DNA from: an uncultured Muribaculaceae bacterium
GTDB lineage: Bacteria; Bacteroidota; Bacteroidia; Bacteroidales; Muribaculaceae
Direction of reading: 5' to 3'
Assembly (NCBI GenBank): GCA_944321715.1
Contig: CALUMJ010000030.1
Span: forward strand, 1 to 33,487
Length of the DNA stretch: 33,487 nt
The notes under the pieces are model-generated. The model was not told where the DNA came from. It made no database searches and worked only from the letters and a program-made list of their open reading frames with translations. Below, one piece after another: positions 1-33,487 of this stretch; position 1 is the first letter of the stretch; every line of letters starts with the position of its first letter. The position numbers and the translations under genes are program-made.

Positions 1-788
1 AAGCCCTCCACCGCAGCCCCACCGTAGCCCACCGAGGCCCCCACCAAACCTCCCCCCGAAGGGGAGGCTTCCCGTGCTGCCCGCCGCGGCGTGTGGCATT
101 GCGGTTGACCTAATTGCATTTAAATGTTGTTGTAGGGGGGGTATAAAAATAGCAATGTCTGGAACAATCGGCATTTACAGGCAGACAATTGTGTCGAGTG
201 TGTATCAAAATAGCAAATACATTCACTTTGTTGTAGCAGTGGCGTGCCGCGGCTCGTTTGCGTGAATTGGAACAAACTGAATGCCAATTGTTTGCATTGT
301 TGCAAAAATTGGGGGTGTAGCAAAATTGGCAGTACCCACCTCGTAGGGACGCACGGCTCGTGCGTCCGTGTGCCGAAAGGTACCATTAAATTGCTATGTT
401 TCAAACTGATATACGCCTAATTGCGCAGCGGACGCACGAGCCGTGCGTCCCTACAAAATTGCGCAAATCTGCATTTTGATACACCTCCTACAAGATTCCA
501 AATCTGCATTTTGGTACACCCCCGTTACTGCCTTGATTACAATATATTACGGCTGCCATCAGGGCGGTCATCGAGCCGCCATGGTATGACAGCTCTAAAA
601 TCGTGTGCTGCGGCTCGTTTGTGCAGGTTGAGTGCTATGCGCATTGTTGTAATAAACGAGCCGCGGCATGGCCACGGCTCTACGGTGTTACAAATATGCA
701 ATTATGATATAGGTTCCTACGGTTTTGGTATGCCCTCAATGCTGCGATGTGGGGGCGTGCGAGTTGCCATGAAAGACGTAGGAGTTTC
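1..788. repeat. Gene-free mosaic of palindromic repeats
   Basis: I see no credible gene in this stretch; the open frames run through inverted repeats and have no recognisable protein character. At 8-45 a short degenerate tandem repeat of the form CACCGnAGCCC is visible. A hairpin lies at 49-67 (CCTCCCC, loop CCGAA, GGGGAGG). A complete 173-bp-family element lies at 314-485 (separate entry). Around it is an inverted pair, TGCCGCGGCTCGTTT at 245-259 and its complement at 654-668, with a near copy at 606-620. Copies of the element's terminal motif also occur at 198-211 (GTGTGTATCAAAAT) and 508-520 (ATTTTGGTACACC), and a degenerate one at 701-713. The likely reading is several elements inserted into or beside each other. 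Confidence 0.7.
314..485 (+). mobile_element. MITE/BIME-like element, copy 1 (172 bp)
   Basis: Left end GGTGTAGCAAAATT at 314 and right end ATTTTGATACACC at 473-485 form a terminal inverted repeat. Inside are two REP-like units in inverted orientation. The first is GTAG at 343-346 followed by a perfect 9-bp hairpin (GGACGCACG, loop GCT, CGTGCGTCC) at 347-367. The second is its exact inverse at 430-454. The centre, near 'gatatacgcctaattgcgc', matches the copy at 26341-26514. No coding capacity. The GTAG tetranucleotide before a hairpin is the hallmark of REP sequences handled by RAYT/TnpA-REP proteins; that these belong to such a system is inference. Confidence 0.75.
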
Positions 789-1814
789 TTATTTCACTTC
801 CCAAGTGTCGCCGGCAAGGAGCATGTCGCGCAGGCAGGTGTAGCCCTTGCGTGAACGCACATCTGCTACTTGCTGCTCGATGGCTTCGTTGTAAACCGGG
901 GCTTCCACGTCGCGGATTACGCCGATGGCCAGTGGCAATGTGTGGCCGTCCATCATAGCGAGTTGCTGATGCAGGAAGTTGGACTCGCAATGTGCGTCGT
1001 GGGTCAGCACATCGTCGATATAGTAGCCATCTTCACCGATTGTTACGGCTTTCAATCCGAAACCGTCTTGCACCAATCCTTTCTCCTTATTGGCTCCGAA
1101 CAGCATCTTTTGCCCATGCACAAGATGTATTGTATGCTCGGGGCGGTTGGCACGGTCGCTTACATAGTTGTGTATGCCATTGTTGAAAATTACGCAGTTT
1201 TGCAATATTTCAACCACCGAGCAACCGTGGTGACGGGCTGCTGCCACCATTACTTCTTGCGACACGGCCTGTTCCACGTCCAAGCTGCGGGCGAAGAATG
1301 TGCCACGTGCGCCGAAAGCCAGTTCGGCAGGTACAAACGGGTCTTCGGTGGTGCCGTATGGCGACGATTTGCTGACAAATCCACGGTCGCTTGTGGGCGA
1401 ATATTGCCCCTTGGTCAAGCCATATATTTTATTATTGAGCAACAGCATGTTAACGTCCACGTTGCGGCGCACTTCATGTATAAAATGATTTCCGCCGATA
1501 GCAAGGCCGTCGCCGTCGCCGCACACTTGCCACACGGTCAGCTTAGGATTAGCAACCTTGATACCTGTGGCAACTGCTGCTCCACGTCCGTGGATGGTGT
1601 GGAACCCGTATGTGTTCATGTAGTAGATGAGTCGTGAGCTGCAACCGATACCCGATACTACCACAATCTCGTGTGGCGGAATGCCTAATTCGGCCATCGC
1701 TTTGTGCAACTCGGCAAGCACGGCATGGTCGCCGCACCCAGGACACCAGCGCACGGCTTGGTCGCTTTTATAATCGGATGCTACATATTTCTTAGATTCT
1801 TCCATCGTTGTCAA
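789..1814 (-). CDS. korB: 2-oxoacid:ferredoxin oxidoreductase, beta subunit
   Basis: Thiamine-diphosphate subunit of a 2-oxoacid:ferredoxin oxidoreductase, which interconverts a 2-oxoacid plus CoA with acyl-CoA, CO2 and reduced ferredoxin in the cytoplasm. The 341-residue product has the WCPGCG motif at 23-28. C24, C27, C58 and a later Cys near 207 are spaced as in the iron-sulfur ligands of this family. The TPP-binding GDGD motif lies at 99-102 with N109 following. It overlaps the end of korA by 4 nt (1811-1814), so the two are translationally coupled. Family assignment is strong. The substrate (2-oxoglutarate is most likely for this architecture, but pyruvate or branched-chain acids are possible) cannot be read from the sequence. 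No clear terminator follows. Confidence 0.93.
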   Translation of the reverse strand: MTTMEESKKYVASDYKSDQAVRWCPGCGDHAVLAELHKAMAELGIPPHEIVVVSGIGCSSRLIYYMNTYGFHTIHGRGAAVATGIKVANPKLTVWQVCGDGDGLAIGGNHFIHEVRRNVDVNMLLLNNKIYGLTKGQYSPTSDRGFVSKSSPYGTTEDPFVPAELAFGARGTFFARSLDVEQAVSQEVMVAAARHHGCSVVEILQNCVIFNNGIHNYVSDRANRPEHTIHLVHGQKMLFGANKEKGLVQDGFGLKAVTIGEDGYYIDDVLTHDAHCESNFLHQQLAMMDGHTLPLAIGVIRDVEAPVYNEAIEQQVADVRSRKGYTCLRDMLLAGDTWEVK

Positions 1815-3655
1815 CCCTCCATGATTTTAGTTACACCATCTATGATTTCTTGTACAAGGAACGGCTGCCCCTCGACCTTGTTGATGCGGCTGATTGCCGT
1901 TGCTGGGAATTGTGCTTGCAAGTAGTCGGCAAACTGTCCGTTGTTCAGTTCGGCTACGATTACACGTTTGTAGTGCGACAGCACTTCGCCCGTGTTGAGC
2001 GGCAACGGGTTGATGTAGCGGAAGTGTGCAAGAGCCACACGCTTGCCGGCGGCATTGAGTTGTATCGATGCCGATAGCAAGTGTCCGTAAGTTCCGCCCC
2101 AGCCCACAAGCAACGTGTCGGCCTCGATGTCGCCTTTTACTTCAAGCTGAGGAATGTCGTAGGCTATATTCTCGATTTTTTTGCGCCGTGCGGCAACCAT
2201 TGCTGCATGGTTGGCTGGGTCGGTTGAGATTGCACTCGTCACGGCACTTTTCTCAAGTCCGCCCACGCGGTGGGTGAATCCCTCGGTGCCTGGGATTGCC
2301 CAATAGCGCACCTGTGTTTCTTCGTTGCGCATATATGGATGCCAACGTCCTCGCAAATCTTCGGTCACGAATGGAGGTTTGATTTCGGGATATTCGTCAT
2401 AGTCGGGGATGCGCCATGCCGATGAACCGTTGGCGATGAATCCGTCGGTTAGCAATATGACAGGCGTCATGTGTGTCAGAGCGATGCGTGCGGCCTCGAA
2501 TGCCATGTCGAAGCAATCGGTGGGCGATACGGCTGCAACCACGGCGAGCGGCGACTCGCCATTTCGGCCATACAAGGCTTGACGCAAGTCGGTCTGCTCG
2601 GTTTTGGTAGGCAGTCCTGTGCATGGGCCACCACGCTGCACGTCAATCAGCACGAGCGGCAACTCGGTGATTACGGCAAGGCCCAATGCTTCGCTTTTCA
2701 ACGACAGTCCAGGGCCTGATGTGCTGGTGGCGGCAAGGTCGCCAGCGAACGATGCGCCCAATGCCGAGCAAATGCCGGCAATCTCGTCTTCCATCTGGCA
2801 GGCTTTTACGCCCAAGTCCTTGCGTTTGGCAAGTTCGTGCAATATGTCGGTAGCCGGTGTGATGGGGTAGCTGCCAAGAAACAGCGGACGGCCGCTCTTT
2901 TCCGATGCCATGATAAGCCCCCATGCTGTGGCTGTGTTGCCGTTGACATCGGTATAATGCCCCGGGCGTATGCTTTCGCTTTCGATGCGATAGGTCGATA
3001 CGGAGGCGTGTATGTTATGGCCGTAGTCATATCCGGCACGCATCACCTTGGCGTTAGCTTCATACACTGCCTGTTTTTTTGCAAACTTGTTGTGCAGCAG
3101 GTGCAATGCACTTTCAAGCGGCCGGTCGAAAAGCCAGCACACCAGCCCCAGTGCAAACATATTTTTGCACTTGGTTATTGAGCGGTTGTCCATGCCGCTG
3201 TCGGCGAGCGCGTCCTTTACCATCGAGGTCATAGGCACTTCAACCACTTGGGCTTTCAGTTGCAACTCGGTGAACGGGTCATCAGTCACAAACAATGCTT
3301 TCTCCAAGTCACGTTTTTTGAACGAGTCGATGTCAACAATTGCTACGCCACCTTCCTTGAGGAATTTGGCGTGCTGCTTCAAAGCCGACGGGTTCATAGC
3401 CACAAGCACATCGGCCTTGTCGCCAGGGGTGTAAACCCCTTTGCCTATATGCACTTGAAAACCCGAAACGCCGCTCAGTGAGCCTTGTGGTGCGCGCACC
3501 TCGGCAGGATAGTCGGGAAAAGTCGAAATCTGATTGCCCACCCCAGCCGACACATTTGAAAAAATGTTGCCGGCGAGCTGCATTCCGTCGCCCGAGTCGC
3601 CCGAGAAGCGCACCACCACGTCGTCAAGAACTTTTATATTCGTATTGTCCAACAT
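1811..3655 (-). CDS. korA: 2-oxoacid:ferredoxin oxidoreductase, fused gamma-alpha subunit
   Basis: Partner of korB. The start is placed at the ATG at 3653-3655 (MLDNTN), giving 614 residues. The frame stays open further upstream, but that extension would cross the promoter and looks non-coding. The N-terminal ~200 residues are a gamma domain (VVRFSGDSGDG near residue 10). The pyrimidine-binding alpha domain follows (GSYPITPATDIL, then the MEDEIAG region), with a C-terminal transketolase-like domain. This gamma-alpha fusion is the common Bacteroidetes and aerobic-type KorA layout. No delta (ferredoxin) gene is adjacent. A near-consensus promoter lies at 3726-3757, about 70 nt upstream, so korA-korB is probably a two-gene operon. 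Confidence 0.92.
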   Translation of the reverse strand: MLDNTNIKVLDDVVVRFSGDSGDGMQLAGNIFSNVSAGVGNQISTFPDYPAEVRAPQGSLSGVSGFQVHIGKGVYTPGDKADVLVAMNPSALKQHAKFLKEGGVAIVDIDSFKKRDLEKALFVTDDPFTELQLKAQVVEVPMTSMVKDALADSGMDNRSITKCKNMFALGLVCWLFDRPLESALHLLHNKFAKKQAVYEANAKVMRAGYDYGHNIHASVSTYRIESESIRPGHYTDVNGNTATAWGLIMASEKSGRPLFLGSYPITPATDILHELAKRKDLGVKACQMEDEIAGICSALGASFAGDLAATSTSGPGLSLKSEALGLAVITELPLVLIDVQRGGPCTGLPTKTEQTDLRQALYGRNGESPLAVVAAVSPTDCFDMAFEAARIALTHMTPVILLTDGFIANGSSAWRIPDYDEYPEIKPPFVTEDLRGRWHPYMRNEETQVRYWAIPGTEGFTHRVGGLEKSAVTSAISTDPANHAAMVAARRKKIENIAYDIPQLEVKGDIEADTLLVGWGGTYGHLLSASIQLNAAGKRVALAHFRYINPLPLNTGEVLSHYKRVIVAELNNGQFADYLQAQFPATAISRINKVEGQPFLVQEIIDGVTKIMEG

Positions 3656-3725
3656 AGTAGTTTGTAATTTTTCATATTTATACATTGCAATGTGGGCAGA
3701 TATATGTGCCATTCGATTGCTTTTG

Positions 3726-3757
3726 CAAATATAAGCCTTTATGCCATCATAAACAAA
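3726..3757 (-). promoter_or_regulatory. Bacteroidetes-type promoter of korAB
   Basis: Read on the minus strand: TTTG (3754-3757), 20 nt, then TATATTTG (3726-3733). This matches the Bacteroidetes -33/-7 pattern. It sits about 70 nt upstream of the korA ATG and supports the shorter korA start. Confidence 0.65.
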
Positions 3758-3941
3758 ACATATATGCACAAATGGCTATATTTCGCAGTAAAACTATAAC
3801 TTTTGTCTGCCGTAAACCAAACAAAGCGGACAAATTGCTCATGGTATGTTATAATTATACACTTAAACCGCGTTATTGCTACACACTTGCCCCAGATATG
3901 TTATATAACACATCTCGTTCTCCGTGCAGCACAGGAGAATG

Positions 3942-5378
3942 TCACCCTTGCGGCGGCACGTCTAAATATACGGCTTTATTGCCAAGGTACACCAAGTATT
4001 GCCCTCCTTCTTGGAAGCCTTCCACGCTGTCGTATATGAATGGGAATACCACGTCGTCGTGTCGGTTGATGCAACCCCACTTGCCGTTGTATTTAACAGC
4101 AGCGATGCCACGTGTGAAAAAATACGCATTGTCATACTTAAACGAGATTACCACATTGCCGTTACGGTCAACGAATCCCCATTTGCCGTTGTTGGACTTC
4201 GCAGCCGCCAGCCCCTCGTCGAAACTTTTTATATCGTCATATATCAGCGACACCACCGATTTGTTATTCTTGCCAATGTAGCCCCATTTACCTTTCAGAC
4301 AGGCTCGGGCGGCACCGTCATAAAAGTTGCCGAGGTAGTCATATTTTAAAGGTATTACCAGCTGCCCATCCATGCTGACAGCTCCCCATTTGCGGTGAAG
4401 GACCATGACGGCGAGGCTGTCGGAGAATGTGCCACGGCTGCCGTCGAAAATTACAGGCACCACTTCTGTACCCGACTTGTCGATGAATCCCATTTTCCCA
4501 TTTATGGTGACCAGTGCGTGGGAGTTGTCGAAATTCTGCATTTTGTCATACTTCAGTGTTACCACTTCGCACCCGGTGGTATCGATAAATCCCCACTTGC
4601 CGCCGCGGAGCACCGAAGCGAGGCCCTCGAAGAAAAATCCTATATTGTCGTATTCCAATTGAGCTATGACACGGCCGGCTCGGTCGATGCATCCCCACTT
4701 GTCGTCGCAGTACACACGAGCCAGCCCGCAATTGAAGTCGAGTGCACGGTCATACATCGTGGGTATTACAAGCCGCCCCGACTTATCTACAAATCCCCAT
4801 TTGCCATTTGACTTTACAGCGGCTCGTCCTTCGCAGAAAGGTTCTACACTATCGTATATTGGCAATACCGTCATCAGCCCATCCTTGTTGACAAAGCCCC
4901 ACTTGCTATCTTGCTTTACTGCACTCATACCATCTCGAAAATAGTCTGCTGCATCATATTTTATTGCGACCACAACCGAGTCGCGCATATCCACGTAGCC
5001 CCATTTCCCATCTATGCGCACGGCCGCCAAGCCATCGGTGGGCTCTTTGATGGCATCATACTTTAGCGGCACTACGAAGTTGCCCGACCTGTCAATCAGG
5101 CCGCATTTCTTGCCGCAAACCACCGATATGCCATCTTCGTCGAAGCCTCATACTTCATACCCGTTGTCCCATAGCATCTTTACGATGCTGTCGCCACGCA
5201 AAGTGTCGGGGCGCAAATCCAAATTCGCCGTGCTGTCGGCAATGGTGGTTTCTGTCGTATTATCGGTTGTGACAGTGGCTTCGGTTTCGTCGTTGCTCGA
5301 TTTGTTCCAATTGCCACACCCTGCGGCGATTAATAACGCCGCTGCAAAAAGCGTGATTCTTAACCGACTGATTTTCAT
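3942..5378 (-). pseudogene. WG-repeat lipoprotein 1, split by a nonsense codon
   Basis: The intact frame would encode 478 residues, the same length as the next gene upstream. A single in-frame TGA (plus-strand TCA at 5148-5150) replaces the TGG for Trp77, which is present in the neighbouring copy at 6847-6849. Before the stop lie a lipoprotein signal (LIAAGC, Cys21) and a Thr/Ser/Asp-rich linker. After it, 393 residues of WG (KWG) repeats continue with no other lesion, each about 33 residues of the type GKWGFID..G..VIP..YD. A GTG at 5121-5123 could restart translation, but without the signal peptide. The clean remaining frame suggests the mutation is recent. WG-repeat proteins have no settled biochemical role; surface or periplasmic binding is a guess. 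Confidence 0.85.
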
Positions 5379-5640
5379 GATAGTCCTTTGTGGTGATTTT
5401 TTGTAAAATTACATATTCTTTAATGTTTGAACAAGTGTTTTTATATGTGTATCATGGCAACCGCATCAAAATTTTATTAGAAGCCTAATTTATTGATAAT
5501 CAAATGTTGTTTTTTCTAATATTTGACAAGGTGTCCTAAAGGCAGAATTGATTATCAGCATATTGACATTTTAGCGCGGTTTCCCTGATATACGTGCCAT
5601 GCCAGCATTTGAGTATCGGAGCTTTTGTGGAGGTCTGAAT
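5379..5640. repeat. Intergenic spacer, copy A of duplicated block
   Basis: These 262 bp are identical, as far as I can compare by eye, to 7078-7339. The identity continues into both flanking genes: roughly 5085-5850 against 6784-7549, offset 1,699 bp, with only a few substitutions, all in coding parts. The spacer holds the promoter region of WG gene 1 and the 3' side of WG gene 2. No other gene is visible in it. Confidence 0.9.
5404..5411 (-). promoter_or_regulatory. Candidate -7 element of WG gene 1
   Basis: Minus-strand TAATTTTA resembles TAnnTTTG. It lies about 26 nt upstream of the ATG, with AAGGA as a possible ribosome-binding site in between. ACAAGTGTTTT, conserved before all three WG genes, lies just upstream. 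Confidence 0.4.
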
Positions 5641-7077
5641 TTACTCTTGTGGTTGCTCATCGATGTAAAAATATTCACCATCAAGACAAACTATGTATTG
5701 CCCTTCTGGGGTGATTCCTTCCACACTGTCGTATATGAATGGTATCGCTTCATTGCCTTGCTTGTCGATGGCACCACACTTGCCGTTGAGCTTGACGGTG
5801 GCAACGCCTCGCCGAAATGGCCAAACTTTATCGTATTTAAACGAGATTACCACATTTCCATTATAGTCAACATAGCCCCATTTGCCGTTGTTTGACTTTG
5901 CAGCCGCCAATCCCTCTTCAAAACTTTCTATATCGTCATATATTAGCGACACCACCGACTTGTTATCTTTGCCTATGTAGCCCCATTTACCTTTCATGCA
6001 GGCTATGGCGATATCGTCATAAAAGTTGTCAAGGTAATCATATTTTAAAGGTATTACTAATCGTCCATCCATATCAACGGCTCCCCATTTTCGATGTAGG
6101 CACACGGCAACAAGGCTGTCGGAAAAAAACGAGCGGCTGTTGTCGAATATAATGGGAACTACCTCGGTTCCCGATTTGTCGATAAACCCAATTTTCCCAT
6201 TCATGCTGACCAATGCACGACCGTTAATGAATGCTTCAGCTCTGTCATACTTTGGATTTACAATTACCGAGCCGTCCACACCAACGTAGCCCCATTTGTC
6301 ACCATCCTTGATGCCTGTGCTCCCATCGTAGTTTATGCACACTTCGTCGTATTTTGGCGGTATGACCATGTTGCCTATCGTGTCAATGCAGCCCCATTTA
6401 TCATTGTCCTTTACCCATGCTAAGCCCTTGCGGAATCCAAAGACATAATCATACGCAATCGGGATGACGATATGCCCTGACCTATCGACAAATCCCCATT
6501 TGCCATCCAACTTGACAACGCCCATTCCATTGGAGAAAGGCCTACTGTCGTCATAAATCTGTTGTGTAATCTCCGTGCCATTTTTGTCGATGTATCCCCA
6601 TTTCCCATTCATCTTGACTTCGGCCATTCCTTCGCTGAAGAAGCTTACACCGTCATATTTCATCTCGACTATAACGGAATCACTAAGGTCGATAAATCCC
6701 CATTTCCCATTCAGTTTGACAGCTATGCGGTTTTCGCTTATTGACTGGATGGCTTCATACTTTAGTGGCACGATGAAGTTGCCCGACCTGTCAATCAGGC
6801 CGCATTTCTTGCCGCAAACCACCGATATGCCATCTTCGTCGAAGCCCCATACTTCATACCCGTTGTTCCATAGCATCTTTACGATGCTGTCGCCACGCAA
6901 GGTGTCGGGGCGCAAATCCAAATTAGCCGTGCTGTCGGCAATGGTGGTTTCTGTCGTATTATCGGTTGTGACAGTGGCTTCGGTTTCGTCGTTGCTCGAT
7001 TTGTTCCAATTGCCACACCCTGCGGCGATTAATAACGCCGCTGCAAAAAGCGTGATTCTTAACCGACTGATTTTCAT
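5641..7077 (-). CDS. WG-repeat lipoprotein 2
   Basis: The product has 478 residues. A type II signal (MKISRLRITL..., lipobox AAGC, Cys21) indicates an envelope lipoprotein. A low-complexity Ser/Thr/Asp/Glu linker runs to about residue 70. The rest is about eleven WG repeats, starting at KCGLID (near residue 90) and continuing with KWGFID, KWGYID, KWGFVD, KWGCID, KWGYVG, KIGFID, KWGAVD, KWGYIG, KWGYVD and KCGAID, then a degenerate last unit (EYFYID). AAGGA lies 6-10 nt before the ATG. Its 5' end is almost identical to WG gene 1 and its 3' end to WG gene 3, as expected from unequal crossing-over within the array. Function unknown; the beta-rich repeat suggests a binding or scaffold role. Confidence 0.88.
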   Translation of the reverse strand: MKISRLRITLFAAALLIAAGCGNWNKSSNDETEATVTTDNTTETTIADSTANLDLRPDTLRGDSIVKMLWNNGYEVWGFDEDGISVVCGKKCGLIDRSGNFIVPLKYEAIQSISENRIAVKLNGKWGFIDLSDSVIVEMKYDGVSFFSEGMAEVKMNGKWGYIDKNGTEITQQIYDDSRPFSNGMGVVKLDGKWGFVDRSGHIVIPIAYDYVFGFRKGLAWVKDNDKWGCIDTIGNMVIPPKYDEVCINYDGSTGIKDGDKWGYVGVDGSVIVNPKYDRAEAFINGRALVSMNGKIGFIDKSGTEVVPIIFDNSRSFFSDSLVAVCLHRKWGAVDMDGRLVIPLKYDYLDNFYDDIAIACMKGKWGYIGKDNKSVVSLIYDDIESFEEGLAAAKSNNGKWGYVDYNGNVVISFKYDKVWPFRRGVATVKLNGKCGAIDKQGNEAIPFIYDSVEGITPEGQYIVCLDGEYFYIDEQPQE

Positions 7078-7339
7078 GATAGTCCTTTGTGGTGATTTTT
7101 TGTAAAATTACATATTCTTTAATGTTTGAACAAGTGTTTTTATATGTGTATCATGGCAACCGCATCAAAATTTTATTAGAAGCCTAATTTATTGATAATC
7201 AAATGTTGTTTTTTCTAATATTTGACAAGGTGTCCTAAAGGCAGAATTGATTATCAGCATATTGACATTTTAGCGCGGTTTCCCTGATATACGTGCCATG
7301 CCAGCATTTGAGTATCGGAGCTTTTGTGGAGGTCTGAAT
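7078..7339. repeat. Intergenic spacer, copy B of duplicated block
   Basis: Second copy of the 262-bp spacer (see 5379-5640). It carries the upstream region of WG gene 2 and ends at the stop codon of WG gene 3. I see no difference between the copies. Confidence 0.9.
7103..7110 (-). promoter_or_regulatory. Candidate -7 element of WG gene 2
   Basis: Same TAATTTTA and spacing as for WG gene 1, within the duplicated spacer. Confidence 0.4.
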
Positions 7340-8800
7340 TTACTCTTGTGGTTGCTCATCGATGTAAAAATATTCACCATCAAGACAAACTATGTATTGC
7401 CCTTCTGGGGTGATTCCTTCCACACTGTCGTATATGAATGGTATCACTTCATTGCCTTGCTTGTCGATGGCACCACACTTGCCGTTGAGCCTGGCTGCGG
7501 CAATGCCTTGCCGAAATGGCCAAACTTTATCGTATTTAAATGGTATCATTACATTGCCCTTGCCGTCAATGAATCCCCATTTACCGTTGTTTGACTCGGC
7601 GGCAATGCAATTGCTATAGTAATAATCTATATCATCGTAAATCAATGAAATTAGCGACTTGTTATTCTTGTCGATAAAGCCCCATTTACCTTTTATGCAG
7701 GCTTTCGCTGTGCCATTATTGAAATCGCCGACAGAATCATACTGTAAGGGTATGACCAGCTTGCCTTTTAGGTCAACAAATCCCCATTTGCCATTGAGAC
7801 ACACGGCGGCAAGGCTGTCGGAGAAGGCCAAGAGGCTGTTGTCATATATAATGGGAACGACCTCAGTACCCGACTTGTCGATAAATCCTTTTTTCCCATT
7901 CATGCCTACCAATGCTCGGTTCTCTTTGAATGATTCGACTTTGTCATACTTTGGGTCTATTATTACTGAGCCATCTGCGCTGACATAACCCCATTTACCG
8001 TCGGACTTGACGATAGTGGGCTTCCCTTCAAAGGACAAACCCACTTCATCGTATTTTATCGGTACGGTTATATTTCCTACCGTGTCGATGCAACCCCATT
8101 TGCTGCCGCGCATTACCCACGTATAGTTATCGCGGAATTCTTTTACATTGTCAAACTCAATAGGAACGGCGATGCGTCCCGACCCATCGACAAATCCCCA
8201 TTTGCCATTTTGTTTGACGGCTCCTCTGCCGCATCGAAAAAAGCCACAGTCGTCATAAGTGGGTTGAACTATTTCTGTGCCATTTTTGTTGACATATCCC
8301 CATTTGCCGTTCAACTTTACTGCGGCAAAGCCCTCGCTGAAATACTGCACTTTGTCATATTTCATCTCTACCACGACAGAGTCGCAAAGGTCGATAAATC
8401 CCCATTTCCTGTCCAGCATTACAGCCATGCAGCCCTCGATTGGGGCATGGATTTCGTCATACTTTAGCGGTACCACGAAATTGCCCGACAGGTCAATTAC
8501 ACCGCATTTTTTGCCATTAACCACCAATATGCTGTCATCATAGTAGTCCCATACTTCGTATCCGTTGTCATTTAGCATATTTATGACGCTATCGCCGCGC
8601 GGGGTGGTGGGGCTTAATCTATCAATTGGGAGTGCAACGGCGATAACAGGGCTTTCTGTTGAGGCGGGAGTTCCAGGAATTCTTGCCGTTGCGACAGTGG
8701 GGATGGTTTCGTTGTTGTTGGGTTTGTTTCGATTGCCACACCCTGCTATGATTAACAATGCTACTGCAAATAGGGCGAAATTTAACCTGCTGGTTTTCAT
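7340..8800 (-). CDS. WG-repeat lipoprotein 3
   Basis: The product has 486 residues with a lipoprotein signal (MKTSRLNFAL..., lipobox IAGC, Cys21) and a longer Thr/Pro/Ser-rich linker to about residue 80. At least eleven WG repeats follow, ending in a unit nearly identical to that of WG gene 2. Its signal and linker differ from genes 1 and 2, so it is the most diverged at the 5' end and is probably an older copy. It is the first gene of the array in transcription order. An AAGGA site precedes the ATG. The tract belongs to the WG/KWG repeat family; the function is unknown. Confidence 0.88.
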   Translation of the reverse strand: MKTSRLNFALFAVALLIIAGCGNRNKPNNNETIPTVATARIPGTPASTESPVIAVALPIDRLSPTTPRGDSVINMLNDNGYEVWDYYDDSILVVNGKKCGVIDLSGNFVVPLKYDEIHAPIEGCMAVMLDRKWGFIDLCDSVVVEMKYDKVQYFSEGFAAVKLNGKWGYVNKNGTEIVQPTYDDCGFFRCGRGAVKQNGKWGFVDGSGRIAVPIEFDNVKEFRDNYTWVMRGSKWGCIDTVGNITVPIKYDEVGLSFEGKPTIVKSDGKWGYVSADGSVIIDPKYDKVESFKENRALVGMNGKKGFIDKSGTEVVPIIYDNSLLAFSDSLAAVCLNGKWGFVDLKGKLVIPLQYDSVGDFNNGTAKACIKGKWGFIDKNNKSLISLIYDDIDYYYSNCIAAESNNGKWGFIDGKGNVMIPFKYDKVWPFRQGIAAARLNGKCGAIDKQGNEVIPFIYDSVEGITPEGQYIVCLDGEYFYIDEQPQE

Positions 8801-8826
8801 GATAGTCCTTTATGGTAATTTTTTTG

Positions 8827-8873
8827 TAAAATTACATTATTCCTTGAGCGAAAACAAGTGTTTTAACACTTGT
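8827..8873 (-). promoter_or_regulatory. WG gene 3 promoter region with inverted repeat
   Basis: Minus-strand TAATTTTA at 8827-8834 is a candidate -7 element. A perfect inverted repeat ACAAGTG-N6-CACTTGT at 8854-8873 covers the expected -33 region. One arm (ACAAGTGTTTT) is conserved before the other two WG genes; the other arm is degenerate there. It may be an operator. Confidence 0.4.
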
Positions 8874-8887
8874 GTCGGTACATGGTT

Positions 8888-8975
8888 ACGGTTCTCACAC
8901 TTAAAGCGGCATAGTTAGACGGCTTCGTCGCCCCCCCCTCATAGGGGTATTGCATGGGTTAAATGAAATAGCCGT
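8888..8975. repeat. Short inverted-repeat element, TTAAATGAAA family
   Basis: The right end TTAAATGAAATAGCCGT (8959-8975) matches the complement of the left end (8888-8904) at about 12 of 17 positions. The same ends, better preserved, bound the 17037-17350 element, and both carry TTAAAGCGGCA just inside the left end and a GACGGCTTCG-type hairpin. It looks like a short, decayed member of that family. Confidence 0.5.
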
Positions 8976-9007
8976 GGTGCATGGTGGGTAGATTGCTCTA
9001 AAAATGC

Positions 9008-9015
9008 TAATTTTG
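9008..9015 (+). promoter_or_regulatory. Candidate -7 element for DUF362 gene
   Basis: TAATTTTG is a full match to TAnnTTTG, 38 nt before the ATG. I see no good TTTG at the expected -33 distance. Confidence 0.4.
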
Positions 9016-9053
9016 TAATCCCACAGAACTGTTTTTGAAAGAAGACGATAATT

Positions 9054-10202
9054 ATGATTGATGACATGACCACAGAAAAAGCAAAGGTGTTTTACACCTC
9101 TTTCCGCTGCCGACCCGACGAGGGACCTGCCGACAAGCTCAAACGTTTGATTAAGGCGGCTGGAATCGAGCAAATCGACATGGACGGGAAATTCGTAGCC
9201 ATCAAAATGCACTTTGGTGAACTTGGCAACATGGCCTACTTGCGGCCAAACTATGCCCGTGCCGTGGTTGACATGGTGAAGCAGCTTGGCGGCAAGCCAT
9301 TCCTCACCGACTGTAACACTCTTTACCCTGGCAGTCGCAAGAATGCCATCGAACACCTGTATTGTGCTTGGGAAAATGGCTTCACTCCGCTGACGGTGGG
9401 CTGCCCGGTAATCATTGGTGACGGACTTAAAGGAACCGACGACATTGCCGTGCCTGTGGCCGGGGGCGAGTATGTGAAAGAGGCCCGCATAGGACGCGCT
9501 GTGATGGATGCCGACATTTTCATATCGCTCACGCACTTCAAGGGGCATGAAATGACCGGCTTCGGCGGCACTATCAAAAACATAGGTATGGGTTGCGGCT
9601 CCCGCGCAGGCAAGAAAGAACAGCACTGCAACGGCAAGCCCATCATCGACCACGACAAGTGCCGTGGCTGCCGTCGGTGCATGAACGAGTGCGCCAACAA
9701 CGGGTTGGCGTTTGACGAGGCCACACGCAAGATGTCAATCAATGAAGCCAACTGCGTTGGTTGTGGGCGATGCGTGGGTGCTTGCAATTTCGATGCCATC
9801 AGCTTTGCCCACAATGCTGCGATTAAGGAACTTAACTGCCGCATGGCCGAATATACCAAGGCTGTGGTAGATGGCCGCCCATGTTTCCACATTTCGCTTG
9901 TGTGTGACGTGTCGCCCACTTGCGACTGCCATGCAGGGAACGACACGCCGATTATTCCCGATGTGGGAATGTTTGCTTCGTTCGACCCGTTGGCTCTCGA
10001 CCAGGCTTGTGTAGATGCTTGCTTGCGTCAGTCGCCGCTACCTGGCAGCCAGCTTACCGACGAGATGTGCCATGCCGATTTCCATGACCATCACGACCAC
10101 TTCGACAACACCAACCCCAATGCCGAGTATAAGACCTGCCTTGCACATGCGCAGAAAATAGGCCTTGGCAATAGGAACTACGAGATTGTCAATGTGAAGT
10201 AA
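9054..10202 (+). CDS. DUF362 protein with two 4Fe-4S clusters
   Basis: The 382-residue protein is probably cytoplasmic. The first ~190 residues are a DUF362 domain (KMHFGELGN near 51-59; HFKGHEMTGFGGTIKN near 161-176). A dicluster ferredoxin insert follows: C203-x2-C206-x2-C209-x3-C213 and C234-x2-C237-x2-C240-x3-C244. The C-terminus then completes the DUF362 fold (DVSPTCDCH, DPLALDQACVDAC). The family is widespread in anaerobes and thought to be redox-linked, but its reaction is not established. The start could also be the ATG at 9066 (MTTEKAK), since the first four residues are weakly supported. The downstream acetyltransferase begins within 9 nt of its stop. Confidence 0.9.
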   Translation: MIDDMTTEKAKVFYTSFRCRPDEGPADKLKRLIKAAGIEQIDMDGKFVAIKMHFGELGNMAYLRPNYARAVVDMVKQLGGKPFLTDCNTLYPGSRKNAIEHLYCAWENGFTPLTVGCPVIIGDGLKGTDDIAVPVAGGEYVKEARIGRAVMDADIFISLTHFKGHEMTGFGGTIKNIGMGCGSRAGKKEQHCNGKPIIDHDKCRGCRRCMNECANNGLAFDEATRKMSINEANCVGCGRCVGACNFDAISFAHNAAIKELNCRMAEYTKAVVDGRPCFHISLVCDVSPTCDCHAGNDTPIIPDVGMFASFDPLALDQACVDACLRQSPLPGSQLTDEMCHADFHDHHDHFDNTNPNAEYKTCLAHAQKIGLGNRNYEIVNVK

Positions 10203-10211
10203 GTGCGGCAC

Positions 10212-10724
10212 ATGGCGGAATTTGTTTTCAGGCAAGCCACAGTGGCCGACATTGCCGACATAATGCCTATTATCATTCAAGCCCGCGACCGAATGCTTGC
10301 CGATGGCAAACGGCAGTGGACTCGCGAATATCCTGCGCAGCGCGATATCGAGGCCGATATTGGTCGAGGGTGCGGGTATGTGCTGTGCATGTGTGGTGCA
10401 GTCGTGGCCTACGGTGCAATCTTTGTTGGCGGCGAGCCGGCATATAATGAAATTACGGGAGGTGGCTGGTTGAGCGACAGACCATACGTGGTGTTGCATC
10501 GCCTTGCTGTAGCGCAGAAAACGCAACGGCACGGTGTGGCGACGCTTTTCATGCGGCAAGTGGAGCAACGGGCTGTGCAGCAAGGTGTAACATCGTTCAG
10601 AATCGACACCAACTATGACAATGATGCCATGTTGCATATACTTGGCCGCCAGGGTTTCACCTATTGCGGCACGGTGACCTATCCTCCCGACAAGGTGCGC
10701 ATGGCTTTTGAAAAGCTCCTGTGA
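10212..10724 (+). CDS. GNAT-family N-acetyltransferase
   Basis: About 170 residues with the GNAT fold: an N-terminal FRQATVADIADIMPI strand-helix, the VLHRLAVAQKTQRHGVA acetyl-CoA-binding region (motif A, near residues 95-112), and the C-terminal NDAMLHILGRQGFTYCG motif. The ATG at 10212 is preferred; an in-frame GTG at 10203 directly after the upstream stop is the alternative. It lies 9 nt behind the DUF362 gene and is almost certainly cotranscribed with it. The acceptor substrate is unknown. Confidence 0.85.
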   Translation: MAEFVFRQATVADIADIMPIIIQARDRMLADGKRQWTREYPAQRDIEADIGRGCGYVLCMCGAVVAYGAIFVGGEPAYNEITGGGWLSDRPYVVLHRLAVAQKTQRHGVATLFMRQVEQRAVQQGVTSFRIDTNYDNDAMLHILGRQGFTYCGTVTYPPDKVRMAFEKLL

Positions 10725-11065
10725 CGATAGGCACGTTCATCGTGGTAAGGCTTGCTGGGCTGGATTTACAGTCGTGCTGAACGATAATTGGTGTATTAAA
10801 ATAGCAAATACATTCACTTAGTTGTAGAGCCGTCATACCATGGCGGCCGATGACCGCCCGATTGTGGTTGTAATATGTTGTGATTGAGGTGGTAACGAGC
10901 CGCCGTGGTATGACGGCTCTACAACTAAGTGAATGTAATTTGCAATTTTGATGCAGCTTCACTTGTTGGCTATTAAATGAAAGAGCTGCGGCTCGATAAT
11001 AAAATCGCTTTGAAATCTAATGGCCGATTGGGGTTAAACGAAAGAGTTGCGGCGACGGGGCTGGT
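10725..11065. repeat. Gene-free repeat region before lepA
   Basis: No gene is visible. The stretch contains a 168-bp inverted-repeat element at 10790-10957 (separate entry). Beyond it are two direct copies of a short repeat, TTAAATGAAAGAGCTGCGG at 10973 and TTAAACGAAAGAGTTGCGG at 11034, related to the ends of the 17037-17350 element. The lepA promoter follows. Confidence 0.65.
10790..10957. mobile_element. MITE/BIME-like element with different hairpins (168 bp)
   Basis: Ends GGTGTATTAAAAT (10790-10802) and ATTTTGATGCAGC (10945-10957) are the same terminal repeat family as the 173-bp elements. The inner units differ. An inverted pair of arms (about 10811-10847 and 10899-10935) carries GTAG followed by a GCCGTCAT/ATGGCGGC-type hairpin. 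The left arm text (AGCAAATACATTCACTT) recurs at 212-228. No coding capacity. Confidence 0.6.
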
Positions 11066-11096
11066 TTTGTATTTCGGGGGGATTTGTGTAATTTTG
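11066..11096 (+). promoter_or_regulatory. Bacteroidetes-type promoter of lepA
   Basis: TTTG (11066-11069), 19 nt, TAATTTTG (11089-11096): an exact match to the Bacteroidetes consensus and spacing. It leaves a leader of only about 15-20 nt before the lepA ATG. Confidence 0.75.
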
Positions 11097-11118
11097 CAAA
11101 ACGAATTAAGGCATTCAG

Positions 11119-12906
11119 ATGAATCATATTAGGAATTTCTGCATAATAGCGCACATCGACCACGGCAAGAGTACGCTTGCCGACCGTCTGCTTGAGCGCA
11201 CAAAGACCGTAGTCGGCAAGGACATGCAAGACCAGGTGCTCGACGACATGGACTTGGAGCGCGAGCGTGGCATCACCATCAAAAGCCATGCCATACAGAT
11301 GGACTATGTGCACAATGGCGAGCGTTACGAGTTGAACCTGATTGACACTCCGGGGCATGTGGACTTCTCGTATGAGGTGTCGCGGTCGATTGCCGCATGC
11401 GAGGGCGCATTGCTCATTGTCGATGCGTCGCAAGGCATACAGGCGCAAACCATTTCAAACTTGTACATGGCAATCGACAACGGGCTTGAAATAATCCCTG
11501 TAATCAACAAGGTTGACCTCGACAGCGCGAAGCCCGACGAGGTTGAGGACCAGATTGTGGACTTGCTCGCATGCAAGCACGAAGAGATTATTCGTGCAAG
11601 CGGCAAGACCGGCATAGGTGTCGATGACATACTCAAAGCAATCGTGGAGCGCATTCCTGCGCCGCAGGGCGACCCCGCTGCGCCATTGCAGGCATTAATC
11701 TTCGACTCGGTTTTCAATTCGTTCCGTGGAATTATCGCATATTTCAAAATCGTGAACGGCACGCTGCGCAAAGACGACTTTGTAAAGTTTGTCAGCACCG
11801 GCAAGGAATACCATGCCGACGAGGTGGGAGTGCTGAAGCTCTCCATGTCGCCGCGCGATGAGTTGTCGGCTGGCGATGTGGGTTACATCATATCGGGTAT
11901 CAAAACCTCGAAAGAGGTGAAGGTGGGCGACACCATCACGCATGTTGCCAATCCGTGCAAAGATGCCATCGAGGGCTTCCAGGAGGTAAAGCCGATGGTG
12001 TTTGCCGGTGTTTACCCCATCGTCAACGAAGATTTTGAAAACTTGCGCTCGTCGCTTGAGAAGTTGCAGCTCAACGACGCTTCGCTCACATTCCAGCCCG
12101 AGTCGTCGGTGGCATTAGGATTTGGCTTCCGCTGCGGTTTCTTGGGGCTGCTGCACATGGAGATTGTGCAGGAACGCCTGAGCCGCGAATATAACATGGA
12201 GGTGATAACCACCGTGCCGAATGTTTCCTACAAGGTTTATGACAAGAAAGGAGGTTGCATCGAGGTGCATAACCCTGCCGGAATGCCCGACCCGACATAT
12301 ATCGACCATATCGAGGAGCCGTTCATACGCGCATCTATAATAACCACCACCGATTACATAGGCCCGATAATGACATTGTGCCTCGGCAAGCGCGGCGAAC
12401 TGGTGAAGCAGGACTATATTTCGGGCAACCGTATAGAACTTATATTCGATTTGCCGCTTGGCGAGATTGTAATTGATTTCTATGACAAATTGAAGAGCAT
12501 ATCGAAAGGGTATGCCTCGTTTGACTACCACATACACGACTTCCGCGAGTCGCGGCTCGTGAAGCTCGACATATTGCTCAACGGCGAGCCGGTGGACGCA
12601 CTCAGCACGCTGACGCACTTCGACAATGCAGCCACATTTGGCCGCCGAATGTGCGAGAAACTGAAAGAGCTAATCCCGCGCCAGCAGTTCGACATTGCCG
12701 TGCAGGCTGCAATCGGTGCCAAAATCATTGCCCGCGAAACCATCAAGGCTGTGCGCAAGGATGTGACGGCCAAGTGCTATGGCGGCGATGTGAGCCGCAA
12801 GCGCAAGCTGCTTGAGAAACAGAAGGCCGGCAAGAAGCGCATGAAGCAGATTGGGTCGGTCGAAGTTCCGCAAAAGGCATTCCTTGCCGTGTTGAAACTT
12901 GATTGA
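11119..12906 (+). CDS. lepA: Elongation factor 4 (LepA)
   Basis: Ribosome-associated translational GTPase that acts on stalled or mistranslocated ribosomes. At 595 residues it is full length for the family. G-domain motifs are intact: AHIDHGKST (11-19), DTPGH (76-80) and NKVD (130-133). The LepA-type C-terminal domain is present, with the basic [16 protein letters not shown] segment near the end. It is monocistronic as far as the sequence shows, with its own consensus promoter just upstream and about 60 bp to the next small frame. Ordinary core gene; identification is firm. Confidence 0.97.
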
Positions 12907-12967
12907 TTTTTGGCAGAAAAAATAAGCCAACTCATGTAATAAAATACATAGGTCAAACGTTTTACTA

Positions 12968-13156
12968 ATGTTAATTATAAAACGTATGCCTATGGGTAAA
13001 AATTCTACTCTATTAAAATCAGACCATAAAAACCAAGTTGAATGTGAAGCGAGGGTGAAAGCTTCAACTATAAACTTCATTAAACAATTTGTCCGTGCTT
13101 ATTCCTACGACAAGCGGTTGGCAAGTTGCGGATTAGGTGGTTTTATGGTCAATTGA
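12968..13156 (+). CDS. Small basic protein, unknown function
   Basis: Up to 62 residues; the real start may be the ATG at 12986 or 12992, giving 54-56 residues. The composition is protein-like (KASTINFIKQFVRAYSY, then a C-terminal GLGGFMVN) and resembles, from memory, short uncharacterised Bacteroidales proteins with an 'FIRQFAR.Y...LGGF..N' tail. I cannot verify this here. There is no signal peptide, membrane segment or Shine-Dalgarno sequence. It lies alone between lepA and the putative RNA gene. Confidence 0.5.
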   Translation: MLIIKRMPMGKNSTLLKSDHKNQVECEARVKASTINFIKQFVRAYSYDKRLASCGLGGFMVN

Positions 13157-13257
13157 ATTAAGGAAAAGGCTTGCTGCATAAGATGTTACAATCTGTAGTG
13201 TGGCAAGCCTGATTGTTATGCGACACGTTTTTTTGCAAGGAATATTTGGACGTAAAT

Positions 13258-13288
13258 ATTGTATATTGCAACAAAATATGTATCTTTG
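13258..13288 (+). promoter_or_regulatory. Consensus promoter of the putative RNA gene
   Basis: ATTG (13258-13261), 19 nt, TATCTTTG (13281-13288). The -7 element is a perfect TAnnTTTG and the spacing is exact. Transcription would start near 13292-13295, at the first base of the closing helix of the RNA. No open reading frame with protein character follows. Confidence 0.7.
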
Positions 13289-13291
13289 CAG

Positions 13292-13500
13292 CCTGTTATG
13301 TGGCCAAGGTTAGGCCTTGGCGGCTGGTGCGGCTCTGTGATTGGGCCGTGCCGATGTCGATGCCACGGAGGTGGTGTGCCACGGACTTCAATACCCCACA
13401 TGGGGCAATATGGCATCGCTCCATGCTCGGAGGCCACTGCGAAAATGGTGGGTGTGGAAAGTGTCGTAACGAGCAAGTAGGCATTTGTATAACATAATGT
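13292..13500 (+). ncRNA. Putative structured non-coding RNA, ~206 nt
   Basis: GC-rich island in an AT-rich spacer, starting right after a consensus promoter. Its ends pair (13294-13301 with 13492-13499, eight pairs, two G-U). Inside are several helices: 13303-13309/13315-13321 (GCCAAGG/CCTTGGC), 13326-13335/13343-13352 (ten pairs, three G-U wobbles), 13358-13365/13411-13418 (CGATGCCA/TGGCATCG, perfect), and nested in the last 13371-13374/13379-13382 and 13394-13397/13402-13405. Then come 13419-13422/13429-13432 and 13434-13438/13447-13451. G-U pairs in helices favour an RNA over a DNA palindrome. I do not recognise tmRNA, RNase P RNA, SRP RNA or a known riboswitch. A 6S-like or lineage-specific RNA is possible. 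No poly-T terminator is evident. Confidence 0.6.
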
Positions 13501-13586
13501 GGAATGAAAGTTCGCAATAATGGGTCTAAAATTGCACAAATCATGCAGATGTGTGCAGGAAAAGCCAATTTGGAACGTTAAAACTT

Positions 13587-13617
13587 TTCATATATGAATT
13601 AAAATTGCTTACTTTGT
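13587..13617 (+). promoter_or_regulatory. Promoter of acpP-fabF-rnc
   Basis: TTTC (13587-13590), 19 nt, TTACTTTG (13610-13617). Each element is one mismatch from the TTTG / TAnnTTTG consensus and the spacing is exact. It is about 52 nt upstream of the acpP ATG. Confidence 0.55.
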
Positions 13618-13669
13618 GCCGCGAATTTTTCTAATTATCCAAATTATAACTATTTAAAATTAAATCATT

Positions 13670-13903
13670 ATGTCAGAAATTGCAGAAAAGGTAAAAGCAA
13701 TAATTGTAGAAAAGCTTGGAGTAAATGAATCAGAAGTAACCCCCGAAGCAACATTTGCTCAAGATTTGGGCGCTGATTCGCTCGATACTGTAGAATTGAT
13801 TATGGAGTTTGAAAAACAATTCGGTATCGAAATTCCTGACGACAAGGCAGAAAGTATCGTAACTGTAGGAGATGCTATCTCGTACATCGAAGCAAACAAG
13901 TAA
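13670..13903 (+). CDS. acpP: Acyl carrier protein
   Basis: The 77-residue acidic carrier holds growing acyl chains on a 4'-phosphopantetheine arm in type II fatty acid synthesis. The attachment site is S37 in [10 protein letters not shown], followed by the recognition helix ([14 protein letters not shown]). Length and composition are normal. fabF begins 20 nt after the stop, the usual pairing. As common in Bacteroidetes, the upstream region is AT-rich without a Shine-Dalgarno sequence. Confidence 0.97.
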
Positions 13904-13923
13904 GATAAACCACACTAAAACTA

Positions 13924-15186
13924 ATGGAGTTAAAAAGAGTTGTTGTAACAGGCTTGGGTGCGGTAACGCCTCTTGGCAACGACGTTGAAACCACATGGAA
14001 CAACGCCGTAGCAGGAGTTAGTGGTGCTGGGCCTATTACGCATTTCGACGCATCTCTGTTCAAGACTCAGTTTGCGTGCGAGGTGAAGAACTTCAATGGG
14101 GCCGATTTCTTCGACCGCAAGAAGTTGCGCACCCTCGACCTCTATTCCCAATATGCCCTTGTTGCAGCCCAACAGGCTGTCGAGGATTCGAAAATCGTAG
14201 CCGACGGAGTCGATGCCGACAACGTGGGTGTGATTTTCTCGTCGGGTATTGGAGGCTTGCACACATTTGAGGAGGAAGCTGGCTATTATGCCATGCATGC
14301 CGACCAGGGGCCAAAATACAATCCATTCTTCATTCCGAAGATGATTGCTGACATCGCCGCTGGCCACATTTCCATGCAATACAGCTTCCGGGGCCCCAAC
14401 TTCGGGATTGTATCGGCTTGTGCATCGTCAACCAATGCTTTGATTGACGCATTCAATTGCATCCGTTTAGGACAAGCCGTTGCCATGGTAAGTGGCGGTG
14501 CCGAAGCTGCCGTATATCCGGCAGGTGTAGGAGGCTTCAATTCGATGCATGCGCTTTCGACCCGCAACGACAGCCCGCAAACTGCTTCGCGCCCATTCAG
14601 TGGTTCGCGCGACGGCTTTGTAGTAGGCGAGGGTTCGGCCTGCTTGGTACTCGAAGAGCTTGAACATGCCAAGGCGCGCGGTGCCAAGATATATTGCGAG
14701 ATTGTCGGTGGCGGTATGTCGGCCGATGCCTATCATATTACAGCAAGCCATCCCGAAGGGCTTGGCGCAAAGCTGGTGATGAAGAGGGCTATTGCCGATG
14801 CTGGCCTTACTCCGGCCGATGTCGATTATATCAATGTGCATGGCACATCCACTCCTGTGGGCGACCTGTCGGAGGTTAAAGCCATCAAAGAGGTGTGGGG
14901 CGAAGATGCTTATCGCTTGAGCATCAGCTCTACAAAGTCGATGACTGGCCACTTGCTGGGCGCCACTGGCGCACTCGAAGTGTTGTTCTGTATCAAGGCC
15001 ATAACCGATGGTATAGTACCACCTACGATTAACCATGCAGATGACGACCTTGACCCGGAAATTGACTATAATTTGAACTTTACGTTTAATAAGGCGCAAA
15101 AACGTGATATTAACGTGGCTCTGTCCAACACATTCGGCTTCGGCGGACACAACGCCAGCATGATTGTGAAAAAATACAGCGAGTAA
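13924..15186 (+). CDS. fabF: 3-oxoacyl-ACP synthase II (KAS II)
   Basis: Condensing enzyme that elongates acyl-ACP with malonyl-ACP in fatty acid synthesis. The 420-residue product has the thiolase fold with the complete Cys-His-His triad: C166 in SACASST, H306 in NVHGTSTPVGD and H343 in KSMTGHLLGATG (K338 also present). The GFGGHNAS loop is at the C-terminus. It lies 20 nt after acpP and is followed 5 nt later by rnc, so the three are likely one operon. Confidence 0.96.
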   Translation: MELKRVVVTGLGAVTPLGNDVETTWNNAVAGVSGAGPITHFDASLFKTQFACEVKNFNGADFFDRKKLRTLDLYSQYALVAAQQAVEDSKIVADGVDADNVGVIFSSGIGGLHTFEEEAGYYAMHADQGPKYNPFFIPKMIADIAAGHISMQYSFRGPNFGIVSACASSTNALIDAFNCIRLGQAVAMVSGGAEAAVYPAGVGGFNSMHALSTRNDSPQTASRPFSGSRDGFVVGEGSACLVLEELEHAKARGAKIYCEIVGGGMSADAYHITASHPEGLGAKLVMKRAIADAGLTPADVDYINVHGTSTPVGDLSEVKAIKEVWGEDAYRLSISSTKSMTGHLLGATGALEVLFCIKAITDGIVPPTINHADDDLDPEIDYNLNFTFNKAQKRDINVALSNTFGFGGHNASMIVKKYSE

Positions 15187-15191
15187 TATCC

Positions 15192-16001
15192 GTGTCGCTT
15201 AACGATATCTTGTTCCGTATAAAGCTCCTTTTCCTCAAGGATAAGGAGCTTTATGCTTTTTGTTACAGGCTATTAGGGTTTGCACCGCGTAATATAGGCG
15301 TTTACCGGCTCGCTTTTGCGCATAGGTCGCAGTCGATAACCGTGTATGGGCATGGTAGGGGCAACAATGAAAGGCTTGAATACCTTGGCGATGCAGTGCT
15401 TGGCGCAATCGTTGCCGACATGTTGTACAAGATGTACCCTCGCCGCCGAGAAGGATTCCTCACCAATACTCGTTCCAAGATAGTGAAACGTGAAACGCTC
15501 TCTAAGATTGCGCAGAAGATGGGGCTTGACGAGGTGGTGCATCCTGTCATTAAGAACCATCCCCACAATACATACGTGTATGGTAACGCGCTCGAAGCAT
15601 TGGTTGGGGCGGTGTATATCGACCAAGGGTATGAGCGGTGCATGACTTTTGTAATCGACCGCATAATCAAGCCCTATATCGACATTCGCAGCATGGCGCA
15701 GACCGAATTGAATTTTAAGTCAAAATTGCTCGAATGGGGGCAAAAATATCGAGTGCCTATTGATTTCGAGTTGCTCGAAACCACTGTCGATGGTAGCAAT
15801 AATCAAGTGTTCCACTCGCTAATAACGATTTATGGGCGACCTGTGGGTGAAGCAACTGGTTATACTAAGAAAGAATCGCACCAGCTGGCCTCCAAGCAGG
15901 CCTTGCGCCGCATCAGCGAAGATGTGGAGTTGCGCGACGAGATACTAAAAAAGGCCGAAGAATCTGTTGCCGAAACAGAAGATGCTACTGGCATGGCTTA
16001 A
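15192..16001 (+). CDS. rnc: Ribonuclease III
   Basis: Double-strand-specific endoribonuclease that processes rRNA precursors and structured transcripts. At 269 residues it has an N-terminal RNase III domain with the signature NERLEYLGDAV (59-69) and the second metal-site helix GNALEALVGAVY (131-142). A dsRNA-binding domain follows (about 175-245), then an acidic tail. The start is GTG, 5 nt after the fabF stop; no ATG lies near enough to replace it. At the second site Asn132 stands where the E. coli enzyme has Asp114, while the Glu (E135) is kept. I believe Asn is usual in this phylum. Confidence 0.94.
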   Translation: MSLNDILFRIKLLFLKDKELYAFCYRLLGFAPRNIGVYRLAFAHRSQSITVYGHGRGNNERLEYLGDAVLGAIVADMLYKMYPRRREGFLTNTRSKIVKRETLSKIAQKMGLDEVVHPVIKNHPHNTYVYGNALEALVGAVYIDQGYERCMTFVIDRIIKPYIDIRSMAQTELNFKSKLLEWGQKYRVPIDFELLETTVDGSNNQVFHSLITIYGRPVGEATGYTKKESHQLASKQALRRISEDVELRDEILKKAEESVAETEDATGMA

Positions 16002-16089
16002 ACCCAAATCGGGCCATTAGATTTGTTTTTAAAGCTATTGTAGCTGGTAAAAAAGTTTGTAACTTGTGGTATCTCATTGAAAAAACATT

Positions 16090-16097
16090 AACTTTGC
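16090..16097 (+). promoter_or_regulatory. Candidate -7 element of the Rpn nuclease gene
   Basis: TAACTTTG is a full TAnnTTTG match 26 nt before the ATG. No convincing -33 element at the standard spacing. Confidence 0.4.
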
Positions 16098-16123
16098 GAA
16101 GTGGGATATAATATTTTGCGGAG

Positions 16124-17035
16124 ATGGAGAATTTGATAAGATTTGACTGGGCGATGAAGCGTCTGCTTCGCGACAAGAGCAACTACGTGGTGCTTGAGGG
16201 CTTCTTGTCGGTACTTCTTGGCGAAGGCATTAAAATCGACCGCTTCCTTGAGAGCGAGTCGAACCAGGAGGACGCCATCGACAAGTTCAACCGTGCCGAC
16301 ATTCTTGCCGTGGATTCGCGTGGCCAGCTCGTCATCATCGAGGTGCAGAACAACCGCGAACTGAATTACTTCCACCGCATGCTATATGGCGTGTCGAAGA
16401 CCATAACGGAGTATATCAACCTCGGCGACGACTACAGCAAGGTGCGCAAGGTATATTCCATCAATATAGTGTATTTCGAGCTTGGGCAGGGGAAGGACTA
16501 CGTGTACCACGGGCGCAACGAGTTCCGTGGCCTGCACGGCGGCGACTTGCTGGAATTGTCGCCACGCCAGCAGGAGTTGTTCCGATGCAAGTATGCCGGC
16601 GATATCTTCCCCGAGTATTACGTGTTGAAGGTCAACGATTTCAACAGCGTAGCGAGGACTCCGCTCGACGAGTGGATAAGTTTCCTCAAGACAGGCCGAA
16701 TAGAAGCCACCGCTACGGCACAGGGGTTGGCCGAGGCTCGCGAGCGTCTGCGTGTTGATGCGATGCCCGAGTCGGAACGGCGGGCCTATATCCGCGACCT
16801 TGAGGCGAAGGCCTACCAGCAGAGTGTCATATCGTCGAGCTGGGACGACGGTCACACAGCCGGCAAGGAGGAGGGGCTCAAAGAGGGTCACGAGGAAGGG
16901 CTAAAAGAGGGCATGGAAAAAGGTGAGCGAAAAGCCACGCTCGAAATGGCTCGTAACCTGAAGCAGCTTGGCGTGCCAGTAGAAACGATAATGAAAAGCT
17001 CGGGGTTGACCGAAGAGGAAATAAGCCGATTGTGA
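16124..17035 (+). CDS. Rpn-family PD-(D/E)XK nuclease / putative transposase
   Basis: The 303-residue protein belongs to the Rpn (recombination-promoting nuclease, PDDEXK transposase-like) family. The N-terminus RFDWAMKRLLRDKSN and the catalytic core NRADILAVD (D59) and IIEVQNN (E73, Q75) match the family's D...ExQ active site. The Glu/Gly/Lys-rich segment near 245-270 (KEEGLKEGHEEGLKEG) and the C-terminal helix (LKQLGVPVETIMKSSGLTEEEI) are also typical. Other family members are metal-dependent DNA endonucleases that promote RecA-independent recombination; activity here is inferred. It stands alone after rnc. Its stop codon is followed after one base by a 314-bp inverted-repeat element. Confidence 0.88.
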   Translation: MENLIRFDWAMKRLLRDKSNYVVLEGFLSVLLGEGIKIDRFLESESNQEDAIDKFNRADILAVDSRGQLVIIEVQNNRELNYFHRMLYGVSKTITEYINLGDDYSKVRKVYSINIVYFELGQGKDYVYHGRNEFRGLHGGDLLELSPRQQELFRCKYAGDIFPEYYVLKVNDFNSVARTPLDEWISFLKTGRIEATATAQGLAEARERLRVDAMPESERRAYIRDLEAKAYQQSVISSSWDDGHTAGKEEGLKEGHEEGLKEGMEKGERKATLEMARNLKQLGVPVETIMKSSGLTEEEISRL

Positions 17036-17036
17036 G

Positions 17037-17350
17037 CACGGCTCTTTCATTTAAAGCGGCAATGCAGGGCGGCGAAGCCGTCCAATTTCTTGTAACCGGC
17101 GGTGGCAAGCCCCGAAGTGGGCGCCAGAACCGCTGGGAAGCTGCCACACAAGGAGATACGCGGGCCGCGGAGCGGTCCACTGTACTGCCTTATTCGTGCT
17201 GCCGAGGTGGACGGCTTCGCCGCCCACGTAGATAGGTGGGAGGAGCATTAACCGCAGGTTCCTTGCACCTCCGGCGCTGCGTCACCTGCGGTTAAGCGAG
17301 ATTGGACGGCTTCGCCGTCCTGCAAAGAGGTTTTAAATGAAATGGCCGTG
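17037..17350. mobile_element. 314-bp inverted-repeat element next to Rpn gene
   Basis: Left end CACGGCTCTTTCATTTAA (17037-17054) and right end TTAAATGAAATGGCCGTG (17333-17350) are inverted repeats matching at 16 of 18 positions. Inside are several GC-rich hairpins of the GGCGGCGAAGCCGTCC type near 17070, 17210 and 17315, and an ACCGCAGGT/ACCTGCGGT pair near 17251-17295. No open frame looks like protein. Related ends occur at 8888-8975 and, as short direct repeats, at 10973 and 11034. Confidence 0.55.
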
Positions 17351-17362
17351 GTTGTGAAAAGG

Positions 17363-17683
17363 GAGTGTATCAAAATGCCATATCAGTAGCGTTGTAGAGC
17401 TGCGGCGCGCCACAGCTCTACAACTGCCGCAATGCAAGCCCCTGTCATATAATTGGCTACAATGCGCATTCAGAGGGTGTATCAAAATGCAGATTTGTGC
17501 AATTTTGTAGGGACGCACGGCCTGTGCGTCCGAGTGCCGCAAGACTCAATAACAATCTGTAAATCAATAAAATATACACCTAACTACGCAGCGGACGCAC
17601 GGGCCGTGCGTCCCTACAAAATTGCACAAATCTGCATTTTGATACACCCCGAATCCTACTAATAAGTCATTTTGATACACTCC
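17363..17683. mobile_element. Outer element with perfect ends, carrying a nested copy
   Basis: GGAGTGTATCAAAATG (17363-17378) and CATTTTGATACACTCC (17668-17683) are a perfect 16-bp inverted pair. Between them lie a GTAG-started near-perfect palindrome at 17393-17420 (GTAGAGCTG...CAGCTCTAC) and a complete 173-bp element (17476-17648). The arrangement is best read as one element inserted into another of the same family. Confidence 0.6.
17476..17648 (+). mobile_element. MITE/BIME-like element, copy 2 (173 bp)
   Basis: Ends are GGTGTATCAAAAT and ATTTTGATACACC (perfect 13 bp). The inner left unit is GTAG at 17507-17510 plus a GGACGCACG hairpin, and its inverse lies near the right end. The ends are extended by AGATTTGTGCAATTTTG and its complement. 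The centre (AATCTGTAAAT) matches the copy at 32184-32355 in reverse orientation. No obvious target-site duplication at the flanks. Confidence 0.75.
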
Positions 17684-17694
17684 CCAATGATAAT

Positions 17695-17738
17695 AAAAAA
17701 CTTGTGTGCCATGTCAATCATAGCACACAAGTTTTTTT
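17695..17738. terminator. Bidirectional terminator
   Basis: Stem AACTTGTGTGC (17699-17709) and GCACACAAGTT (17723-17733), 13-nt loop, with A and T runs on the outer sides (stem pairing can extend to 15 bp). On the minus strand it directly follows the thioredoxin-fold lipoprotein gene and ends that transcription unit. Confidence 0.85.
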
Positions 17739-17753
17739 GTCGGTATGGTCGGG

Positions 17754-18854
17754 TCACAGATAGCGGGCTACTGCCGTGGCAAGGGTGGATGGGTCGCTCA
17801 CGCGTTCCACTATTTCGCCTTTACGGTCGATTATATAGGTCAGTGGCAGTTGTGTGACGTTATACATTGCCAAGTTGCGTGAATTGGTTCCAGCTGGGTC
17901 GAAAACAGTTATCCAAGGCAGGTTGACAGCCGATTGCCTCCACACGAAGTCGGTGGCATCGTAGCTAAGCTGGAATATCTCCAACCCGCGGTTCTTGTAT
18001 TTATCATAAACGTTCGACAATATTGCATTGTAGGACGGCGAGAACTCGGCAGCATACACTGTGAAACTGAGCAGTATGACTTTTTGCTGCGTCGCAAGGT
18101 CGGTTAGTGAATGTTCCACACCGTTGATGTCTTGCAATTTGATATCAAAGAGCGATGTTTCGCTCACACGCAGTGTGTCGCTTGCCGCAGTGCCGGGGTT
18201 ATGGTAGGCACGGCCGTTGCGCAACACGTTCACCAAGTAGATGGTACGAGGGTCGTTGGGGCGGAATGTATAGTATCCATTTGCCACGGCACCTATTATG
18301 CGCAAGTCTTCTTTGACCAGCGGGTCGAAAAGAGGGTCAGTGCCGATGTATTTGTTTATTATGTAATATGATATAATGCTCGAAGGATTGACGAGGATTG
18401 TATCCACAAGTTCTTTCTTCCAATTTGTGATGGCGTCGGTGCGCTCGTTGCCGCGCAGTGCGCCTATTTCGATGGCGCGCTTGTCGATGTTCATCAAGGT
18501 CACGGCATTGCGGCTTCCGCTGATGTCGAAGTCGGTCGAGAAATTCTTTACCGATGTGTTGATAGTTATATGCTCAAGGCTGTCGATGGGGAAGTATATC
18601 ATGTCGCGTCCATGGCGCAGGCGGTATATTTCGGGGTTTGATGGCGCTGTCATGCGTGTGGCGAATTCCCCGTTTCCGTGCGTTTTGACCGAGTCCACGA
18701 TGAGCCAGCGTCCGTTTGACGATTGCTCGATGACCATTTGCACGGTGTCGCTTCCTCCCTCAACAGTGCCACTTATTCCGGCTTCGTTGTTGCTGCCACA
18801 GGATATTAACATCAGGGCTAATACCGATGTGGCCGAGATTATTGATTTTTTCAT
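17754..18854 (-). CDS. Thioredoxin-fold lipoprotein lacking the CXXC motif
   Basis: The 366-residue product has a lipoprotein signal (lipobox LISC, Cys19). The N-terminal domain resembles DUF4369 (SGTVEGGSDTVQMVIEQ..., to about 120), and a C-terminal AhpC/TSA-type thioredoxin-like domain spans about 235-366. Where related proteins have WCxxC, this one has FTVYAAEFSPSYN; the lipobox Cys is the only cysteine I see, so it cannot do thiol-disulfide exchange. The cis-Pro segment (TQLPLTYIID) is kept. A Bacteroidetes subgroup with this kind of substitution exists as I recall, so it is probably a genuine non-redox variant. It lies 29 nt downstream of lgt, within the same unit, and ends at the terminator at 17695-17738. 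Confidence 0.82.
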   Translation of the reverse strand: MKKSIISATSVLALMLISCGSNNEAGISGTVEGGSDTVQMVIEQSSNGRWLIVDSVKTHGNGEFATRMTAPSNPEIYRLRHGRDMIYFPIDSLEHITINTSVKNFSTDFDISGSRNAVTLMNIDKRAIEIGALRGNERTDAITNWKKELVDTILVNPSSIISYYIINKYIGTDPLFDPLVKEDLRIIGAVANGYYTFRPNDPRTIYLVNVLRNGRAYHNPGTAASDTLRVSETSLFDIKLQDINGVEHSLTDLATQQKVILLSFTVYAAEFSPSYNAILSNVYDKYKNRGLEIFQLSYDATDFVWRQSAVNLPWITVFDPAGTNSRNLAMYNVTQLPLTYIIDRKGEIVERVSDPSTLATAVARYL

Positions 18855-18883
18855 TTTGTCAATCTTGTTAAAAAAATGCTATG

Positions 18884-19774
18884 TTATTTATGCTTCTTTC
18901 CATTGCTTGTGTCCTCATCGGCGAAGCGGTTGGGGAACTGTATTTCCACAGGCTTGTGCCGCATGGCATAGATGATTAGTGCTATGCCGATGATGATGAA
19001 AGGCACGCTAAGCACTTGCCCCATGTTCATGCCGCAACTTGCGATGAGGTCGTTTTCCCATGCTTCTTGTACGTTTTTAACGTATTCTATTAAGAATCGA
19101 GCGACAAACAGCCATGTGAAGAATATGCCAAAGAGCAAGCCCGGGCGACGTTCGGCATCGCGTTTCCAATATAGCCACATCAGCAGCCCGAATAGCAGCA
19201 GGTAGGCAAGAGCTTCATAAATCTGGGTCGGATGTGATGGCGCACTGTAAACTGGCATTGCACCGTGCATCCAAGCGTTGAGATTTTCGACAAAGCGGAA
19301 TCCCCATGGCAGGTCGGTCGGACCGCCATATATTTCGTGGTTCATGAGGTTGCCAAGGCGTATAAGCGCGCCGACCAATGGAATGGGAATTACCAAGCGG
19401 TCGAAAGTCCACAGCGGGTTGCGGTGCGTTACATAGTGCGAGTATATCAGCACGGCAATGATGATACCTATTGTGCCGCCGTGGCTGGCAAGCCCGCCTT
19501 CCCAAATCTTGATTATGTCCTCGGGGTGCTGTGAATAGTAATCCCAGTCATAGAAGAACACATGTCCCAGCCTGGAACCGATTATCGTGCCAAGTACCAC
19601 GTATATGAGCAATGCCCCGAGCCATTTTTCTGGAACACCTTCATGCTTGAATATGCGGTAAACAATCTCGTAGCCAATCCAGAAACCAATGGCAAACGCC
19701 AGCCCATACCAGCGAATGGTCACAAAGCTGTCGATAATGTTGGGGTTTGCCGTCCAAGTGATGAAATTAAGCAT
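18884..19774 (-). CDS. lgt: Prolipoprotein diacylglyceryl transferase
   Basis: Inner-membrane enzyme that transfers diacylglycerol from phosphatidylglycerol to the lipobox cysteine, the first step of lipoprotein maturation. The ATG at 19774 (MLNFITW) gives 296 residues; the 13-residue upstream extension is unlikely. Family motifs are present: RWYGLAFAIGF near 30, EGGLASHGGTIG near 100 and the Lgt signature IRLGNLMNHEIYG near 140. Multiple membrane segments and a C-terminal charged tail follow. It sits between the M3 peptidase (66 nt upstream, with a hairpin in the gap) and the thioredoxin-fold lipoprotein. Its substrates would include the many lipoproteins encoded in this window. Confidence 0.95.
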   Translation of the reverse strand: MLNFITWTANPNIIDSFVTIRWYGLAFAIGFWIGYEIVYRIFKHEGVPEKWLGALLIYVVLGTIIGSRLGHVFFYDWDYYSQHPEDIIKIWEGGLASHGGTIGIIIAVLIYSHYVTHRNPLWTFDRLVIPIPLVGALIRLGNLMNHEIYGGPTDLPWGFRFVENLNAWMHGAMPVYSAPSHPTQIYEALAYLLLFGLLMWLYWKRDAERRPGLLFGIFFTWLFVARFLIEYVKNVQEAWENDLIASCGMNMGQVLSVPFIIIGIALIIYAMRHKPVEIQFPNRFADEDTSNGKKHK

Positions 19775-19796
19775 GGTAGCTGAGTGTTTTAGTAGT

Positions 19797-19827
19797 GCAG
19801 GGGTGCAGCACATTGCCGCATCCCTGC
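19797..19827 (-). other. Hairpin between the M3 peptidase gene and lgt
   Basis: Ten-pair stem (GCAGGGGTGC with GCATCCCTGC, one G-U) and an 11-nt loop in the 66-nt gap. No T run follows on the minus strand, so it is not a standard terminator. It may stabilise or process the transcript between the two genes. Confidence 0.5.
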
Positions 19828-19840
19828 AAGTGGTTACGTG

Positions 19841-21964
19841 TTATTTAAGCCCTCGGTTTTCGAGCAGTGCATCGACAGTGGGTGCTTGCCCACGGAAACG
19901 CTCGAAGAGCACCATTGGGTCTTCGCTGCCTCCAGGTTCGAGGATATTGGTGCGGTAAGATTTTGCCGTGGCAGGGTCGAAGATGCCATGCTGGCGGAAC
20001 ATCTCGAATGCGTCGGCTTCAAGCACTTCGGCCCACAAGTAGGTGTAGTATCCAGCTGCATATCCGTCGCTGCCGAAGATGTGGTTGAAGTAGGTGCTGC
20101 GGTAGCGGAACTGGATTTCACGCGGCAAACCTATGCGGCGAGCCACCGATTGCTCAAATTTCACCACGTCGATGTCGCCTTGGCAATAATTCACCTTGTG
20201 CCATTCGAGGTCGAGCAGTGCTGCGCCCACCAATTCAACAGTCATGAAGCCTTGGTTGAACTTGCCCGTTTCGTCGATTTTGGCAATCAGGTTATCGGGA
20301 ATCGGTTCCCCAGTCTTGTAGTGGAACGCATACTCCTTGAGGAATTCTGGAGCGACAGCCCAATGTTCGTTGATTTGCGATGCCAGCTCCACGAAATCGC
20401 GGTCAACGTTTGTCCCAGCTTGCCCGCGGAACGAAGCTGTGGTGAGCATTCCCTGCAAGGCATGTCCAAACTCGTGGAACACCGTTTTTACCTCGTCGAT
20501 AGTCAGCAGCGACGGGGTATCCTTTGTAGGAGCAGTGAGGCTTGCCACGTTGAAGATGATGGGGCGTTCGCTCACACCTTCATAGTTGTATTCACCCTTG
20601 AATTCGCTCATCCATGCTCCTTGGCGTTTCGATGCGCGTGGCATATAGTCGCTCATGAACACGGCGAGATGCTCGCCGTCGGCATCTTTCACGTCATATA
20701 CGGTCACGCCGGGATTGTATTTGGGTGCATTCTTGATTTCGGTGAATGTGATGCCATACAGCTTGTTTGCCATCAGGAACACGCCTTTTACTACATTGTC
20801 TAAGCTGAAATAGGGTCGAACTTCGTCCTCGCTGAAGTTGTATTTCTCTTTCTTCACTTTTTCGGCGTAGTAATAGTAATCCCATGGCTCGATGGTTATG
20901 CTGTCGCCATGTGTGTTGGCGTATGCTTGCATGTCGGCAATCTCTTCCTTGGCCTTTGCAACAGCCGGTTCCCATATTTGGTATAGCAGCCGTTCGGCGT
21001 TTTCGGGTGTCCGGGCCATTACATTGTCGATTTGGTAGTCGGCAAAAGTGTCGAAGCCCAGCAAGTTGGCCTTTTGTGTGCGCAACTTGATTATGCGGTT
21101 GATGATTGCAAAGTTGTTATACTCGTTGTCGTTCATTGCCAAGTGTGTATAGGCCTCGTACATGCGGCGGCGCAAGTCGCGATTATCGGCGTATGTGAGT
21201 ACCGGCAACCTTGTCGCCCCCTGCACAGTGAATACCCATTTCCCAGCTTTGCCACGGTTGGCGGCTTCTTCGGCGGCTTGTGCTATGGTGTTGGCGGGCA
21301 GTCCGGCCAGGTCGGCTTCATTGTCGATGACAATCTCGGTAGCATTGGTCTCTTTCAGCACGTTGGAACTGAAGTCGAGAAACAGGTTGGATATTTCTTG
21401 GTTGATGCGCTTGAGCGAATCTTTGTCGGCTGCTGAAAGCAATGCGCCACCGCGCACAAACTCTTTGTAGTAGTGTTCGAGCAATCGGGTTTGGGCAACG
21501 TTGAGGTTGAATACTTCGCGGCGGTCATATACTTGCTTTACGCGTTGGAACAGGGCCTCGTTCATGCTTATTTCATCGCTGGCCGCCGAAATCATCGGCA
21601 TCGCTTTGGCGGCAATCTCTTCAAATTCGGGAGTATTGTCCGATTCGGTCAGTGCAAACAGCACGTAGCACACTCGGTTGAGTGCTTGTCCCGAGTTGTC
21701 GAGTGCAAGGATGGTGTTATCGAAGTCGGGCATGGCACGGTTCACGACTATGGCATTGATTTCTTGCCGCTGCTGAGCAATAGCCGCTTCGATGGCTGGC
21801 AAGTAGTCGTCGTAGGTGATTTTGTCGAACGGTGGAATATCATACTTTGTGTTGTATGGTTCCAAGAACGGATTTTTGCTTGATTTTTCCATCTTTTTTG
21901 CATTAACTGCCGGCAATGCAGCCAGCAGCATTACAATTAACGATAAAATAGTGATTTTTTTCAT
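19841..21964 (-). CDS. M3-family metallopeptidase (peptidyl-dipeptidase Dcp-like)
   Basis: Zinc oligopeptidase. The ATG at 21964 (MKKITIL) gives 707 residues with a signal peptide (cleavage likely after ALPAVNA), so the enzyme is probably periplasmic. The zinc motif HEFGH lies near residues 496-500 (VFHEFGHALQGM), and a downstream ELASQINEHWA segment supplies the third ligand. A C-terminal LWAEVLEADAFEMF motif is typical of Dcp-type enzymes. It has its own -7 element (21998-22005), 70 nt separates it from the EEP gene, and lgt and a lipoprotein lie downstream. Family M3 is certain; the Dcp versus oligopeptidase A specificity is less so. Confidence 0.93.
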   Translation of the reverse strand: MKKITILSLIVMLLAALPAVNAKKMEKSSKNPFLEPYNTKYDIPPFDKITYDDYLPAIEAAIAQQRQEINAIVVNRAMPDFDNTILALDNSGQALNRVCYVLFALTESDNTPEFEEIAAKAMPMISAASDEISMNEALFQRVKQVYDRREVFNLNVAQTRLLEHYYKEFVRGGALLSAADKDSLKRINQEISNLFLDFSSNVLKETNATEIVIDNEADLAGLPANTIAQAAEEAANRGKAGKWVFTVQGATRLPVLTYADNRDLRRRMYEAYTHLAMNDNEYNNFAIINRIIKLRTQKANLLGFDTFADYQIDNVMARTPENAERLLYQIWEPAVAKAKEEIADMQAYANTHGDSITIEPWDYYYYAEKVKKEKYNFSEDEVRPYFSLDNVVKGVFLMANKLYGITFTEIKNAPKYNPGVTVYDVKDADGEHLAVFMSDYMPRASKRQGAWMSEFKGEYNYEGVSERPIIFNVASLTAPTKDTPSLLTIDEVKTVFHEFGHALQGMLTTASFRGQAGTNVDRDFVELASQINEHWAVAPEFLKEYAFHYKTGEPIPDNLIAKIDETGKFNQGFMTVELVGAALLDLEWHKVNYCQGDIDVVKFEQSVARRIGLPREIQFRYRSTYFNHIFGSDGYAAGYYTYLWAEVLEADAFEMFRQHGIFDPATAKSYRTNILEPGGSEDPMVLFERFRGQAPTVDALLENRGLK

Positions 21965-21997
21965 TGAATATTCTGTATGAGCTTGTTTTATTATCGA

Positions 21998-22005
21998 CAA
22001 AATTA
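21998..22005 (-). promoter_or_regulatory. Candidate -7 element of the M3 peptidase unit
   Basis: Minus-strand TAATTTTG (full match) 33 nt before the ATG at 21964; only a T-rich sequence at the -33 position. It favours the 21964 start over the longer frame. Confidence 0.5.
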
Positions 22006-22034
22006 GCAATAAAATCGCAAAAATAAAACCAGTT

Positions 22035-23147
22035 TTAGTTTTGGTCGAGGGCGAAGGTGGCGAGTAGCGGATAATGGTCGGACGAATTGATGTTGCCACG
22101 CTCGATGTCGATGGCCTTTATGTCGCCACGATACAGCACATGGTCGATTTTGAAATAGAAACGGTTGTCGTGGTAAGTAATCGTGGGGCCGAATGCACAG
22201 TCCAAGTAGGCATCGCGCAAGTCGTTGCCACGCACGGTGCGGTAGCTGTAAGAGCCTGGAGTGTCGTTGAAATCGCCGCACACGATGACGTTTTGCCCCG
22301 AATTATCGATGAGTTTCCTTAATTCGCGAGCTTGCTTGGCGCGTTCCTTGAAAGCTACCGATAATTTTGAAAACAGGTTGCTGCGCACTTCTTTTATTGC
22401 GTCGATTGGTTCCATGTGGTTGAGTTGGTCTATTTCGGTAATCTGTTTGTAGATTTCCTTGTCGTTCATTGTCAGCCCGATTGATTGCAAGTGGCAATTG
22501 AATATCTTCACAGTGTGTCCTTTGATGTGGACGTTGTATGATACTACTTTTTTACGGTTGCTGCCCAACACATAGTCGTCGCACGGCTCGAAAGGGTATT
22601 TCGATAGTAGCACCATGTCGTCGGTGCCGTTTGTGTGATAGGGGTAACGGTCAAGCAGCTCGGGCAGCGTGCTTTTTATTACGTCGATGCTTGTAAATTC
22701 CACGCCCTGTGCGCCCTCTTGCAGGCACACTACGTCGGCATCGGTGTCGAGGATATATTGCACCGTGCGATTTTCGTCGTGTACAGTGCCGTCGAAGTCG
22801 TCGAAGTTCATCACGTTGAATGTCAACAGCCTGAATGTGCTGTCGTTTTTTCCCGCCTGGTGCGAGGTTATGTTGAATGGGTGGTAGGTGGCTATTGGGC
22901 CTGCGGTCACTGCCAGTGAACAGACCGTTATTGCAGCCAGCGACCATTGCCGGAGCAGCAGCCACACGGCCAACAGAGCAAGGGAGGCGAACAACAATAT
23001 TGGGTAGCCCAGGCATAGGATGGCATATTTTGTACCATTGTCGGGGTCGGCAATTCCACCGTATGCCGATGCCACGTAGGCTACAGCTAACAAAAGGGTG
23101 GGGATAGCCCCCACAAATTTTATTGTGGCGAATATCTTATTCAACAT
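22035..23147 (-). CDS. Membrane-anchored endonuclease/exonuclease/phosphatase protein
   Basis: The 370-residue product has three N-terminal hydrophobic segments (about 8-28, 40-65, 68-88) and then an EEP catalytic domain. EEP motifs are LLTFNVMNF (N111), DVVCLQE (E144), NCHLQ, CGDFNDTPGS near 295 and SSDHYPLLATF near the C-terminus, all with metal and catalytic residues in place. Related Bacteroidetes proteins carry this layout; the substrate (nucleic acid, phosphoinositide-like or other phosphodiester) is not known, and the domain probably faces the periplasm. It lies 56 nt downstream of the second rhomboid gene in the same direction, so it is likely cotranscribed with it. Confidence 0.88.
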   Translation of the reverse strand: MLNKIFATIKFVGAIPTLLLAVAYVASAYGGIADPDNGTKYAILCLGYPILLFASLALLAVWLLLRQWSLAAITVCSLAVTAGPIATYHPFNITSHQAGKNDSTFRLLTFNVMNFDDFDGTVHDENRTVQYILDTDADVVCLQEGAQGVEFTSIDVIKSTLPELLDRYPYHTNGTDDMVLLSKYPFEPCDDYVLGSNRKKVVSYNVHIKGHTVKIFNCHLQSIGLTMNDKEIYKQITEIDQLNHMEPIDAIKEVRSNLFSKLSVAFKERAKQARELRKLIDNSGQNVIVCGDFNDTPGSYSYRTVRGNDLRDAYLDCAFGPTITYHDNRFYFKIDHVLYRGDIKAIDIERGNINSSDHYPLLATFALDQN

Positions 23148-23203
23148 TGTAATTGGTTAACAGATAAGTGTATGGAAAGAGAAGCTTGTGCCATGGCGGC
23201 AGG

Positions 23204-24124
23204 TCAATTTTTTTTGCGGCTGACGTTGAACAGTCTTTCTTTTTCGTCCTCGGTGAGCGCGCTGTAGCCCGACATCTTGATTTTCCGCAAAATTTCGTCC
23301 AATATCCGCTCGTCCTCGGGCGACATGTCGCTGCCCGTTGGCGGTGGTGGCGGCGGAGTCGGTTGACGGCGGCGTTTGCGTCTGTGTGCCGAGCCTATGC
23401 TGAAATTGTTGCCGCTGCCTGTGATGCGCCGCCACGTGTTGACGATGAAGTCGATTATGGCATTGAACCATGCCGTGATGTCGAAGCCACGTCGCAGCGA
23501 CAAGGTAAATGCCAACCCCACGATGGCGCCGCCTATGTGTGAAATGTGTCCGCCGGCATTGGCAGATGTGATGCTCAGGAAGTCGAGGAAGATAGTCACA
23601 ATTGCTATCCACTTAATCGACACGCTGCCAAAGAACAAAAGTCCTACCTTGTAATCGGGAGCATATACCGCAGTTGCCACCACAATGGCTATAATCGAAG
23701 CCGATGCACCGAGCAGCAACCCCTGTTGCCATGCAAACACGGGTAGGAGATTGTAAGCAAGCATATATAACAGTCCGCCACCTATGCCGCCTACAAAATA
23801 AAGCCCGGTCAACTGCCTTGGCGAGAAAAATTGCAGGAACAACTGCCCGAACCACCACATCCACAGCATATTGAACAATATGTGCAGAATATCATAGTGG
23901 GCAAACATATATGTAATTATTGTCCATGGCTGGTACAGAAACTTGATGGGCGACGATGGCAGTTCAACATAGCTGATTATGCTGCTTGCATCGAACCCGA
24001 ACAGGAAGCCGGTAATCCCTATGAGCCGCAACACCACGAACACCGCAATGTTGATGTAGATGATGCGAGCCGAGAGGGTCGCCATCTTGAAGCGGCTGCG
24101 CAGTGTGTCAATAAAACCCTCCAC
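23204..24124 (-). CDS. Rhomboid intramembrane serine protease (with C-terminal tail)
   Basis: The 306-residue product has about six membrane segments and the rhomboid catalytic dyad: S141 in LLGASAS and H196 in GGHISHIGGA. HYDILHILFNMLWMWWFG (76-93) is the conserved H-x-x-x-N region. After residue ~215 a cytoplasmic tail follows: basic (HRRKRRRQ), proline-rich (TPPPPPP), then an acidic helical stretch (SPEDERILDEILRKIK). This tail resembles the DUF6576-type extension of Bacteroidetes rhomboids. The gene overlaps the end of the upstream rhomboid gene by 17 nt, so the pair is coupled. Confidence 0.93.
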   Translation of the reverse strand: MEGFIDTLRSRFKMATLSARIIYINIAVFVVLRLIGITGFLFGFDASSIISYVELPSSPIKFLYQPWTIITYMFAHYDILHILFNMLWMWWFGQLFLQFFSPRQLTGLYFVGGIGGGLLYMLAYNLLPVFAWQQGLLLGASASIIAIVVATAVYAPDYKVGLLFFGSVSIKWIAIVTIFLDFLSITSANAGGHISHIGGAIVGLAFTLSLRRGFDITAWFNAIIDFIVNTWRRITGSGNNFSIGSAHRRKRRRQPTPPPPPPTGSDMSPEDERILDEILRKIKMSGYSALTEDEKERLFNVSRKKN

Positions 24125-24836
24125 CGACTACTCCTTTCTTTTTCCAATACCAAATGATGAAAAAGCCGAATATCATTCCGCCAAGGTGGGCAAAATGGGC
24201 AACGGCGCTTGCTGCACCGGTGACGCCGAATGCCAGCTCCAATGCGCCATATCCCAGCACCATCCACTTGGCCTTGATGGGGATGGGGATGAAGAACAGG
24301 TACAAGGGCATATTGGGGAACAGCATGGCAAATGCCAGCAGCAAGCCAAACACAGCCCCAGATGCGCCGATGGTGACAAACCTGTTGAGGAAGCCACCGA
24401 GCATATCGTGCCGCAATGTATATTCAAGGGCTTCGGCGCCTTGTAGCACGACAAACCCACTGTCATCGACCAGTTTTAATGAGTTTTCCCAAGTGAGTGT
24501 CCACACTGCCTCTTGTACCAGGGCCGCACCTATGCCGCATGATATGTAGTAGAATAGGTAACGCTTGGCTCCCAATGCACGTTCGAGTATCACTCCAAAC
24601 ATGAATAGCGAGAACATGTTGAAGAACAAGTGCGTGAAATTGGCGTGCATGAACATATAGGTGATGAATTGCGCCACATTGAAGTGCGAGGCTTCCCAAT
24701 AATGCAGTCCGAGATACCTGTCGAAATCAAATCGCCCTCCGAGGGCCCACGTTGCCACCCACATGATGATGTTTATAGCCAGCAAATTTTTGGTGACCGG
24801 TGGTATGGCACTTAAAAAACCGCGTGAGTCTTGCAT
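24108..24836 (-). CDS. Rhomboid intramembrane serine protease
   Basis: The 242-residue product has several membrane segments. The catalytic residues are S159 in IGASGAVFG and H217 in HFAHLGGMIFG; the HANFTHLFFNMFSLFMFG region (64-81) carries the conserved His and Asn. It lacks the long tail of its neighbour, overlaps it by 17 nt and is first in the transcription unit rhomboid-rhomboid-EEP. A TAATTTTG element lies 32 nt before the ATG at 24836. Side-by-side rhomboid pairs are frequent in Bacteroidetes; substrates are unknown. Confidence 0.94.
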   Translation of the reverse strand: MQDSRGFLSAIPPVTKNLLAINIIMWVATWALGGRFDFDRYLGLHYWEASHFNVAQFITYMFMHANFTHLFFNMFSLFMFGVILERALGAKRYLFYYISCGIGAALVQEAVWTLTWENSLKLVDDSGFVVLQGAEALEYTLRHDMLGGFLNRFVTIGASGAVFGLLLAFAMLFPNMPLYLFFIPIPIKAKWMVLGYGALELAFGVTGAASAVAHFAHLGGMIFGFFIIWYWKKKGVVGGGFY

Positions 24837-24867
24837 GTCTATCTTCTATAATGCTTATTCAAGGTAG

Positions 24868-24875
24868 CAAAATTA
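24868..24875 (-). promoter_or_regulatory. Candidate -7 element of the rhomboid unit
   Basis: Minus-strand TAATTTTG, a full TAnnTTTG match, 32 nt upstream of the start codon; -33 element not clear. Confidence 0.45.
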
Positions 24876-24994
24876 TGGAAATTCCGTGGAAAAACCTTGT
24901 AAATAGCACAGTTTAACGGTTTATTACTCTTATGGGTGCGTATGTTTGGGCAAGTTTCGCTATCTTCGTGGAACAACTTGTAGAAATAAGTGTT

Positions 24995-25702
24995 ATGATG
25001 GATATACCTGCTTTTATTGACAATTACCGCGAAGCATTCGGCGAGAGGGCCGCGCTTCCCATATTGTTTTATTACGGCGATACTCCGGTGGCTCCTGCCG
25101 AGAAAACCAATGGCTGCATGTTCAGGCTATTGGTTAAGGCCATGGACGGACAAGATGTGGCCCTCAGTGGCGACACGGTGACTTGCGGCGGAGGCAAGCA
25201 TTATGCCGGGTTCGCGCCGCTGCGTGAATATGTATATACTTTTGTGTCGGAGAAAGAACGGTATAAAGCAACTCCTGAAGATGTGGCAGAATATGTCGAA
25301 CATTTAGACGTAAAGTTGGATAACAAGAAGTATCTCAACTTTGTCCGTATCGACCGAGCCGCATCATTCGACGGAATGGAAGGATTGCTATTTTTCGCCA
25401 CGCCCGACATGCTTTCGGGGCTGGCTGCGTGGGCATATTTCGACAACAACGCCGAAGATGCCGTGTCGGCTCCTTTCGGTGCTGGTTGCACATCGGTCAT
25501 CAGCTATGCCGTGCGTGAAAATCGGCTTGGCGGACGGCGAACGTTCATAGGATTGTTTGACCCTTCGGTGCGGCCATACGTCGATGCCAATGTGTTGAGT
25601 TTCGTCATTCCAGCCAGTCGCTTTGCCGAAATGAGTGAAACGATGCGCAAATGTTGCCTGTTCGGTTCTGCAGCTTGGGATAAGGTGAGGCAAAGGATGT
25701 GA
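24995..25702 (+). CDS. DUF169 domain protein
   Basis: About 235 residues from the ATG at 24995 (or 24998; MDIPAFID). The frame extends to 24932, but TATCTTCG at 24960-24967 looks like a -7 element and argues for the later start. DUF169 features: EKTNGCMFRLL near 46, TCGGGKHYAGF near 72, FVSEKERYKATPEDVAEYVEHL near 90, and SAPFGAGCTSVIS near 160. Cysteine and glycine motifs are typical of the family, which is common in anaerobes and of unknown function. There is no signal or membrane segment. Its neighbours give no clue to its role. Confidence 0.85.
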   Translation: MMDIPAFIDNYREAFGERAALPILFYYGDTPVAPAEKTNGCMFRLLVKAMDGQDVALSGDTVTCGGGKHYAGFAPLREYVYTFVSEKERYKATPEDVAEYVEHLDVKLDNKKYLNFVRIDRAASFDGMEGLLFFATPDMLSGLAAWAYFDNNAEDAVSAPFGAGCTSVISYAVRENRLGGRRTFIGLFDPSVRPYVDANVLSFVIPASRFAEMSETMRKCCLFGSAAWDKVRQRM

Positions 25703-25799
25703 TTCCTGGCAAGATGCTTCCCATTTTTCGCACTTGAACAAAAAAGTGGTGGCGATGGAGGCATTATTTGTATAGAAAAACATTTTTTTATATTCTTTC

Positions 25800-25830
25800 T
25801 TTGTTTTTACTTTCAAAAGGTTTATATTTG
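25800..25830 (+). promoter_or_regulatory. Bacteroidetes-type promoter of HU gene
   Basis: TTTG (25800-25803), 19 nt, TATATTTG (25823-25830): exact consensus and spacing. It is 72 nt before the HU ATG. Confidence 0.75.
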
Positions 25831-25902
25831 TGCCTGTAAAACAACTTATTGCACTTAAATAACAAAAATATTATAAACCATAAATCTAAAACAGAATTAA
25901 TT

Positions 25903-26175
25903 ATGAACAAGACGGAATTAGTCAACGCTATTGCTGAAGAAGCCAAACTGTCGAAAGTGGATGCCAAAGCCGCCCTCGACGCTACGTTAAAAGCAATCAC
26001 CGATGCGCTTGCCGCCGACGACAAAGTGGCTTTGGTGGGGTTCGGCACTTTCATGGTGAGTGAGAAATCGGCACGGGTTGGCATTAACCCTTCCACTAAA
26101 GAAAAAATACAAATACCTGCCAAGAAAGTTGTGAAGTTCAAACCTGGTGCTGAACTTGGCGAGGCTGTGAAATAA
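25903..26175 (+). CDS. HU-family DNA-binding protein
   Basis: 90-residue histone-like protein that bends and compacts DNA as a dimer. The ATG at 25903 (MNKTELVNAIA) is a classical HU N-terminus, so the 18-residue upstream extension is not real. Two helices are followed by the beta-arm region with GFGTFMVSEKSARVGINPSTKEKIQIPAKK, including the conserved arm-tip NP (N65-P66), and the C-terminal VKFKPG. Strong promoter upstream, strong terminator downstream: monocistronic, probably highly expressed. Confidence 0.95.
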   Translation: MNKTELVNAIAEEAKLSKVDAKAALDATLKAITDALAADDKVALVGFGTFMVSEKSARVGINPSTKEKIQIPAKKVVKFKPGAELGEAVK

Positions 26176-26242
26176 AGTGTTTTTTTCCCCATTTGGTCCT
26201 TATTATGGCTTAAAGAAAAGATAAAAAGGACTTTTAAGACAT

Positions 26243-26303
26243 AATGCACCATACATGCATTTGTTGCCATATAATGGCAGGCATGACATGTGGTGCATTT
26301 TTT
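26243..26303 (+). terminator. Terminator after HU gene
   Basis: Long hairpin: AATGCACCA (26243-26251) pairs with TGGTGCATT (26291-26299), an inner CATGC/GCATG and a TGCCAT-ATA-ATGGCA tip continue it, and a T run (26298-26303) ends it. Located 68 nt after the HU stop. Confidence 0.8.
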
Positions 26304-26340
26304 GTGCTTTGGGAGGTGTGCCGTGATGCACTATTAAAGG

Positions 26341-26514
26341 GGATGTATCAAAATTAGCATCAATCTGGTTCGTAGGGACGCACGGCTCGTGCGTCCGCGT
26401 GCTACAAGGTACTATTAAATCGCTATGTTTCAACCTGATATACGCCTATTGGCGCAGCGGACGCACGAGCCGTGCGTCCCTACGAAATCGCTTAAATCTG
26501 CATTTTGATACACC
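26341..26514 (+). mobile_element. MITE/BIME-like element, copy 3 (174 bp)
   Basis: Ends are GGATGTATCAAAAT and ATTTTGATACACC. Inside is GTAG plus the GGACGCACG hairpin, with its inverse near the right end; the centre closely matches the copy at 314-485 (GCTATGTTTCAA then GATATACGCCTA). It lies between the HU terminator and the end of the TatD gene. The rest of the spacer (26515-26654) shows nothing I can name. Confidence 0.75.
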
Positions 26515-26654
26515 CTCGTTAATCGTTATGGCTTAAATTGGTATGCGTCCGATTGCGTAGTGGACGCGTATCATAATTGCGATATTCCCAGTTTGTGGCA
26601 TGGGTGGGTAGCCATTTCAGTACACATTTTGCGGCTTCAATTGGCAGTGTGCCG

Positions 26655-27422
26655 TTATGGCTGCAGTCCGAAGAGGTTTCGGGCATTGGCGTCGGTGATG
26701 TCAGAAACTTGCTGTGGCGTAAGACCCATATTCGAGGCGATGCACGAAGCGATGAGCGGAATGTATGCGCTCTCGTTGCGGCGGCCACGGTGCGGAACTG
26801 GTGCCAAATAGGGTGAGTCGGTTTCGAGCAAGATGCGGTCGATGCCGATTTCGGGCAATACTGCCGGCACTTGCGACCGCTTGAAAGTTGCCACCCCGTT
26901 GATGCCAAAGTAGAAATCGCCGTAGCGGCGTATGCGCCTCACATCGTCGGCTGTGCCGCCGAAGCTATGAAACACTCCGCATGGGAGTCGCTCAAACTTG
27001 TCGAACACTTCGAGTACCTCGTCTATGCCGTTGCGGCAATGTATGATGATGGGCAGGTCGCGGGCCAACGCCCAACCGATTTGCTCGGCCAGAGCTTCTT
27101 GCTGCTCGGCACGGTAGGTCTGGTCCCAATACATGTCGATACCTATTTCGCCTATTGCCACGAAATGCTGCTTGTCGAGCATTGCCGCTATGCTGTCGAG
27201 TGCCGTGCGGTAGTCGCTATTGACCTCGGTGGGGTGCAGCCCCATAGCCATTGATGTGTAGGCAGGATATTCGGCATGGAGTTCATACATCGGTTCGATG
27301 GTTGTGAGGTCAACATTCGGCAATACTATGTGGCTCACCCCGGCTGCTTGCGCACGAGCCACAGTGTCGTGGCGGTCGCCGTCAAATTCAGGCAGGTATA
27401 TGTGCGAGTGTGTGTCAATCAT
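26655..27422 (-). CDS. TatD-family metal-dependent hydrolase
   Basis: The 255-residue product starts at the ATG at 27422 (MIDTHSHIYLPEF), which carries the metal-binding HSH of the amidohydrolase fold; the longer upstream frame overlaps the synthase gene and is spurious. Other family motifs: GEIGIDMYWD near 90, IIHCRNG near 124, GVFHSFGGT near 149 and LLETDSPYLAP near 200. Members are cytoplasmic 3'-5' DNases/RNases or related phosphodiesterases. The start overlaps the stop of the polyprenyl synthase by 4 nt, so it is the last gene of that operon. Confidence 0.93.
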   Translation of the reverse strand: MIDTHSHIYLPEFDGDRHDTVARAQAAGVSHIVLPNVDLTTIEPMYELHAEYPAYTSMAMGLHPTEVNSDYRTALDSIAAMLDKQHFVAIGEIGIDMYWDQTYRAEQQEALAEQIGWALARDLPIIIHCRNGIDEVLEVFDKFERLPCGVFHSFGGTADDVRRIRRYGDFYFGINGVATFKRSQVPAVLPEIGIDRILLETDSPYLAPVPHRGRRNESAYIPLIASCIASNMGLTPQQVSDITDANARNLFGLQP

Positions 27423-28396
27423 TTTTTGCGGCGCAATAGCATTGTGGCGAAGTCGGCAAATGCCGTTTGTGCCTGTTCGTTCATTTTCACGGCATCGAGC
27501 CATTTGAGCGATTGGATAGTGTATTGCTCGATAGCTTTTTCGGCCTTGCGGTCGATGCCAAGGCGTGTGTATATATCCCTGACAGCCGCAATCTTGTCGG
27601 CACGGTGGGCAGGGTTGTTGTCGGCGAGCCACGTTTTGAGCGTGGTTGCAATATCGCCGGAGGCTTCGCCCAAGGCGTTGATTAGCATGAAAGTCTTTTT
27701 GTTGTTGGCAATGTCGCCGCCAATCTCCTTGCCGAAAGTGCGCTCGTCGCCATACACGTCGAGCCAGTCGTCTTGCAACTGGAATGCCAGCCCGAGGTCG
27801 CAGCCATAGTTGTAGAGTGCGTCGGCAGCATCATTGTCGGCTCCGCCTATTATTGCCCCTATTTTGCAAGCGCAGCCTATCAATACGCTTGTCTTGAGGC
27901 GTATCATGTGGATATATTCGCTTTCGGCCACGTCGTTGCGCTGCTCGAAATCCACGTCGTATTGCTGCCCTTCATATACTTCCATTGCCGTGCTGTTGAA
28001 TGTGGCAAGCACTTGCGGCAACACGTCGGCAGGGGTGCGGGCTATGTATTGTCCTGCCATTGTGAGCATTGCATCGCCCGACAGGATTGCAGTGTTGTCA
28101 TTCCACTTCACATGCACTGTCGGTTGCCCGCGGCGCACGTCGGCACGGTCCATCACATCGTCGTGCAGCAGCGTGAAATTATGGTACAGTTCTATGCCCA
28201 CGGCGGCATCGGTGGCCGTGGCGGGATTGCCCGAGAAAGCGTCGCAGGCCATCAACGTCAGCACCGGGCGCAGCCGTTTGCCGCCGAGAGCCATTGTGTA
28301 GGCTATGGGTTCATACAGTCCTGCCGGCATGGCCGGATATTGTATTGCCGCTACGGCGCGGTTTGCCATTTCCACATATTCCTCAAATTTCAGCAT
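27419..28396 (-). CDS. Polyprenyl (short-chain) diphosphate synthase
   Basis: Condenses isopentenyl diphosphate with allylic diphosphates; cytoplasmic. 325 residues. Key motifs: GGKRLRP (38-44), first Asp-rich motif LLHDDVMD (DDxxD, 79-83), second Asp-rich motif LQDDWLD (207-213), and KTS (168-170). Five residues before the first motif is the aromatic F74, which in this family usually limits chain length to farnesyl or geranylgeranyl; this is inference. It lies 16 nt after a lipoprotein gene and overlaps the TatD gene by 4 nt. Confidence 0.92.
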   Translation of the reverse strand: MLKFEEYVEMANRAVAAIQYPAMPAGLYEPIAYTMALGGKRLRPVLTLMACDAFSGNPATATDAAVGIELYHNFTLLHDDVMDRADVRRGQPTVHVKWNDNTAILSGDAMLTMAGQYIARTPADVLPQVLATFNSTAMEVYEGQQYDVDFEQRNDVAESEYIHMIRLKTSVLIGCACKIGAIIGGADNDAADALYNYGCDLGLAFQLQDDWLDVYGDERTFGKEIGGDIANNKKTFMLINALGEASGDIATTLKTWLADNNPAHRADKIAAVRDIYTRLGIDRKAEKAIEQYTIQSLKWLDAVKMNEQAQTAFADFATMLLRRKK

Positions 28397-28412
28397 GGTG
28401 GTGTGTCAAGTT

Positions 28413-29045
28413 TTATTGTTGTTGGTAAATAGTCATGAAATCGTTGAATTGCTTTTCGTTGAGCTGCTTGCGCAGAGCCTCGATGGCACCGATGGCTTCT
28501 GCCGGGTTGGTTGCTGCCATTTCGCTCACAGCCCTTGCAAGGCGAGGAATGCTTGCCACGCGCCGATATACGGTCATCTGCCGTTCGACGGGCAATTGGT
28601 CGATGTAGCGTTGGAATGCCGTGTCGAATGTGTCGCGTTCCTTGAGCATGTTCCTGCTGGCGTATGTGTCGCGTGCCAGTGTTACAGATGTGATGATTTG
28701 CAGCCTTGTGACGGCGGTGTCGGCAATGAGGCTGTCGCAGCACAGCCGCGCCGCCTCCCAGCCAGCCCATTGCGGGTCGTAAAGTAGCGTTAGCATGACT
28801 GCCCGTGTCGGCATGTCGTGGCAATTCAGCATGAGCAGTTGGCGCGCTTCCACGGCTTGCACGGTATCCATTGCAGCTAACCATGCGGTAATGTCATCGG
28901 CCGCTTCGGGTAGGCTGTCGCTGTTTACGGCCACCGACAAGCGTGTGGCAAGTTGTGTCGCGTATGCCCTGTCGGGGCGGTTGTTGCAACTTTGCGTGGT
29001 GAGAGCCGTTGCGGCAATTGCCAGAGCCAGAATCAAGCGTATCAT
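28413..29045 (-). CDS. Putative lipoprotein, unknown function
   Basis: The 210-residue product has a lipoprotein signal (ALTTQSC, Cys20). The rest is mainly helical, with no family I recognise; it is rich in Ala, Asp and Arg (TAWLAAMDTVQAVEARQLL, AATNPAEAIGAIEALRKQL). It overlaps the upstream small lipoprotein gene by 4 nt and precedes the polyprenyl synthase, so it is one of four genes in that operon. Function not inferable. Confidence 0.75.
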   Translation of the reverse strand: MIRLILALAIAATALTTQSCNNRPDRAYATQLATRLSVAVNSDSLPEAADDITAWLAAMDTVQAVEARQLLMLNCHDMPTRAVMLTLLYDPQWAGWEAARLCCDSLIADTAVTRLQIITSVTLARDTYASRNMLKERDTFDTAFQRYIDQLPVERQMTVYRRVASIPRLARAVSEMAATNPAEAIGAIEALRKQLNEKQFNDFMTIYQQQ

Positions 29046-29383
29046 TTCTTTCTCCGGGCTTGTATGCTTGCAGCGGGGTTAAACATCTCTTCGGCAAGCT
29101 GGCTGTTGCGCACGGCCATCTGTCGGCGGAATGTGGCATCGAATGTGTCGGCAGCTGCGGTGTCGCCAGTCAGCAAGTATTCGCTTTGCACGGCTTTCGC
29201 TGCCAATATGCTGTTTTGCAATGCCATCAGCCCTATGCTGTCGGCTGCAGCCACGCTGTCGGCCGCGGCAATGGCACGGTTGCGAGCCTCGTCGATGCGT
29301 GGCGACACGCTTTCGGGCTGGCTACAGGCTGCCGCCGCAATCACTATTGCCAATGGCAATGTGTAATGGAGTATTTTGCTCAT
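29042..29383 (-). CDS. Small putative lipoprotein
   Basis: The 113-residue product has a lipoprotein signal (IAAAAC, Cys20) and an Ala-rich, probably helical or coiled mature part (NRAIAAADSVAAADSIGL). The C-terminus is basic (SIQARRKK). First gene of the four-gene operon; a TAAATTTG element lies 18 nt upstream. No recognised domain; its coupling to the next gene suggests the two lipoproteins work together. Confidence 0.7.
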   Translation of the reverse strand: MSKILHYTLPLAIVIAAAACSQPESVSPRIDEARNRAIAAADSVAAADSIGLMALQNSILAAKAVQSEYLLTGDTAAADTFDATFRRQMAVRNSQLAEEMFNPAASIQARRKK

Positions 29384-29400
29384 CGTCGTTTATTGTCATG

Positions 29401-29408
29401 CAAATTTA
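29401..29408 (-). promoter_or_regulatory. Candidate -7 element of the lipoprotein-synthase-TatD unit
   Basis: Minus-strand TAAATTTG, full -7 match, 18 nt before the ATG at 29383. -33 not clear. Confidence 0.45.
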
Positions 29409-29498
29409 CGAAGTAAGTGCCTGTTTAGATTTCCACATATCCTAAATTATGTTAAGTAACTGCTTGCGTGTTGTTTTCATGGAAAACAGTGTGTGGCA

Positions 29499-29530
29499 AT
29501 TGCATATATCGGTTTTTATCGGTACATTTG
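29499..29530 (+). promoter_or_regulatory. Candidate promoter of the Sel1-repeat gene
   Basis: ATTG (29499-29502), 20 nt, TACATTTG (29523-29530), giving a leader of about 160 nt. The rest of the 29384-29697 spacer holds no other feature I can support. Confidence 0.4.
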
Positions 29531-29697
29531 TATGTGGGTTAGAGCTTCGGGTCTGAGTTGTTGCCGTATGCAGCTTGTACTGTAAGGAAATAGATGTCGA
29601 GTTGCAATAAAATATCGCCCCAAATAGCGAGTGCAGGGAGGGTGACGAAATCGTCCGAGAGTGTAATCAGCAACTTTTAATAAACACACATTGCATT

Positions 29698-31107
29698 ATG
29701 GAAGAAAGAAACATCAACGGAAATAGGTCGGCAGATGAGAGGTATTGTGCTGCCAAGGAATTACGGTACGTCATTGGAAATATGTGTGATGTGAATTTGG
29801 CAGACTTGGGGTTGTGTGAAGAAAACGACATTTCTGATATTAGATGGCTGAAAGACATGTGGAATAAAATAAAGAATAGGTGCCTATCTCCAAAGTCGTA
29901 CAAACAGGCAAAAAAATCATTTTTCAACGAAAGCTTGGTGCGTCTATTGCATTCGTATGATGGCCCATTTTTCCGAGGTATAAAAGTGATTTGCGATGAC
30001 CGATTCGGTAAATGGCATGAAATAATGTGTTGTCGGGAGGTGGCCGAGGTCGCTGTGGCGGCATTTGTGAAATTGGCTCAAGATGGTTATGTCAAGGCGT
30101 ACCCATACGCCGCATTGGCGTATATGGGGCGGGATAACGACAAATTTGAGCATTACGGACTTTTGTCGCTCGGCAATGAAGGTTGCAACTGGATTGGCGA
30201 GCAATTAGGCGATTATTATAGCGAATTGTCGCAATATGCCACGGCGGCAAAGTGTTATGAAATGGCTTTTGATTCGGACTGTCGCAGCGATGTCGCCTAC
30301 AAGCTTGGTGTGATGTATGAAGAGGGCAAGGGCGTGGAAAGGAACATCGAGCGAGCAAAAGAGTTGTACAAGATAAGTATCGCAGGAGATGACAGCTTCT
30401 ATCCCGAGAACAGCGAGGCATACCGCCGGTTTGTCGCCTTGGGCGGCGGTGCCGTGTATGACCCTCAATTATTCCGCGCGGCCGAGGGAAAAGTGGGTAG
30501 CACATTGTCGGCCGAGAAGTTGTTTGACAAGGGTAAAGACCTTGTACGAGGCTTCATTGAAAAAGACCCATACAAGGGCTATGCCTACATCAAAGCGGCT
30601 GCCGACATGGGGCTTCCCGATGCGATGGCAGAAATAAGCAAAATGTATATCGACCCGATATACGGGCTTGACGATGCCGATGCTTCGAGAACATACGCCG
30701 ACCGTGCCATTGCGAAGTACAAGGAACTGGCCGAACAGAACGACGAGGGTGCGTGCCTTACGCTCGGCGATTGCTATTACCGGGGTGAATTGGGCTGTGA
30801 TAAAAACATCGGACTGGCATGGAAATATTATAAACTCGGGGCTGACCTTGGAAATATGCACTGCCTGAGGTATTGTGGAGAAATTTGCGAAGCCCGCGGT
30901 GATTATGCGATGGCCGCGAGATATTACCAGAAGTCGGCCGATAAGGGTAGCAACATGGCGGCATACGCCCTTGCCAATATGTATGCCGAAGGTCGCGGCG
31001 TGGCGCGTGACCGGGCCAAAGCCATCCAGCTATATCAGAGGTGCGCCAACGACAGGAATTGGACTTGCTGGGTTGAAGCCGAGCAAAAATTGAAATATAT
31101 CTGTTGA
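29698..31107 (+). CDS. Sel1-like repeat protein
   Basis: The 469-residue protein has no signal peptide and is therefore probably cytoplasmic. The N-terminal ~110 residues show no known domain. Alpha-helical Sel1/TPR-like repeats follow: about 165-190 (GEQLGDYYSELSQYATAAKCYEMA), 198-228 (AYKLGVMYEEGKGVERNIERA), 350-382, 385-416 and 420-450 (AYALANMYAEGRGVARDRAKA). The G-V-x-R/K-D/N-xxxA signature is typical. These repeats form protein-binding superhelices; partner unknown. A membrane protein and a secreted protein follow closely in the same direction. Confidence 0.85.
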   Translation: MEERNINGNRSADERYCAAKELRYVIGNMCDVNLADLGLCEENDISDIRWLKDMWNKIKNRCLSPKSYKQAKKSFFNESLVRLLHSYDGPFFRGIKVICDDRFGKWHEIMCCREVAEVAVAAFVKLAQDGYVKAYPYAALAYMGRDNDKFEHYGLLSLGNEGCNWIGEQLGDYYSELSQYATAAKCYEMAFDSDCRSDVAYKLGVMYEEGKGVERNIERAKELYKISIAGDDSFYPENSEAYRRFVALGGGAVYDPQLFRAAEGKVGSTLSAEKLFDKGKDLVRGFIEKDPYKGYAYIKAAADMGLPDAMAEISKMYIDPIYGLDDADASRTYADRAIAKYKELAEQNDEGACLTLGDCYYRGELGCDKNIGLAWKYYKLGADLGNMHCLRYCGEICEARGDYAMAARYYQKSADKGSNMAAYALANMYAEGRGVARDRAKAIQLYQRCANDRNWTCWVEAEQKLKYIC

Positions 31108-31115
31108 CAGTATTA

Positions 31116-31664
31116 ATGTACAAGGAAATGGAAGAAGAAAAGAAACGGCATGGCTGCGTCGCATGGTGGCTGGCGCTGGGATTGGTGGGAAGTGGATTTG
31201 CGGTTCTCTCCTATATCTCCAAAGCATTTGTGAAAATTAGTACAAGCGAAATGGCTATATGCTGTGGTGCGTGTGCAATTTTGGCGGCTACCATACTGCT
31301 GGGTGTGGTGCTGCTGATGGAGTGGAAAAAGAATGGCTTTGCGCTGATGGTGGCTGCTGCGCTGTTGTTTTGCGCCGTCAGCATATTTTGGCTTGGTGTC
31401 AACTGGATTTTGCAAGTGGCATGTACGCTGTTAGGCATAGCCATTTGGTATGCCATCTTGCAAATAAGGCAAGACGGCGTTTCGGCATGGAGCCAGATGG
31501 AGCCGGGCTGGAGTGTAAAACAGCCGCGCAGGCTTTATCCAGCTTTTGCGCTTGTGTGCACTGTCATTGTGGTGCTTGCCGCCGTGGCCTATTGCATAAA
31601 AAAGGACAATGAGAGCAAAGAAAATCATGGCAGCCGCATAGTCGTTGAGCAAGTTGACAACTGA
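31116..31664 (+). CDS. Membrane protein, unknown function
   Basis: About 182 residues with five hydrophobic segments (roughly 15-35, 45-68, 73-90, 90-110 and 145-165) separated by short charged loops. The ATG at 31116 is preferred; the TTG at 31104 overlapping the Sel1 stop and the ATG at 31128 are alternatives. Hydrophilic N-terminus (MYKEMEEEKKRHG) and C-terminus (KKDNESKENHG). No family recognised. It starts 8 nt after the Sel1-repeat gene, so the two are likely translated from one message. Confidence 0.75.
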   Translation: MYKEMEEEKKRHGCVAWWLALGLVGSGFAVLSYISKAFVKISTSEMAICCGACAILAATILLGVVLLMEWKKNGFALMVAAALLFCAVSIFWLGVNWILQVACTLLGIAIWYAILQIRQDGVSAWSQMEPGWSVKQPRRLYPAFALVCTVIVVLAAVAYCIKKDNESKENHGSRIVVEQVDN

Positions 31665-31702
31665 TGCGTTGGCTTCGTGGAGCAAAGTCAAAATAAAAAA
31701 AT

Positions 31703-32152
31703 ATGCTTATGAGAAAGTTTTTAATGCGCATGGTGGTAGTGGCGGCACTCTTTATTGGCGGTGCGGCATCATCATTTTCGCAGCCGATAGACATCGACAA
31801 GTGCAAGTCAATCATTGAAATGACGGCCGATAGCAAGCCATCGGCCAGGCAAATCAGTTTCATGATAGAGCAATGCCGTATAGTCGCTGATATTTATATG
31901 GCCGAGGCAAACCGCATAAAGAAAATCCCGACAGTACAAGGTCGGGAAGATGCTGCCGATGAGGCGAATAGGGCTTATGCCAATGAGTATCGGGTATATG
32001 AACGCATGATGCGCATATTGAAAGGGCAATTGCGCAGCGATAATGCTGCATTAGGACGGCTCAATGCTGTGGAAATAGAGCATCTTGCCAACGACGACAA
32101 ATATATCAACCAACTGTTTACGATATTCCGCAGTGGATATGAATTGCAGTAG
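31703..32152 (+). CDS. Secreted protein, unknown function
   Basis: 149 residues with a signal peptide (MLMRKFLMRMVVVAALFIGGAA, cleavage likely near SFSQ-PIDI) and a helical mature part with conserved-looking charged residues. The start could also be the ATG at 31709. No recognised domain. It lies 38 nt after the membrane-protein gene and is probably third in the operon. Function unknown. Confidence 0.75.
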   Translation: MLMRKFLMRMVVVAALFIGGAASSFSQPIDIDKCKSIIEMTADSKPSARQISFMIEQCRIVADIYMAEANRIKKIPTVQGREDAADEANRAYANEYRVYERMMRILKGQLRSDNAALGRLNAVEIEHLANDDKYINQLFTIFRSGYELQ

Positions 32153-32183
32153 GAAGTCAAAATGACCTATTCTCTCGGTTGGA

Positions 32184-32355
32184 GGTGTATCAAAATGTAG
32201 ATTTGTGCAATTTTGTAGGGACGCACGGCTCGTGCGTCCGCTGCGCAATTAGACACATATTCTATTAATTTACAGATGGTTAATTACGTCTTGCGGCACT
32301 CGGACGCACGAGCCGTGCGTCCCTACGAGGTGGGTCATGCCAATTTTGATACACC
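32184..32355 (-). mobile_element. MITE/BIME-like element, copy 4 (172 bp)
   Basis: Ends GGTGTATCAAAAT (32184) and ATTTTGATACACC (32343-32355) are perfect 13-bp inverted repeats. It contains the two inverted GTAG-GGACGCACG hairpin units. Its centre reads as the complement of the copy at 17476-17648 (CCGAGTGCCGCAAGAC and CTGTAAAT), so it is inserted in the opposite orientation. It fills the space between the secreted-protein gene and a convergent lipoprotein gene. Confidence 0.75.
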
Positions 32356-32372
32356 TTCGAACGGGAACGGGG

Positions 32373-32834
32373 TCATTTCCCGTAGGATCCGTATGTGACT
32401 TTTACATTCCCGGCCATGTCGTCGTGCTTGGGCACTACGCAAGCGCATACCCGGCAATAGAGTTCCCTTGCGGCAGAGTTGTCATAAACATAATCAATCG
32501 ACAAGTGGTAAGTGCCTTCATATTTGGCGTACCTTAGATTTATGTCGTAAGTGCAAATCTCCGCGTCTTCCAAACTTGCAAGCAATATTATTGTGTAGGC
32601 ATCAAAATCGCAATCTTGCAACGCATCCATCACCGATGGAATATTGGCAGTCACAAGTTGCAATGTTTCAATGTCGTTTATGACGTAGGCTGTGAGGTTT
32701 TCAAAATTATCGAAAACGCTGCGTGGGAAATCCTCACAATACTGTTCCACTATTGGAATATCCTCCATATACACTTTCTCGTTGCTGCATGAATGTAGCA
32801 ACAACACGCACATTAAAATTTGGAGATACTTCAT
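32373..32834 (-). CDS. Putative lipoprotein, unknown function
   Basis: The 153-residue product has a lipoprotein signal (LLLHSC, Cys16; MKYLQILMC start). The mature part contains several cysteines (CTYDINL, LYCRVCACVVP) and aromatic and aspartate-rich stretches. No family recognised. The nearest upstream feature is the hairpin at 32874-32914, so it is probably transcribed on its own. Its 3' end lies 18 bp from the MITE-like copy 4. Confidence 0.75.
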   Translation of the reverse strand: MKYLQILMCVLLLHSCSNEKVYMEDIPIVEQYCEDFPRSVFDNFENLTAYVINDIETLQLVTANIPSVMDALQDCDFDAYTIILLASLEDAEICTYDINLRYAKYEGTYHLSIDYVYDNSAARELYCRVCACVVPKHDDMAGNVKVTYGSYGK

Positions 32835-32873
32835 TGCGTTAGCTTATTAGGTATATGATACTTGTTTGTAACG

Positions 32874-32914
32874 AAATAGGCTGCGCCCGTCGTTGGGAAC
32901 GCAGCCTATTTTTT
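32874..32914. terminator. Terminator hairpin
   Basis: AAATAGGCTGCG (32874-32885) pairs with CGCAGCCTATTT (32900-32911), with an inner CCC/GGG and a T run on the plus side (32909-32914). On the minus strand it follows the GH97 gene and separates it from the lipoprotein gene. Confidence 0.75.
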
Positions 32915-32934
32915 GCAGTTATTGTTGCTATTGA

Positions 32935-33487
<553 letters not shown>

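Follow-up and report, generated by a model that had tools for sequence, protein, structure and literature searches.

A candidate structured leader RNA upstream of acpP, fabF and rnc in a genus of Muribaculaceae

Introduction

Ribonuclease III is described, in excerpts of PMC3386247, as controlling its own synthesis by cleavage of its own message in E. coli, S. coelicolor and S. aureus, the cleavage in S. aureus lying within the coding region. Closer to the organism studied here, a Bacteroides 6S RNA has been reported and B. thetaiotaomicron has been credited with 124 intergenic and 21 UTR-derived small RNA (sRNA) candidates, both according to parts of PMC7366714, whose main text mentions neither 'acpP' nor 'acyl carrier'. 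Among open-licence papers we found none on a small RNA and acpP in B. thetaiotaomicron and none on Muribaculaceae noncoding RNA and acyl carrier protein.

For the spacer between lepA and acpP in an uncultured Muribaculaceae bacterium, a promoter followed by a free-standing, multibranched RNA of ~206 nt had been predicted from the DNA letters. Our computational analysis of this locus and its relatives finds a candidate unlisted RNA element that would be of a known kind, namely a structured leader or a UTR-derived sRNA.

Results and Discussion

The window, by which we mean the whole analysed stretch of 33,487 nucleotides, corresponds to contig 30 of genome G000 (2.8 Mb in 88 contigs), and for comparison we used a genus set of nine genomes (G000–G008) that includes the sister species G007 of the same genus and two near-duplicates of each other, G004 and G006. 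In the window lepA (11119–12906) is the upstream neighbour of the spacer, which is followed on the forward strand by acpP for acyl carrier protein (13670–13903, NCBIfam match), fabF for beta-ketoacyl-ACP synthase II (13924–15186, TIGR03150) and rnc for ribonuclease III (15192–16001, TIGR02191), the last starting 5 bases behind fabF. The same order of fabF and rnc is seen in six of eight genus loci, the remaining two ending inside fabF or acpP. As lepA lies upstream of acpP only in G000 and G007 out of nine genus acpP loci, the slot holding the promoter and the RNA goes with acpP and not with lepA. From lepA to acpP the spacer contains a 56-aa frame, the distal promoter P1, the GC-rich stretch (the body), a 25-bp dyad and the proximal promoter P2. 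The frame (MPMGKN...LGGFMVN, 12986–13156, forward strand) is unlisted, shows 87.5% identity in G007 and has no NCBIfam or Pfam match. Two further observations concern the rest of the window. A gene for an Rpn-family PD-(D/E)XK nuclease/putative transposase follows directly 3' of rnc (16124–17035, forward strand), and at 32173–32366 we found a MITE- or REP-like nested inverted repeat with perfect 26-nt arms (32215–32240/32301–32326) within 24-nt arms of 83%; a window placed over it has a folding z of -9.6, the minimum among 120 windows.

P1 (13258–13288, forward strand) is of the Bacteroidetes type ATTG-N19-TATCTTTG, with ATTG at 13258–13261, a 19-base spacer and TATCTTTG at 13281–13288. The looser pattern TTG-N17-22-TAnnTTTG occurs five times on the plus and twice on the minus strand of the window, so that a lone match would mean little without conservation. 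We therefore rely on the genus, where a search of the slot from 100 to 600 nt upstream of acpP gave one TAnnTTTGC box in each of the nine genomes, placed 296–390 nt before the acpP ATG; the -33 region can be aligned in most of them and is weakest in G002. Between G000 and G007 the stretch 13245–13289 differs at 6/45 sites. The promoter is thus present as originally described and, judged by its sequence and the genus-wide box, is real; transcription would start near 13290–13293. In 24 acpP loci from other genera of the family, sampled from a set in which 85 further family genomes also had an acpP match, no TTTGC box was seen by eye between -450 and -150. One of these loci (L022, genome G052) has TATCTTTGTG at -236 from acpP, and in four (L037, L043, L044 and L045) a TTTGC box lies closer to the gene, at -94 to -98. 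In the G005 locus (L016) tandem units of ~75 bases containing GCAGCCTATTTTATGCAAA were noticed by eye immediately upstream of P1.

Between P1 and P2 lies the dyad TGCACA-N13-TGTGCA (13533–13557, forward strand), which has the same length in 9/9 genus genomes, being exact in five and one base off in four. It is also exact in 6 of 24 other acpP loci of the family, with varying middle letters, and four of the five genus genomes with the exact form have it only at acpP, G008 having one more site. From its sequence it looks like the operator of a regulator. P2 (TACTTTGTG, 13577–13622, forward strand) is present in all nine genus genomes and differs from G007 at only 2/46 sites; the standard acpP mRNA would start here with a short leader. 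Scanning the genome collection with the P2 sequence returned eight loci, apparently from species already in the genus set.

To judge the GC-rich stretch between the two promoters, we compared its substitution between G000 and G007 with that of its surroundings. Its 5' half (13290–13391, forward strand) differs at 11/102 sites and its 3' half (13392–13463, forward strand) is less conserved (18/72), and an unconstrained linker follows in which 34 of 61 sites differ (13464–13524, forward strand). Upstream of P1 (13158–13244) 37 of 86 aligned sites differ, and at the fourfold sites of acpP, fabF, rnc and the aligned part of lepA the count is 177/460, a sum that excludes the fourfold sites of the 56-aa frame (10/21). 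Relative to the fourfold sites both the 5' half (Fisher p 1.3e-8) and the whole body (29/174, p 8e-8) are clearly more conserved. Constraint above the neutral level and without codon rhythm, as expected for a selected noncoding RNA, is therefore found, and on the sequences of this one clean species pair the body is under purifying selection. The pair G006/G004 gives a similar picture, with 3/183 changes in the body against 71/343 at fourfold sites (p 3.5e-11) and 33/225 in the upstream spacer; as acpP shows 0/31 fourfold changes in this pair and the DNA between the start of the dyad and the end of the leader 0/136, the conservation of its body may reflect recent local recombination. These counts bear on the simplest alternative, in which P1 does no more than add a promoter and the body is a functionless spacer whose high GC content is due to chance. 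Ordinary folding and an extreme turnover of the body across the genus (both below) would agree with such a spacer, but in G000/G007 the body is more conserved than the linker, the upstream spacer and the fourfold sites, and we consider this explanation improbable.

That no frame looks like protein, as had been claimed, is borne out by the G000/G007 substitutions before the first indel, which fall 5/6/7 over the three codon positions and thus give no protein signal. Open frames of up to 65 codons between the start and acpP in G000, or a 94-codon frame beginning at a TTG upstream of P1, might suggest that the DNA after P1 encodes a leader peptide or a small protein that evolves fast. Besides the flat codon positions, frames are shifted by the indels that separate G007 from G000, the 60-aa frame of G000 and the 66-aa frame of G005 have no Pfam match at E up to 0.1, and the frames that look alike across the genus appear by their start positions (read by eye) to cross the conserved DNA of P2 and its leader, G001 having no such match on the plus strand. 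Inside the body clear shared frames are confined to G000/G007 and the nearly identical G004/G006, as their DNA similarity predicts, and a few weaker matches were seen between minus-strand frames, such as those of G001 to frames of G005 and of G008 (E about 1e-9). Taken together, we regard a coding function as very improbable.

The helices that had been proposed are indeed present in G000, where they include hairpins 1 and 2 and the perfect helix described below. Hairpin 1 (13303–13321; 8 pairs, 3-nt loop) carries three substitutions in G007 (13311–13313) that are exactly its loop. Hairpin 2 (13325–13353), which contains G-U wobbles, has 11 pairs in G000 of which 8 are kept in G007, where a U-G became C-G and the outermost pair as well as two adjacent inner pairs were lost, the inner ones turning into mismatches together. 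All seven pairs of hairpin 3 (13360–13377) are kept, one G-U having become G-C, and hairpin 4 (13394–13405) keeps three of its four pairs while three of four loop bases changed; all four lie on the forward strand. Hairpin 3 competes with the perfect 8-bp helix CGATGCCA/TGGCATCG of the original prediction, which exists in G000 but retains only 5/8 standard pairs in G007. Similarly, the predicted closing stem (13294–13301/13492–13499) has its eight pairs in G000, and in the corresponding, poorly aligned columns of G007 three of them break, four stay and one is changed on both sides, leaving at most two neighbouring pairs. The stem is thus weakened in the sole species with an alignable body, and the closed multibranched shape is not established.

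An unusual stability of the RNA was not found either. For 13290–13505 the fold has a z of -1.7 with 9/200 shuffles as good, and the z of -2.2 for the 206-nt fold is equalled or beaten by 21 of 120 other windows of the stretch. The 5' 103 nt reach -2.5 in G000 and -1.5 in G007, and over the nine slot RNAs of the genus z runs from -2.5 to +1.2, with G008 at -0.2, G006 at 0.0 and G003 at +1.2. By these folding models the stability of the single sequences is ordinary. The pattern of substitution is more telling: in 16 tests that placed the substitutions at random or rotated them along the body, only 0–11 of 200 trials per test reached the joint (alifold) energy of G000 and G007, and column shuffles, in which dinucleotides are not kept, gave an alifold z of -5.0 with 0/200 as good. 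The substitutions thus spare the joint pairing, and some pairing is probably under selection. Counting broken pairs of the single-sequence folds is often no better than chance, as such counts were matched or bettered in 0–77/200 rotated and 0–67/200 random trials; in the G000 fold 20 of 74 pairs break in G007. Changes on both sides of a pair affect 3/74 pairs of the G000 fold, 1/66 of the G007 fold and 1/57 of the alifold structure, and none of the 32 pairs in hairpins 1–4 between G000 and G007, so that the compensatory changes anticipated for the local helices did not appear in the two alignable sequences.

In agreement with the original prediction, no known RNA family was recognised. Rfam gave no match at the gathering threshold over the window or in loci L009–L012, and with E up to 10 the region returned three chance-level, far-sub-threshold matches in each of two runs. 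Bacteroidales-1 RNA (RF01693) was considered as an identity and rejected, since its sole match in G000 sits elsewhere (C58:7930–8116, 122.5 bits). This family itself was found above its cut-off in 9/9 genus genomes, 15/16 other genomes of the family and 1/15 of the order among those searched. The 6S RNA model (RF00013) has no match in G000 and none in 61 relatives, while 5 of 14 control genomes do match; given the 6S RNA that parts of PMC7366714 report for Bacteroides, this model is blind in this group.

Searches with the body itself led to G007 and hardly beyond. Within its own genome no other copy rises above chance (the runner-up has E 0.05 and spans 25 bases), and a DNA search of 99 genomes matched five including G000, of which G007 aligned over 206/248 bases and G003, G004 and G006 over just 29–42 bases at the promoter. 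A covariance model built from G000 and G007 found the body in only these two of 40 genomes, the next matches (E 0.26 and 0.96) not being credible, and when run on the acpP loci of the remaining seven genomes of the genus, together with four additional loci, it gave a single chance match outside the slot (E 0.7). The expected conservation in relatives therefore holds for G007, with its selected body, and fails for the seven other genus genomes, in which no homologue is detectable and the bodies differ from those of G000 and G007. What recurs genus-wide is the slot, with AGCCTG as the first bases in 6/9. The 5'-end pattern TANNTTTGCAGCCTGWTAWG occurs in 4 of 99 family genomes (G000, G001, G006 and G025), and as the copy in G025 stands, by eye, before an apparent tRNA, the start sequence of the body is unspecific.

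No run of at least five T occurs in G000 from 13290 to 13625, and a script allowing loops of 3–9 detected no terminator-like site, so the hairpin followed by a T run that marks an intrinsically terminated sRNA is lacking in G000. The T-run count is the safer of the two tests, because the script passed over a terminator-like hairpin with a longer loop that is visible by eye before P1 in G007. The eight other genus genomes do have runs of at least five T around P2, and in G005 a single terminator-like site precedes P2. An RNA end near 13499, as predicted, is not supported, since conservation ends at about 13463 and the T run is missing; with the closing stem weakened in G007, no intrinsic terminator and the body undetected in seven genus genomes, a free-standing RNA of ~206 nt is not supported either.

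A trans-acting sRNA of 175–240 nt could still arise from P1 if it were released by processing or by Rho-dependent termination in the linker, and could pair with target mRNAs through a single-stranded GGACUUCAA, or AAGGAC in other genomes. The drop of G007 conservation at about 13463 and its return at P2 would suit such a product, against which the lack of a T run in the G000 slot before the leader of P2 has to be set, and many sRNA candidates are on record for B. thetaiotaomicron. After dropping G007 and G004 as near-copies, AAGGAC lies at body offset 63–65 in four of seven distinct bodies (G001, G003, G005 and G006), and none of 100 shuffles reached four such agreements within 2 nt, a test that is inflated by the kinship of the sequences. 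Without regard to position the sharing is not significant, AAGGACTT being exact in 3/7 and 51/300 shuffles reaching that share, and AAGGAC is absent in G008, unmatched in G002 and at a different offset in G000/G007. There the CACGGACUUCAA segment (13380–13391, forward strand), with GGAC at offset 93, is possibly the lineage form of the motif despite this offset. The predicted accessibility of GGAC is mixed as well, with a mean unpaired probability of 0.15–0.73 over the listed sites. On balance we see the trans-acting sRNA as a tentative possibility.

With no evident stop for transcription ahead of acpP in G000, a long leader is the simplest product to expect from P1. Our preferred reading, to which we give an even chance, is a P1-driven, structured 5' leader of ~380 nt for acpP-fabF-rnc that acts in cis on the P1 transcript. 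P1 would start a second, long transcript that runs into acpP, with acpP, fabF and rnc co-transcribed, and its leader would hold a lineage-specific structured RNA domain (about 13290–13463) affecting in cis the fate of this transcript; a shorter RNA may be cut from it. The conserved slot, the purifying selection without a coding signal, the substitutions that spare pairing, the nearby rnc and the missing terminator are all consistent with such a leader, while the 20 broken pairs, the scarcity of two-sided changes, the ordinary stability, the terminator-like site of G005 and the bodies of 7/9 genus genomes, which are different and in part hardly structured, speak against it.

The most specific hypothesis for how such a leader could work is a cis-acting RNase III substrate, suggested by the self-control of RNase III in three bacteria and by rnc behind fabF. 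Its hairpins would be cleaved by RNase III, the level of which would feed back on the P1 transcript, and this most likely mechanism would explain why across the genus pairing is selected and sequence little. Gene order and spacing fit a leader with rnc downstream, for which we infer both the leader and the co-transcription. Against the RNase III step, the local hairpins reach 11 pairs at most, which is short for an RNase III substrate. Going further, the slot might drive, throughout the genus, leaders in which the sequence is replaced and the pairing kept, forming with RNase III a feedback sensor that ties the level of this enzyme to fatty-acid synthesis and leaves the sequence almost free to evolve; we think this extension unlikely.

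Conclusion

In summary, the acpP-fabF-rnc operon, whose genes are of an essential type, would gain an RNA element that is under selection and so far unlisted, in a part of the gut Bacteroidales that has received little study. The locus also illustrates how such an element escapes covariance searches, its promoter and slot being kept and its body not, and with rnc inside the operon the idea of an RNase III feedback is directly testable. Among known systems, Bacteroidales-1 RNA is likewise structured, spans about 180 positions and belongs to Bacteroidales, but it has no match in the window and G000 holds its own copy on another contig (C58). 6S RNA is similar in length (187 positions) and forms one long hairpin, whereas the RNA of the acpP slot is predicted as several short ones. 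With those sRNAs of B. thetaiotaomicron that come from intergenic regions and 5' UTRs, compared here as a class, it shares the TAnnTTTG promoter and a noncoding body but differs in that no terminator is found at the acpP slot. The rncO leader of E. coli and the absB leader of Streptomyces, to which we liken it by description, are also structured RNAs upstream of an operon holding rnc; in G000, however, rnc comes third after acpP and fabF, and a second promoter lies in between.
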